Source: Deltaproteobacteria bacterium
Lineage (GTDB): Bacteria > Myxococcota > Myxococcia > Myxococcales > 40CM-4-68-19
Direction of reading: 5' to 3'
DNA length: 57,105 nucleotides
NCBI GenBank assembly: GCA_005879535.1
Contig: VBKI01000077.1
Location: forward strand, 1 to 57,105
The position numbers were made by a program, and so were the translations under genes. Shown one piece after another: positions 1-57,105 of the stretch (within the stretch, counting starts at the first letter, position 1; each line of letters opens with the position of its first letter). The notes below the pieces were generated by a model that was not told the DNA's origin, did no database searches, and saw nothing but the letters and a program-made list of their open reading frames with translations.

Positions 1-65
1 CCCGGATTCGAACCGGGGAATGAGGGATTTGCAGTCCCTTGCCTTACCAACTTGGCGACGGTGCC
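1..65 (-). tRNA. tRNA-Cys (GCA), incomplete at window edge
   Basis: On the minus strand this folds as a tRNA: 5' acceptor strand GGCACCG, a D arm with GCC/GGC stem, an anticodon stem AGGGA/TCCCT around loop CTGCAAA (anticodon GCA, cysteine), and a complete T arm CCCGG-TTCGAAT-CCGGG ending at base 1. The 3' acceptor strand, discriminator base and CCA lie outside the window, so the gene is cut by the window edge rather than degenerate. It lies just downstream of a hypothetical gene on the same strand. Confidence 0.93.
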
Positions 66-108
66 GGAACGGCGGGGACCGAGCGAGTAGCGCGAGTTTC
101 CGGCGCCG

Positions 109-1182
109 TCAAGGCGACTTCTGCACGACCTTGGGCCGCCGCGGCACCACCAGGCCGCGGGACAGGCGGCGCAAGACGCGGCGGAGCTGGCGGCGCTTGT
201 AGCGGGAGTGCGAGTTCTCGCCGCGCTCGTTGTCGACGGCGGTGTCGCGGTCGACGAGCTGCAGCTCCACCATGCAGAAGACGATGCGGCCGTCGCCGGC
301 ATCCACCGCCCGCTCCGGCAGTCGCACCGGCAGCTCGGCAACGAAGTTCAGCACCTTGTAAGAGTCGCCGGAGAACTCGTTCTGCTGTGGCTCCTCCTGC
401 TCTTCGTCCTGGAAGCCGACCTGGAGCTGGGGCGCGAGCGGCTTCAGCGAGGGCCAGTCGCGAACCAGCTCTTTGAAGCAGATGAGCGTGTTCTGCGTCT
501 GCCCGGGAACGACGAAGTTGAACGGGATGAGCAGATCGCAGAGTCGGACCAGCACGGGCAGGACGTGGTCGCGGTCGGCCGTCTCCACCCGGTAGCGGAC
601 GCGATCGTAAATCTGCGCCGCCAGCGTCTCCTTCTTCGCCAGGAGCTTGGTGATCAGGCTGTGACGCGTCTTGACGCTGCCGGCGGCGGCAACCACGGGA
701 AAGCCTTCGCGCCGGAGCTGGGCGATGCAGTGATCGACGCGCTGGGTGACGAGCTGGCAGAGCTCGTCCTCGCTGACGCGGGCGCGGTGGAGCAAGCCGC
801 GCGCCTCGACGTGATGGACGACGTGCATCACTTTCAGCACGAGGCAAGCGATGCGGCGGAGCCGCGAGTCTCCAACGCCGGAGGCGAGAAGGAACAGGTC
901 CTGCACCTGCGCAGGCTGCGCGACCTCTTCCGCCACCACGTAGCGGAAGGTGGTCCGCAGATAGTCGACTGCCTCGTCGAGAATACGTTGCAGGCGGGCC
1001 CGATCGAAGGGGTCGCTCGGCTCGAACAGACAAAGGCGGAGGTAATGGTCGACCTCTTCCTTGGTCTGGAAGTGCAGCCTGCGCCAATCGATCACCGATC
1101 CGCCGCCCAGGATCAGCCGCATGCGCTCCAGATCTCCGAGCGTCCAGCGATCCGGCAATGGAATGGGAGGCTGCGCGAGCAT
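109..1182 (-). CDS. conserved hypothetical protein (TIGR04552-like, myxobacterial)
   Basis: About 357 residues with no signal peptide or membrane segment. The N-terminal stretch, with a DLERMRLILGGGSVIDWRRL motif, followed by a helix-rich middle and a basic Arg/Lys-rich tail, recalls the uncharacterised TIGR04552 family of myxobacteria; this is recollection, not a search result. The open frame can be extended to a TTG at 1224, but that codon abuts its own purine-rich tract, so the ATG at 1182 is preferred; neither has a convincing ribosome binding site. It lies 55 bp downstream of the last gene of the Glt-like cluster on the same strand and may be its distal member or a separate unit. Function unknown. 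Confidence 0.7.
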   Translation of the reverse strand: MLAQPPIPLPDRWTLGDLERMRLILGGGSVIDWRRLHFQTKEEVDHYLRLCLFEPSDPFDRARLQRILDEAVDYLRTTFRYVVAEEVAQPAQVQDLFLLASGVGDSRLRRIACLVLKVMHVVHHVEARGLLHRARVSEDELCQLVTQRVDHCIAQLRREGFPVVAAAGSVKTRHSLITKLLAKKETLAAQIYDRVRYRVETADRDHVLPVLVRLCDLLIPFNFVVPGQTQNTLICFKELVRDWPSLKPLAPQLQVGFQDEEQEEPQQNEFSGDSYKVLNFVAELPVRLPERAVDAGDGRIVFCMVELQLVDRDTAVDNERGENSHSRYKRRQLRRVLRRLSRGLVVPRRPKVVQKSP

Positions 1183-1237
1183 GCCGGCGGCAGCATGCTG
1201 CAACCGCGACCCGGCTACAAGCAACCTTCCGGGGGAC

Positions 1238-1723
1238 CTAGAACGTGCAGCGGAGGGACGGCAGGACTGCCATTCCTACCGCGCTGCGCCATGCGACCGC
1301 ATTCGCCTCGAGGCCAAGCGTGAACCGCGTCATGAACGGCTGGAAGGTGAGCAATGCGCCACCGAAACCCATCGGCCCGTGCTGGCCATCGCCGGCGACC
1401 GGCACACCCCATCCAGCTCCGCCGTGCAGCCAAAGGCCGAACTTCCCGCCCGGATCCAGCCGGGTCACGAGGAGACGCGCTCCGCCGCCGCCGGCGAGTA
1501 GCGCATGATCGCCCGGCGTTGCGGGCGGCGCGTTTTCCATTGCGCCGCTCAGCCAGAGCTCGGCAGCGACACGGTCGGCGACCGGATATCCCACTTCCAC
1601 GCGCACGAGCGGACCGCTTCCCACCCCGGCGCGTCCGCTTTCGCGAAGCAGGACAGGCCCGGCGGAGATGCCGATCCACGGTTGCAGCGCCGCAGCCGCG
1701 AGCGCCAGCGCGAGCAGCATCAT
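1238..1723 (-). CDS. small secreted beta-barrel-like protein ending the Glt-like cluster
   Basis: A 161-residue protein with a short hydrophobic N-terminus ending near an Ala-rich cleavage site, then Gly-rich alternating hydrophobic strands (PLVRVEVGYPV, RFTLGLEANAV) and a C-terminal Phe, the usual look of a small outer-membrane barrel. The start lies 4 bp after the stop of the FHA/TonB-type gene, with TGAGG just upstream of two consecutive ATGs; the second (1720) has the better spacing. In Myxococcus xanthus a barrel protein, GltH, is encoded next to GltG, so this may be its positional counterpart, but it is short and the identity is inference. Confidence 0.65.
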   Translation of the reverse strand: MMLLALALAAAALQPWIGISAGPVLLRESGRAGVGSGPLVRVEVGYPVADRVAAELWLSGAMENAPPATPGDHALLAGGGGARLLVTRLDPGGKFGLWLHGGAGWGVPVAGDGQHGPMGFGGALLTFQPFMTRFTLGLEANAVAWRSAVGMAVLPSLRCTF

Positions 1724-1727
1724 CGCC

Positions 1728-3689
1728 TCACCCTCCGGGCGTGAAGATGAAGGGATACGTGACGAAGACTTCGCCGCCGCCCTTCGGAATGGGGAAGCGC
1801 CAGGTCCTGATCTTGGAAGCGACGCAGCTCTCCACGGTGCGGTCCCGCAGAGTGGTCTCCTGCGTGTGCGCTTCCGTCACGGCGCCGGTGGGATCGATGG
1901 TCCAGGCGGACACCAGCTTTCCGGCGAGGTTCGGCTTGCTGGTGAGCTCCGTCTCGTAACAGGTGCGGATCTGCGCGCGGTGCTCGTGCACGACCTTGCG
2001 GATCAGCTCAGGGTCGATGGACCCGACCACTTCCGGCTTGCCGGGGCCGAGCCCGATCTCGCCGTTCTCCTTGCCGCGCAGGCCGCCCTTCCCGTCGCCG
2101 TAGTTGGCGAGCCCGCCGCCGATGCCGTTGGTCCCGATGCGCGCGAGGCCGAGGCCCGACCCGTCGCCGCCGCCGCCGCGCCCGCCGAGCGACTTCAGAC
2201 CCATGCCGCCGTCGCCGTGCGCCTCGCCCGCTTTTGGACCCGTGAGATGGCCCATCGCGTCGCGGGTGCCCTTCTCGAGCGCGACGCCGAACACGTCGCT
2301 CTTCCCGTTTCCGCCGCCCAGCGCCTTGAGCAGGCCGGTCTGCGCGATCAGCGCGCGGTCATCCATCTTCCGCTCGGCGCGTGCATCGCGGCGCGGCGCG
2401 GTCTTGCTGCCCGCCTCGCCCTCCTGCCCCATGTGCCGTGCCACCGCCTTGCCCGGATCGCGGCGCGCCTGGTTGACCTTCTGTGCGTCGAGGACCCGAG
2501 TCTCGTTGGGCTTCGGCGGAGCCGTGCGCACCACCAGCGGCCGCGGCTTGATCAGCTCGGGCTCTCCGGCGCTCACCTTCGGCGGCGGCACGCCGGCGCT
2601 CCAGAACTTCATGCCGGTGACCATCAGGATCGCGGCGATGCTCGCGACCAGCACGCCCTTCCAGTCCGTCTGTTCTCCACCGACGCGCGCGACCCCGCTC
2701 ACCCGGCGGATGCGCAGCGCGAGACTGCCGCTGGAGAGGACCGCGATCGAGCGATGCGGCAGCGGAACCACGAGACCATGCGCGTCGGCCTGGCTCCGGC
2801 CGCGGACAAGCAGCTCGGGTCCGCCGAGGACGCGGCCCTCCTCCTCGAGCACCAGTTGCAGCGGCCTCGGCGCGGCGACCGTCCATCCGTTGACGTCGCT
2901 GGTGAGGACCACGGCGCGGTCGATGCCTTGGAGCAGCGCCTGGCACCCTGGCGCCGATCCGGCATGGAACTGATCGCCGGGCTGGAGCTGCCAGACGCTG
3001 ACGCGGGTGTCGCCCCAGAACAGCTCCACTTCGGCGCAGTCGCCGCCGAGAGGCGTGGTGATCGGCGGCAGCGACATCGTCGGCAGCGGAGCCGGCTGCT
3101 CCGCGCGCACCGCCACCGCGGCAGACTCGTTCACCGGCGCCGCGGCAGGAGGGAGCACGGGTGGATGCGCCGGCGTCGGGGCGGGCGGCAGCGCGGTGGG
3201 CTCGGGCTCGGGTGCGACGGGCTCGATCTCGTCGTGCAGGCCCTGATCGGTGCCGGCCTCCACTTCGAAGGCGCCGTCCTCGCGCACGACCTGGAGCGCG
3301 GGCACCTGGGCATGGGACCGCTCGAGGAGCGGTTCTTCCTCGCCGTGGATGAGCTGCAGCCGCGGCCTCGGCTTCTGCGTTCCCGGCAAAGGCAGCGTGC
3401 GCGCGTGCAGCTCGACCATGATGCGCAGCTCGCCGATGGAGATCAGGTCGCCGTGGCGCAGCGGAGCGGCGAGGATCGGCTGTCCGTTCAGGTACACCGG
3501 GGCGGCGGTGGTAGCGCGAAGCACCGCGCCCATCGCGCCGGTCTCGATCACTGCGTGAGTCGGCGCGACGCTCGAGGATTCGAGGACCAGATCGGCGGAC
3601 GCGCTGCCGATCCGGATCCGCTCCGTCCGGAAGGCGCGGGAGGTCTTCAGCTTCCCGCCATCGTAGACTTTGAGGACGATGGGAATCAT
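1728..3689 (-). CDS. GltG-like FHA-domain protein with TonB-type (AgmX/PglI) C-terminal domain
   Basis: A 653-residue protein. Residues 1-95 look like an FHA domain (RIGSASADLVL, a buried His in PTHAV, and YLNGQPI). A Pro/Ala-rich linker and a second beta-rich domain (about 215-335) follow, then one membrane span near 342-362, a periplasmic Gly-rich stretch, and a C-terminal AgmX/PglI or TonB-like domain (about 555-653) with the paired Cys of RTCYE and ESCVASKIRTW. This layout matches GltG of the M. xanthus focal-adhesion gliding machine, which links a cytoplasmic phosphopeptide-binding head to the periplasm. It is 12 bp downstream of the GltE-like gene. The family assignment is fairly strong; a role in motility is inference. 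Confidence 0.78.
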   Translation of the reverse strand: MIPIVLKVYDGGKLKTSRAFRTERIRIGSASADLVLESSSVAPTHAVIETGAMGAVLRATTAAPVYLNGQPILAAPLRHGDLISIGELRIMVELHARTLPLPGTQKPRPRLQLIHGEEEPLLERSHAQVPALQVVREDGAFEVEAGTDQGLHDEIEPVAPEPEPTALPPAPTPAHPPVLPPAAAPVNESAAVAVRAEQPAPLPTMSLPPITTPLGGDCAEVELFWGDTRVSVWQLQPGDQFHAGSAPGCQALLQGIDRAVVLTSDVNGWTVAAPRPLQLVLEEEGRVLGGPELLVRGRSQADAHGLVVPLPHRSIAVLSSGSLALRIRRVSGVARVGGEQTDWKGVLVASIAAILMVTGMKFWSAGVPPPKVSAGEPELIKPRPLVVRTAPPKPNETRVLDAQKVNQARRDPGKAVARHMGQEGEAGSKTAPRRDARAERKMDDRALIAQTGLLKALGGGNGKSDVFGVALEKGTRDAMGHLTGPKAGEAHGDGGMGLKSLGGRGGGGDGSGLGLARIGTNGIGGGLANYGDGKGGLRGKENGEIGLGPGKPEVVGSIDPELIRKVVHEHRAQIRTCYETELTSKPNLAGKLVSAWTIDPTGAVTEAHTQETTLRDRTVESCVASKIRTWRFPIPKGGGEVFVTYPFIFTPGG

Positions 3690-3701
3690 CGCGTCTTCGC
3701 C

Positions 3702-3971
3702 TCAGCGGCCCTGCAGGGGCGCGGCCAGCGCGCGGTCCACGAACGAGCGGCGGACGCGGAGCATGCTGGGCTCCGCGACCTTGCGCGGCGCCTGCACCAG
3801 CTCGCCGTCGGGGCGGGTGATGTCGCCGCGAATGTCGTCTTCCCCGAAGTGAAGGATGGTCCTGCGTGGGCGATGGGATCCGGGCTGCCTGCTGTCCGCC
3901 TCCCTGGCCGCCGCCGCGCCGGTGGCGACGAGTGCGGCTGCCGCCGCGGCAACAACGACGCTTTTCAGCAT
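3702..3971 (-). CDS. GltE-like small exported protein
   Basis: An 89-residue protein. The ATG at 3971 is preceded by a strong GGAGGGGGA ribosome binding site, which excludes the longer upstream reading frame. Residues 1-24 are an Ala-rich signal peptide (MLKSVVVAAAAAALVATG). The mature part carries ILHFGEDDIRGDITRPDGEL and a basic helix (LRVRRSFVDRAL). The motif together with its place between the GltD-like and GltG-like genes fits GltE, a small envelope protein of the Myxococcus gliding complex. There is no lipobox Cys, unlike the lipoprotein described in M. xanthus, so it may be soluble in the periplasm. Gap to GltD-like is 23 bp. Confidence 0.7.
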   Translation of the reverse strand: MLKSVVVAAAAAALVATGAAAAREADSRQPGSHRPRRTILHFGEDDIRGDITRPDGELVQAPRKVAEPSMLRVRRSFVDRALAAPLQGR

Positions 3972-3994
3972 TCCCCCTCCCCGCCGACGCCCGG

Positions 3995-6900
3995 CTACCG
4001 CGTTTGCACGACCGATGCCTGCGCGCGCTGCTTGAGCGCCTCCTCGCACCGCTGGACGAGCGCGTGGACGGGGTGTGTCGGAGGCGGCGGTTGGGTACTC
4101 AGGCTGAGGAAAAGTTTTGCCTCGGCGAGCGCACCTTGGGCATCGCCGTCGCCATCGAGCTTCAGCCGCGCGAGCTCGAAGTGCGGGTCGGCGGCCCGCG
4201 GCGAGAGGGCGACCGCCCGGTCGAGCGCCTCCTTCGCCGCCTGGTTCTGCCTCGCCCCGGCAAGCGCCTGCCCGTACGCGAGAGCGGCGGCATACGAAGA
4301 GGGATCGAGGTCCGCCGCGTCCTCGAGCGCGTTCAAGGCGGCGTCCTGCTGGCCGCGCTCGTACAACGCTCGGCCGAGTGCGACCTGCGCGCGCGACCAC
4401 GCAGGATCGAGCTCGACGGCAGCCTGGAGAGCGGCAAGCTCGGCCGCGGGTTCGCCGGTGACCCGCGCGATCTCCGCCTGGACCAGGAGCGCTTCGGGAT
4501 CGAGAGGGTCCGCCAGCGCCGCGCGGGATGCGAAGAGCTTCGCCGTGCCGGACTGACCCACGGAGAGCTGCGCGCGCGCCATCGTGCAGAGCGCGCTGGA
4601 ATCGGTCGGCGCCACCGCGAGCACGGATCTGACCGCCGCCAGCGCGCCGTCCGCGTTCCCCAGGGCCAGCTCGATTCTCGCCTGCAGCAAGCGCGCAGCA
4701 GGCTCGCTGGCCAGAGCGGTCGTCGCCGCGACGACGGCGTCGCGCGCGGCTTTTGCGTCACCGCGGGCAGCCGCGAGCGCGCCCGCACGCGCACCCGCCT
4801 CGTAGCCAAGAGCGCCCTTCTCCGACGCTGCGGCGCGATATGCCTCCTCGGCCTCGATCCCGCGGCCCGCGCGATCGAGGGCGACGGCGAGATCGAACTG
4901 CGCCGGTGGCAGGTGCAGCGCCTGCACGAGAGCCTGGAACTTCTCCACCGCCTGTGGCGGCGTCGCGCGCGCGGCAGCCGCGACGGTCTCGCTCATCAGG
5001 CGCTTCGGCCGCTCCCCAGCCACGGTGCGCGCGTCGACGAGCTCCGGAATGTCGACGACCGGCGATGCGGCCACGCTGAGCTGGACGCGCTCGGCCGGCT
5101 TCACGGACATCTTGTCGAGCAGCGTCGCCACGCGCAGCGCGCAGGGTCCGGTGACGCCGAGCTCGCGCGCCTTCGCCTCCGCGCTCTTCAACGTCTCGCG
5201 AGCCTCGCCGTAGAGCGGTTCTGCTCTCTCCGACAGCGCCGCGCGATACAGCTTTCGCTGTTCGCCATTGAGCCCGGGTGGAAACGGGCTGGTCGCGATG
5301 GCCTGGCCGAGCAGCATCTGCGCTTCGCCGAGTTGGGCGAGCGCGCACACCGCCGGCTCCGCCTGCCGCATCGCGACGGTCTCCTCGGCGCGGCGCTTGA
5401 CCGCCTGCAGCAAGGCGATCTTGCGGTTCAGCGTGGCCATCAGCGGCGGCCGGATTTCCTGCTTGCGGAAGCTTTCGAAAGCGCCCGCTCCCAGCTCGAA
5501 GTGCGCGTCGGCGGCCGCCGCCAGCGCATCGAGCGGGAGCTTCTCGCGTCCCTTCGGCCCCAGCGCGCGGTACACGCGCTCCAGCTCGGTCCACGACCAC
5601 TGCGCGTTGCTTGCCTCACCGGCCTTGGCGAAGAGCCGTGCGGCCTCGCGCCAGGCAGCGATCTGCAGGGCCGGCTTCTGCTTCACCGATCGCGCCAGGT
5701 CCGCCATGTCGCGCGCCACGCGCGCCGGCTCGTCGACTCTGGCGCGGAGTTGCGCGAGCGCGTAGCGCTGCTCGTCGGGATCCGCCGGGCTCTTCCAGAG
5801 CTGGAGGCCGAGCGCGCGATCGGCGACGGCCTGCCGCAGCTCGCCGCGGGCCTCCCGCAGCACGGCGGCATCGTGGAGGGCGACCTGTGCCTTCGACTCT
5901 TCGTAGACCGCGCTCTCCGATGGCCGGCTGCCGCGCGAATGCGCCCGCCGGTCGCGCGCTGTTGCGAGTTGCCTCTGGTAGCCCGCGGCGTACCGCTCGA
6001 GCAGCGTGGCCGCGTCGCCCAGGTTGCCAATCGCTGCCAGGTCCGAGGCCGACGCGAGCAGGGCACGGGGGACCAGCGGCGAACGCGGCTGTTCCTTCCA
6101 GACCCTGGCCCGGGAAACGAGCGCCTCGTCGATGCGGCCTGCCCGCGAGAGGGCGGCGGCAGCTCCGAACAGCGCCTTGTCCGCGAGCTGCCCGCGAGGA
6201 TGAACCTGGACGAACGCGAGGAGCGCCTCTGCCTTCTTCGGGTCCGGAGCGACCGCGTCGGCAAGGGCATAGGCGCTCTGCTCTTCGACCCGCCGCAGGT
6301 CGTGCAGGAGGGCTCCGTGCGCGGTGAGCCGCCGGTCTTCGAGGAATCTGAGCGCCCAGCGGCGCACGGCCTCCCAGTCGCCCCGAAGGTTCTCGATGTC
6401 GAGGACCAGATTCGCCGAGTACTCGGCAAGCTCGTGCTCGGGATGGTCGAGCGCGATGAATGAGAGGTGCTTGCGGGAGGCGTCGTAGTCGCCGGAGATG
6501 TACTCCAGGCGCCCGACCTTGAACGCCACTTCGACGGCGTGTGGCCCTTGCGGAAGCGCCTTCAGATACAGGTTGCAGGCTTCCGCAAGCCTCTGTTCGT
6601 CCGCGGTCAGAGGCCGCTGCGCCCGCCGCTCGCCAGTGTCCTTCTGCTCGGCGCCGCCGTGAAGCATGGCCTCGTTGCGCGCAAGCACCGCGCTCCAGGC
6701 GGCCTTCTGCAGCCAGCGGCCTGGCGTTTTCGCGGACAGGTCCTGCTTCACCACCGCTTCGTACTGCTCGGCGGACTCGGCCTTGAGGCCGCGCGCGTAC
6801 AGGAGCTCGCCGTAGAAGAAGCGCAGATCGTAGGCGTCCGCCGCGTCGGGGAAGAGGCTGAGGTATTCGGCGTACAGAGCGCGGGCCGCGATCCAGGTTT

Positions 6901-8044
6901 CCTCCAGGCGCGTCTTGCGCGCCTCGTTGTGGATCTCCACCGCCAGGTTGCGCAGGGTCTCCTCACCCAGGCGTCGCGCCTGCTCGTATCGTTCGTCGGC
7001 GACCGCCATGCCGCGCGACGGCGCTCCTTCGCGCACGCGCTGGAAGATCTCGACCAGCCTCTTCGACTCGGACAGAAGATCCCGCCTCCTGCCTCCGCGC
7101 TGGGCGAGGACGAGGAGCCGGGTCTGATCCAGCGCCGCCGCGGGCACCTCTCCGTGGACGGCAAGGAGCTGGCGGTGGACGACCTGCGCCTCGGGGTCAC
7201 GCCCGGTGTCGAACAGGAGCTTGCCATACTGCTCGAGCATCTTCAGGCCGTTCTCAGCGCCGAACTTCTTCGCGAACTCGTCCTTCGCCGACTCGGGCTT
7301 GCCGATCCGCGCGTACGCCAGCACGTAGTCCCGCCGCGCTTCGCGGGCCAGCTGGACCTTGTTCACGTCTCCCGACTTCTCGGAGATGTCGGCCACCCGT
7401 TTGAAAAGCTTCATCGCGTCGGTAAACGCGCTCTGGTTGAACCGGCACCAGGCGGCCTTGTAGAGCGCGTAGGGGTACACGTCGTCGTCCGGAACCTCCG
7501 CGGCGGCGCGGTACTCCTTCAGCGCGGCGTCGAGCTTCGCCCCATCGAACAGGTGCTCGCCGATGAAGACATGGCTCGCCGGCGCCCAGACCGAGCGCGG
7601 GAACCTCTTCGTCAGCTCACGCGCTACCGCGATGGCTTCGGGATCGCGCCCCGCTTCCTGCAGGGTGTCGGCGAGGAAGAACAGCGTCTCGTCCGTTCTC
7701 GGCGCGCGGGGGTACTTCTTCAGCAGCTCGCGGTAGCGGGCGATGGCCTCCGCGCGTGCATCCGCGGCAGCGCGCCGATCCTTCGCGGCGGCCGCCTCGT
7801 CACCGCTGTCGGCCGCTGCCTGGGAGCGGATGGTGAGCGCCAGGCCGCGCGCGCGCAAGAAGCCCGCGAGACGTGCGAGCGCCTCGGCTTGACCGGAAGG
7901 CGCGCCGCCCAGCTCCAGCATCCTCCGCAGCGTCGCTTCCTGCTCCTGCTCCTTCACGGCGGCGACCGGCGGCGCGCCCCGGTGCAGCAGCGCCGGATCG
8001 CGGCCCGGCTGCGCCACTGCCGCGGCGATGAGCAAGGCAAGCAT
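3995..8044 (-). CDS. GltD/AgmU-like giant periplasmic TPR protein
   Basis: About 1349 residues. The ATG at 8044 has GGGAGGG six bases upstream; the two preceding TTG codons are less likely starts. A signal peptide (MLALLIAAAVAQPG) is followed by tetratricopeptide repeats through almost the whole length, clearest at 100-300 and in the last 400 residues (for example YEAGARAGALAAARGDAKAA and ALNALEDAADLDPSSYAAAL). Size and repeat content match AgmU/GltD, the large TPR protein of the M. xanthus gliding apparatus. It is separated from the GltC-like gene by 131 bp holding an inverted repeat, the only sizeable gap in the cluster. Other TPR envelope proteins cannot be excluded from sequence alone; the neighbourhood decides. 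Confidence 0.77.
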   Translation of the reverse strand: MLALLIAAAVAQPGRDPALLHRGAPPVAAVKEQEQEATLRRMLELGGAPSGQAEALARLAGFLRARGLALTIRSQAAADSGDEAAAAKDRRAAADARAEAIARYRELLKKYPRAPRTDETLFFLADTLQEAGRDPEAIAVARELTKRFPRSVWAPASHVFIGEHLFDGAKLDAALKEYRAAAEVPDDDVYPYALYKAAWCRFNQSAFTDAMKLFKRVADISEKSGDVNKVQLAREARRDYVLAYARIGKPESAKDEFAKKFGAENGLKMLEQYGKLLFDTGRDPEAQVVHRQLLAVHGEVPAAALDQTRLLVLAQRGGRRRDLLSESKRLVEIFQRVREGAPSRGMAVADERYEQARRLGEETLRNLAVEIHNEARKTRLEETWIAARALYAEYLSLFPDAADAYDLRFFYGELLYARGLKAESAEQYEAVVKQDLSAKTPGRWLQKAAWSAVLARNEAMLHGGAEQKDTGERRAQRPLTADEQRLAEACNLYLKALPQGPHAVEVAFKVGRLEYISGDYDASRKHLSFIALDHPEHELAEYSANLVLDIENLRGDWEAVRRWALRFLEDRRLTAHGALLHDLRRVEEQSAYALADAVAPDPKKAEALLAFVQVHPRGQLADKALFGAAAALSRAGRIDEALVSRARVWKEQPRSPLVPRALLASASDLAAIGNLGDAATLLERYAAGYQRQLATARDRRAHSRGSRPSESAVYEESKAQVALHDAAVLREARGELRQAVADRALGLQLWKSPADPDEQRYALAQLRARVDEPARVARDMADLARSVKQKPALQIAAWREAARLFAKAGEASNAQWSWTELERVYRALGPKGREKLPLDALAAAADAHFELGAGAFESFRKQEIRPPLMATLNRKIALLQAVKRRAEETVAMRQAEPAVCALAQLGEAQMLLGQAIATSPFPPGLNGEQRKLYRAALSERAEPLYGEARETLKSAEAKARELGVTGPCALRVATLLDKMSVKPAERVQLSVAASPVVDIPELVDARTVAGERPKRLMSETVAAAARATPPQAVEKFQALVQALHLPPAQFDLAVALDRAGRGIEAEEAYRAAASEKGALGYEAGARAGALAAARGDAKAARDAVVAATTALASEPAARLLQARIELALGNADGALAAVRSVLAVAPTDSSALCTMARAQLSVGQSGTAKLFASRAALADPLDPEALLVQAEIARVTGEPAAELAALQAAVELDPAWSRAQVALGRALYERGQQDAALNALEDAADLDPSSYAAALAYGQALAGARQNQAAKEALDRAVALSPRAADPHFELARLKLDGDGDAQGALAEAKLFLSLSTQPPPPTHPVHALVQRCEEALKQRAQASVVQTR

Positions 8045-8109
8045 CAACAACCCTCCCTGCCGGCGGCGCGCGGACAGCCGCCTGCCGTCCTTTCGCGGCG
8101 GTGCAACCT

Positions 8110-8148
8110 CCGTTCCCTGCGTCCGTCGCTCTCAGGGTGGGGGAACGG
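8110..8148. repeat. inverted repeat in the gltC-gltD gap
   Basis: CCGTTCCC at 8110-8117 is exactly complementary to GGGAACGG at 8141-8148, with a 23-bp centre that holds a second nested pair (CCCTG/CAGGG). It lies in the only long gap of the cluster, about 66 bp before the GltD-like start. It has no T-run, so it could be an RNA stem tuning expression between the two genes or a protein site. Role unknown. Confidence 0.4.
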
Positions 8149-8175
8149 GAACGGCATGGTTGGGAAATCCGGTTC

Positions 8176-9846
8176 TCAGTTCCCGGGCGTTCCGGCGACC
8201 TTCGCCGGAGTCGGTGCCGACTGCGAAGCTGTCGGGATGGGAGCGCGGGGCCGGCGGCACCGCTGGCCGAGCTGATACCGGTAGCTACCCAGCTCGTCGC
8301 GCCAGTACTCGCCCTGGAACGGCCACAGCTCTTCGTCGTCCGCCACCTGCGGCGGATCCTTCTGCGGCTGCGCGCCGAGGGCCGCGCCTGGTCCGGACGT
8401 CGCCAGCTCACGCTCACGGCCGGCGATCTCGTACGAGAGCCGCAGCGACTGACCGAGCAGCTCGCGGAGCGTGGCGCGCTCGGCGTCGAGCCGCGCGATC
8501 AACTTCCTCCCGGCAGTCTCCAGGAGTCGGCTGCGGGCGTGACGGGCGAGCGGAGCCACGCGCGCGACCAGGGCCGAGCCGCGGAACGGTTCCGGGCGCC
8601 GATCGATGGAGTCGATTTCCTGCGCGAGCTGCGTTGCCGCCTGCAGCGCCGAGTGCAGGTCGCCGCCCTGCTCGATCCGCGCCACTTCCTCGCGCGCCGC
8701 GGCGGGAATGGCCTGCTGGACGCCGACTGCACCTCGGGCGAGAAGTTCAGCTGCGGCCTGCGGACCAGGCAGCGCCGCGAGAGCTTGCACGATCCCGTCG
8801 TGGAGCGGCTGGTAGCGCTGCTGGAACTCCGCGAGCGATGCGCGCGCGTCCGCGTAACGGCAGTTCTCGTACAGGACCAGGGCTTTCAGGATGAACGACT
8901 CGGGGAAGAACCGCTCCTGGAAGAAGGGCGCGTGCAGCGTGAGGAGGTTTCCCAGGGCCTTCTCGTCCTCGCCGCGACGGAAGTGCGCCCAGCTCGCCTC
9001 GAACAGGGCGTCGAGCCATTCGGGCGCGCCGCGGCCGACGCGCTGGTACAGCTGCGCGGCCAGAGCGTCGTCGCCGCGCTGGTAGGCGAGGCGTGCGAGC
9101 TGCAGATATGCCTTGTCGCGCCGCTCTGCCGCGGCGGCGTCGCCGCGCCGGACGGGAAGCTCCGCGACCGCGAGGAACTCCTTCGCCGCCGCGGCGGCGT
9201 CTCCCGAAGCGAGCGCCGCCAAGGCCCCGACCTCGCGCGCGTCGCCCTCGGCCGCATCGCCGGCCGGAACGGAACCTGCGAGCGTGCGCGCCAGATCGAG
9301 CTCGCGCTGCGCTTCGGCTGGAAGCTTCTGCTGCGGAACAGCCGGCGGAGCGGCGGAAGGCTCGGCAGCGGCGAAGCCCATCTCCGCCGCCAGCTCCTTG
9401 TCGAGCGGTTTTGGACTCGAAACCAAGGCCGGCTGCGAGTCCGGCGAATCCTGCAGCGGCTCGAAGGCGACTCCCTCTTCCGGCGGAGCGATCTGCAGCG
9501 CCCGCTCGAGGTGGCCGCGGGCGATCGTCACCGCCACCGCTGGCGGCAGCTTGCCGGGATCGCCGCGATCCGAGACGAGGAGCTGCGCCAGGGCGCCGTC
9601 CGCGCTGGCCCGCGCCACAAGCTGCGCGCGCGCCGCCGTCCGAACGCCCTCGGACTGTTGCGGATCGGAAGCGAGCGCCGCCAGCAGCACCGTTGCGCTC
9701 CGCGGCATTCCAGCGTCGTTCAACGCCTCGACGACCGTGGCGATGCGGGCGCGCGCGTCCTCTGCGGTGAGCTTCGCCCGATCGACATCACCGTACGCGC
9801 CTACTGGATCCGCGGCCGCCAGAACGAGCGCGAGTACCAGAGTCAT
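8176..9846 (-). CDS. GltC-like periplasmic TPR protein
   Basis: About 556 residues: a signal peptide (MTLVLALVLAAADPVGA), an Ala-rich helical N-terminal half with repeat-like pairs, a low-complexity Pro/Glu/Ala linker, and TPR-like repeats from about residue 200 (YLQLARLAYQRGDDALAAQL, LDALFEASWAHFRRGEDEKA), ending in a Pro/Ala-rich tail. In Myxococcus GltC is a periplasmic TPR protein encoded directly after barrel genes gltB and gltA, the same arrangement as here. The upstream barrel gene's stop overlaps a TTG at 9861 (TTGA); the ATG at 9846 gives a better signal peptide and is chosen. A YfgC/BamD-like TPR protein is the alternative reading. Confidence 0.7.
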   Translation of the reverse strand: MTLVLALVLAAADPVGAYGDVDRAKLTAEDARARIATVVEALNDAGMPRSATVLLAALASDPQQSEGVRTAARAQLVARASADGALAQLLVSDRGDPGKLPPAVAVTIARGHLERALQIAPPEEGVAFEPLQDSPDSQPALVSSPKPLDKELAAEMGFAAAEPSAAPPAVPQQKLPAEAQRELDLARTLAGSVPAGDAAEGDAREVGALAALASGDAAAAAKEFLAVAELPVRRGDAAAAERRDKAYLQLARLAYQRGDDALAAQLYQRVGRGAPEWLDALFEASWAHFRRGEDEKALGNLLTLHAPFFQERFFPESFILKALVLYENCRYADARASLAEFQQRYQPLHDGIVQALAALPGPQAAAELLARGAVGVQQAIPAAAREEVARIEQGGDLHSALQAATQLAQEIDSIDRRPEPFRGSALVARVAPLARHARSRLLETAGRKLIARLDAERATLRELLGQSLRLSYEIAGRERELATSGPGAALGAQPQKDPPQVADDEELWPFQGEYWRDELGSYRYQLGQRCRRPRAPIPTASQSAPTPAKVAGTPGN

Positions 9847-9857
9847 CCCAACCCCCG

Positions 9858-10601
9858 TCAACGCCCGCCGAAGAGCCAGGCGACCCCGCCTTCGATGGTG
9901 AGCTTGCGCTCGATTTCGGCGCGTCCCCGCACCCGCCCCGAGTAGACCAGCTCGCTGGCGGCGATCCGCACCATGAAACGGTCGGTGAGGAAGAGGCGTT
10001 CACCGATGGAAACACGGCCGCCGAGGGCCCAGCGACCCGACTCCGGCGACGTCGCATCGGGCGCAATCATCTCGCGGACCAACTCGGGACCGGCGGCGAT
10101 GTACGCGTCGAAATGCAGCGTGCGCTCGCCCATCAACGAGAGCTTCCCGTATACCGGCGCCCACCCCATCTGGACGCCGGCGAGGATCTGGAGCTTGCCC
10201 GGAGTGGAGCGGAGCTTTCCTTCCGCCGGGCTGCCGCAACTATCGCTGCACACCTCCACGGGCGCTGCCAGAAGCGAGACCCCGCCAATCGCGTGGGTGG
10301 AGATCGACCAGCGCTCGTCGAAATGGTGCTCGACGCGCACCCCCATCCCCAGCGTTCTCCAGAACGGGTCGCCGATGGAGAAGGCGAAGATCGGCTGGAT
10401 TTCGAGCATCCCGCCGATGTGGAAGAGCTGGGCCGTCACCGGCGGAAGCGATGCCGGAGCGCCATACTTCGGGACCGACGCCACGGGCGGCAGGCTCGCG
10501 GGCGTGACCTGGGCGACCTTCGTTTCGGGCGGAGTCGCGGGGTCCTCGGCGGCGCGCGCCTGGACAGCGACGAGCACGAGGGCAGCGAGCAGCCCCTTCA
10601 T
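9858..10601 (-). CDS. outer-membrane beta-barrel protein, GltA-like
   Basis: A 247-residue protein: a signal peptide (MKGLLAALVLVAVQARA), a Pro-rich linker, then alternating amphipathic strands (GGMLEIQPIFAFSIGDPFWR, GVRVEHHFDERWSISTHAIG), closing with a Phe-containing strand at the C-terminus. It resembles the myxobacterial barrel family to which GltA and GltB belong (TIGR04565-type, from memory). It shares layout and motifs with the gene just upstream (LEI/GIGDP, PVYGKLSL versus PLYGKVAL), so the two are paralogues; its ATG overlaps that gene's TGA by 4 bp. It likely forms the outer-membrane part of the Glt-like complex. Which of the pair corresponds to GltA is a guess from order. Confidence 0.72.
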   Translation of the reverse strand: MKGLLAALVLVAVQARAAEDPATPPETKVAQVTPASLPPVASVPKYGAPASLPPVTAQLFHIGGMLEIQPIFAFSIGDPFWRTLGMGVRVEHHFDERWSISTHAIGGVSLLAAPVEVCSDSCGSPAEGKLRSTPGKLQILAGVQMGWAPVYGKLSLMGERTLHFDAYIAAGPELVREMIAPDATSPESGRWALGGRVSIGERLFLTDRFMVRIAASELVYSGRVRGRAEIERKLTIEGGVAWLFGGR

Positions 10602-11245
10602 TGTCCGCCACCGAAATAGAAGGAGAGCCCGAGACGCACCGTCCAGAAGCCCATCGCCTTCGTCTGCGCGGAGCCGTCGACCATCACCCGCTCTGCGTAG
10701 AGGTTGCCGCCCACCCGCAGGGTCAGCGCGACGCTCTCTCCAAGAGAAATGCGCTGTCCGATGCCGGCGGCGATCATCGGACGGACTCCGCGCGTCGCGT
10801 CGGTTTCCGTCCAGGCGGCGCCGAGGCCAGCGTCGAGAAACGTCTCGAAATGCACAAGCGCATCGCCGGGCAAAGCGACCTTTCCGTACAAAGGTGCAAT
10901 CGCCGCGAAGCCCGCGAGCGAGCCGCGCAACCGCGACTCGACGATGCGCGCGTGCAGCTCCCGCTTGGCGATCACCAGCTCCTGCGTCTCCCACGTACCG
11001 AAGCCGCTCCCGTCCACCCCCACCGAAAGGCCCTCGCGCAGATGCCACATCGCCCTCAACCCCGCGCCCCACCGCTGTAGGTATGGATCTCCGATCCCCA
11101 TCTCCCCGTACGGCGAGATCTCCAGCCGGTTCGCCTGGCGCAAAGGGCGCTTCTGCACCGCGGTGATCGTGTCCGCCGGATCGGCGGATTGCGCCCGCGC
11201 TGCAGCGGCGGAGCAGGCGATGACGCACAGCACCCAGGGACGCAT
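10598..11245 (-). CDS. outer-membrane beta-barrel protein, GltB-like
   Basis: A 215-residue protein and first gene of the cluster. The ATG at 11245 opens a clean signal peptide (MRPWVLCVIACSAAAARAQ) and is preferred over the longer frame to 11326, which would overlap the divergent lipoprotein gene. The mature part begins with ISPYGEMGIGDPYLQRWGAG and continues as barrel strands to FWTVRLGLSFYFGG. It is a paralogue of the next gene, with which it overlaps by 4 bp (ATGA), implying translational coupling and perhaps paired barrels. The 79-bp divergent spacer upstream should hold the operon promoter, but I could not pick a convincing -35/-10 pair. Confidence 0.72.
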   Translation of the reverse strand: MRPWVLCVIACSAAAARAQSADPADTITAVQKRPLRQANRLEISPYGEMGIGDPYLQRWGAGLRAMWHLREGLSVGVDGSGFGTWETQELVIAKRELHARIVESRLRGSLAGFAAIAPLYGKVALPGDALVHFETFLDAGLGAAWTETDATRGVRPMIAAGIGQRISLGESVALTLRVGGNLYAERVMVDGSAQTKAMGFWTVRLGLSFYFGGGQ

Positions 11246-11324
11246 GGCGCCGCAAACATGGGGGGTGCTCCACAGGCGGGCAACCCCTTGCGGCCGCCGA
11301 GCCGGGAACCAACTTTCCCTCGCC

Positions 11325-11699
11325 ATGGTTGCCCTGCGCAGAGTCGTGCTGCTGACAGTTCTCCTGGCTGCTGCCTGCGCGCGGACGGATTTGGGCGCGG
11401 CCTGTCATGTGGAGAATGGGGCTGGCGGCGAGCTGATCCCGCTGCCCGGTCGTCAGTACCTGTACCTGGGTTCGAGCGAATGCGAGAGCTTCGCCTGCCT
11501 CGCCACACAGGGCGCCGCGGGTTACTGCTCGCAGCCGTGCAGCGGCGAGGGGGCGACGTGCCCGTCGGGACTGGCGTGCACGCAGCTCGCGCTGAACCAG
11601 CAGTACCTCGACATCATGCGGACACGGCTGAGCCCCGATCGGTACCAGCAGCTCTTCGGCCAGCTCGGCTCGACCTGGTATTGCGTCCGTTCACAGTGA
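11325..11699 (+). CDS. small Cys-rich probable lipoprotein
   Basis: A 124-residue protein with a hydrophobic leader ending LLAAACARTD; Cys18 is a possible lipidation site although the position three before it is Ala rather than Leu. The mature part has seven further Cys, including SSECESFACLA, YCSQPCSG and CPSGLACTQL, a pattern common in myxobacterial secreted Cys-rich proteins that probably forms disulphides. It is divergent from the barrel cluster and followed 15 bp later by the DUF192 gene, so the two plus-strand genes may be co-transcribed. Family and function unknown. Confidence 0.65.
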   Translation: MVALRRVVLLTVLLAAACARTDLGAACHVENGAGGELIPLPGRQYLYLGSSECESFACLATQGAAGYCSQPCSGEGATCPSGLACTQLALNQQYLDIMRTRLSPDRYQQLFGQLGSTWYCVRSQ

Positions 11700-11714
11700 G
11701 ATAACCTGCCGCGC

Positions 11715-12170
11715 ATGCGCCGCATGGTCACCGGCCTTCTTTGCATCGCCGCCTGCCACGGCGAGGCCGCGGTGGAGAAAGGCCCGGCGTTGTCCCAGGG
11801 AGCGGTCCGCTTCGAAACGGCGCGGGGGCCGTGGATCGTGCGCGTCGAGATCGCCAGCGACGATGCGTCGCGCACCCGCGGGCTCATGTACCGGCGATCG
11901 CTGGAGCCGGATCGGGGGATGATCTTCGTGTTTCCCACCACGGAGGACCATACGTTCTGGATGCACAACACGCTCATCGCTCTGGACATGGTCTTCCTCG
12001 ACGAGTCGCGATCCGTGATCGGCGTGGTCGCCAGCGCATCCCCGCAGACCGACGCGCTGCGCGGAGTCGGCAAGCCTTCGCGCTACGTCGTCGAGGTCGC
12101 CGCCGGCGAAGCCGCGACCCATGCCGTCGGGCCCGGCACCCGCGCGGCTTTCATCGGTATTCCCGAGTAG
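11715..12170 (+). CDS. DUF192 family lipoprotein
   Basis: A 151-residue protein with a lipobox-like leader (GLLCIAAC, Cys14) followed by a complete DUF192 domain: RVEIASDDASRTRGLMYRR, then DRGMIFVFP, then TFWMHNTLIALDMVFLDES and a C-terminal PSRYVVEV segment. DUF192 proteins are small conserved beta-barrels of unknown activity, often exported. ATG 11715 is used; ATG 11724 would also leave a leader. It is followed by a pair of GC-rich hairpins before the convergent PilZ gene. Confidence 0.85.
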   Translation: MRRMVTGLLCIAACHGEAAVEKGPALSQGAVRFETARGPWIVRVEIASDDASRTRGLMYRRSLEPDRGMIFVFPTTEDHTFWMHNTLIALDMVFLDESRSVIGVVASASPQTDALRGVGKPSRYVVEVAAGEAATHAVGPGTRAAFIGIPE

Positions 12171-12179
12171 ATGCGCTCT

Positions 12180-12235
12180 AGCCCGGCGCGGGGTCGCGCC
12201 GGCTGTCCCGCAGCGCCGCGGGGGTCCGCGCGCTG
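12180..12235. terminator. tandem GC-rich hairpins between convergent genes
   Basis: Two stems lie in the 77-bp gap between the DUF192 gene and the PilZ gene. The first (12180-12204) pairs AGCC-CGGCGCG with CGCGCCG-GCT around GGGT, with one bulge; the second (12211-12235) pairs CAGCG-C-CGCGG with CCGCG-CGCTG around GGGT. Neither is followed by a T-run. Position suggests a shared two-way transcription barrier; termination itself is inference. Confidence 0.45.
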
Positions 12236-12247
12236 CCTCGGGACTCT

Positions 12248-12637
12248 TCAGCGCCGGAGCAGCCGGCGCGCGATGGTGGGACCGAGGCTCTCTTCCATCA
12301 TCCGCTCGACGACGCGCTCGAAGCGGCGCCGCCCCGCGTCGTCGGCGAACACGAAGCGCACTCCCATGCCCGGCTCCGCCCCGCTCTGCCGCGCCTGCTC
12401 GGCGGAAAGGGCCCAGATGACCTCGCCCTCCATCAGCAGCGGTTCGGACCGCGCGGGCAGCGAGAGCAAGAACTGGCAGCGGGTCCCGACCTCCTCGGGG
12501 CGCGTGGTCTTGATGAAGGTCCCACCCTTGGAGATGTTCTTCGTATAGTCCGCGAAGAACGCGTTCATGCGCTCGTAGTCGATGCGCAGCCGCAAGGGCG
12601 CGCGCGGGTTCCGACGCTGGTCCTCCGGAGGCGACAT
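12248..12637 (-). CDS. PilZ domain protein (TIGR02266-like)
   Basis: A 129-residue, single-domain PilZ protein: the RRNPRAPLRLRI element supplies the RxxxR half of the c-di-GMP site, NISKGGTFI corresponds to the D/NxSxxG half, and EPGMGVRFVF the last strand. These short PilZ proteins are abundant in myxobacteria; most probably sense c-di-GMP or serve as regulatory adaptors in motility or envelope pathways. The start used (12637) lies inside the 5' end of the divergent membrane-protein frame, so the starts of the two genes overlap by 56 bp unless that gene begins later. Confidence 0.82.
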   Translation of the reverse strand: MSPPEDQRRNPRAPLRLRIDYERMNAFFADYTKNISKGGTFIKTTRPEEVGTRCQFLLSLPARSEPLLMEGEVIWALSAEQARQSGAEPGMGVRFVFADDAGRRRFERVVERMMEESLGPTIARRLLRR

Positions 12638-14831
12638 CGTAGATCCATCTGACAGCAGCGACCGGCTGGGAGCAAGAATCGGCCCGCGGCTGTACCTGGC
12701 GCTCCTCGCCGTGCTCTCGCTCGTCGCCTGCTTCCTGCCGCTCGCGGACCATCTCGGGTACGAGCTCAGTGAGCTGGTCGCGCTCGCGGCAGGGCTGTTC
12801 GGCGGCGTGCCCGGCATCGCCGCCGCGCGGATGGAGCGGGATTCGTCGGCGCGGGCGCTCTCGCGCGCTCTCTGGTTCGCGCTTTGGGCGCTCGCCATCC
12901 CGGTGACGCTGAGCCTGCTCAACGGCGTGCGCAGGCCAGCGTGCGATCCCCTCGGCGGGTTCGCCTTGTACCTGGCGATCGCGGTTCCTTCGGCGGTGCT
13001 GGCGTGCGCGCTCGGCGTGGCCTGCGGCTTCGTCGCGCCGCGGCGCGCCGGCTGGGTCTATGCGGGCGTGTTTGCCGGCTCCCTGGTGGTGGCGCTCTGG
13101 CCGGTCGTGCGCGGTCCGCAAGTCTTCGCCTTCCATCATCTCGGCGGGATGTATCCGGGGCCGATCTACGACGAGGCGATCACCACGTCGCGCGCGCTGT
13201 GGCTCTTCCGTGCCGATACCCTGCTGTACGCGGGCGCCTGCGCCGGGATCGCGCTGATCGCGGGGCCGCCACGACCGCGCCGCCGGGGGATGCTCGCTCT
13301 CGCCGCGTGCGGGCTGGGCGCCATCTGGATGTCGCTGCAGGCGGAGAAGCTCCATTGGAAAGCCGGAGTGGCGCAGCTCGACGGCGAGCTGGGCGGCCGG
13401 ATCGAGACGGAGCATCTGGTGCTTCATTTTCCCCGGGAGAAGAAGGACGAAGAGCGAGCCCTGATGGCCCGGGACGCGGAGATCGACGTCCGTGCCGTGG
13501 CCGCTTTCTTCGGGATCACGCCCGGCCCGCGCATCGACGTCTACCTCTATCGGTCCGCCGACGAGAAGCGCACGCTGATCGGCGCCGCCGAGACCAGCTT
13601 CACCAAGCCGTGGCTCCGCCAGATCCACACCAACGACGCTCCCCCGCCACATCCGATCCTCCGCCACGAGCTCGTCCACGCGCTCGGGGCGCAGATCGCC
13701 GCCGGCCCCTGGGGAGTTCCCGGCGGGATCGTGCCGCAGATGGCGCTGATCGAAGGAGTGGCAGTGGCGGCGGATTGGCCTGCGGGCGAATTCACGCTTC
13801 ACGAGGAGGCGCGCGCGCTGAAGGATCTGCGCCGCCTTCCCGATCTTCCCCGCCTCTTCCGGCGGGGACTCTTCTATGCGGAATCCGGAGCGCGCGCGTA
13901 CACCGCCGCGGGATCGTTCTTGCGCTGGATCTGGGAGACCCGCGGTCCCGCGGTCTTCTTCCGCCTCTACGCCTCACCCGAATCGCTGGAGCTTCCTCCG
14001 CTGGTCCCCGACTACCTGCAGTTCCTCGATGGCCTGCGGGAGCCGGAACGCGCCGTGACCCTGGCCACCCAGCGCTATGCGGCGCCGGGAATCGTGCGCA
14101 AGCGCTGCGCTCACGAGGTCGCGGCGCTGCAGCGGCAGGCGCAGACCGCGAAGGATCCCCAGCGCGCCTCCGAGCTGTGGGCGCGGTGTGCCTCGCTCGA
14201 GCCCGACGATCCCGCGCTGCTCGTCGCGCTGCGGCGCGCCCAGCAGGCGGCGAAGGATCCGGCGGCTGCCGAAGCGACGGAGGCGAAGGCGCTGGCCCAT
14301 CCCAAGCTTTCGCGACCCCTGCAGGCGCAGGTCCTGATCGACTCCGGCGACGCAGCGTGGAAGGCGGGTGACGTGCCGCGCGCCCTCTCCCGCTATCAGC
14401 AGGCGGCTCAGTTCGCACAACCCGAGGCCGGCGAGCGCGGCCTGACCGTCCGGCTTCGCGCCGTCGCCGACCCGCAGAGCTGGCCGGCGCTGCGCCCGTT
14501 GCTCGCCGAAAACAACAACGCGCCGGAGGTCCTGCTCCACCTGCGCGATCTCGATCTCGCGCGACCGCGGGACGGTCTGGCCGCTTACCTGTTGGCGAAG
14601 CAGATGCAAAACCGCGCCGCCTGGCGCGAGTGCGCGACCTTCGCCGCGAGCGCGCTGCGGCGCGAGCTGCCGGGGGCCCTCTTCGTCCAGGAAGCGCTGC
14701 GCATGCGCGGGATTGCAGCGTGGCACGTCGGCGACGATGCTTCCTCGCGCGCGGCGTTCATCGCTCTGGGAAAGGACGCGCCGCCGGGCCGCAGGCTCGA
14801 AGTGCAGCGATGGATCGATCGGCTGCGCTAG
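12582..14831 (+). CDS. membrane protein with gluzincin-type HELVH site and TPR tail
   Basis: Up to 749 residues. After a basic N-terminus there are about six membrane spans (residues 38-250), then an extracytoplasmic domain with zinc-peptidase motif RHELVHALG near residue 365 and a downstream Glu (LIEGVAVAADW) about 22 residues after it, as in the MA clan. The C-terminal third is helical TPR-like repeats (DSGDAAWKAGDVPRALSRYQ). It is probably a membrane-bound metalloprotease or an inactive relative; no family name is claimed. The start is uncertain: ATG 12582 overlaps the divergent PilZ gene and no clear alternative precedes the first span. Its stop shares the bases CTAG with the convergent SlyD gene. 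Confidence 0.75.
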   Translation: MRSRKGARGFRRWSSGGDIVDPSDSSDRLGARIGPRLYLALLAVLSLVACFLPLADHLGYELSELVALAAGLFGGVPGIAAARMERDSSARALSRALWFALWALAIPVTLSLLNGVRRPACDPLGGFALYLAIAVPSAVLACALGVACGFVAPRRAGWVYAGVFAGSLVVALWPVVRGPQVFAFHHLGGMYPGPIYDEAITTSRALWLFRADTLLYAGACAGIALIAGPPRPRRRGMLALAACGLGAIWMSLQAEKLHWKAGVAQLDGELGGRIETEHLVLHFPREKKDEERALMARDAEIDVRAVAAFFGITPGPRIDVYLYRSADEKRTLIGAAETSFTKPWLRQIHTNDAPPPHPILRHELVHALGAQIAAGPWGVPGGIVPQMALIEGVAVAADWPAGEFTLHEEARALKDLRRLPDLPRLFRRGLFYAESGARAYTAAGSFLRWIWETRGPAVFFRLYASPESLELPPLVPDYLQFLDGLREPERAVTLATQRYAAPGIVRKRCAHEVAALQRQAQTAKDPQRASELWARCASLEPDDPALLVALRRAQQAAKDPAAAEATEAKALAHPKLSRPLQAQVLIDSGDAAWKAGDVPRALSRYQQAAQFAQPEAGERGLTVRLRAVADPQSWPALRPLLAENNNAPEVLLHLRDLDLARPRDGLAAYLLAKQMQNRAAWRECATFAASALRRELPGALFVQEALRMRGIAAWHVGDDASSRAAFIALGKDAPPGRRLEVQRWIDRLR

Positions 14832-15307
14832 ACGACTTCTGCGTCCGCCGCCTTGCCCGCGAAGATCTCCTGGTTTCCCGCAGGGCGCACACCGCGGATG
14901 TTCACCTCGAAGAACAGGCGCTCGCCGGCGAGTGGATGGTTCAGGTCCACCACCACCATGTCGTGTTTCACTTCCTTGACGGTGATGGGATAGCTCTGCC
15001 CGCCGCTCGCGCGCGCATACAGGCAGAGACCTTTCTCCAGCTTCACTTCGGCGGGAAAGAGAGTGCGCGGCAGTGAGACGACGTTGTCGTCCTTGCGCTC
15101 GCCGTAGGCGTCGCTCGCAGCGATGCTGAACGCGGCCTGCTCTCCCTCTTTCAGGCCGTCGAGCGCGCGCTCCAGGGCTGGAAGGATCTGCCCCGCCCCG
15201 TGCAGGTACTCGATGGGCGCCTTGCCGGCGCTCGTTTCCACCACCCGTCCGGTCCCGACGCGGACCATGTAATCGAGCAGCACCACCCGGCCCTGCTTCA
15301 CGCGCAT
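14828..15307 (-). CDS. slyD: FKBP-type peptidyl-prolyl isomerase, SlyD-like
   Basis: A 159-residue cytoplasmic protein. The FKBP core is split by an insert-in-flap domain as in SlyD: VVLLDYMVRVGTG and ILPALERALDGLKEGEQ flank the active-site beta sheet, DAYGER is the conserved turn, the inserted chaperone domain follows, and VVVDLNHPLAG with LFFEVNIRGV closes the fold. SlyD proteins catalyse proline isomerisation and act as folding chaperones. The His-rich nickel-binding tail of E. coli SlyD is missing here. The gene lies 35 bp downstream of the MFS gene on the same strand. Confidence 0.9.
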   Translation of the reverse strand: MRVKQGRVVLLDYMVRVGTGRVVETSAGKAPIEYLHGAGQILPALERALDGLKEGEQAAFSIAASDAYGERKDDNVVSLPRTLFPAEVKLEKGLCLYARASGGQSYPITVKEVKHDMVVVDLNHPLAGERLFFEVNIRGVRPAGNQEIFAGKAADAEVV

Positions 15308-15342
15308 GAGCTGAAGCTGGCCACAGCTTTGGCGTGGAGCAG

Positions 15343-16494
15343 CTAGGCGACGGGCGCCCGTTCGCCCGGTCGGGGTCCAAAACGAAGCACCGCGCTTGCG
15401 CCGAACGCAAGGAACGCGCCGAAGAGGAGCGCCGCCGTGGGCGATGCGCGTTCCCAGATCTGCCCGGCGAGGACTGAAGCGGCGACGAGTCCAGCGCCGG
15501 TGACGAGGTTGTAGATCCCGAGTGCACGGCCGCGCGTTTCGGGCGGTACCGCGTCGGCGACCATCGCGCGCTCGGTGCCTTCGGTCAGCGCCGCCACGAG
15601 GCCGTACGCAGCGAAAAGGATCCAGAAGTGCGCGGGAACGCGCGCGGCGGCGAAGCCCGCATAGCAGGCCGCGTACCAGAGCCAGCCCACGATCAGCGTC
15701 CGTTCGCGTCCGAGCTGGTCGGCGATGCGTCCCAGCGGCCACGACGCGAGCGCCCGGACGACATGAAGGGCGGCCCAGAGCAGCGGGAGCTGGACGGTCG
15801 GGACGCCCAGCGACTCGGCCCGCAGCAACAACAGGGCATCGGTGGAGTTCCCGACCGTGAAGACGCCGATCGCCGTGAGCAACCGCCCCGGTACCCGTCC
15901 CGGCGCATCGCCCCCCTGCTCCCGTCGCACGGGCGCCGGCGACTGCTCGCGAACGCCGAGGAGTGCGAACACGGCCAGCATTCCGGGAATGGCCGCGAGC
16001 AGGAACACGCGGCGGATCTGCTCCGGCCAGACGACCAGGAACGCTGCGGCGAGCAGCGGACCGATGGCGGCGCCGGCGTGGTCCATCCCGCGCTGGAAGG
16101 CGAAGGCCTCCGCCAGCCGGTGCCGTGGCGCGCTCGCCGCCAGCAGCTTGTCGCGCGGAGAAGTGCGGATCCCCTTGCCGATCCGGTCGACGTTGCGCAC
16201 CGCGAGCACCTGCCAGGGCGCCTGCGCGACGGCGAGAAACGGGCGCACCGATGCCGCGAGCGCGTACCCGACGACGGCCAGAGGAAGCAGTCGCCGCACG
16301 CGGTCCGCCCAGCGGCCGGAGACGTACTTGAGGAGCGCAGCGGTACCCTCCGCCGCCCCTTCGATCACGCCGATGTAGGCTGCACCACCGCCGAGCGTCA
16401 CCACGAAGGCGGGCAAGAGCGGCACCACCATGTCGCCGGAGACGTCGGCGAGCAGCGAGACGATGCCGAAGACGACCACGTTGCGGGAGAGCAT
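15343..16494 (-). CDS. MFS transporter
   Basis: A 383-residue integral membrane protein with 11-12 predicted spans. The loop between spans 2 and 3 (SGRWADRVRRL) and the equivalent loop in the second half (LGRIADQLGRER) are the MFS signature, and RNVDRIGKGIRTSPRD is typical of a subgroup annotated as drug or sugar efflux in Deltaproteobacteria and Planctomycetes. The substrate cannot be told from sequence. Only 12 bp separate its start from the stop of pgpH, so it is probably co-transcribed, in the place where ybeY usually follows pgpH. Confidence 0.88.
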   Translation of the reverse strand: MLSRNVVVFGIVSLLADVSGDMVVPLLPAFVVTLGGGAAYIGVIEGAAEGTAALLKYVSGRWADRVRRLLPLAVVGYALAASVRPFLAVAQAPWQVLAVRNVDRIGKGIRTSPRDKLLAASAPRHRLAEAFAFQRGMDHAGAAIGPLLAAAFLVVWPEQIRRVFLLAAIPGMLAVFALLGVREQSPAPVRREQGGDAPGRVPGRLLTAIGVFTVGNSTDALLLLRAESLGVPTVQLPLLWAALHVVRALASWPLGRIADQLGRERTLIVGWLWYAACYAGFAAARVPAHFWILFAAYGLVAALTEGTERAMVADAVPPETRGRALGIYNLVTGAGLVAASVLAGQIWERASPTAALLFGAFLAFGASAVLRFGPRPGERAPVA

Positions 16495-16506
16495 CGGCCG
16501 CCGCGG

Positions 16507-18858
<2,352 letters not shown>

Positions 18859-18906
18859 GGCGGGCGGCACTATGCCAGCAAAGCAGGGGGCTTCAAAGAA
18901 CTCCGC

Positions 18907-20199
18907 TCACCGGCTAGCGGTGCCGAGCTGGCGCTCGATCTCCGCCTCGCGAGCGGGCTTGCGCTGCGTCTTCGGCAGCGAACGCAGCACATCGAGCTGC
19001 TCCCGAAGGACCGCGGTGGTGCTCTTGCCTTCAGCCTTCAGGATCTTCGCCTTCAGATCGAGGATTCCGACCCGACGTTGGCCCCGGTCCATCTTCGCCA
19101 GCGCACGATCGACGGCCGCTTCCGCTTCGGGCAGCTTCTTCTCCTCGAAGAGGACGCGCGCCAGACGCGCCGGCGGGTTGTAGTCCGAAGCCATCTCCTT
19201 CTCGCGCTGCGCGAGCAGCTTTTCCGCCTTCGCGGGCTCCTTCAGGTACAGGTACGTGTCGGCCCGGTGCGCATCGAACGTGGATGCGAGCGTGGCGTCC
19301 GGCGCGGCCGAGGCCGCCTTCTCCAGCACCTGTGCGCGCTCCTGCATGGCCGCGACGGCCTCCGGATGCCTCCCCTTCACATCGAGCATCTCCGACAGAG
19401 TCGCCAGGGCGTCGCTCCGGTCGTCCGCGGCCAGCGGAGCATCCGGTTTCGCGAGGATTTCGCGGATGCGCGCGATGGCCAGATCGTGCATCCGGACCGC
19501 GTCCGGATCTCCCTTGGGCAGATTTTGCACGCAGGAGAACGCGTAGCTCTGGAAGTCGGTCCCCAGCGCGCTGTCGGGTGTGTTCCGCGCCTCTTTCAAG
19601 CCAGTCTGCACGCAGGTGCGGTCATCGCGCGCGCGCAGCAGCGCCGACATGTACAGGTTGAGCCGCTGGGGCCGCTGCGGATCGTCCGCTCTGCCCAGCT
19701 GCACCGCGCGTCCGTACGCCTCGGCCGTCGACTTGAGATCTCCGCGGGCGCGCGCCGCATCTCCTTCCCGCTGCGCCGCCCAGGCCGGATCGGCGGGCTT
19801 GCCCTTCTCCCGGTACGCGCGAACGCCGTCCTGTACGAAGGCGCGCATGTCCTGGACGGTTCCCGATCCGAGGAAGCGTCCGAGCACTCCCTCCGTGTCG
19901 GGGTCGACGATCAGGAACGTCGGCCAGGCATCGACCGGATACTTCTCGACGACCGGCTTGTTCGGCTCGCGCTCCGTCTCCACGGAGCTCCAGACCACCG
20001 CGTCGGCGACGGGCTTCATGCCCGGATCGCTGAGGACGAATCGCTGCATCGAGAGACAGGAATGGCACCAGGTCGCCCACAGATCGACGAAGAGCGGCTT
20101 GTGCTCTGCCCGCGCGGCTGCGAGGGCCTTGGGATGGTCGTCCTCGATGAAATGCAGGGAGCCGTGGGCGACGGCGATCAGCAGCAGGGCGGGAACCAT
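18907..20199 (-). CDS. secreted thioredoxin-fold protein with TPR domain
   Basis: A 430-residue protein: a short signal peptide (MVPALLLIAVAHGS), a thioredoxin-like domain (about 20-135) with the redox motif WATWCHSC and the cis-Pro region DAWPTFLIVD, then a helical TPR-like region to the end. CxxC chemistry suggests thiol reduction or oxidation in the periplasm, with the TPR part binding partners; DsbD-C-terminal-like and DUF255-like proteins share this look. It is inserted between phoH (9 bp upstream) and pgpH (48 bp downstream) on the same strand. Confidence 0.82.
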   Translation of the reverse strand: MVPALLLIAVAHGSLHFIEDDHPKALAAARAEHKPLFVDLWATWCHSCLSMQRFVLSDPGMKPVADAVVWSSVETEREPNKPVVEKYPVDAWPTFLIVDPDTEGVLGRFLGSGTVQDMRAFVQDGVRAYREKGKPADPAWAAQREGDAARARGDLKSTAEAYGRAVQLGRADDPQRPQRLNLYMSALLRARDDRTCVQTGLKEARNTPDSALGTDFQSYAFSCVQNLPKGDPDAVRMHDLAIARIREILAKPDAPLAADDRSDALATLSEMLDVKGRHPEAVAAMQERAQVLEKAASAAPDATLASTFDAHRADTYLYLKEPAKAEKLLAQREKEMASDYNPPARLARVLFEEKKLPEAEAAVDRALAKMDRGQRRVGILDLKAKILKAEGKSTTAVLREQLDVLRSLPKTQRKPAREAEIERQLGTASR

Positions 20200-20208
20200 C
20201 CCCGGCTT

Positions 20209-21213
20209 CTAACCCGGCTCCGCCTTTTTGGCAGCCTGCTCCGCCTCGCGGCGCGCCTGGGCGGCGTCATAGGCGCGCACCACTTCCTGGACCAGGGGAT
20301 GGCGCACCACGTCGCGGTCGGTGAACTCGCAGAAGCGGATGCCGTCCACATCCTTGAGGATGTGCGTCGCGTCCATCATTCCCGACGCCTTCCCGGAAGG
20401 GAGATCGACCTGCGTGCGGTCGCCGGTGATCACCGCCTTGGACCCGAAGCCCAGGCGCGTGAGGAACATCTTCATCTGCTCCGTAGTCGTGTTTTGCGCC
20501 TCGTCGAGGATGACGAACGCGTCGTTCAGCGTCCGCCCGCGCATGAACGCAAGCGGCGCAACCTCGATGGTCCCCCGCTCGATCAGGTCCTGCGCCCGAT
20601 CCATGTCCATCAGGTCATGCAGCGCGTCGTAGAGCGGCCGAAGGTAGGGGCTCACCTTCTCCGCCAGATCCCCGGGAAGAAACCCGAGCTTTTCACCGGC
20701 TTCCACCGCGGGCCGGCAGAGCACGATCCGCTTCACGCGCCGCTCGACGAGGGCGGCGACCGCCATCGCCATGGCGAGATAGGTCTTCCCGGTTCCCGCC
20801 GGTCCGATGCCGAAGACGATGTCGTGCTTGCGAATCGCGTCGATGTACGCCTTCTGGTTGAACCCCTTCGGCGTCACCGGACGGTTCCGGTTCGTCACGT
20901 AGACGGTGTCGAGGAAGATGTCCTTCAGGTCCGCGTTTGCGTCGGCGAGGAGCACCTTGCTCGCCTGCTCCACGTCTTCGAGCCCCAGCGGGTACTTGCG
21001 CTGGATCAGCTCGGTGAGGCCGCCGAGCAGCTTCTCCGCGAGGGCGACCTTCGCCGGCTCACCGGAGATGAGGAAGACGTTTCCGCGTTGTCCGATATGG
21101 ACCCCGAACCTCTGCTCGATCAGCTTGAGGTTCTCGCTGCGCCCGCCGGCCAGCGTCCGTGCACCATCGTTGTCCAGCAGCTCCAGTCGCGCAGAAGGTT
21201 CTGCCAATCCCAC
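20209..21213 (-). CDS. phoH: PhoH family ATPase
   Basis: A 334-residue protein: an N-terminal KH-like domain (about 25-75), then a RecA-like ATPase core with Walker A GPAGTGKT (137-144), Walker [10 protein letters not shown] (233-241), the SGKASGMMD-type segment and a C-terminal Arg-finger region. PhoH/PhoH-like proteins are RNA-associated ATPases, usually encoded next to ybeY and pgpH. The start is a GTG at 21213; a nearby ATG is out of frame. It is 32 bp downstream of the DUF4388 gene. Confidence 0.92.
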
Positions 21214-21245
21214 CTCATGGGCCCAGGAGGGCCTCCACGAATGAT

Positions 21246-22391
21246 CTAATCAAGCGGCGGCAACAAGACAAACCCTTGGGCTGTGCGGCGGTAGTACCAC
21301 GGCTGTTTCCATGGGTACCGCAAGTCGTTCTCGCTCACGATCTCGCCTTCCACCAAGGCGCGGAGCGCGGCCGGATATTCGCCGTGTTCCATGCGGTACA
21401 GCGCCAGTGCGCTCTCCAGCCGGACCAGCTGATCTCGCGAGATCAGGCGGGCCACCGCGCCTTTACGGGCAGGGGTATCCCCGCTCGACGTCCCCAGCGT
21501 CGGCGCCATTGACCGGACGAGCAGAAGCGTGGCCCCGAAGAAGGCCAGCGACAGCGCCAGCCGGACGAGCGCTCCCGCCCAGGAGAGCGTCTTGCGATGT
21601 CCCTTGCGGATGCCTTCCGCCAGCGCCTTGACCGGACCTGCGGGTACCGCCTTCAGGTACTCCCACTCGATCAGCTCCTGCAGGGCTTTGCGCGCCTCGA
21701 ACTCGCCAAGACGCGAGGCGTCCACCAGCTGTTTGACGTTCTTCCCGTTGGCGGCGAGCTTGTAGATCAGCTTGTGGCGGCCGGTGGGTTCTCCCTCCTT
21801 GACCGCTCCTTCGTCGAGACCGGCGTCGCTGGATGGAAGGTCATCGGTCTCCAGCTCCTTGAGCGGCTCGAACGTCGCATCCGTCCACGGGACCTTCTTC
21901 TTCAGCGCCGGCCACTCATCCATCCGCCGGAAGCCTTCCAAAAGGACGCTTTCCGCGCGGATGGGATCGAACGTGCTCCTCGCCGCGTCGACCTGCTCCT
22001 GCGAGAACTCGTACGACCCGTTCTTCCAGGAGAACAGCTTGTAGAGGGTCTCGGTGGTCTGCAGCCGCATCATCTGCGCGAGCTGCGGGCGCGTCACCAC
22101 CGCCGACTCCAGCAGGATGTCGCCAAGGCGCTTCAGCGTGCGCTGCTGCATGGACAGGGCGTCGTCGAGCTGTTCCTTGTTGAGCAGCTCCGCCCGGAGG
22201 AGGAGGCTCCCGAGCAGGTCCTTCGAGTCGCGCGCCTTCTCGCTGGCGAACACCACCTTGCCGTCGATGAAGTAGACCTCGACTTCGTCGTTGCCGGTCT
22301 TCAGCATCAGCCGGCCGGTCTTGGTCTGATGCCCGATGAGCTGCAGGATGTCGGCGATACCGAAGTCCTTGAGAGTACCGGAGAGCGCCAT
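21246..22391 (-). CDS. DUF4388 (PATAN) protein with membrane span and pseudopilin-like C-terminus
   Basis: A 381-residue protein. Residues 1-110 are a DUF4388/PATAN domain (GIADILQLIGHQTKTGRLML, then VYFIDGKVVFA), a domain common in myxobacterial signalling proteins. A middle helical part follows, then a winged-helix-like stretch (VKQLVDASRLGEFEARKALQ), one membrane span near 285-303, and a C-terminal 65 residues (LESALALYRMEHGEYPAAL, LRYPWKQPWYYRR) that resemble the globular domain of type II secretion pseudopilin GspG. The start ATG overlaps the upstream stop by one base (TAATG). Cytoplasmic sensor and periplasmic ends on one chain suggest an envelope signalling role; function is unknown. 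Confidence 0.8.
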   Translation of the reverse strand: MALSGTLKDFGIADILQLIGHQTKTGRLMLKTGNDEVEVYFIDGKVVFASEKARDSKDLLGSLLLRAELLNKEQLDDALSMQQRTLKRLGDILLESAVVTRPQLAQMMRLQTTETLYKLFSWKNGSYEFSQEQVDAARSTFDPIRAESVLLEGFRRMDEWPALKKKVPWTDATFEPLKELETDDLPSSDAGLDEGAVKEGEPTGRHKLIYKLAANGKNVKQLVDASRLGEFEARKALQELIEWEYLKAVPAGPVKALAEGIRKGHRKTLSWAGALVRLALSLAFFGATLLLVRSMAPTLGTSSGDTPARKGAVARLISRDQLVRLESALALYRMEHGEYPAALRALVEGEIVSENDLRYPWKQPWYYRRTAQGFVLLPPLD

Positions 22392-24397
22392 TACGCGCCC
22401 TCTTCCGCCCGCTGCCGGGCCAGCAAATCGCGCAAGCAGATGGCGTAGACGCCAACGAAGAGCACCGCGGTCAGTGCCAGGCGGGCGACCGAGACGCCGC
22501 TTCCGACGGCGAGCGGATCGTGCGTGATGCCCCGCCACAGCACGATGCTGGCGAGCAGCGACGCCGTTACCAGCAGATAGAACGTGCCGCGAATCGCCTG
22601 GCCCATCATCAGATGGCCGGCGCCGGAGAGCACCGCCAGCGCGCGCACCATGAGGTGCCGCCGCCGGTGGTACGCCTCCACCAGAGACTCCTTGCGCATC
22701 CGCTCCTGCGCGTCCACGCCGTTGCGGCGGATGAAGACGTTCACGCATTGGGCGCAGAGCGCCGCGCTCGGCCGGGCGTCGGCATCGCAGCGGCGGCAGA
22801 CCTCGCGGCCACAGCGGTCGCAGCATCCGCTCGGGCGGATTCGCGCCTTCGAGACCCGGAGGGCAATCAACAGGATGGCCGCGAGGATCGGCATCACCAG
22901 GGCCATTGGTGCGGGCAGATTGCCGGCGAGCTGCGCCCGGACCTCGTCTCCGACGACCTCCGCCGCCCTTTCCTGGAGGTCGAGGAGCGGGTCGAGCTGG
23001 CTGATGTCGAGCGGAACGTCCATGAGGAACTTGTTCGACTTCCGGTTCGCCTGGAGCTGTCCCCCGGTGAAGGACTCGACCAGCGCCCGATCCAGTTGCA
23101 GGGCGCGTGCTTGCTCGGCCTGGACCTTCTCCAGGGTATCCACCCCTCCCATCGCCAGCGCTCGGCTGATGTTGAAGTGGGGCGCGGCGAGGGTTTCTTT
23201 CAGGTCGATCGCCTGCTGGTACTGCGCGATGGCCTTCTGCCCGTCGCCCTGCAGCAGGTAGACGTTGCCGAGGTTGTTGCGGACGGCGGCCAGGCCGGCG
23301 GAGCTGGCGCCGCCCTGCACTTCCAGCGCCTTCACGTAGAGCTTCTCCGCGGTGACGAGGTCGCCGTCGCGCTTGGCCTTGCGCGCGAGCGCGAAGGAGA
23401 CGGGAAGCTCGTTCACCGTTTCCAGCCGCTTCTGCAGTCGGGCGATCTCCAGCCCCGTTCCTTCGCCGTGCTCGACCAGCCAGACGTCGGCGGCTGGTCC
23501 GGAGAAGGCGGCCACCTGGCCGATCCCCTCCGCCGCCCAGGGAGAGAGTGTGAGGCCGACCAGCAGGGAGATGGAGATGACGGCCTCCGCCGTGGTGGCA
23601 TAGAGCGCACACGCGAGAAGCGTCGTGAAGACCAGCGGGAGCGGGCCCATCTGCAGCAGGACGGGTGAGAGAAGGAGGACCGCGGCGAGCATCCGCGACT
23701 GCCACCCCCGCCGCGTGCCACCTGGGACGAGGTGGTGCACGTCATGCGCGTACAAGCTCGCGTGGCGGAGGAACAGCACGATCACGAACGCGAACCCCGC
23801 GACGACGGAGCCGATGAAAAGCACCGCAAGCGCGTTCGCGATCAGCGCGCCGGAGATGCGGGGATCGTTCCAGGCGGCGGCAGCCGCGGCTCCCAAGTGC
23901 GTGAAGACCGGCTTCAGCGAGACCGGGCTCTCCGCGAACGACGCCCGGGCGAGGCAAGTGTGCGCCGCGGGCAGAGCTGGAGACAGATCGACGGCGAGCT
24001 TGCAGCGCTGGACGGCGACCGCCGTCGCCCCCGAATGGAGCGCCAGCCGGCTCTCCCGGACCAGCGCTGCGCCCACGGAGAACAGGTTCTCGATGGCGAG
24101 CTCGTCCTTGAGGAAACGGACGCGCTGCTCCTCGTCATCGGCGCGCCGCTCGTCGCGGTCGCGGACGTATTCCCGCCTGGCCGTCCAGTGGAGCTGGATG
24201 TCTGCGCTGCGGCCGCCCGGCATGAGCACGGCGCGGTTCGTCACCGGCATGGTCAACGCCGCTGCGACGGCGGAAGCGGCAACCGGAAGCGGGGGGGCGG
24301 GAACCTCCTCGGCGGAGGCCGGCGCGGACGCGGCGAGAGCCGCCGCGGCGACGCTCAGCAGCACGCGCCCGCGCAGGAAGGACCCGCTCGAAGTCAC
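22391..24397 (-). CDS. multi-span TPR protein with zinc-ribbon motif
   Basis: A 668-residue protein: a signal-like N-terminal segment, a helical domain, four or more spans (about 195-310), TPR repeats (SAGLAAVRNNLGNVYLLQGD and AIAQYQQAIDLKETLAAPHF), another span, then a Cys cluster (CCDRCGREVCRRCD with CAQC) likely binding zinc, and three C-terminal spans. The GTG start at 24397 has GGAT about six bases upstream. It forms an overlapping pair with the DUF4388 gene, implying that the two products act together, perhaps on assembly or sensing at the inner membrane. No characterised family recognised. Confidence 0.78.
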   Translation of the reverse strand: MTSSGSFLRGRVLLSVAAAALAASAPASAEEVPAPPLPVAASAVAAALTMPVTNRAVLMPGGRSADIQLHWTARREYVRDRDERRADDEEQRVRFLKDELAIENLFSVGAALVRESRLALHSGATAVAVQRCKLAVDLSPALPAAHTCLARASFAESPVSLKPVFTHLGAAAAAAWNDPRISGALIANALAVLFIGSVVAGFAFVIVLFLRHASLYAHDVHHLVPGGTRRGWQSRMLAAVLLLSPVLLQMGPLPLVFTTLLACALYATTAEAVISISLLVGLTLSPWAAEGIGQVAAFSGPAADVWLVEHGEGTGLEIARLQKRLETVNELPVSFALARKAKRDGDLVTAEKLYVKALEVQGGASSAGLAAVRNNLGNVYLLQGDGQKAIAQYQQAIDLKETLAAPHFNISRALAMGGVDTLEKVQAEQARALQLDRALVESFTGGQLQANRKSNKFLMDVPLDISQLDPLLDLQERAAEVVGDEVRAQLAGNLPAPMALVMPILAAILLIALRVSKARIRPSGCCDRCGREVCRRCDADARPSAALCAQCVNVFIRRNGVDAQERMRKESLVEAYHRRRHLMVRALAVLSGAGHLMMGQAIRGTFYLLVTASLLASIVLWRGITHDPLAVGSGVSVARLALTAVLFVGVYAICLRDLLARQRAEEGA

Positions 24398-24480
24398 CCG
24401 GTCATCCTAGACGGCCACCGCTCGCATCAGCAAGGAATCAGCCCGGAAATCCGGGGCGTGGATGTGGTATTTCGCCGCTC

Positions 24481-25284
24481 ATGCGCGAGGCCGAACAGGC
24501 GATGCGGCGGCTGCTCGAGATCATGGACAAGCTGCGCGATCCGGGCGGCTGCCCTTGGGACCGCGAGCAGACGCTGCGGACGCTGACCCCATACCTGCTG
24601 GAGGAAGCGCACGAGGTGATCGAGGCCATCGAGGTCGGGGACGTCGCACACCACAAGGAAGAGCTGGGGGATCTTCTCTTCCAGGTCGTCTTCCAGGCGC
24701 GGATCGCGCGGGAGGAGGGCAAGTTCGACTTCACGCAGGTGTGCGACTCGATCTCCGACAAGCTCACCCACCGCCACCCCCACGTATTCTCCGACGTCGA
24801 GGTGTCGGGATCGAAGGAGGTGGTGAAGAACTGGGAGAGGATCAAGGCCGACGAGCGCAAACAGAAGGGGCAGGCTCCGCGCTCCGCGATCGGCGGCGTC
24901 CCCGTCTCGCTTCCCGCCCTGGTCCGCGCCGAGCGGCTGACCGAGAAAGCCGGCGCCGTGGGCTTCGATTGGCCGGATGCAAAGTCCGTCCTCGCCAAGG
25001 TGCGCGAGGAGCTGGACGAGCTGGCCGAGGCGATGGAGGGCGACTCGGCCGAGCGCGTCGAGCATGAGCTCGGCGATCTGCTGTTCGCGGTGGCAAACCT
25101 CGGCCGCTGGGTGAAGGCGCATCCGGAGGAGGCCTTGCGCGGGTCGCTCCGCCGCTTCGAATCGCGTTTTCACCATATCGAGAACAAGCTGGCGGAGCGT
25201 GGGAAGTCGCCGCGGGAATCGACGCTCTCGGAGATGGACGCGCTTTGGGAGGACGCGAAGGAGATGGAAAAATCCGCGAATTGA
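24481..25284 (+). CDS. mazG: nucleoside triphosphate pyrophosphohydrolase MazG
   Basis: A 267-residue protein with two MazG domains: the first has the hallmark GGCPWDREQT, EEAHEVIEAIE and EELGDLLFQVVF; the second has ELDELAEAME and HELGDLLFAVANLGRW. The EExxE-x12-ExxD metal-binding pattern is intact in both. It hydrolyses NTPs to NMPs plus pyrophosphate, cleaning the nucleotide pool and possibly modulating the stringent response. It is divergent from the zinc-ribbon TPR gene with an 83-bp spacer and is followed by a 348-bp non-coding region. Confidence 0.95.
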   Translation: MREAEQAMRRLLEIMDKLRDPGGCPWDREQTLRTLTPYLLEEAHEVIEAIEVGDVAHHKEELGDLLFQVVFQARIAREEGKFDFTQVCDSISDKLTHRHPHVFSDVEVSGSKEVVKNWERIKADERKQKGQAPRSAIGGVPVSLPALVRAERLTEKAGAVGFDWPDAKSVLAKVREELDELAEAMEGDSAERVEHELGDLLFAVANLGRWVKAHPEEALRGSLRRFESRFHHIENKLAERGKSPRESTLSEMDALWEDAKEMEKSAN

Positions 25285-25556
25285 CGCGCCCTCCCGACCC
25301 TTACCCACAGTTTCACCCTCCCTGTGGAGAACCTGTGGGTGCGGCCTCCGCCGAAACGGGAAAATATCCGGGCCGTTCAGAAATCGAAAATATTCGTGCC
25401 GAATCGCAGCTGAAAACCCACGTAGCTACGCTGGCATAGGCTGATTGCCGCAGCGCGATGACACCTTCGGTGAAAACCCCGATAGTGCGAAAAATCGTTT
25501 CGGACAGGACCGTGGACAACCTGTGGCCCCGCCCTGATTTCCTTTGCGCGTCCGCG

Positions 25557-25585
25557 TTGACAGTGCCGCAGTGCGGTGCTATCTG
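25557..25585 (+). promoter_or_regulatory. candidate sigma-70 promoter of rpsT
   Basis: A perfect TTGACA at 25557-25562 is followed, after 17 bp, by TATCTG at 25580-25585 with a TGC extended -10 just before it. A start near 25592 would give a leader of about 40 nucleotides, mostly T-rich, before the rpsT GTG. Confidence 0.6.
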
Positions 25586-25623
25586 CCTGCGCCCTTCGCA
25601 GGGAAAGATTTTTCTTTTTTTTT
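25586..25623 (+). terminator. hairpin plus T-tract directly upstream of rpsT
   Basis: CCTGCG (25586-25591) pairs with CGCAGG (25597-25602) around CCCTT. After six bases comes T5-C-T9 (25609-25623), ending at the GGAG ribosome binding site. It may block read-through from mazG, act as an attenuator, or the T-tract may be a leader element recruiting ribosomal protein S1. The gap between stem and T-run is longer than in a typical intrinsic terminator. Confidence 0.4.
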
Positions 25624-25632
25624 GGAGCCATC

Positions 25633-25914
25633 GTGGCGAATACGCACTCCGCAGAGAAGCAGAACCGCAAATCGCAGAAGAACCGCACCCGCAACGCGCA
25701 CGTGATGTCGACGCTGCGGAGCAGCGTCCGGAAGTTCCGCGAGGCTGCGGCATCCGGCAACAAGGAACGGACGAAGCAGGAGCTGGCGTTTGCCGTGCGG
25801 CAGATCGCGAAGGCCGCCTCGAAGGGCGTGATCCACAAGGGCCAGGCGGCGCGCCGGATTTCGCGGCTCACCAAGGCGGCAACGGGCGCTCCACAGGTAC
25901 AGGCAAAAACATAG
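25633..25914 (+). CDS. rpsT: 30S ribosomal protein S20
   Basis: A 93-residue basic protein with the S20 pattern: MANTHSAEKQNRKSQKNRTR, then RSSVRKFREA and a C-terminal KGVIHKGQAARRISRLTKA. It binds 16S rRNA early in 30S assembly. The start is GTG at 25633 with GGAG five bases before; reading from upstream ATG 25576 would add residues from the T-tract and is rejected. S20 in E. coli also uses a non-ATG start and is autoregulated, so the weak start here may serve the same purpose. It is convergent with lptE, with only 27 bp between stops. Confidence 0.95.
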   Translation: MANTHSAEKQNRKSQKNRTRNAHVMSTLRSSVRKFREAAASGNKERTKQELAFAVRQIAKAASKGVIHKGQAARRISRLTKAATGAPQVQAKT

Positions 25915-25941
25915 TCGCTAAGCCGCCTCCGGTGGCAGCGG

Positions 25942-26418
25942 CTACCGGCCCAGCCTCTCGCTGACCTCGTAGCGCTGGATCGCCTCGATCGCCAACGATC
26001 GGGCCAGCCGTCGCAGGGCGGCGCGGCGATTCGCCTCGGTCCCGAGCACGTCCACACCAGTCAGATAGTCCTCTCCACCGGTCACCGCGTCCGCGTAGTC
26101 GCCGGCGCGGATCCGCAACTCGGCGTCGATGCGGTACGAGACTGCCCCGCCCTCCGCTCCGACCCCGCTGGGGACGGAGCGAAGCATGGCCAGCTCGGCC
26201 TGGAGCTCCTTCGCCTGCGACCCGTCGGGTTCGAGCCGGCCACGCCCCGCCAGCTCGTGGCGCAACTCGGTTGCGAAGATGCCGCCCGCCTCCGCCTGCG
26301 CAGTCGCGTTCTTCACCGGCGCCACCCGCAGACCCTCGACGGATCGCCCTCGCACGGGCGCGTACCCGCACCCCGACGCGACGACGGCGACGGCGAGGAA
26401 AGCGGAAGCGCACCTCAT
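25942..26418 (-). CDS. lptE: LPS-assembly lipoprotein LptE
   Basis: A 158-residue lipoprotein: leader with lipobox-type ASGC (Cys17) followed at once by GYAPVRG, the typical LptE N-terminus (CGYxxxG), then VAPVKNATAQAEAG and an alpha/beta domain ending in an amphipathic helix. LptE plugs the LptD barrel that inserts lipopolysaccharide in the outer membrane. It starts 4 bp after the leuS stop, the usual leuS-lptE linkage. The third gene often found there, holA, is missing: the next gene is the convergent rpsT. Confidence 0.85.
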   Translation of the reverse strand: MRCASAFLAVAVVASGCGYAPVRGRSVEGLRVAPVKNATAQAEAGGIFATELRHELAGRGRLEPDGSQAKELQAELAMLRSVPSGVGAEGGAVSYRIDAELRIRAGDYADAVTGGEDYLTGVDVLGTEANRRAALRRLARSLAIEAIQRYEVSERLGR

Positions 26419-26422
26419 GGGC

Positions 26423-28882
26423 TTAGGCGACGACAAAGTTGACCAGCCGCTTGGGAATGACCACCACCTTCTTGATCGTCTTCCCCTGCAGCCAGCCAGC
26501 CACCTTCGGGTCGCGCGCCGCCGTCTCGCGGATTTCGGCATCGTCGGCGCTCGCCGCCACCTGCACCTCGCCGCGCAGCTTCCCGTTCACCTGCACGGCG
26601 ATCTGGTACGCGTCGTCGACGACCAGGCCCGGGTCTGCGTCGGGCCAGTGCAGCAGCGCCAGCTCGTCAGTGCGACCGAGCCCGCGCCAGAGCTCCTCGG
26701 CGATGTGGGGGGCGAACGGCGCGAGCAGCTGGACCAGCACCTCCAGGCACTCGCGCAGCGATGCGGCATCCCCGGTCCAGTCGGCGGCCGCGTTCGACAA
26801 TTCCATGAGCGAGGAGATGGCGGTGTTGAACTGCAGCCGCTCCAGCTGTTGCGTCACCCGCAGGATGGTCTTGTGCGTTCGCCGCCTCAGGTCGTCGACG
26901 GCGCCGTTCGCCTTGGCTCCTTCGATCTTCGGCAGGCTCGAGTGCACCAGGCGCCAGATGCGCCCGAGGAACCGATGCTGGCCCTGGACCTGTTCGTCGG
27001 ACCAGTCCATGTCCTTTTCTGCAGGGGCGGCGAAGAGGATGAAGAGCCGGGCGGTGTCTGCCCCGAACTCCTCGATGATCTCGCGGGGCGAGACGACGTT
27101 TCCCTTGCTCTTGGACATCTTCTCGCCGTCGCGGCCTTTGACGATGCCCTGCGTGACCAATTTCTGTGCCGGCTCGTCGATGCGGCACAGGCCCAGCTCC
27201 CGCATGACCTTGGTCCAGAAGCGGAAGTAGAGCAGGTGCAGGACGGCGTGCTCCGGGCCCCCGACGTAGACGTCGACCGCCAGCCAGCGGTCGGCCTTGG
27301 GCCGCGCGAACGGCTCCCGCGAGTTGTGCGGGTCCAGATACCGGGCCCAGTACCAGGCGGAGTCCACGAACGTGTCCATGGTCTCGGCTTCCCGGCGTGC
27401 TGGTCCGCCGCAGATCGGGCACTTGGTATTCACCCAGGAGGCCACCTTCGCCAGCGGGGGCTCTCCCAAGCCGGTGAGCACTTCCTTGACGTCGATGTCC
27501 GGCAGCTTCACCGGCAGCTGCGAGTCTGGCACCGGGATGCCCTTCCCTTCCGGATCGTCCTTCGGACAGTAGACGATGGGAATGGGCGTGCCCCAATAGC
27601 GCTGCCGGGAGATGCCCCAGTCGCGCAGATGGTAGTTCACGGCGGGCTTTCCGATACCGCGCCGCTGCGCTTCGGCGGCGATGGCCAGCCGGGCCTGCTC
27701 CGAGGGCATGCCGGAGAACTCCCCGGAATCGAAGAGGACGCCGTAGTCGACGTACGCCTTGTCCTTGGGCAGCTCGGAGTCGTCCGCGGGCCGCACGACG
27801 GGGACGATGGAGAGCCCGAACTTCGTCGCGAACTCGTAATCGCGCTGGTCGTGCGCGGGCACGGCCATCACCGCGCCGGTCCCGTATCCGGAGAGCACGA
27901 AGTTCGCGACCCAGACCGGGATCTCCTTGCCCGTAAACGGATTTTTGGCTCGGATCCCGGTGTCCAGCCCGTCCTTCTCCGCCGCCTGCGCCCCTTCGCC
28001 CAGCTCCTTGGAGGCCCGGCGGACCTTCTCGGCAAACGCCTGTAGCTCACCCTTCTTCGCCGCCGGTGCCAGTTCGGCGACCAAGGGGTGGTCCGGCGCC
28101 GCCGCGACGTAGGTGGCGCCGAAGATGGTGTCTGCGCGCGTCGTGAAGACGCGGAAGGACTTCCCGCGCGCTCCCTTGATGGCGAAATCGATCTCCAGGC
28201 CGTCGGATCGGCCGATCCAGTTGCGCTGCATGGCCACGACGCGCTCGGGCCAGTCGATGCGGTTCAGCCCCTCCAGGAGCTGGTCGGCGTAGGCGGTGAT
28301 CCGCAACGCCCATTCCGGAATCTCCCGCTCCACGACCACACTGCCGCAGCGCCAGCAGCGGCCCTCCTCGACCTGCTCGTTGGCGAGGACCGTGTTGCAA
28401 CTCGGGCAAAAGTTGACCTTGGCGCGCCGCCGGTAGGCGATGCCGCGCTCGAGCATGCGCAGGAAGAACCATTGGTTCCAGCGGTAATACTCGGGGTCGG
28501 ACGTGGAGATCTCCGTGGACCAGTCGACGGAAATGCCCAGCGAGACGACGTCCTGCTTGAAGGACGCGATGTTCCGGGGAGTGCGCTCCGCCGGGTGTAC
28601 GCCCTCCTTGATGGCGGCGTTCTCCGCCGGAAGACCGAAGGCGTCCCATCCGAAAGGGTGGAAGACGTCGAACCCGCGCTTGCGCGCATAGCGGGCGAGC
28701 ACGTCGGTGATCGAATAGACGCGCGCATGGCCCATGTGCATCTCGCCGGACGGGTACGGCAGCATGGCGAGCACGTACTTCTTCGGGGCGCCGGGACGCG
28801 TGCCCGCCCGGAAGAGGTCTTTCTTTGCCCAATGATCCTGCCAGCGTGGCTCGATCGACTTCGGGTCGTACCGGTCCTGCAC
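26423..28882 (-). CDS. leuS: leucyl-tRNA synthetase
   Basis: An 819-residue class I synthetase. The HIGH-type motif is HMGH (49-52), the KMSKS motif at 588-592, with the CP1 editing domain inserted between (about 220-410) and the C-terminal domain ending in KVVVIPKRLVNFVV. Zinc-ribbon Cys pairs CPSC and CWRC, then CPIC near 480, are present. It charges tRNA-Leu and proofreads mis-charged products. The start is GTG at 28882, with AAGGAG nine bases upstream. Length and motifs are normal. Confidence 0.97.
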   Translation of the reverse strand: MQDRYDPKSIEPRWQDHWAKKDLFRAGTRPGAPKKYVLAMLPYPSGEMHMGHARVYSITDVLARYARKRGFDVFHPFGWDAFGLPAENAAIKEGVHPAERTPRNIASFKQDVVSLGISVDWSTEISTSDPEYYRWNQWFFLRMLERGIAYRRRAKVNFCPSCNTVLANEQVEEGRCWRCGSVVVEREIPEWALRITAYADQLLEGLNRIDWPERVVAMQRNWIGRSDGLEIDFAIKGARGKSFRVFTTRADTIFGATYVAAAPDHPLVAELAPAAKKGELQAFAEKVRRASKELGEGAQAAEKDGLDTGIRAKNPFTGKEIPVWVANFVLSGYGTGAVMAVPAHDQRDYEFATKFGLSIVPVVRPADDSELPKDKAYVDYGVLFDSGEFSGMPSEQARLAIAAEAQRRGIGKPAVNYHLRDWGISRQRYWGTPIPIVYCPKDDPEGKGIPVPDSQLPVKLPDIDVKEVLTGLGEPPLAKVASWVNTKCPICGGPARREAETMDTFVDSAWYWARYLDPHNSREPFARPKADRWLAVDVYVGGPEHAVLHLLYFRFWTKVMRELGLCRIDEPAQKLVTQGIVKGRDGEKMSKSKGNVVSPREIIEEFGADTARLFILFAAPAEKDMDWSDEQVQGQHRFLGRIWRLVHSSLPKIEGAKANGAVDDLRRRTHKTILRVTQQLERLQFNTAISSLMELSNAAADWTGDAASLRECLEVLVQLLAPFAPHIAEELWRGLGRTDELALLHWPDADPGLVVDDAYQIAVQVNGKLRGEVQVAASADDAEIRETAARDPKVAGWLQGKTIKKVVVIPKRLVNFVVA

Positions 28883-28912
28883 GGTGACGTTCTCCTTGCG
28901 GGAGGCGCATTC

Positions 28913-28949
28913 TAGCCGCTCCCGCGCCGAAGGCGCGGGTTTGCGGCTA
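28913..28949 (+). repeat. 37-bp interspersed palindrome, copy 1
   Basis: Two nested stems: TAGCCGC (28913-28919) with GCGGCTA (28943-28949), and CCCGCGCC (28921-28928) with GGCGCGGG (28932-28939) around GAA. A one-base bulge (T) lies on one side and TTT on the other. It lies between the start of leuS and the end of the six-TM gene. A second copy, 34 of 37 bases identical, occurs on the other strand at 47366-47402. Confidence 0.8.
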
Positions 28950-28994
28950 CGCCTGAGCGCGGTTCATCGTTGGCCCAAGTTCACGAGATCCGTT

Positions 28995-29984
28995 CTAACG
29001 CGGTGCGCCAGATCGTGGGGGTTCGAGTGCGGAAAGGGTCGTCGAATGTACCACCTCGGTGCCCTGCGTCGTCCCGCCAGGCGGCAACCGGCGGGAAGCG
29101 CGGCGCGAAGCTTCCGCGGCATCCGCCCGTGAGAGTTCCGCGAGACCCTCGATCCGGATTGCGCGCCCGAATCCGACGGCGAGCTGCGCCCCTTGGGCGA
29201 GCAGCCAGGCGAGCGCCAGGGTAGGGACGCCCCGTTGGGGGATCTGGAGCCGGATCGCCATCAGGACGAGGGCGCCCCCCACGCCCAGGACCGTCCCCAC
29301 GGCCCCGATGCCGGCGGCGCGTAGAGGCAACCGCCAGACCATCTTCGACCCGGTCCAGAGCGCCGCGAGGGCCGAGCGGCGGACCGGATCCGCGGCGAAT
29401 TGCGCTCGCGCCGCGTCAACGACAAGAGCGGCGATGAAGATGACGAGGGCGGCCGCGCACCCTGCAACGATGAGCGCTCGCCCGGCATCCGTTTCGGTGA
29501 TCGCGCGATCTGCCGCATGGGCGGCGGCCAGCTTGAGTGCTCCCGCCGCGACCGCAGCGCCCGCGCCGAGCGGAATCAGCCCTGCGACCGCCGTGCGCAA
29601 CATCCGGCCGTACAGCTCGCCGGCGGAGGCCAGAAGCCGGGAGAAGGGCAGGCTTTCGTCGCCGTGCGCCGACGCGACCATCGCGGCGGCGACGAAGGGT
29701 GCCCAGAGGAGCTGCGTGGCCAGGGCCACCGCGAGCGCGACGAGAATCCCCTGCTCCGCGCCGCTCTCGCGGACTTGCCGGACGAGCTCCAGGAGCGTTG
29801 GGCCGTCCATCCACGCCACGGCATCGCGCGCGGCCGTCGACCGATCGAGCTGGCCGCGCAGGAAAGCGAACACGGGCGCGACGGCGATGGCGCCAGAGAC
29901 CGCGAGCGCCGCCCACCAGAGGAGAAGGACGCGCCAGCGCAGCGCGCGACGAAGCGAGCGACGGAAGATTCCCGGCGTGATCAC
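28995..29984 (-). CDS. six-span integral membrane protein of unknown function
   Basis: A 329-residue protein with six long hydrophobic segments (for example VLLLWWAALAVSGAIAVAPV and GILVALAVALATQLLWAPFV), Ala/Val/Leu-rich, and a basic cytoplasmic tail. The GTG start at 29984 overlaps the TGA of the upstream M1 peptidase gene (GTGA), so the two are translationally coupled. The longer frame to 30041 would begin inside the peptidase gene and is rejected. No family is recognised; polytopic partners of exported peptidases or uncharacterised ABC-2-like membrane proteins are possibilities. Confidence 0.7.
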   Translation of the reverse strand: MITPGIFRRSLRRALRWRVLLLWWAALAVSGAIAVAPVFAFLRGQLDRSTAARDAVAWMDGPTLLELVRQVRESGAEQGILVALAVALATQLLWAPFVAAAMVASAHGDESLPFSRLLASAGELYGRMLRTAVAGLIPLGAGAAVAAGALKLAAAHAADRAITETDAGRALIVAGCAAALVIFIAALVVDAARAQFAADPVRRSALAALWTGSKMVWRLPLRAAGIGAVGTVLGVGGALVLMAIRLQIPQRGVPTLALAWLLAQGAQLAVGFGRAIRIEGLAELSRADAAEASRRASRRLPPGGTTQGTEVVHSTTLSALEPPRSGAPR

Positions 29985-32044
29985 AGCACGCCGACCATGG
30001 CCAGGAGCAACTCCATCCAGGCCTTGAGCTCCATCGTCCACCGCCGGGAGGCCGCGGGCGCGCGCTCACGCGTGCGGCCGTCGTCGAGCTTGTTCAGATC
30101 GAGCAGCACCTTCCGGTCCGGATCGATCTGGACGGAAGCGACCCGCACCGGCTTTTCGAAGACCCAGCGTTGCCAGCGATCGCCCGCAACCCACTGCACC
30201 GTCTCGGCCGTGTCGTCGTCGAAACGGACGACGACGCTCTCGGGGACCGCCGCCGCGTATCGTCGCAGCTTCACGGTGGAGCGCCAAGGGAAAGGGCCCG
30301 GTTCGCCGGACTTTGCGTTGGGGTGTGCCCGCCGGAACTCGTCGCGGATCTGTCGCTCCTTTTGCCGCGCCTGGTCCTCGTCCACCTCGACGCGGACACC
30401 GCCCGCCTCGAGAAAGGTGCCGGGCCGCGGGACCATCTCCTCCGCCTCGATCGAGTCGACACGGTCGTCCACCGGCACGCGGTCGTGAACCTGCTCGCGG
30501 AACCACGCCCGCACCGTCTCGCCGCCGGACTCGGCCAGCACGGCTTCCAGGTCCGCGGTGGACGGGTGCCGGAAATGCCAGCGACGGTAGTATTCGGCGA
30601 ACGCTCTCGCGAGAACGTCCCCACCGAGGCGCTGCTCCAGATCGTGGAAGACGAGCGCGGTGCGCGTGTAGACGAGCGCGTAGCTGCCGCCCGACCACCG
30701 ATTCCAGGAGTTGCCGGCGACGGGGTCCGCCTGGAACCTCTGCGTGCCGGTGCGCTCCAGATCGAAGTAGCCGATCTTCGGCGTGCGCAGACCGAGCGCG
30801 GCCAGCGGTCCGGGAGCGGGGATCTGGAGGGCTTCATTCAGCAGCATCCGCGCATCCCAGAAGTCGTTCAGGCCCTCGTCGAGAAACGGCTCCTCCGCCT
30901 CGTTCGAGGCCAGAAGGCCCATGAACCAGCCGTGCCCGAGCTCGTGCACGGTGACGAACCGCACCAGCGGCAGCAGCGGGGGGCCGAGCGCGCCGATGGT
31001 CGTGAAAAACGTCTCGTATTCCATTCCGCCGGATTCGAGCGCGTTCCAGGGCGGGACTACGAGGGTGACCTGCCGGTAGGGATAGGGGCCGAGCGTGCGC
31101 GAAAAATAGTCCAGCCCGTCGCGCGTCGCCTGCAGGGCGATGCGCGCAGCTTCGGCGTACTCGGGCGGGTGCAGGACCTTGAGGTGGATGCCGTTCCAGT
31201 CCGCCTCCAGAGGCGACGCGTACCCGTCCCATGCCGTGAAGGCGAAGTCGTGCACGTCGTCCTGCGCGACCCGGTGGATGACGCCGGCGGCGCTCTCCGC
31301 CGGAGGCGAGGTCTCGACACCCACCGACCCGAAGGTGTACCCGCGCGGCACCGTGATGGCCGCGCGATAGCTGCCGAAGTCCGCGTAGAACTCGCTGTAG
31401 AGGTGGAGCTCGTGGCAGTTCCAGCGCGGCTCCGTCGCGCCGCGCTCGCCGGGCAGCTCGAGCACGCCGACCTTCGGAAACCACTGGGCGACGAGATGGT
31501 ACGAGCCGAACCAACCCGTCCGCGCCACCACGCGCGGAAGCTGATCGTGAAATTCGATCTCGAGAACCGCCGTTCCACCCGGGGATACCGCGCGGGGCAG
31601 ATCGAAGCGCGCGACGGTGCGATCGGTCGATGGACCGCCATCGGGATGCACGAACGTCCACGGCACCGCCTGCCCGTGCTGCGTCACGCTGCGGAGCTCG
31701 ATGTAGCCCCACTCGCCGCGTTTCGTCCGGGTCTCGCTGCGGAATCCACCGTACCGCTTCCGTTCGCGCGCGAAAGTGGTCTCCTCTCCCTCGAACGCGT
31801 TCAGGTACAGATGGACGTACAGCTCGCGGACGGGCTCGGTGCTCCGGTTGCGCCAGGTGAGGCGCTCGTGCCCGTCGAGACTGTGCCTGACCGGGTCGAG
31901 CGTCGCCTCCAGATCGTAGTCCGCGACGCGCTCCGGTCCCTTGCCCTCCCGCACGCCACCCCATGCCGACGCGCTGCTCGCGACGCGCACCGCACCGGCC
32001 GAGGCACCGGCAAGATCGGCGGCGAGAAGCAGCGCTGCGAACAT
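29981..32044 (-). CDS. M1 family zinc metallopeptidase, exported
   Basis: A 687-residue protein with a signal peptide ([17 protein letters not shown]), an N-terminal beta domain, and the thermolysin-like catalytic domain: substrate-site variant GGMEYE, then HELGHGWF with zinc ligands His367, His371 and Glu390 in [11 protein letters not shown], exactly the HExxH-x18-E spacing of M1 aminopeptidases. The C-terminal region is beta-rich and ends with a hydrophobic segment. It probably trims peptides outside the cytoplasm. ATG 32044 is used; the TTG at 32080 lacks support. The start abuts a 22-bp inverted repeat in the asnS divergent spacer. Confidence 0.9.
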
Positions 32045-32045
32045 A

Positions 32046-32067
32046 CGCGCGTCGTACTCGACGCGCG
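32046..32067. promoter_or_regulatory. 22-bp inverted repeat overlapping the asnS -35 region
   Basis: CGCGCGTCG (32046-32054) and CGACGCGCG (32059-32067) are perfect 9-bp arms around TACT in the 53-bp spacer between the divergent M1 peptidase and asnS genes. The right arm covers the proposed asnS -35, and the left arm adjoins the peptidase ATG. Geometry suits an operator for a dimeric regulator, or a 5' stem on the peptidase mRNA. Confidence 0.45.
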
Positions 32068-32086
32068 ACCGTGCTGGCAATAGTAT
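32058..32086 (+). promoter_or_regulatory. candidate asnS promoter
   Basis: TCGACG (32058-32063), 17 bp, then TAGTAT (32081-32086), each matching four of six consensus bases. Transcription would start near 32093, leaving only a few bases before the asnS ATG at 32098, which has no Shine-Dalgarno, so the message may be nearly leaderless. Confidence 0.4.
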
Positions 32087-32097
32087 CCGCCGTCCGC

Positions 32098-33395
<1,298 letters not shown>

Positions 33396-33399
<4 letters not shown>

Positions 33400-33770
33400 A
33401 GCTGCTGGCCGCGCTGTTCGCGCTGATGCTCGCCGTCGGCCTCGTAACCCTCTGGCTGTGGCGCCGTTCCCCCGAGCCGGAGCCGTGTCAATCGCGCACC
33501 GTCGCCCAATCCCGGTCCCCCGACGATCGCTCGGATGCCGAGATCTACGAACTGAAGTGCGGCGCTTCCCTGACCACTCACATCGCGCTGCGTCCCGCGA
33601 TGGCGTCTCCCAAAGCGCGCGCTGACATCCTCGTCGTGGAAGGAACCGCACCGCTCCGCATGACCTGGACGTCCGCTCGGGAAATCTCGATCGACGCGCC
33701 GGAGACACGCATCCTGGTCACGGAAACGCGGTGGCGCGACGTGAGCGTGAAGGTCCGCCCCACGCACTGA
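33396..33770 (+). CDS. small membrane-anchored protein coupled to asnS
   Basis: A 124-residue open frame beginning with TTG at 33396 that overlaps the asnS TGA (TTGA); an internal ATG at 33429 would keep part of the single N-terminal span ([20 protein letters not shown]). The rest is predicted soluble and beta-rich outside the membrane, with two Cys (EPCQS, LKCGASL). GC-rich third positions and tight coupling support it as a gene. Family not recognised. Confidence 0.55.
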
Positions 33771-33807
33771 AAAACGACTTGGCGTGCTCGGCGGTTGAAC
33801 TGAGCCG

Positions 33808-34494
33808 TTACCGTTTCTTCTTCTTGAAGACGTTCTGCTTCGGCTCGGCGGGCACGTACCTTTGGGGCGGAGGCGGCACCGGCTTTCGCCCCGGCCGCGT
33901 CGGCGTTTGAGGCGGCGGCGGCTCGGACTCGATCGCCGGCGCGATGGCCGGTTCCGCCGCAATCGGCGGCGGCGGCGCCGGCGACTGTACCTTCACCGTG
34001 CGCTGCTCCACCCGCGCCTGCCCGCGCGCCACCTTCGAGAGGGCCGCGATCATCCTCTGCGGCTCGACCGCGAATACCACCGCCCGCCCCGGGCCCTGCA
34101 TTTCGTCGATCAGCGTGCGCACGCCGGTGTCCGCGGGCAGCCGCGGCGGCAGTTGGAGGGCAGCGTCCTTCACCCCCGCCTGCGTCAACTTGCGCAGCGC
34201 CTCCGCTACGTGAGCCTGAAGCTGCTCGTCGCTCTGGTCCGAGGGGCCGATGCCAAAGAGAAACATCTTGCGAAACGCGAGCCGCGGGCCGGGTGAGGTG
34301 AGCACCGCCTCGCCCGCCTCGCCCGTGAGCTGCCCTCCGCGCACGAGCTTCGAGAGTCGCGCGGTGAGCCGCCAGTCGACGAGGCCGGCCAGCCCGGTGA
34401 GGGGCCGCTCGTCGGAGCTGACGAAGAGGCAAAGGGATTCCGCAGCCGCCTGATCGATCGCGTCCAGTGTGAGGGGGAAGAAGGTCAGATCCAT
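33808..34494 (-). CDS. M17 leucyl aminopeptidase N-terminal-like protein
   Basis: A 228-residue protein. Residues 1-165 resemble the N-terminal macro-like domain of M17 leucyl aminopeptidase (DWRLTARLSKLVRGGQLTGE, RKMFLFGIGPSD), but the metal-binding catalytic half of the enzyme is absent. A Pro-rich linker (about 170-215) ends in a basic tail KKKKR. It is therefore unlikely to be a peptidase and may bind a ligand or partner. It begins directly after the nusB stop and closes the rib-nusB operon on the minus strand. Confidence 0.72.
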   Translation of the reverse strand: MDLTFFPLTLDAIDQAAAESLCLFVSSDERPLTGLAGLVDWRLTARLSKLVRGGQLTGEAGEAVLTSPGPRLAFRKMFLFGIGPSDQSDEQLQAHVAEALRKLTQAGVKDAALQLPPRLPADTGVRTLIDEMQGPGRAVVFAVEPQRMIAALSKVARGQARVEQRTVKVQSPAPPPPIAAEPAIAPAIESEPPPPQTPTRPGRKPVPPPPQRYVPAEPKQNVFKKKKR

Positions 34495-34935
34495 CTAGGC
34501 TTTCCTGTCCAGCTTCGGCGTCGCGTTGGGCAAGTCCATGTGCGCGATCCTGTCCAGCACGCCGTTCACGAACGCCGAAGACTCCTCCGAGCCATATTTC
34601 TTCCCCAACTCGACGGCCTCGTTGAGCGTCACCCGGACGGGAACGTCCGCGCGCCGCAGGATCTCGTAGACCGCGAGCCTGAGGATATTCCGATCAACAC
34701 GCGCCATGCGCTCCAGCTTCCAGTGCGTGCTGCTGGTCTGGATCAACGCGTCGATCTGCGGCCTTTCCGACTGGACTCCGCGGACGAGCTCGTCCGCGAA
34801 CCTCTCGGTGGCTTCGTCGGCTTCCTCGAAGTGCGCCAGCACCCCGCGGACGGCGTCGCGCGGATCGCCCCCGCTCAGGTCGAGTTGATAGAGCGCCTGG
34901 AGCGCGCACTCCCGGGCTTTCGTCCGCGAGCCCAC
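34495..34935 (-). CDS. nusB: transcription antitermination protein NusB
   Basis: A 146-residue all-helical protein with NusB motifs KARECALQALYQLD, VDRNILRLAVYEIL and LNEAVELGKKYGSEES, ending with FVNGVLDRIA. With NusE it binds boxA RNA and promotes full-length rRNA transcription. The GTG start lies 3 bp after the ribH stop, the widespread ribH-nusB linkage. Confidence 0.94.
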   Translation of the reverse strand: MGSRTKARECALQALYQLDLSGGDPRDAVRGVLAHFEEADEATERFADELVRGVQSERPQIDALIQTSSTHWKLERMARVDRNILRLAVYEILRRADVPVRVTLNEAVELGKKYGSEESSAFVNGVLDRIAHMDLPNATPKLDRKA

Positions 34936-34938
34936 GCC

Positions 34939-35427
34939 TTATTCCGCTCCCGCCGCGCGCAGCGCATGGATCTGCTCCAGGCAGGCGAGCGCGGCCTCGC
35001 CGCCCTTGTCCGCCCGCCTCGGGTCGGCGCGCTCCTGCGCCTGCTCGAGCGTTTCACAGGTGAGCACCCCGAAGGCGATCGCGATCGGGTGCGGGCTCGT
35101 TCCGCATTCCAGCGCCAGCGCCCCAAGCGCGCGCGCGACCTCGTCGCAGAGGACGCGGTAATGGTCGGTCCCGCCGCGGATCAGGCAGCCGAGGGCCACG
35201 ATCCCGTCGATGCCGCCTTTTCGCGCGATTCGCGCGGCCAGCGGCGCCAGCTCGAACACGCCCGCGCAGCGATACACGTCCACCCCCGCGGCCTTGCGCT
35301 GCGAAAGCGCCTTTTGCGCGCCTTCGAGAAGCTGCTCGACGAGCTCGGCGTTCCAGCGCGTGGCGACGATGGCGATCCGCATCCCTTGCGCCAACAGCTC
35401 CCGCTCGGGCGGAGTTCCCCTGCTCAT
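34939..35427 (-). CDS. ribH: 6,7-dimethyl-8-ribityllumazine synthase
   Basis: About 162 residues. It contains the lumazine synthase core: IAIVATRWNAELVEQLLEGA, the VFELAPLAARIA segment, GIVALGCLIRGGTDHYRVL with the phosphate-binding and catalytic His region, and IAFGVLTCETLEQA. It condenses the RibA/RibB products in the penultimate step of riboflavin synthesis. ATG 35427 has AGGA nine bases before it and is preferred to GTG 35436. It follows ribBA by 12 bp. Confidence 0.93.
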   Translation of the reverse strand: MSRGTPPERELLAQGMRIAIVATRWNAELVEQLLEGAQKALSQRKAAGVDVYRCAGVFELAPLAARIARKGGIDGIVALGCLIRGGTDHYRVLCDEVARALGALALECGTSPHPIAIAFGVLTCETLEQAQERADPRRADKGGEAALACLEQIHALRAAGAE

Positions 35428-35439
35428 GTGCCGCACATC

Positions 35440-36624
35440 CTACTTCTTCGTCAGCGAGAGCAGGTGTCCCATCTTGTCCCGCTTCGACTGCAGATAGCTC
35501 TCGTTTTCGTGGGAGAGACCCGCCTCGATGGGCACGCGCTCCACCACCTCCAGATCGTACAGGCGCTTGAGGCCGTCGATCTTCTTCGGGTTGTTCGTCA
35601 TCAGCCGTAGCTTGCGCACGCCCACGTCGCGGAGGATCTGCGCCCCGATGCCGTAGTCGCGCAGATCCGCCTTGAAGCCGAGCTTCACGTTGACCTCGAC
35701 GGTGTCGTGGCCCTCGTCCTGGAGGTTGTACGCTGTCTCGAGGTAGACGAGCACGCCCTTCCCCGCCTCGTCGATCATCTGCAGCGCGCGGTGGAGCTGC
35801 GGGCCGCAGTCGCAGCGGCGGCTGCCGAACACGTCGCCGGTCAGGCACTTGGAGTGGACGCGCACCAGCACCGGCTCGTCGGGCTCCCAGGTGCCTTTGA
35901 CGAACGCGACGTGCTGGGCGGAGTCGACGTCGTTCTCGTACGCGATGCAGCGCATGTCGCCGCCGAACTCGGTGGGAACGCGCGCTTCCGCGCCGCGCCG
36001 CACCAGCGATTCGCGGTGCATCCGGTACTGGATGACGTCCGCGACCGAGAGGATGTGAAGGCCATGGGCGGCCGCGAATCGCTGCAGATCCGGCATGCGC
36101 GCCATCGTCCCGTCGTCGTTCATCACTTCGCAGATCACGCCAGCGGGAGTGAGGCCGGCGAGGCGGCAGAGATCGACGCTACCTTCGGTCTGTCCAGCGC
36201 GCACCAGCACTCCTCCCTTGCGGGCGCGCAGGGGAAATACATGACCCGGCCGCACGAGATCGTCCGGCTTCGCGTTGGGATCGATGGCAGCGCGGATGGT
36301 CGTCGCGCGGTCGTGGGCGCTGATCCCGGTGGTGACGCCCCGGGCGGCTTCGATGCTGACGGTGAAGGCGGTGGTGTACGTGCTCTCGTTCTCGTTGACC
36401 ATCATGGTCAGACCGAGCTGCTTCACCTGGTGCTCGGTGAGCGAGAGGCAGATCAGGCCCCGTGCGTGCTTGGCCATGAAGTTGATCGCCTCGGGCGAGA
36501 CGAACTGCCCGGCGAGCACGAGATCGCCCTCGTTCTCCCGATCGGCGTCGTCCACCAGGATGACCATGCGGCCCCGGCGCAGCTCATCGAGCGCTTTTTC
36601 GACGCGGGCGATGGTGTGTTCCAC
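35440..36624 (-). CDS. ribBA: bifunctional DHBP synthase / GTP cyclohydrolase II
   Basis: A 394-residue fusion. The N-terminal half (1-205) is 3,4-dihydroxy-2-butanone-4-phosphate synthase, with VDDADRENEGDL and TTGISAHDRATT carrying the acidic metal ligands. The C-terminal half is GTP cyclohydrolase II with the zinc-binding CLTGDVFGSRRCDCG (about 258-275), DLRDYGIGAQIL and LMTNNPKKIDGL. It supplies both branches of the riboflavin pathway. The GTG start at 36624 has AAGGAG seven bases upstream. It lies 12 bp from ribE. Confidence 0.96.
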   Translation of the reverse strand: MEHTIARVEKALDELRRGRMVILVDDADRENEGDLVLAGQFVSPEAINFMAKHARGLICLSLTEHQVKQLGLTMMVNENESTYTTAFTVSIEAARGVTTGISAHDRATTIRAAIDPNAKPDDLVRPGHVFPLRARKGGVLVRAGQTEGSVDLCRLAGLTPAGVICEVMNDDGTMARMPDLQRFAAAHGLHILSVADVIQYRMHRESLVRRGAEARVPTEFGGDMRCIAYENDVDSAQHVAFVKGTWEPDEPVLVRVHSKCLTGDVFGSRRCDCGPQLHRALQMIDEAGKGVLVYLETAYNLQDEGHDTVEVNVKLGFKADLRDYGIGAQILRDVGVRKLRLMTNNPKKIDGLKRLYDLEVVERVPIEAGLSHENESYLQSKRDKMGHLLSLTKK

Positions 36625-36636
36625 TGCGTTGCTCCT

Positions 36637-37227
36637 TCAGGCCCGGAATTGCATCAGGCGCGCCACGTGTTTTCCGAGAATGTCGGCCTCGACGTTCACC
36701 TTTGCTCCCACCTCTTTGATGCCCCAGGTGGTCGCGCGCAGCGTCTCGGGAACGAGGAAGAGCGAGATGCGGTCGGGGTCGACGACCGCGTTGACGGTGA
36801 GCGAGATGCCGTCCAGCGCGATCGAGCCTTTCGAGACCACCAGAGGCGCGAGGCCGGCAGGCAGCTTCAATGCGACGAGTACCCCCTCGCCGACGGTCTC
36901 GCGGCGCACGATCTCGCCCACGCCGTCCACGTGCCCCAGCACGAGATGGCCATCCAATCGATCGCCGAGCGCCATCGGCCGCTCGAGGTTGACCCTGTCG
37001 CCGGCCCTGCGGTCGCCGAGCGTGGTCTTCTCCAGCGTCTCGGCGCTCACGTCGGCGGTGAACTGGTCGCCGGAGAAGTCGACGGCCGTGAGACAGGCGC
37101 CGTCCACGGCGATGCTCGCCCCGCGCGGCAAGCCGGAGAGCCGGGTCCGCACCGACAGGCGCGCACCTTTGGGCACCCGATCGACCGCCGTCACGGTTCC
37201 AACGTCCTCGATGAGGCCGGTGAACAT
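36637..37227 (-). CDS. ribE: riboflavin synthase, alpha chain
   Basis: A 196-residue protein made of two homologous barrels: MFTGLIEDVGTV with VDGACLTAVDFSGDQFTADV, then GDRLDGHLVLGHVDGVGEI with LDGISLTVNAVV. It dismutates two lumazines to riboflavin. It opens the ribE-ribBA-ribH-nusB block; its normal upstream neighbour ribD lies beyond two plus-strand genes. The short 66-bp spacer upstream holds no room for an FMN riboswitch. A TATAC near 37233 may be part of a promoter. Confidence 0.96.
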   Translation of the reverse strand: MFTGLIEDVGTVTAVDRVPKGARLSVRTRLSGLPRGASIAVDGACLTAVDFSGDQFTADVSAETLEKTTLGDRRAGDRVNLERPMALGDRLDGHLVLGHVDGVGEIVRRETVGEGVLVALKLPAGLAPLVVSKGSIALDGISLTVNAVVDPDRISLFLVPETLRATTWGIKEVGAKVNVEADILGKHVARLMQFRA

Positions 37228-37293
37228 CGAGGCGGGTATACAACGTCCGTCTCCCGCCCGCTTGCTTGAATCTCCCCCGAGAGTCACCATCCA

Positions 37294-37995
37294 ATGAGCA
37301 TGAACCCCCTCCGCCCGACCCTGATCTTCGCGTTCATCGCCGCTCTGGCCGGCGCGTCCAGCACCGCGATCGCGCAGGAAAATCCTGCAGCGTACGAGCC
37401 GCCTCCGCCGCCCCCCGACGACGGCGTGGAGACGCCTCCGCCGCCCTCCGCACAACCTCCGCCGCAGGCTCCGGATCAGCGGACGTTCGAGCAGCAGCTT
37501 TCGCCGTATGGGCGTTGGGTCGACACGCCGGAATACGGGCGCGTCTGGATCCCCGCGAACGTGGGATCCGACTGGCAGCCGTACTCGGACGGGCAGTGGG
37601 TGAGCACGAGCTCGGGCTGGTCGTTCGCAGCGCCGGTCCCCTGGGGATGGGCCGTCTATCATTACGGCCGCTGGGGCTGGCGCGCGGGGTTCGGGTGGTA
37701 CTGGGTACCCGGATACGTCTGGGCTCCCGCCTGGGTGTCCTGGCGTTGGGCGAACGGCTACGCCTGCTGGGCGCCGCTGGCGCCGCGCGGCTACATCTAT
37801 GGCCGCGGATGGCGAGGCTGGGTGGTAGTGCCGCACGCGCACTTCGCGCATCCGATCCGCCGCTGGATCGTGCCCAGGGCGCAGGTCAGCGTGATTGTCC
37901 GCTCTGGCCGTCCGGTCCGTGCCTTCCCCACCTGGCACGCGCGCCAGTTCAACGGGCATCGCGGCGGCGGGCACCGCGCGCACGGCCGCCGGTAA
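37294..37995 (+). CDS. secreted Trp-rich DUF6600-like protein
   Basis: A 233-residue protein with a signal peptide (about 1-29, ending AIAQE), a Pro-rich linker, then Trp/Tyr/Gly-rich repeats of the DUF6600 type (YGRWVDTPEYGRVWIP, WQPYSDGQWV, PWGWAVYHYGRWG, WYWVPGYVWAPAWV) and a His/Arg/Gly-rich tail. The repeats look like a wall- or surface-binding beta array; function unknown. With the FlgO/TPR gene it forms a plus-strand pair splitting the riboflavin operon between ribE and ribD. Confidence 0.8.
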   Translation: MSMNPLRPTLIFAFIAALAGASSTAIAQENPAAYEPPPPPPDDGVETPPPPSAQPPPQAPDQRTFEQQLSPYGRWVDTPEYGRVWIPANVGSDWQPYSDGQWVSTSSGWSFAAPVPWGWAVYHYGRWGWRAGFGWYWVPGYVWAPAWVSWRWANGYACWAPLAPRGYIYGRGWRGWVVVPHAHFAHPIRRWIVPRAQVSVIVRSGRPVRAFPTWHARQFNGHRGGGHRAHGRR

Positions 37996-38025
37996 GCGCG
38001 CGCCACCCATCTTTTGATACCGTCG

Positions 38026-38040
38026 CCAGGTCCGACCTGG
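38026..38040. promoter_or_regulatory. 15-bp palindrome next to the FlgO/TPR ribosome binding site
   Basis: CCAGGTC and GACCTGG form perfect 7-bp arms around a single C, immediately followed by GGAGGGCGG and ATG 38048. A one-base centre is too small for an RNA loop, so a protein-binding site is more likely. A TTTTGATAC just upstream (about 38011-38019) could be a -10 element. Confidence 0.4.
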
Positions 38041-38047
38041 AGGGCGG

Positions 38048-39508
38048 ATGCCCCTGCCCCTTATCGCCGAGCTGAAGCGCCGGCGCGTCTTTCGCGCGCT
38101 GGTCGCTTACGGCGGCATCCGCGGCCGGAGCAAATCTTCTGATGCGCCACCCTCGATCGTCGTCCTCCCGTTCGTGAACCTGAGCGCCGAAAGGGAAAAT
38201 GAATACTTCTCCGACGGGATGACGGAGGAGATCATCAATGCGCTCGCGAACATCGAGGGATTGCGGGTGGTGGCCCGCACCTCGGCATTTTCCTTCAAAG
38301 GCAAGAACGTCGACATCCGCAAGATCGGCGAGGAGCTCAAAGTGTCCACCGTGCTCGAGGGCACGGTCCGGCGCCAGGGCAACCAGCTGCGCGTCGCCGC
38401 ACAGCTCATTGCCGCCAACGACGGCTATCACCTGTGGTCGAAGACGTACGACCGGGAGCTGAACGACATGTTCCTGGTCGAGGACGACGTGGCCCGTGCC
38501 ATCGTGCAGGCGCTCAAGCCGAAGCTGGTGCAACCGACGGCGATGGTCGAGCGCACGACCGACAGCAGCGAAGCGCACGACTTGTACCTGAAAGGCCGCT
38601 ATTTGTGGAACCAGCGCTCGAAGGAGGGTCTCACCAGGGCCATTGCCCTGTTCGAGCGGGCAATCGCCCTCGACGCGGGTTACTCGCTGGCCCATTCCGG
38701 CCTGGCGGACTGCTACAACGTTCTGGGGGACTACGGAGGAACGCAAGGCGAGGAGGTTGCGTCCAAAGGAAAGACGCATGCGCTCGCGGCCGTGAAACTC
38801 GACGATGGACTCGCGGAAGGTCACGCATCACTGGCGGCGTACATGGACCGTGAATGCGACTGGGATGGCGCGAACCGCGAGTTCACGCGCGCCATCGAGT
38901 TGAGGCCGGGGTACGCGACGGCTCATCACTGGTACGGTTTCACTCTTCTCGGCCAGGGGCGGCTGGCCGAAGCGCGAGCAGAGGCAGAACGGGCGCGACA
39001 GCTCGATCCCACCTCCGTCATCATCAACACGTTCCTCGTCACCGTGCTGCACCACGCCGGTGAATACGATGCCGCCGTCGATCAGGCGCAAAAAACGCTC
39101 GACCTGAACCCGGGATTCGACCTCGCACGCGTGTTTCTCGCCTATTCCCATCTTCGCGCCGGCAGGATCGCGGACGCACTCGTGGCCCTGGACAGGGCAC
39201 CTGCGCCTTCGTCGCAGCTTTCAGTCGTGCGCGCGCATCTGCTCGCCGCGTCCGGCGCGACGACCGATGCGAGCCGTATGCTGACCGAGGTCGAGGCGCA
39301 TTTCGACGCCAACCCGGTGCCACGTGGATCCCTCGCGTTGGCTCATCTCGCGCTCGGCGAGGAGGACGCGGCATTCGTTTGGTTGGAAAAGGGCTTCGTG
39401 GCGCGCGACCAATCCGTGCGCACGATCAAGTTGAACCCGATGTGGGAGCCGATACGCTCGGACCCACGATATCGCGCCCTGCTCAAACGGATGAATCTCG
39501 AGCGCTGA
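38048..39508 (+). CDS. FlgO/TPR protein of the adenylate-cyclase-associated type, membrane region deleted
   Basis: A 486-residue protein. It starts with IAELKRRRVFRALVAYG, normally followed by one or more membrane spans in this family, but here that region is missing and residue 24 runs straight into a short polar linker and the FlgO-like domain (PSIVVLPFVNLSAE, YFSDGMTEEIINAL, GTVRRQGNQLRVAAQLI). About seven TPR repeats occupy 175-470. Relatives are often fused to class III cyclases or winged-helix domains; none is present here. Codon third positions look slightly less GC-rich than in neighbours. It overlaps the end of ribD by 26 bp tail to tail. Confidence 0.8.
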   Translation: MPLPLIAELKRRRVFRALVAYGGIRGRSKSSDAPPSIVVLPFVNLSAERENEYFSDGMTEEIINALANIEGLRVVARTSAFSFKGKNVDIRKIGEELKVSTVLEGTVRRQGNQLRVAAQLIAANDGYHLWSKTYDRELNDMFLVEDDVARAIVQALKPKLVQPTAMVERTTDSSEAHDLYLKGRYLWNQRSKEGLTRAIALFERAIALDAGYSLAHSGLADCYNVLGDYGGTQGEEVASKGKTHALAAVKLDDGLAEGHASLAAYMDRECDWDGANREFTRAIELRPGYATAHHWYGFTLLGQGRLAEARAEAERARQLDPTSVIINTFLVTVLHHAGEYDAAVDQAQKTLDLNPGFDLARVFLAYSHLRAGRIADALVALDRAPAPSSQLSVVRAHLLAASGATTDASRMLTEVEAHFDANPVPRGSLALAHLALGEEDAAFVWLEKGFVARDQSVRTIKLNPMWEPIRSDPRYRALLKRMNLER

Positions 39509-40490
39509 CGGAACGAGCGGGTCGGCAGATCACGAGCAGGTCTGGCCCGATCCGCTCGACTGCCTGGAGCCGGACCGCCAATGAGCGCGAGCGCGACTGA
39601 CCGGCCCACGACAGGGCGTCCGCGCCGAAGATCTTCGGTGCGATGAACAGGCGCAGCTCATCCCAGAGCTGCGCTGCGAGGAACTCGCCGTGCACCTTCG
39701 CGCCGCCTTCGACGAGCACGGTGGTGATCCCGCGGCGTCCCAGACGCCGCAGCACCGCCAAAAGGGGGCCGCGCTCCGAGATGGTTTCGCCAGGCTGGCG
39801 CAGGATCCGGGCTCGCGGCGGAATCGTTCCGAGGACGACGCGCAACGGATTCCGCCCCCCGCGGACGCCGCGCACGGTCAGTCGGGGGTCATCGACCCGG
39901 ACCGTGCCGGCCCCGACCAGCACCGCGTCGAGCTCGTTGCGCCAGCGGTGGACCAGGCGGCGCGACGCTTCGGAGCTGATCCACTTCGAATCGCCGGCGG
40001 CGGTCGCCAGCTTTCCGTCGAGCGTGATGGCGGCCTTCAACACCACCCAGGGAATCCCGGTGGTGATGAATTTGAACCAGGCCTCGTTGGCGGCGTCGCA
40101 CTGCGCACGCAGGACGCCGGCGCGAACCTCGATGCGGGCGCGGCGAAGCCGGCGGGCGCCGTGGCCGTCCACGAGCGGATTCGGGTCCGCGCTGCCGAAG
40201 AACACGCGCCTGACTCCGGCGGCGATGAGCGCATCGGTGCACGGAGGCGTGCGTCCCTGATGGTTGCAAGGCTCGAGCGTCACGTAGACGTCTGCGCCGC
40301 GCGCCTTCGCTCCTGCCGCCCGGAGCGCATTCACCTCCGCATGCGGAAGCCCTGCCCTCTGATGATGGCCGCGGCTGATGACCCGGCGGCCGCGGACGAC
40401 GACGGCGCCGACGGCGGGGTTGGGATGCGTGCGCCCGCGCCCCTTCTCCGCCTCGTCGAGAGCGAGGAGCATGAATTCCTCGCCGGTCAC
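39483..40490 (-). CDS. ribD: riboflavin biosynthesis deaminase/reductase
   Basis: A 335-residue two-domain enzyme. The deaminase half has the zinc ligands His50 (HAEVNAL), Cys75 and Cys84 ([11 protein letters not shown]). The reductase half starts near 145 ([20 protein letters not shown]) with [16 protein letters not shown] and [16 protein letters not shown]. It deaminates and reduces the GTP cyclohydrolase II product. The GTG start overlaps the nrdR stop (GTGA). Its 3' end overlaps the plus-strand TPR gene, and about ten C-terminal residues are specific to this junction. Confidence 0.94.
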
Positions 40491-40960
40491 TTCTTCGGCG
40501 CGCTCTTGCGCTCGGAGATCAGCTCCTTCAGCTCGCTCATGAACTCGCCGAGGTCCTTGAAGGAGCGGTAGACGCTGGCGAAGCGGACGTAGGCCACCTC
40601 GTCCAGCCGCGCCAGCTCGCGCATCACCGCCTCGCCGATCACGGAGCTGGGCACTTCCTTCTCGCCCATTTCCTGCAGCCGCCGCTCGATGCCGTCCACC
40701 ACCGCTTCGAGCTGATCCGCGCCGACCGGCCGCTTCTGGCAGGCGAGCTTCAGGCCTTCGAGCACTTTCTGGCGATCGAACGACTCCCGGCGGCCGTCCT
40801 TCTTGACCACCATGGGCAGGATCTCTTCGACGCGTTCGTAGGTGGTGAAGCGCCGCTGGCAGCCGAGGCATTCGCGCCTGCGCCGGATGACCGCGCCCTG
40901 GTTGGAGAGGCGGGAGTCGATCACCTTGTTCTCGACCTCGGCGCAGAACGGACACTTCAC
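40487..40960 (-). CDS. nrdR: transcriptional repressor NrdR
   Basis: A 157-residue protein with a zinc ribbon (CPFC and [12 protein letters not shown]) and an ATP-cone domain ([20 protein letters not shown]). It senses ATP/dATP and represses ribonucleotide reductase genes. The GTG start is 3 bp after the glyA stop, and its stop overlaps ribD, the conserved glyA-nrdR-ribD string. Confidence 0.96.
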
Positions 40961-40963
40961 GGG

Positions 40964-42229
40964 TCAGGTGAGCCTCTTCGCGTAGAGCGGGAACTGGCGG
41001 GCGAGCTCGCGCACCTCGCCGCGCACGCGCCCGATCTCCGCTTCGTCGTCCGGACGGTCGAGCACGCGGACGATCAGTCTCGCCACCTGCTTCATCTCCC
41101 GGACTCCCATTCCGCGGGTGGTGAGCGCGGGCGTGCCCAGCCGCAGGCCGCTGGTCACGAAGGGCTTCTCCGGATCGCCGGGGATCATGTTCTTGTTGGT
41201 GGTGATGTCGGCCCTCTGCAACGCTGCCTCCGCCACCTTGCCGGTGAGCTTCTTCGGGCGCAGGTCGCAGAGCACCAGGTGCGTGTCGGTGCCGCCGGCC
41301 ACCAGGCGCAGACCGCCCTCGATGAGGCCCGCCGCGAGCGCCTGAGCGTTGTCGAGGATGCGCTGCTGGTACTCCTTGAAGTCCGGCTTCAGCGCCTCGC
41401 CGAATGCGACCGCCTTCGCCGCGATGATGTGCTCGAGCGGGCCGCCCTGGATTCCCGGGAACACGTTCGAATCGACGGCCTTGGCGTGCTGCTGCTTGCA
41501 GAGGATCAGCCCGCTACGCGGCCCGCGCAGCGTCTTGTGAGTGGTGGTCGTCACCGCATCCGCCAGAGGGACCGGCGAGGGGTGCAAGCCGACGGCGACC
41601 ATGCCGGCGATGTGCGCGATGTCGCAGATCAGCATCGCGCCCACCTCCTCGGCAATCTCGCGCAGCTTGACGAAATCGAGCGTGCGCGGGTAGGCGGAAG
41701 CTCCGCAGAGAAAGGCGCGCGGCCGAACTTCGCGCGCCTGCTTCCGCGTGGCGTCGAAGTCGATGCGCTCGGTCTTGGGATCGAGACCGTAGTGATGGAT
41801 CTCGAAGAGTTTCCCGGAGAAGTTCACCGGCGAGCCGTGCGTCAGGTGGCCGCCCTGTGCGAGCGAGAGCGACATGATGCGATCGCCCGGCCGCAGCAGC
41901 GCAAAGTACGTGGCCATGTTCGCCTGCGAACCCGCGTGCGGCTGCACGTTGGCGTGCTCGGCTCCGAACAGCGCCTTGGCCCGATCGATGGCGAGCTGTT
42001 CGACCTTGTCGACCACCTCGCACCCGCCGTAGTAGCGCTTTCCCGGAAGGCCCTCGGCGTACTTGTTGGTGAGCGTCGAGCCCTGCGCTTCCAGAACGGC
42101 CTCGGAAACGAAGTTCTCGCTGGCGATCAGCTCCAGCCCCTCCGCCTGCCGCCGCGTTTCTTCCCGAATGAGGCGCGCGATCTCTGGGTCGACTTCCTGG
42201 AGGGAGCGGTCCATCGAGGCGGGCGGCAT
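40964..42229 (-). CDS. glyA: serine hydroxymethyltransferase
   Basis: A 421-residue PLP enzyme with all expected motifs: [41 protein letters not shown] and the PLP-lysine segment [12 protein letters not shown]. It interconverts serine and glycine, charging tetrahydrofolate with one-carbon units. Starts at ATG 42229 and 42214 are both possible. It lies 15 bp downstream of fabF. Confidence 0.97.
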
Positions 42230-42244
42230 GTGCGCCCGCTTCTA

Positions 42245-43489
42245 TCATTCGAAGCGCTGGAAGGCTACGACCGCGTTGGTGCCTCCGAACCCGAAAGAGT
42301 TCGAAACTGCGGTCTTGATCCGCACCTCGCGCGCCTGATTCGGCACCACGTCCACATCGCACTGTGGATCCTGGTGCTCGACGTTGATCGTGGGCGGAAT
42401 GATCCCGTGGTACAGCGCCAGCGCGGAGAATGCGGCCTCGACGCCGCCCGCGGCGCCGAGCAGATGGCCCGTCATGCTCTTCGTGGAGCTGACCATCAGC
42501 CCTTTCTTCGCCCAATCTCCGAAGACGCTCTTGATCGCCTTCACCTCGGCGATGTCTCCGACCGGCGTGGAAGTGCCATGCGCGTTGACGTACTGCACAT
42601 CCTCCGGCCGGAGCCCGGCATCCTGCAGGCACAGGCGCATCGCGCGCTCTGCGCCGCCTCCACTCGGCTGCGTGATGTGGAAGGCGTCGGCGGTGGCGGC
42701 GTACCCGGTCAGCTCGCAATAGATGCGCGCGCCGCGGCGCTTCGCGTGCTCCAGCTCTTCGAGGATGAGGATGCCCGAGCCCTCTCCCGGCACGAAGCCG
42801 TCGCGGTCCTTGTCGAATGGCCGTGAAGCCTTTTCCGGCGCATCGTTGCGCTCGCTGACGGCGCGCGCGGACGTGAAGCCGGCGATCCCCAGGAGCGTGA
42901 TCGTCGCCTCCGCCCCGCCGCTGATCATCACGTCGACGTCGCCGTGCTGCAGGTGGCGCAGGGATTCCCCGAGCGCGTGATTGCCGGTGGCGCAAGCGGA
43001 GACCGGAGCATAGTTCACGCCGGCGGCGCCGTAGCGGATGGAGATCTGTCCGCCCACAAGGTTGACGATGATGGAAGGAATGAAGAAGGGGCTGACGCGC
43101 CGGTGCCCCTTCTGGACTGCCGTCAGATGCGTTTCCTCGAGAGTGGCGAGTCCGCCCATGCCGGACCCGACGATCACGCCGGTCCGCTCTCCGAGCGGCT
43201 TGTCGGTGGGGAGCCCCGCATCCCTGAGCGCAAGCTCGGTCGCCGCCAGTCCGAACTGGATGAAGAGGTCGTTGCGCCGGGCCTCTTTCTTGTCCATGAA
43301 CTGCGAGGCGTCGAAGTTCTTCACTTCTCCGGCGATCCGGCTGGGTAGCTCCTTCGCATCGAAGCGAGTGATCGGGCCGATGCCGGACTTGCCGGCGATG
43401 GCGGCCTCCCACGACTGCTTGGTGCCCGTTCCCAAGGGAGTGACGAGGCCGATTCCGGTGACGACCACTCTGCGTTCGACGCGCTGCAT
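42245..43489 (-). CDS. fabF: 3-oxoacyl-ACP synthase II
   Basis: A 414-residue condensing enzyme with the Cys-His-His triad: Cys166 in VSACATGNHAL, His in NAHGTSTPVGD and His in KSMTGHLLGAAGG, plus the C-terminal NSFGFGGTNA. It elongates acyl-ACP with malonyl-ACP. It starts 9 bp after acpP, the standard acpP-fabF pair. Confidence 0.97.
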   Translation of the reverse strand: MQRVERRVVVTGIGLVTPLGTGTKQSWEAAIAGKSGIGPITRFDAKELPSRIAGEVKNFDASQFMDKKEARRNDLFIQFGLAATELALRDAGLPTDKPLGERTGVIVGSGMGGLATLEETHLTAVQKGHRRVSPFFIPSIIVNLVGGQISIRYGAAGVNYAPVSACATGNHALGESLRHLQHGDVDVMISGGAEATITLLGIAGFTSARAVSERNDAPEKASRPFDKDRDGFVPGEGSGILILEELEHAKRRGARIYCELTGYAATADAFHITQPSGGGAERAMRLCLQDAGLRPEDVQYVNAHGTSTPVGDIAEVKAIKSVFGDWAKKGLMVSSTKSMTGHLLGAAGGVEAAFSALALYHGIIPPTINVEHQDPQCDVDVVPNQAREVRIKTAVSNSFGFGGTNAVVAFQRFE

Positions 43490-43498
43490 GTGCTGAAC

Positions 43499-43732
43499 CT
43501 ATTTCTTGTGCTCGTTGATGAAGTTCACCGCGTCCTGGACCGTCTTGATGTGCTCGGCCTCCTCGTCGGGGATCTCGACCTCGAACTCCTCTTCCATCGC
43601 CATCACCAGCTCGACGATGTCCAGCGAGTCGGCGCCGAGGTCCTCGATGAAGGCGGATTCCGCCTTGATCTCGTCCTCGCCGACCCCGAGCTGCTCCGCG
43701 ATGATGCTCTTGACCTTCGCCTCGACGGACAT
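43499..43732 (-). CDS. acpP: acyl carrier protein
   Basis: A 77-residue acidic four-helix protein with Ser36 in [11 protein letters not shown], the site for 4'-phosphopantetheine. It carries growing acyl chains. ATG 43732 is preceded by AGGAT; the longer frame to 43816 is not needed. A promoter-like pair lies just upstream, giving acpP-fabF a possible start of their own. Confidence 0.97.
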
Positions 43733-43773
43733 GGGCCGATCCTTTCTATCCCTGAAGCTAAAACTGGCGCGGC

Positions 43774-43801
43774 CTTGTAGCACGCTTTTGCGCGCTCGCA
43801 A
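43774..43801 (-). promoter_or_regulatory. candidate acpP promoter
   Basis: On the minus strand TTGCGA (43801-43796), 16 bp, then TACAAG (43779-43774); each matches four of six consensus bases. Transcription would start about 35 nt before the acpP ATG. It lies in the 87-bp gap after the Cys-rich lipoprotein gene. Confidence 0.4.
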
Positions 43802-43819
43802 GCCCGCCCGCGTCACAAG

Positions 43820-44329
43820 TTATTGACAGACTCCATTGATGCACCGGTTCTCGGCGGGGCAGTCGAGGTCGCTGCTGCAGCGCAGTGACGCTGGACGGGT
43901 GACGCACTGGCCGTAGTAGCACGACTCCGGGTAGATGCAGTCCCGGTTTTCGGTACAGCTTGCCACCGCCTTCCCTCCTCTGTTGCAGATGCCGACCTTG
44001 CAGACTTCCCCTTCCTTGCAATCCTTGTGGCCGGCGCACTGCACCGTGCAGTGACCGTTGCGGCAGCGATACGAGTCGAGGCACTGGGGCTGACCGTCCG
44101 GGCCCGGCTGCGTGCCGTCGCCCTCGCAGTCTCCGAACGACTGGAACTGACAAGTACGGCCCTGCACTGCGACGCCGCCCTCCGCCGGCGCCGAGCCGTC
44201 GACGCATTCGAGCCCATACGCGCAGTCGAAATTCCGGGTGCAGGCGTCGTTCCGCATCTTCTTCTTCAGCTCGCCCTGACCCTGGCACGCGGCGAGCGCG
44301 AGGAGCGCGGCGACAGCCGCCTGCTTCAC
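43820..44329 (-). CDS. Cys-rich lipoprotein in the position of fabG
   Basis: A 169-residue protein with a lipobox leader (VAALLALAAC, Cys15) and about twenty Cys in repeats such as CTRNFDCAYGLEC, CEGDGTQ, CRNGHCTVQCAGHKDC, CTENRDCIYPESC and CSSDLDCPAENRCINGVC. This spacing recalls myxobacterial Cys-rich, EGF-like or Dickkopf-like secreted proteins and implies a disulphide-rich outer domain. The GTG start overlaps the fabD stop (GTGA). It occupies the slot normally taken by fabG in fabD-fabG-acpP. A relation to fatty-acid synthesis is not expected; its role is unknown. Confidence 0.75.
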   Translation of the reverse strand: MKQAAVAALLALAACQGQGELKKKMRNDACTRNFDCAYGLECVDGSAPAEGGVAVQGRTCQFQSFGDCEGDGTQPGPDGQPQCLDSYRCRNGHCTVQCAGHKDCKEGEVCKVGICNRGGKAVASCTENRDCIYPESCYYGQCVTRPASLRCSSDLDCPAENRCINGVCQ

Positions 44330-45279
44330 TTGAACACCTCCCGCAACACGGTCGACAGACCCGCCGGGTCCTCCACCGGATAAGCGCGCAAGCCCTTGTC
44401 GATGCGCCGCACCAAACCGGAAAGCACCTTGCCTGGGCCGATCTCGACCACGGTGTCGACGCCGTTCACGGCCATCTTCTGGATCGTCTCGACCCAGCGG
44501 ACGGCGGCGGTGACCTGCGTGAGCAGCAGCGCCACGATCCGCGCCGGATCGGTGTTGGGCTCGGCGGTGGCGTTGGCGATCACCGGCGCATTCGGCTGCT
44601 TGATCTGGATGCCGCCCAGCACTTCCGCGAGCTTCGGCTGCACCGGGGACATGAGCGAACAGTGGAAGGGAGCGCTGACCGGCAAGGGCACGGCGCGCTT
44701 TGCGCCCTTCGCCTTGCACACCGCGATCGCGCGGTCCACCGCCGCCGCGTGCCCGGCGATGACGGTCTGCTCCGGCGAATTGTAGTTGGCGGGCTCCACC
44801 ACCTTGCCGGGTTCGTGCTCGCGCGCCTCGGCGCATGCCTCCTTCACCCGCTGCGGCTCGAGGCCGAGGATCGCGGCCATGGCCCCTTCGCCCGCCGGGA
44901 CGGCGTCCTGCATGAAGGTGCCACGCGCGCGCACGGCCCGCACTCCGTCCTGCAGGCTCATCGATCCCGCGGCCACCAGCGCCGAGTACTCGCCCAGCGA
45001 ATGGCCTGCGTAGAACGCGGGAAACTGGAAACCGCCGCCAGCTTCACGCATCAGGACGCGGTGGACCGCCGCGGAGACCGCGAGGATCGCCGGCTGTGTG
45101 TTGGCAGTCCTGCGCAGATCGTCTTCCGGACCTTCGAACATCAGCTTGAGCAGCCCGCCGCCGAGCGCCGCGTCGGCTTCGTCGAGGGCGGCGCGCGCCG
45201 CCGGAAACGCCTCGGCGAGCGCCTGTCCCATCCCCACGTACTGTGATCCCTGCCCGGGAAATACGAATGCGAGCTTCAT
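44326..45279 (-). CDS. fabD: malonyl-CoA:ACP transacylase
   Basis: A 317-residue enzyme: FPGQGSQYVGMG at the N-terminus, nucleophile Ser94 in AGHSLGEYSAL, the malonyl-binding Arg region VRARGTFMQDA and the catalytic His in PVSAPFHCSLM. It loads malonyl groups on ACP. It begins 3 bp after fabH. Confidence 0.96.
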   Translation of the reverse strand: MKLAFVFPGQGSQYVGMGQALAEAFPAARAALDEADAALGGGLLKLMFEGPEDDLRRTANTQPAILAVSAAVHRVLMREAGGGFQFPAFYAGHSLGEYSALVAAGSMSLQDGVRAVRARGTFMQDAVPAGEGAMAAILGLEPQRVKEACAEAREHEPGKVVEPANYNSPEQTVIAGHAAAVDRAIAVCKAKGAKRAVPLPVSAPFHCSLMSPVQPKLAEVLGGIQIKQPNAPVIANATAEPNTDPARIVALLLTQVTAAVRWVETIQKMAVNGVDTVVEIGPGKVLSGLVRRIDKGLRAYPVEDPAGLSTVLREVFK

Positions 45280-45282
45280 GGG

Positions 45283-46272
45283 TCACCAGCGCATGAGCGC
45301 GCTGCCCCAGGCCATTCCGCCGCCGATCGCCATCATCAGGATCAGATCGCCGTCCTTGAGCTTGCCGGCGCGGTTGGCCTGATCGAGCGTGAGCGGCACC
45401 GAGGCGGAAGAAGTGTTGCCCACCTGATCGATGTTCACCTCGCACTTCTCCAACGGAATCTCCAGCCGCTTCATCACCGCGTCGAGGATGCGGAGGTTCG
45501 CCTGGTGCGCGATCACGTAGTCGACGTCCTTCGGCTGATAGCCGTTCCGCTGCAGCGCCTCGCGCGAGGCGGCCTCGAGCACCCGGACGGCCGTCTTGTA
45601 GACCTCGCGGCCGTTCATCTTGATGAACTGCTCGCGCTTCTCCCAGACGTCGGGACTGAACGGCTTCTGGCTTCCGCCGCCGGGGATCTTGAGGATGTCC
45701 GCCTGCGTCCCGTCGGTGTACAGGTGGGTGGAGAGGATTCCACGGTCCGGCCGAGTCTCGGGGACGACGACCATCGCGCCGGCGGCGTCGCCGAAGAGCA
45801 CGCAGGTGGCCCGGTCCTTCCAGTCCGAGATCCGGGTGAGAAGCTCGGCGCCGATCACCAGCACCTTCTTCGCCGTACCGCCGCGGAGGAAGCTGTCGGC
45901 GATGGAGAGCGCGTACAGGGAGCCTGCACACGCCGCGCTGACGTCGAAGCAGACCGCCTTCTTCGCTCCGATCTTCGCCTGCACGAGCGCCGCCGCTGAA
46001 GGAAACGGCATGTCGGGCGTCACGGTGCCGACGACGATCATGTCGAGCTCCGCCGGCGCGATTCCGGCCATCTCCAGCGCCTTGTGCGAGGCGGCCGTCG
46101 CCATGTCGCTGGTCGCCTCGTCCGGGGCCGCGATGCGACGCGCGCCAATCCCGGTGCGCTCGCGGATCCAGGCGTCGCTGGTGTTGATGCCGAATTCCTT
46201 CACCAGGTCATCGTTCGTGACCTTGCGGGCGGGGAGATACGTGCCGGTTCCGACGATGCGCGAGCGTTGCAT
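45283..46272 (-). CDS. fabH: 3-oxoacyl-ACP synthase III
   Basis: A 329-residue initiating condensing enzyme with Cys115 (VSAACAGSLYAL), His256 (IAHQANLRIL) and Asn286 (VGNTSSASVPL). It starts fatty-acid synthesis from acetyl- or branched acyl-CoA. The 48-bp gap to plsX contains CTCCGC/GCGGAG arms, a perfect 10-bp palindrome GCGTATACGC and a minus-strand TTGACG, so an internal promoter is possible but not convincing. Confidence 0.96.
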   Translation of the reverse strand: MQRSRIVGTGTYLPARKVTNDDLVKEFGINTSDAWIRERTGIGARRIAAPDEATSDMATAASHKALEMAGIAPAELDMIVVGTVTPDMPFPSAAALVQAKIGAKKAVCFDVSAACAGSLYALSIADSFLRGGTAKKVLVIGAELLTRISDWKDRATCVLFGDAAGAMVVVPETRPDRGILSTHLYTDGTQADILKIPGGGSQKPFSPDVWEKREQFIKMNGREVYKTAVRVLEAASREALQRNGYQPKDVDYVIAHQANLRILDAVMKRLEIPLEKCEVNIDQVGNTSSASVPLTLDQANRAGKLKDGDLILMMAIGGGMAWGSALMRW

Positions 46273-46320
46273 GTGCTTCTCCGCAAAAAGGCGCGGAGAT
46301 TACAGCGTATACGCGCCGCG

Positions 46321-47349
46321 TCAAGACGCAGCGCGCTGCGCAAAAAGCTCCTCGCCGCGCCGCGCCGCCGCGGTGAGGTCCTCCTCAAGATGCTGCTGCG
46401 CGAACGCTTCGGCCCCGGACAGCGCGTTCAGGATCGCGCGGTGTGTGGAGCGCCCGTGCGCGATCATCGCGACCCCTTGGACGCCGAGCAGGGGAGCGCC
46501 GCCCACCTCCTCGTAATCGACACGCTTCTTCACCTGTTCCAGCTGCGATTTGATCAAAAGAGCGCCGGCGCTCGCCACCCTGCTGGACTGGATCTGGCGC
46601 TTGAGGAGCTGTCCGAATGCCCAGACGGCGCCCTCCGCCGTCTTCAACAGCACGTTGCCGGTGAACCCGTCGGTCGCGATCACGTCGAACAGTCCGGAGA
46701 AGACATCCTTGCCCTCGACGTAGCCGGCGAACGCTATCCCGCTTTCGGGCTTGCGCAAGGCCGCTGCGACGGCGCGCGTCAGTTCGGTCCCCTTTCCTTC
46801 TTCCTCCCCGTTCGCGACCACGCCGACCTTCGGGTGAAGGACGCGGAGCACGCGTCGCGCGTAGACCTCGCCCATCAGCGCGAACTGGGCGATCTGCAGC
46901 GGCGTGCACTCGACGTTGGCTCCCATGTCGACGAGCACCGCCCGGCCGGCGCCGCCGAGAGTCGGCAACGAGCCGCCGATGCACGGCCGGTCGACGTGGT
47001 CGAGCCGCCCGAGCACGAACAGCGCGCCGGCCAGCACCGCCCCGGAGTTTCCCGCGGAGACCATGGCCGAAGCCTCGCCGGACTTGCACAGATCGAAGCA
47101 GACGCGCATCGAGCTGTCCTTCTTGCGCCGCAAGGCCTGGCCGGGGTGCTCGTCCATCTCCACCACTTCCGAGGCGTGGCGGATCTGCAGCTCTTCTTCG
47201 CCGGCGCCGAGCCGCTGCAATTCGGAGCGCAGCCGCGCTTCGTTCCCGACGAGCAGGATCTGCAGGCCCCGCTCGCGATGAGCGCGCAGGGCACCCTCGA
47301 CGGTCGATGCGGGCGCGAGGTCCCCGCCCATGGCGTCGAGCGCGATCAT
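46321..47349 (-). CDS. plsX: phosphate acyltransferase PlsX
   Basis: A 342-residue protein that begins IALDAMGGDLAP, the PlsX signature, with VSAGNSGAVLAGALF, LVDMGANVECTP, DGFTGNVLLKTAEG and GGAPLLGVQGVAMIAHG. It makes acyl-phosphate from acyl-ACP for phospholipid synthesis with PlsY. ATG 47349 is used; the upstream frame runs through the palindrome and rpmF. The spacer to rpmF is occupied by the 37-bp repeat. Confidence 0.96.
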   Translation of the reverse strand: MIALDAMGGDLAPASTVEGALRAHRERGLQILLVGNEARLRSELQRLGAGEEELQIRHASEVVEMDEHPGQALRRKKDSSMRVCFDLCKSGEASAMVSAGNSGAVLAGALFVLGRLDHVDRPCIGGSLPTLGGAGRAVLVDMGANVECTPLQIAQFALMGEVYARRVLRVLHPKVGVVANGEEEGKGTELTRAVAAALRKPESGIAFAGYVEGKDVFSGLFDVIATDGFTGNVLLKTAEGAVWAFGQLLKRQIQSSRVASAGALLIKSQLEQVKKRVDYEEVGGAPLLGVQGVAMIAHGRSTHRAILNALSGAEAFAQQHLEEDLTAAARRGEELFAQRAAS

Positions 47350-47365
47350 GGTACAGGCCAAAGCA

Positions 47366-47402
47366 TAGGCGCATACCCGCGCCTTCGGCGCGGGAGCGCC
47401 TA
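47366..47402 (-). repeat. 37-bp interspersed palindrome, copy 2
   Basis: Read on the minus strand: TAGGCGC, T, CCCGCGCC, GAA, GGCGCGGG, TAT, GCGCCTA. It differs from the copy at 28913-28949 at three positions; two are a matched C-to-G and G-to-C pair in the outer stem that preserve pairing, the third is in the bulge. The outer arm contains the rpmF stop codon (TAG). Confidence 0.8.
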
Positions 47403-47582
47403 CTCCTCGGCGCCGGGCTGTACCTGCTTGCCGCGATATTGGCCGCACTTCGGGCAGGCGCGGTGCGGGAGAACCGGCTCGCCGCAGTTGGGGCAAGTCC
47501 CGACGTTGGGAGCGGTGGCCTTCCAATGCGCGCGCCGCTGGTCGCGCTTCTGGCGGCTGGTTCTCTTCTTCGGAACGCCCAT
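47400..47582 (-). CDS. rpmF: 50S ribosomal protein L32
   Basis: A 60-residue basic protein: [20 protein letters not shown] and a zinc ribbon CPNC/CPKC. It starts on the base next to the yceD stop, and its own stop lies inside the 37-bp palindrome. Its linkage with plsX and yceD is the classical one. The four-Cys form binds zinc. Confidence 0.96.
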
Positions 47583-48161
47583 TCACTTCTCCTTCTTCTG
47601 CAGCTGGATGCCCTTCAGGGCGGCCCAGCGCGGATCCACGACGGAGCGGTCGCAGCCGCACTCGCCTTCGTTGAGGTCCTTGCCGCATCTGGCGCAGAGG
47701 CCGAGGCAGTCCTCGCGGCAGAGCGGCGAGGAGGGAATCTGCAGAAGGATCTGCTCGCGGAGGGCCGCAGCGAGATCGATCTCCTTGCCGGCGTAAGCCT
47801 CCTCGTCGACGAGGCCGGGATCGAAGCTGCCTTCAGCATCGTCGGCGCGGTGCTCTTCGCGCTCGTGCACGGCCTGGGCTTCGGGGACGTAGGTGCGGAT
47901 CAGCTCGGCGGCTTCTTCGATGCGTACGGCGTTCAGGCACCGCTTGCACGGACCGGTCAGCGGAACGCGGAATTTCGCCTGGACCAGTACCTTGCGGCCC
48001 ATCTTGGTGGCGGTTCCACGCAGATGCGATGCGCCGGCGGCGTGGAACTCGGTAGGCGGATCGGCGCGCAGGACGCCGTCGAGAAATTCACGCGTCAGGT
48101 CCGCCTCGAAGGGCTGGTTTGCCTCTTCGAGGGCATCCACATTGAGAATCAGATCGGCCAC
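47583..48161 (-). CDS. yceD: YceD/DUF177 family protein
   Basis: A 192-residue protein from GTG 48161: N-terminus VADLILNVDALEEANQPF matches the family; CKRCLNAV (middle) and a Cys-rich tail (CREDCLGLCARCGKDLNEGE, then CGC) probably bind zinc. DUF177 proteins are linked to 23S rRNA/50S biogenesis. An ATG at 48221 is in frame but lies upstream of the proposed promoter, so the GTG is preferred. It is the first gene of the long fab/rib minus-strand series. Confidence 0.9.
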   Translation of the reverse strand: MADLILNVDALEEANQPFEADLTREFLDGVLRADPPTEFHAAGASHLRGTATKMGRKVLVQAKFRVPLTGPCKRCLNAVRIEEAAELIRTYVPEAQAVHEREEHRADDAEGSFDPGLVDEEAYAGKEIDLAAALREQILLQIPSSPLCREDCLGLCARCGKDLNEGECGCDRSVVDPRWAALKGIQLQKKEK

Positions 48162-48183
48162 GGGCGCCCTGGGAGAGCGGCGT

Positions 48184-48211
48184 ATTAATGGCGGACGCGC
48201 CGTGAAGTCAA
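48184..48211 (-). promoter_or_regulatory. candidate promoter of the yceD-rpmF-plsX-fab operon
   Basis: On the minus strand TTGACT (48211-48206), 16 bp, ATTAAT (48189-48184). A start near 48177 would leave a short leader to GTG 48161 with AGGG before it. This supports the shorter YceD start. Confidence 0.55.
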
Positions 48212-48289
48212 GGCGATGCATGCCACGCGGAAGCCAGCCGACAGGCCGATCGTCGCGCGGCTCCTTCGAAAGTTGATAGGGTGCGCCAC

Positions 48290-48571
48290 ATGAAACGCGT
48301 CACGATCTCGTCCCTGATTTTCGCCCTGATCTTTGGCCTCCTCGCCACCTGGCTGGGCCCGAAGATGATCTCCTATTGGTACTCGCCACCGGTGCCCGCC
48401 GGCGCCGCGTCGGCATTCAACTGCACGGACGCCGTGAACTGGGCGATGAACAAGCTCGTCCTCACCCAGCTCATCGGCAGCGTCATCGGGTTCGCCGTCG
48501 GGATGATCGTCGGCATCGTCATGCGTGGAAAACCGGTGCCGCCGCCCGCGGCGCCACCTACGACGAAGGTC
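48290..48571 (+). CDS. small two-span membrane protein
   Basis: A 93-94 residue protein from ATG 48290 (AGGG eight bases upstream; a GTG at 48281 would overlap that site). Two hydrophobic segments (ISSLIFALIFGLLATWLG and QLIGSVIGFAVGMIVGIVM) flank a 35-residue loop, with a Pro-rich C-terminal tail. No family recognised. It is divergent from yceD and convergent with rpsA; a long perfect-armed hairpin follows. Confidence 0.6.
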
Positions 48572-48648
48572 TGATACGGCACATTGACGGGGCGGGGGCA
48601 TCGGAAGGACAAGGTGTCCCGGGCGCGCTGGCTGGGGGGAACGCGCGC

Positions 48649-48697
48649 AGGAAGGGGCGGCGGAACCGGGGATGACGCGGTTCCCTCGCCCCTTCCT
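48649..48697. terminator. long hairpin between the convergent two-span and rpsA genes
   Basis: AGGAAGGGGCG (48649-48659) pairs perfectly with CGCCCCTTCCT (48687-48697), and inside it GGAACC (48662-48667) pairs with GGTTCC (48679-48684), leaving an 11-nt loop and a two-by-two internal loop. There is no T-run, but the stem is the strongest in this region and sits where both genes should end. Confidence 0.55.
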
Positions 48698-48732
48698 CGA
48701 TCCTGAAAGCATGAGGGCCCGGTTTATCGCGA

Positions 48733-50454
48733 TTACCGATCGCGGCCCTTGCGACCCAGCTTCTCTCCGAACACGTCGCCGAGCGACGCCCGGCCTCCCT
48801 GCTGGTTGCGCATGTACTCGCGGTAGTCCTCGCCCTCGTGCAGTGCGGCCTTCACCGAGAGCGCCACCTTGCGCTCGTGCGGGTCCATGTCGATGACCTT
48901 CACGTCCAGCTCGTCGCCTTCCTTCACCACGTCGCGCGGGTTCTCCACGCGCTCGTCGCGAAGCTCACTAACGTGCACGAGGCCTTCGATGCCGGGCTCG
49001 ATCTCCACGAAGGCGCCGAAGTCGGCGACCTTGGTGACCTTGCCCTTCACGCGGCTGCCGATCGGGTACTTCGTGGGCAGCTCCGTCCATGGATCCGGAT
49101 GGAGCTGCTTGATGCCGAGGGAGAACCGCTCGTTTTCGACGTCGATGTTCAGCACCACCGCCTCGACCTCGTCACCCTTCTTGTACAGGTCGCCGGGGTG
49201 CTTGATGCGCTGGGTCCAGGAGATGTCGCTCACGTGCACGAGCCCGTCGATGCCCTCCTGCACGCCGACGAAGATGCCGAAGTCGGTGACGTTGCGCACC
49301 TGACCGCGGATGACCGATCCGATGGGGTACTGCTCCTCGAGCAGGGTCCAGGGATTCGGCTCGATCTGCTTCATGCCGAGGCTGATGCGCTTCGCTTTCG
49401 CGTCCACGTCCAGCACGACCGCGTTCACCTGGTCGCCGATGGCCATGACCTTGCTCGGGTGCTTCACCCGCTTGGTCCAGCTCATCTCGCTGATGTGGAC
49501 CAGGCCCTCGACGCCAGGCTCCATTTCGATGAAGGCGCCGTAGTCCGTCAGGGAGACGACCTTCCCGGTGACGCGCGTTCCCGGCGGATACTTGTCCGCC
49601 GCATGCGCCCAGGGATCCTCCTGGATCTGCTTGAGGCCCAGGCTGACGCGCTCGGTGGCCGGATCGAATTTCAGCACGATCACGCGCAGCTCGTCGCCGA
49701 CGTTGAGCATCTCGCTCGGGTGCCCGACGCGGCCCCAGCTCATGTCGGTGATGTGCAAGAGGCCGTCGATGCCGCCCAGATCGATGAATGCCCCGTAGTC
49801 GGTGAGGTTCTTCACGATGCCGGTGAGGACGGCTCCCTCCTTCAGCTTCTGGAGGGTGTCCTTCTTCAGCGTCTCCCGCTCCTTCTCGAGCAGGACGCGC
49901 CGGCTGAGCACGATGTTGCCGCGCTTCTTGTTGAACTTGATGACTTTGAACTTGAACTTCTCGCCGATCAGCTTGTCGAGATTGCGGATCGGCCGGAGGT
50001 CCACCTGCGAGCCGGGGAGGAACGCCTTCACACCGATGTCGACGGAGAGGCCCCCCTTGACCCGTCCGACGATGGTGCCCTCGACGAGCTCGTCGCGCTC
50101 GCACGCGGCGGAAATCTCGTCCCAGATGCGCATCTTGTCGGCCTTCTCCTTGGAGAGGACGACCATGCCCGTGTCGTTCTCGCGCGACTCGAGCAGCACT
50201 TCCACGGTGTCGCCCACCTTGACGTTGGGCTTGCCGTCGGCGAGGCCGAACTCCTGGATGGGAACCTGGCCCTCGCTCTTGTACCCGATGTCCACAACTG
50301 CGTAGTCCTTGGTGAGCTGGACCACCGTGCCGCGGACGATCTCGTTCTCCTTCAGCTCGCCGCCCTTCGTCGTGCCCCTTCCCTTGAAGGACTCCTCGAG
50401 CATTGCAGCGAAGTCTTCCTCGCCGCCGATCAAGTCACTTTGCGGATTCGCCAT
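48733..50454 (-). CDS. rpsA: 30S ribosomal protein S1
   Basis: A 573-residue protein with six S1 RNA-binding repeats (starting near 43, 126, 212, 298, 385 and 472); the last four carry the clear TDYGAFI or TDFGIF plus LVHISEMSW pattern, the first two are more divergent, as in typical S1. It brings mRNA to the 30S subunit. ATG 50454 is preceded by TTTAAA rather than a Shine-Dalgarno, in line with S1 genes elsewhere having weak sites. cmk lies upstream, separated by a terminator-like hairpin. Confidence 0.97.
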   Translation of the reverse strand: MANPQSDLIGGEEDFAAMLEESFKGRGTTKGGELKENEIVRGTVVQLTKDYAVVDIGYKSEGQVPIQEFGLADGKPNVKVGDTVEVLLESRENDTGMVVLSKEKADKMRIWDEISAACERDELVEGTIVGRVKGGLSVDIGVKAFLPGSQVDLRPIRNLDKLIGEKFKFKVIKFNKKRGNIVLSRRVLLEKERETLKKDTLQKLKEGAVLTGIVKNLTDYGAFIDLGGIDGLLHITDMSWGRVGHPSEMLNVGDELRVIVLKFDPATERVSLGLKQIQEDPWAHAADKYPPGTRVTGKVVSLTDYGAFIEMEPGVEGLVHISEMSWTKRVKHPSKVMAIGDQVNAVVLDVDAKAKRISLGMKQIEPNPWTLLEEQYPIGSVIRGQVRNVTDFGIFVGVQEGIDGLVHVSDISWTQRIKHPGDLYKKGDEVEAVVLNIDVENERFSLGIKQLHPDPWTELPTKYPIGSRVKGKVTKVADFGAFVEIEPGIEGLVHVSELRDERVENPRDVVKEGDELDVKVIDMDPHERKVALSVKAALHEGEDYREYMRNQQGGRASLGDVFGEKLGRKGRDR

Positions 50455-50487
50455 TTAAAGGTTTGCCTGCGATTCTTTTCAAGTCGC

Positions 50488-50536
50488 CCCCTGAAAACGA
50501 AAGCGCCGCTTGCCATGGGGAGTGATGGCAAACGGC
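50488..50536 (-). terminator. rho-independent-type terminator after cmk
   Basis: On the minus strand GCCG-T-TTGCCAT and ATGGCAA-G-CGGC pair around an eight-base loop (50505-50536), followed by GCGCTTTCGTTTTC. The stem is strong and the trailing T-rich run moderate. It lies 58 bp downstream of the cmk stop and 51 bp before rpsA. Confidence 0.55.
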
Positions 50537-50593
50537 GGAAACCGGACTCCGCCTGAAAGCGCGGGCGGACCCTACTGAACGCCCCGGATGGTG

Positions 50594-51316
50594 TCAAGGT
50601 TGCCCGGAATTCAGATGCTTCAGCCGCTCCGAGGCTTCGCGACAACACCGTTCCACGACCTGATCCAGGTCCAGTCCGGTGGTGTCCACCAGGATCGCGT
50701 CGGAGGCGGCGCGAAGCGGGGCGATGCTGCGCTCGCTGTCGTCCCGGTCGCGCCGCCGCTGGTCGGCCAGGACCTCTGACAGAGGGACGGACAGTCCCCT
50801 CTCCACCAGCTCCGCATGGCGCCGCTGTGCCCGCGCCTCGTCGGAAGCGGTGAGGAAGAACTTCACGTCGGCGTCCGGAAAAACGACGGTCCCGATGTCG
50901 CGTCCTTCGAGCACGGACCCGCGGCGCGAGGCGTGTCCAAGGTCGCGCTGCAACTGCAGGAGCTCTTGCCGGACGACCGGCCGCGCCGACACGACGCTCG
51001 CGCCGCGGCTGATCTCCGGCGTGCGGATCGCGTCGGTCACGTCTTCGCCGCCGAGAAGCACGCGGTCGCCGCGGAAAGTGATGCCCAGGCCGGCATGGAG
51101 GAGGCGGCGCAACCCCTCGTCGTCCTCCCAGCCCACCGCCGCGCGACGCGCGGCGAGCGCGACGGAGCGGTAGATGGCGCCCGTATCGATGATGGTAAAG
51201 CCGAGCCGCCTGGCGAGCTGACGAGCAACCGTGCTCTTGCCCGCACCGGCGGGCCCGTCGATGGCGACGATGGGCACGGTCACGCCGGGCGAGATAACCC
51301 GGGCGGGGACGCGCAT
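50594..51316 (-). CDS. cmk: cytidylate kinase
   Basis: A 240-residue kinase with P-loop GPAGAGKS (21-28), the CMP-binding segment GAIYRSVALAA, RGSVLEGRDIGTVVFPDADV and a lid region RDRDDSERSIAPL. It phosphorylates CMP and dCMP. ATG 51316 is used; most family members begin near residue 12, where a GTG (VTVPIVAID) occurs, so that start is an alternative. The cmk-rpsA order is conserved in many bacteria. Confidence 0.95.
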   Translation of the reverse strand: MRVPARVISPGVTVPIVAIDGPAGAGKSTVARQLARRLGFTIIDTGAIYRSVALAARRAAVGWEDDEGLRRLLHAGLGITFRGDRVLLGGEDVTDAIRTPEISRGASVVSARPVVRQELLQLQRDLGHASRRGSVLEGRDIGTVVFPDADVKFFLTASDEARAQRRHAELVERGLSVPLSEVLADQRRRDRDDSERSIAPLRAASDAILVDTTGLDLDQVVERCCREASERLKHLNSGQP

Positions 51317-51323
51317 CAAGCGC

Positions 51324-51569
51324 TCAGGCGTGCAGCGTCACGAGCAGCACGAGGCGCACTGCGGCCACGGCGGCGACGCTCCAGGGCAACCAAGGTCGCG
51401 GCGCGCGGTCCGTCTCCGGGAGCTGCTCCTCGTCGTCGTCCGGCAAGGGCGGCGTAGACGGTCTCCCCGCCGCATCGATGGCGAGCACCGGCGAGAACGC
51501 GCCGGGCGTCAATCTCATGATGACGATGATTGCGAGAGCTGCCGCGATCGCCAGCGCCATTTGCTCCAT
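51324..51569 (-). CDS. small two-span membrane protein upstream of cmk
   Basis: An 81-residue open frame with spans at both ends (MALAIAAALAIIVIMRL and WLPWSVAAVAAVRLVLLVTL) and an acidic Pro-rich middle (PLPDDDEEQLPE). It lies 7 bp before cmk on the same strand. ATG 51569 or 51560 may start it. No homologue recognised, so moderate confidence that it is a gene. Confidence 0.5.
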   Translation of the reverse strand: MEQMALAIAAALAIIVIMRLTPGAFSPVLAIDAAGRPSTPPLPDDDEEQLPETDRAPRPWLPWSVAAVAAVRLVLLVTLHA

Positions 51570-51657
51570 GGTGGTCGCAAGCTGTGCGCTCTCACCGCGG
51601 AGTGGCTAGTGCCGCGGAGCGGACAGGCGAGCAGGCGCTTTGCTATGGTGCGCCGCC

Positions 51658-52536
51658 ATGCGCGCCTTCATCGCCTCGATGCTCGCTTTCGCCTCCGCGG
51701 CCTTCGCTCAGCAGCAGGATTTCTCGAAGGTGGAGGTGAAGGCGGCGAAGGTTGCGGGCAACGTCTACGTGCTCACCGGCTCCGGGGGAAACATCGGCGC
51801 CACCGTCGGCGATGACGGAGTCGCGATCATCGACGATCAGTTCGCGCCGCTGGCCCCGAAGATCCAGGCGGCGCTCCGGCAGCTCTCGCCCAAGCCGGTG
51901 CGATTCGTGATCAACACGCACTGGCATGGCGACCACACCGGTGGCAACGCGGAGTTCGCCGACACGGCAGCGATCCTGGCTCACTCGAACGTGCGGAAGC
52001 GGCTGATGATGGGCGGCAAGACCACCTTCATCGAGTTCCCGCCGGTGACGGGAAAGGCCCTTCCCGTGGTGACGTTCGAGCAGGGCCTGTCGCTGTGGTG
52101 GAACGGAGAGGAGATCCGCGCCATCCACCCCGGCATCGGCCACACCGACGGCGACAGCGTGATCTGGTTCATGAAGAGCAACGTGGTCCACATGGGCGAT
52201 GATTACTTCGCCAGCGCCTTTCCCTTCGTCGACCTCGGCAGCGGCGGGAGCGTGGTCAAGCTGATCGCCTCGCTGGATGTGATCCTCGGACAGATTCCCG
52301 CGGATGCGAAGGTCATCCCGGGACATGGGCCCGTGACCGACGTGGCGGGCCTTCGCAAGTATCGCCGCATGCTGGACGAGGTGGTCGCCACCGTGAAGAA
52401 GGCGCGCGCCGCGGGCAAGACCGTCGAGCAGATGCAGAAGGAAAAGATCCTCGCGCCCTGGGACGAGTGGGGAAAGGGATTCATCAAGGCGGACATCTTC
52501 ATCGCGACCGTCGCCGAGGATCTGGCGAAGAAGTAG
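51658..52536 (+). CDS. secreted metallo-beta-lactamase-fold hydrolase
   Basis: A 292-residue protein: signal peptide MRAFIASMLAFASAAFA, then the MBL fold with THWHGDHTGGN (His88, His90, Asp92, His93), HPGIGHTDGDSVIWF with the third His, VVHMGDDYFA and the last ligand in IPGHGPVTD. All residues for a two-zinc site are present. The family includes lactonases, beta-lactamases and other hydrolases; this branch of soil bacterial proteins is not assigned. ATG 51658 gives the best leader. Confidence 0.88.
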   Translation: MRAFIASMLAFASAAFAQQQDFSKVEVKAAKVAGNVYVLTGSGGNIGATVGDDGVAIIDDQFAPLAPKIQAALRQLSPKPVRFVINTHWHGDHTGGNAEFADTAAILAHSNVRKRLMMGGKTTFIEFPPVTGKALPVVTFEQGLSLWWNGEEIRAIHPGIGHTDGDSVIWFMKSNVVHMGDDYFASAFPFVDLGSGGSVVKLIASLDVILGQIPADAKVIPGHGPVTDVAGLRKYRRMLDEVVATVKKARAAGKTVEQMQKEKILAPWDEWGKGFIKADIFIATVAEDLAKK

Positions 52537-52557
52537 GCAGGTGCGCAGCTTCGCCAC

Positions 52558-52887
52558 ATGCCGATCAAGTCCTTGCAACAGCGAGCGAAGAAGGCGAAGC
52601 GCGAAGGAGTACCGGCTGCGATCCGGGACACGGACTTCGGCGGCGCCGCGAAGAGCCGCCATGCGGCGAAGAAGAGCCGCAGCATCCGGGCCCGCGCCGG
52701 CCTCGAGCAGCGAAAGGTCTCCCGGAAGAAGGCGCCTGGCGAGGGACTGGCGGCGCGCAAGCAGGCCGACTTTCCCCGGCCGGCCGGCGAGCCCGCACCG
52801 CGCAACCGGGCACGGCGCCGGATGGCGGGAACCGATCTGAAGGCGCCAAAGATCGGGTCGGACCGGTCTACGCTGGTGCCGTTCTAG
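52558..52887 (+). CDS. small very basic protein of unknown function
   Basis: A 109-residue protein, about one third Lys plus Arg, without predicted membrane or secretion signals: starts PIKSLQQRAKKAKREGVPA and has RHAAKKSRSIRARAG. GC-rich third codon positions and its tight 21-bp distance from the preceding gene argue it is coding. Charge suggests binding to nucleic acid; no family recognised. It ends 8 bp from the convergent accA stop. Confidence 0.5.
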   Translation: MPIKSLQQRAKKAKREGVPAAIRDTDFGGAAKSRHAAKKSRSIRARAGLEQRKVSRKKAPGEGLAARKQADFPRPAGEPAPRNRARRRMAGTDLKAPKIGSDRSTLVPF

Positions 52888-52894
52888 CGCGGCG

Positions 52895-53884
52895 CTATGC
52901 CCCGTTCGACCCAGGTTGGGTCACCGGGCCGAGCTTGCGGAACTTTGCGTACCGGTCGTCGACGATGGCGCCGGGGCCCAGCTGCCGCAGGGCGCGCAAG
53001 TGGCGGCGCAACGCTCCGCCGAGGTTCTGGGCAGTGATGTCGGGATCGCGGTGTGCGCCGCCAGAGGCTTCCTCGACCAGCTCGTCGACGATGCCGAGCT
53101 CGTATGCATCGCGCGCCGTCAACTTCAGGGCTTCCGCGGCCTTCTCGCCCTTCGAGCTGTCGCGGTACAGGATCGCGGCGCAGGACTCGGGCGAGATCAC
53201 CGAGTACCAGCTGTATTGAAGCATCAGCAGCCGGTTGCAGACCCCGATGGCCAGCGCGCCGCCGGACCCGCCTTCTCCGATGACGACCGAGATCACCGGT
53301 ACCAACAGTCCCGCCATCTCCTCCAGGCAGACCGCGATGGCTTCCGCCTGGCCGCGCTCTTCCGCGTCGATTCCCGGGTAGGCGCCGGGAGTGTCGATGA
53401 AGGCGATCACCGGGCGCCCGAAGCGCTCCGCGAGCTTCATCAGCCGCAGCGCCTTGCGGTAGCCCTCCGGGCGCGGCATCCCGAAGCTGCGCACGATGTT
53501 TTCCTTGGTCGATCTCCCCTTCTGCTGTCCGATGACCATCACCGGCTCGCCGTCGAACCGGGCAAGTCCGCCGATCAGCGCCTGATCGTCGGCGAACGAA
53601 CGGTCGCCGTGCAGCTCGAGCCAATCGGTGAACAGGCGCTGGACGTAGTCGAACATGTACGGACGGTTCGGGTGGCGCGACAGTTGGACCACCTGCCACC
53701 GCGACAGCTCGTTGAAGATCTCCTGCTGGAGCCTGGCGCAGCGCTTCTCCAGTCGGCGGATCTCGCCGTCCAGCGTGCCGGCGCTGCCCGAGCCCTCCCC
53801 GGTCGCTGCGTGCCGCTTCAACTCCGCGAGCTTCGTCTCCAGTTCCAGCAGCGGCTTCTCAAAATCGAGCGCGTATGTAGCCAT
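52895..53884 (-). CDS. accA: acetyl-CoA carboxylase carboxyltransferase, alpha subunit
   Basis: A 329-residue protein with the AccA pattern: LDFEKPLLELETKLAEL at the N-terminus, RHPNRPYMFDYVQRLF, GQQKGRSTKENI, FIDTPGAYPGIDAEERGQAE, GEGGSGGALAI and VISPESCAAILYRD. With AccD it forms malonyl-CoA, feeding FabD. It begins 8 bp downstream of miaA and ends close to the convergent basic-protein gene. Confidence 0.96.
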   Translation of the reverse strand: MATYALDFEKPLLELETKLAELKRHAATGEGSGSAGTLDGEIRRLEKRCARLQQEIFNELSRWQVVQLSRHPNRPYMFDYVQRLFTDWLELHGDRSFADDQALIGGLARFDGEPVMVIGQQKGRSTKENIVRSFGMPRPEGYRKALRLMKLAERFGRPVIAFIDTPGAYPGIDAEERGQAEAIAVCLEEMAGLLVPVISVVIGEGGSGGALAIGVCNRLLMLQYSWYSVISPESCAAILYRDSSKGEKAAEALKLTARDAYELGIVDELVEEASGGAHRDPDITAQNLGGALRRHLRALRQLGPGAIVDDRYAKFRKLGPVTQPGSNGA

Positions 53885-53892
53885 CGAACCTT

Positions 53893-54807
53893 TCACGAAG
53901 GGGCGCCCTCGTACCACCGCCCCGCCTGCTCGCAAAGGCGCACCGCGTCGAACGGCCACTCCAGCGGCGCGCCGGCATCCTTGGCGAACCAGGTGCGCTG
54001 CCGTCGGGCGTACTGCCAGGTCCGCGCGTTGGTGCGCTCCTCCGCGAGGGCCCAGTCGCCGATCCGCAGCGCCTCGGCGCACTCCGCATAGCCGATGATC
54101 TTCAGCGCTTTCGTCGCTCCCCGCTGGATCAGCCATTCGGTCTCGCGCCGCAGCGAGCCGTCGCCAAACATCCGCCGCGTGCGCGTTTCGATTCGGGAGC
54201 GCAGGACGTCGCGAGGCGGATCGAGAAACCAGAGCGCCGCGTCGTAGCGCGCCTCCGCGAAGCCGTGCTCACGCTGCAGCTCACTCAGCGGCCTTCCCGA
54301 CAGGGCGTGCACCTCCAGCGCCCGTTCGATGCGGACCCGGTCGTTGGGGAGGATCTTCGCGGCCGCCGCCGGATCGACTCCACGGAGCCGTTCGTGCAGC
54401 GCCGGCACGCCCTGCCCCTCGAATTCCTCGCGAAGCGCCTCGCGGAACTCCGGCGACGCGCCCGGCGCATCGAGCAGCCCGCGGAGCAAGGCGCGGATCC
54501 ACAGCCCGGTCCCGCCCGCGATGATCGCGCGCTTTCCTCTGCTCGCGATCTGGGCAATGGCGGCATCCGCCAGCTCGACGAACCGCGCCGCGTCGAGCTG
54601 CTCCTCGGGTTCGGCGACGTCGAGCAGATGATGCCGCGCACGGGCCCGCTCCTCGGCCGTCGGCTTGGCCGTCGCAGCGTCGAGCCCGCGGTAGCACTGC
54701 TGGGAGTCCGCCGACACGATCTCCGCCCCGAGCTTTTCCGCCAACTCGACGGCCAGCGCGGTCTTCCCCGACGCGGTCGGGCCGCAGATCACGACCACCC
54801 GCTGCAT
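53893..54807 (-). CDS. miaA: tRNA dimethylallyltransferase
   Basis: A 304-residue enzyme with P-loop GPTASGKT (9-16), the substrate motif SADSQQCYRGLDAATAKP, the HHLLD segment, IIAGGTGLWIRALL, NDRVRIERALEV and a C-terminal RQRTWF. It adds an isopentenyl group to A37 of tRNAs reading UNN codons. It starts 9 bp after the end of the xanthine dehydrogenase-like gene. Confidence 0.95.
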   Translation of the reverse strand: MQRVVVICGPTASGKTALAVELAEKLGAEIVSADSQQCYRGLDAATAKPTAEERARARHHLLDVAEPEEQLDAARFVELADAAIAQIASRGKRAIIAGGTGLWIRALLRGLLDAPGASPEFREALREEFEGQGVPALHERLRGVDPAAAAKILPNDRVRIERALEVHALSGRPLSELQREHGFAEARYDAALWFLDPPRDVLRSRIETRTRRMFGDGSLRRETEWLIQRGATKALKIIGYAECAEALRIGDWALAEERTNARTWQYARRQRTWFAKDAGAPLEWPFDAVRLCEQAGRWYEGAPS

Positions 54808-54816
54808 CCGGCAACG

Positions 54817-56886
54817 TTACAACAGCTTGTCGGGCGTGATCGGAAGGGCGCGGATGCGCTTGCCCGTCGCATTGAACACGGCGTTGGCGATGGCCGCGGC
54901 GGCGCCGGTGATCCCGATCTCGCCGATGCCTTTCACCCCCGCCGGATCGACGATGTCGTCCTTCTCGACGGGAATGAAGATCGGGTCGATGACGACGACG
55001 TCCTTGTGAGACGGCACGTGGTAGTCCGCCAGGTCGCGCGTCATGACCCTGCCGAGCTTTTCGTCGTAGACGGAGTGCTCGTGCAGCGCCATGCCGATTC
55101 CCCAGACCATCCCGCCCATGAACTGGCTGCGGGCAAGGCGCGCGTTGAGGATGCGACCCGCAGCGAACGCGCCGATCAGCCGCGTCACCCGTACCATGCC
55201 GAGCTCCGGGTCCACTTCCACCTCGGCGAACTGGGCGCCGAACGAATGCAGCGCATATCTCTTCCGATCCTCGGACGGCGCGACTTCTCCCACCGCTTCC
55301 ACCGATTCGCGAGGGCGGCCTCCGATCGCGTCGAGCTTCTGCCGCAACGCCCGACACGCCGCCTCCACTGCCGAGGCGACGCTCGCGGCCGTGATCGACC
55401 CGCCGGACCGCGGCGCCTCGGGCATCTCCGTGTCGCCGAGATCGAATCTGACCTTCTCGTACGGAACACCGAGCGTCTCCGCGGCCACCTGCGCCATCAC
55501 CGTGTAGGTCCCACCACCGATATCGACGGCGCCACTCCGGACCAGCACGCTTCCGTCAGGGTCCATCCGCGCGAGAGCGGACGCCTTGGTGTAGTTCGCG
55601 GGATACGAGGCGGTCGCCATCCCGGTGCCGACCAGCTTCCCCGCCCGCAACGCCAGCTCGGGCCTTCGCGTCCGCTTCTGCCATCGGAATCGCTCCGCGC
55701 CCAGCTCGTAGCAGCGCCGCAACGACTTGCTCGAGAACGGTTTGCCCTCGGTGGGATCGATCTCCGCGTAGTTCTTCAGACGGAACTCCACCGGATCGAT
55801 CCCAAGCTCGTGCGCCAACTCGTCGATGGCGGACTCCAGCGCGAAGCTGCCGCTCGACTCCCCCGGCGCCCGCATGTACGTAGGGGTGCCGATGTCCAGG
55901 CGCACGAGCCGGTGTTTCGTCTCCACGTTGTCGCACTGGTACTGGTGCCGCGAGACCAGCGCGGCCGGCTCGATGAAGTCGTCGAAGCGGGAGGTGGTGG
56001 AGACGCTCTCGTGCCTGAGCGCAATCAGCTTCCCGTCCTTGCCGGCCGCCACCGAGACCTTCTGCCGCGTCCGCGGACGGCCGCCGACCATCCCGAACAT
56101 CTGCGGGCGCGAGAGCGCGATCTTCACGGGCCGCCCGAGCTGCTTCGCCGCGAGCGCCGCGATCAACACGTGCGACCACGCAGAGCCCTTGCAGCCGAAT
56201 CCGCCGCCGACGAACTTGGCGATCACGCGCACGTTGCCGGGCGGCACCGCAAATGCTTTCGCCAGCTTCTTGCGGACGCCGAAGATGCCCTGGGTCGCGT
56301 CGTAGATCGTCAATCGACCCCCGCTCCACACGGCGAGCGTGGCGTGCGGCTCGAGCGGGTTGTGGGTCTCCGGCGGCGTCTCGTACTCCGCCTCCACCTT
56401 GTGCTCCGCGCGACGCAGATTGGCGTCGACGTCGCCGCGCAGCTGATCCGCAGGCTGTGACCCCGCGGCATTGCGGATGTCGTGCGGAAAGGCAGCGTGC
56501 AGCTCGTCCTCCATCCGCACCGTGAACGGAAGCCGTTCCACCCTCACTTTCACCCGCCCAGCCGCGTGCAGGGCACGCTCGAAGGTGTCGGCGATCGCCA
56601 CCGCGACCGGCTGGTTGCTGTAGAGGATCTGGTCCTCCTGGAACGCCGGCTGCGCGCCCCCGGGAAGCCTCATCGCGTTGAACGGCGTGAGCACGGCGAT
56701 CACCCCCGGATCCTTCTCCGCGGAAGCCGTGTCGACGGCCGTGATCCGTCCTTTGGCCACGGTGCTCGTCACCAGCGCGCCGTAAAGGACGCCCGAGGCT
56801 GGCCACTCGTACGCGTAGCGCGCCTCTCCGGTGACTTTCGCGCGGCCATCCGCTCGGAGGTACGGCTTTCCGATGTCGGCGCTCAT
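54817..56886 (-). CDS. molybdenum hydroxylase large subunit (xanthine dehydrogenase / PaoC family)
   Basis: A 689-residue protein without the iron-sulfur or FAD domains: the first (DGRAKVTGEARYAYEW) and second domains of the molybdopterin-binding subunit, with KFVGGGFGCKG, TYMRAPGES, SGAVDIGGGTYTVMAQVAAE and, near the C-terminus, VKGIGEIGITGAAAAIANAV, which carries the catalytic Glu. It acts with an FAD subunit, whose gene ends 4 bp inside this one (ATGA), and an iron-sulfur subunit expected further right. The best match is the aldehyde oxidoreductase PaoABC/YagTSR type, not classical xanthine dehydrogenase; the substrate is unknown. The start at ATG 56886 is set by this coupling. Confidence 0.9.
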   Translation of the reverse strand: MSADIGKPYLRADGRAKVTGEARYAYEWPASGVLYGALVTSTVAKGRITAVDTASAEKDPGVIAVLTPFNAMRLPGGAQPAFQEDQILYSNQPVAVAIADTFERALHAAGRVKVRVERLPFTVRMEDELHAAFPHDIRNAAGSQPADQLRGDVDANLRRAEHKVEAEYETPPETHNPLEPHATLAVWSGGRLTIYDATQGIFGVRKKLAKAFAVPPGNVRVIAKFVGGGFGCKGSAWSHVLIAALAAKQLGRPVKIALSRPQMFGMVGGRPRTRQKVSVAAGKDGKLIALRHESVSTTSRFDDFIEPAALVSRHQYQCDNVETKHRLVRLDIGTPTYMRAPGESSGSFALESAIDELAHELGIDPVEFRLKNYAEIDPTEGKPFSSKSLRRCYELGAERFRWQKRTRRPELALRAGKLVGTGMATASYPANYTKASALARMDPDGSVLVRSGAVDIGGGTYTVMAQVAAETLGVPYEKVRFDLGDTEMPEAPRSGGSITAASVASAVEAACRALRQKLDAIGGRPRESVEAVGEVAPSEDRKRYALHSFGAQFAEVEVDPELGMVRVTRLIGAFAAGRILNARLARSQFMGGMVWGIGMALHEHSVYDEKLGRVMTRDLADYHVPSHKDVVVIDPIFIPVEKDDIVDPAGVKGIGEIGITGAAAAIANAVFNATGKRIRALPITPDKLL

Positions 56887-57105
56887 GACGCGATCTCCGC
56901 GGAGAGCATGAGCGCGCGCACGGCGGTGCGCTTCGCCAGCTCCACCTTGAATGCGTTGTCCCGGCGCGGCTTCGCTCCCCGCAGCGCCATCTCCGCGGCG
57001 TCCGCAAACGTCTGCCGCGTTGCGGGTCGCCCTTCGGTCGACCGCTCCGCTTCCGGCACGCGCCACGGCTTCGTTCCCACTCCACCGAGGGCGAAACGCG
57101 CCGCG
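56883..57105 (-). CDS. molybdenum hydroxylase FAD-binding subunit, 3' end only
   Basis: The last 73 residues, open through the right window edge. They contain ALGGVGTKPWRVPEAE, the C-terminal signature of PaoB-like FAD subunits, then an Ala-rich helix and KVELAKRTAVRALML. Its stop overlaps the large-subunit start (ATGA). The GTG inside the piece (57080) is not the gene start, since the family's other domain would be upstream. Confidence 0.85.
   Translation of the reverse strand, partial: AARFALGGVGTKPWRVPEAERSTEGRPATRQTFADAAEMALRGAKPRRDNAFKVELAKRTAVRALMLSAEIAS

Follow-up and report, generated by a model that had tools for sequence, protein, structure and literature searches.

Within the window, the whole stretch of 57,105 nucleotides that was analysed, the minus strand carries a fatty-acid synthesis (fab) cluster in the order DUF177/yceD-like gene (48221–47583), rpmF, plsX, fabH, fabD, LIP, acpP, fabF, glyA and nrdR, where LIP denotes a gene for a cysteine-rich lipoprotein. 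The features of the central part of the cluster are as follows.

45283..46272, minus strand: fabH, named by translation and cluster position, without a family-model scan
44326..45279, minus strand: fabD, TIGR00128 at 347.9 bits against a cut-off of 260.9
44326..44329, minus strand: GTGA, in which the LIP start overlaps the fabD stop, with an NTGA overlap at 11 of 12 homologous loci
43820..44329, minus strand: LIP, cysteine-rich lipoprotein CDS of 169 aa with a GTG start; 12 homologues, 20 invariant cysteines plus the lipobox cysteine
44285..44329, minus strand: predicted signal peptide (14 codons) and lipobox LAA/C with Gln at +2, from the translation and homologue alignment
43901..44041, minus strand: best-scoring stretch for DUF7107 (PF23416), residues 97–143, 41.9 bits against the Pfam gathering cut-off of 24.6
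43774..43801, minus strand: promoter-like block TTGCGA-N16-TACAAG in the LIP–acpP interval, conserved across the window's family; putative acpP promoter
43499..43732, minus strand: acpP, passing the curated NCBIfam model NF002148
42245..43489, minus strand: fabF, named by translation and cluster position, without a family-model scan

Compared with the canonical fab cluster (E. coli order, as given in the available part of PMC2837039), the window shares all genes but fabG, together with their order and strand, and differs in having LIP in the place of fabG and a fabG orthologue at another locus. No fabG was found between fabD and acpP or anywhere else in the window's cluster, in agreement with a sequence-only reading of this DNA, which had also correctly described the slot as occupied by a cysteine-rich lipoprotein gene joined to fabD through GTGA. 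Across the window's family AcpP was 96–100% identical to the window copy (43499–43732), with FabD of the same loci at 63–90%. Elsewhere in the window, a plus-strand TPR/adenylate-cyclase-like ORF (38048–39508) lies between minus-strand ribD-like and ribE-like ORFs, these names being taken from translations.

Translation of the LIP ORF gave a protein beginning with VKQAAVAALLALAAC, followed by QGQGE, and running through to CINGVCQ and the stop codon. As in a lipoprotein, a short signal peptide ends in a lipobox cysteine (LALAAC, residues 10–15, read by eye), and the column of this cysteine is kept in 11 of the 12 aligned homologues, the twelfth (from genome G011) having LHGC displaced by a few residues. 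The remaining 20 cysteines are invariant across the 12 homologues, and the cysteines of LIP are likely to form disulphides. The +2 position is neither Asp nor Lys in any of the 12. Among M. xanthus lipoproteins, an inner-membrane location is associated with Lys at +2 and a matrix location with Ala at +7, the outer membrane being unmarked (available text of PMC3222651). Given that the window's LIP has neither Lys at +2 nor Ala at +7, the outer membrane is its default location, and LIP is predicted to reside there. Over five pairs chosen among nine loci, dN/dS was 0.13–0.34 for LIP and 0.06–0.17 for fabD, indicating that LIP is under purifying selection that is looser than that on fabD. These values, together with the 20 invariant cysteines, argue that the LIP ORF does not exist by chance.

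The gene is single copy in its genome (search at E≤0.001). All 12 homologues matched DUF7107 at E≤0.01, an entry for which Pfam names no function and on which no paper was found in the literature searched. Membership of Dickkopf_N (PF04706) was just missed, at 23.7 bits below the Pfam gathering cut-off of 25. LIP is alike in domain to the DUF7107/Dickkopf_N-like cysteine-rich modules but is set apart from them by its lipobox, its bacterial host and its fab-operon setting. Structure prediction gave a weak model (mean pLDDT 67.5) that returned no Foldseek match at E≤0.001, and the best solved structure reached by the LIP sequence had an E of only 0.13. A biological parallel may lie in TraA, whose TIGR04201 Myxo_Cys_RPT repeats have been proposed to form a rigid stalk (PMC3325183, in the portion available) and which, like LIP, belongs to the cysteine-rich envelope proteins of myxobacteria. 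Unlike those repeats, LIP scored below the curated TIGR04201 cut-off (12.7 bits against 25), and no match to PA14 or MYXO-CTERM was present in Pfam and NCBIfam scans. The stalk proposed for such repeats suggests, by analogy, that LIP may act in the envelope as a disulphide-rich module for binding or as a stalk.

Homologues of LIP were found at E≤1e-12 in 12 of 195 genomes sampled from the phylum and not in the remaining 183 at that threshold. Ten belong to the window's family (f1, uncultured soil myxobacteria; 12 genomes in separate assemblies), one to another family (G015, f5) and one to a sister family (G018, f8). The order fabD-LIP-acpP-fabF was present in all ten LIP-bearing f1 genomes, that is in 10 of the 11 f1 genomes with an assembled cluster, and the fabD-LIP link spans four genera of the family. 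In the exception, G009 (Umea1_bin-0479), acpP follows fabD after about 150 bases and both LIP and fabG are absent (L054 5930–6088), while no assembled fabD of cluster type was found in G006. The sequence-only reading had asked whether relatives carry the same lipoprotein at the slot, which these ten genomes do, and had named relatives with a directly adjacent fabG together with an assembly break at the locus as its possible refuter, the break being contradicted by the recurrence of the junction in separate assemblies. Although the f1 members are draft assemblies, an assembly or annotation artefact has practically no probability and is refuted by the same junction lying on separate contigs in 10 of the 12 genomes, with an open frame and conserved cysteines.

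Beyond f1, G015 carries fabD-LIP-fabG-acpP-fabF, and G018 carries rpmF-fabD-LIP followed by a convergent gene, the rest of the cluster being gone. Outside f1 the slot was surveyed in 20 loci fetched from the order, G015 among them, and in 80 named loci, which is part of an order of 145 genomes. Among the fetched loci, fabD-fabG-acpP was found in 16, LIP with fabG in G015, and neither gene in three genomes of family f3 (G013, G020 and G025), where fabD and acpP are separated by about 230–320 bases; in the fourth f3 genome, G032, fabG still adjoins fabD. No clear gene was seen in the three f3 gaps (L195 7728–7978, L196 7973–8202 and L197 5157–5480). Among the named loci, which were the top 80 of 459 and overlap with the f1 genomes, fabG was the next recognised gene after fabD in 70, fabD-LIP-acpP was present in eight, fabD-LIP-fabG-acpP in one (L073, the G015 sequence) and neither LIP nor fabG in one (L054). 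Loci L020, L073 and L203 represent one genome (G015), stretches of L020 being found in L073, and L054, L207 and L239 were taken as one genome (G009) from their matching gene layout. About 750 bases with two small frames lie between fabD and fabG in G012 (L194), and extra DNA at the fabD/fabG junction was observed in unrelated lineages (L194 5258–6005, L086 5915–6461, L104 5885–6879 and L111 5885–7014).

The GTG start codon of LIP overlaps the TGA stop codon of fabD in the window, reading AAGTGAAG. Ten of the 12 LIP loci have GTGA and one, G015, has ATGA; the overlap is missing from G011, where a 10-nt gap separates fabD from the nearest in-frame ATG of LIP. Since a 4-nt NTGA overlap allows a ribosome ending fabD to restart on LIP, LIP is probably translationally coupled to fabD and would be made in proportion to FabD. 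Neither the overlap nor LIP itself is indispensable, as G011 lacks the former and G009 the latter. Downstream of LIP, nine f1 loci share, by eye, a block before acpP that ends in TACAAG (TAAAAG in one), with TTG 22 bases before this type of end in seven of the nine. The same promoter-like block precedes acpP in G011, and G009 has a TATGAC version. A consensus promoter scan called none, the block falling below its threshold, and in the f6, f9 and f5 loci inspected the fabG-acpP gap is short and held no match to the block pattern. The block is a candidate acpP promoter, from which acpP-fabF would be transcribed separately, and it suggests that LIP belongs with the rpmF…fabD part rather than with acpP-fabF. 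The earlier proposal that the lipoprotein is made in step with fatty-acid synthesis, drawn from the overlap alone, would then be narrowed to that upstream part. In this way a small cysteine-rich envelope module, for binding or as a stalk, would be made with the growth-linked rpmF-plsX-fabH-fabD transcript.

The reductase was expected to be encoded elsewhere, and a search of the window's genome located a slot-type FabG orthologue on another contig (G000:C69:47009-47749, minus strand). With the G015 slot FabG as query, relatives were recovered in 8 of the 12 f1 genomes at 58–63% identity, the slot FabGs of the order lying at 57–68% to the same query. In a tree built with 15 of 18 slot FabGs (those of L189, L202 and L204 left out), the eight relocated f1 FabGs formed one clade (100/100) that joined the slot FabGs of the order and was separate from the other SDR paralogues. 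The C69 gene just fails TIGR01830 membership (291.8 bits, curated cut-off 297.75). By eye it retains TGASRGIG and what we take to be the Ser-Tyr-Lys triad, and it looks to encode an intact slot-type reductase. Another gene, C102:30793-31506, was rejected as the missing fabG despite passing the same cut-off with the best score of the genome (303.1 bits), its close copies having been found only in G000 and G008 and its position in the tree being among non-slot paralogues. The neighbours of the C69 gene are a PanE/ApbA-like (ketopantoate-reductase-like) gene, a YfhO-like gene, nuoA, nuoC and nuoD, with fabG and the ketopantoate-reductase-like gene upstream of the nuo genes. This pairing recurs in several relocated-fabG loci, as do shared protein clusters around the gene in several genomes, although G009 and G011 have few of these clusters.

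Relocated FabG was not found in four of the 12 f1 genomes (G003, G006, G007 and G010). As the G007 genome is 98% complete, it may rely on another paralogue, and an older second FabG lineage (G018 C24, G013 C114, G015 C23 and others) may serve where the slot FabG is gone. In the three f3 genomes with neither gene (L195, L196 and L197), the proteins that best match slot FabG fall in this second lineage, at 45–48% identity. Simple gene calling missed relocated fabG in L231 and L235; in L231 (7007–7759) the gene is covered on both strands by long open frames that overlap, which is how simple gene callers can miss it.

In an rpoB tree of 25 of the 28 genomes (G011, G032 and G100 gave no match), G018 was placed beside f1 with support of 96/95, and f1, f8 and f5 fell on one side of a weakly supported branch, at 71/80, or 70/71 when FabD was added in a tree that also omitted G190. 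Because G015 holds LIP and fabG together, the entry of LIP and the exit of fabG look like two distinct events. Most likely, one insertion placed LIP between fabD and fabG and fabG departed later. The fabD/fabG junction may be a place that tolerates insertions, and LIP would have entered there in an ancestor shared by the three families, which belong to one order. The later departure of fabG in f1 would have left the gene alone near the ketopantoate-reductase-like gene ahead of the nuo genes, a loss from the middle of the cluster that would be tolerable because acpP-fabF would be separately transcribed from the conserved block. LIP would then have been lost again in G009.

Two other histories were weighed against this order of events. 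Horizontal passage of LIP among f1, f8 and f5, in place of inheritance from one insertion, draws on the weak branch support for grouping the three families and on f5 and f8 being one genome each. We consider it unlikely, as the position after fabD and the 4-nt overlap type are common to all three families, a layout that transfer of LIP alone would hardly give, and the protein identities drop with kinship from 79 to 36%. A one-step replacement, in which the incoming lipoprotein gene displaced fabG at the slot, would account for LIP sitting exactly in the place of fabG in 10 of 11 assembled f1 clusters; it is highly improbable given that both genes share the slot in G015 and that fabG is absent without LIP in G009 and three of the four f3 genomes. 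The term 'replaced' used in the sequence-only reading therefore holds for the place LIP occupies but not for a single step, nor is the absence of fabG unique to LIP carriers. Since fabG left the slot elsewhere without LIP, LIP need not have caused its exit. Taken together, we judge it probable that a single-copy, outer-membrane-directed LIP was inserted between fabD and fabG and kept the NTGA overlap, and that fabG later left.

The separation of fabG from its cluster has a precedent in Kuenenia stuttgartiensis, where fabF, fabD and fabH are kustd1386, 1388 and 1389 and fabG is kuste3341 (PMC2649909, as far as available). That case resembles the window in that the reductase gene lies away from a cluster whose other members are grouped, and differs in phylum and in that the available text mentions no lipoprotein for the cluster. 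Fab clusters without fabG are already known, then, whereas the literature searched gave no example of a lipoprotein in the slot, no title or abstract describing a fab cluster with a lipoprotein gene.

A more far-reaching role for LIP, as a direct partner or sensor of fatty-acid synthesis in lipid supply to the envelope with the fabD link under selection, would fit the retention of that link after cluster break-up in G018 and across the four f1 genera. This role is quite doubtful, because G009 lives without LIP, the 4-nt overlap by itself makes the two genes hard to separate, and no LIP domain points to lipids. It is equally improbable that LIP serves fatty-acid synthesis as a dedicated envelope partner whose coupling to fabD matches its amount to malonyl-ACP supply. 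Were that so, membrane growth would be linked to surface-protein insertion by a connection kept through break-up of the cluster. The fabD-LIP pair is a natural case in which to test whether translation of an outer-membrane lipoprotein can be tied to that of FabD. The rearrangement of the operon is genuine though modest, and its steps can be read as a series: no LIP, LIP beside fabG, fabG moved out and LIP lost again. Such a series would show how a foreign gene can be taken up, and a resident gene given up, by an operon that is essential and usually stable.
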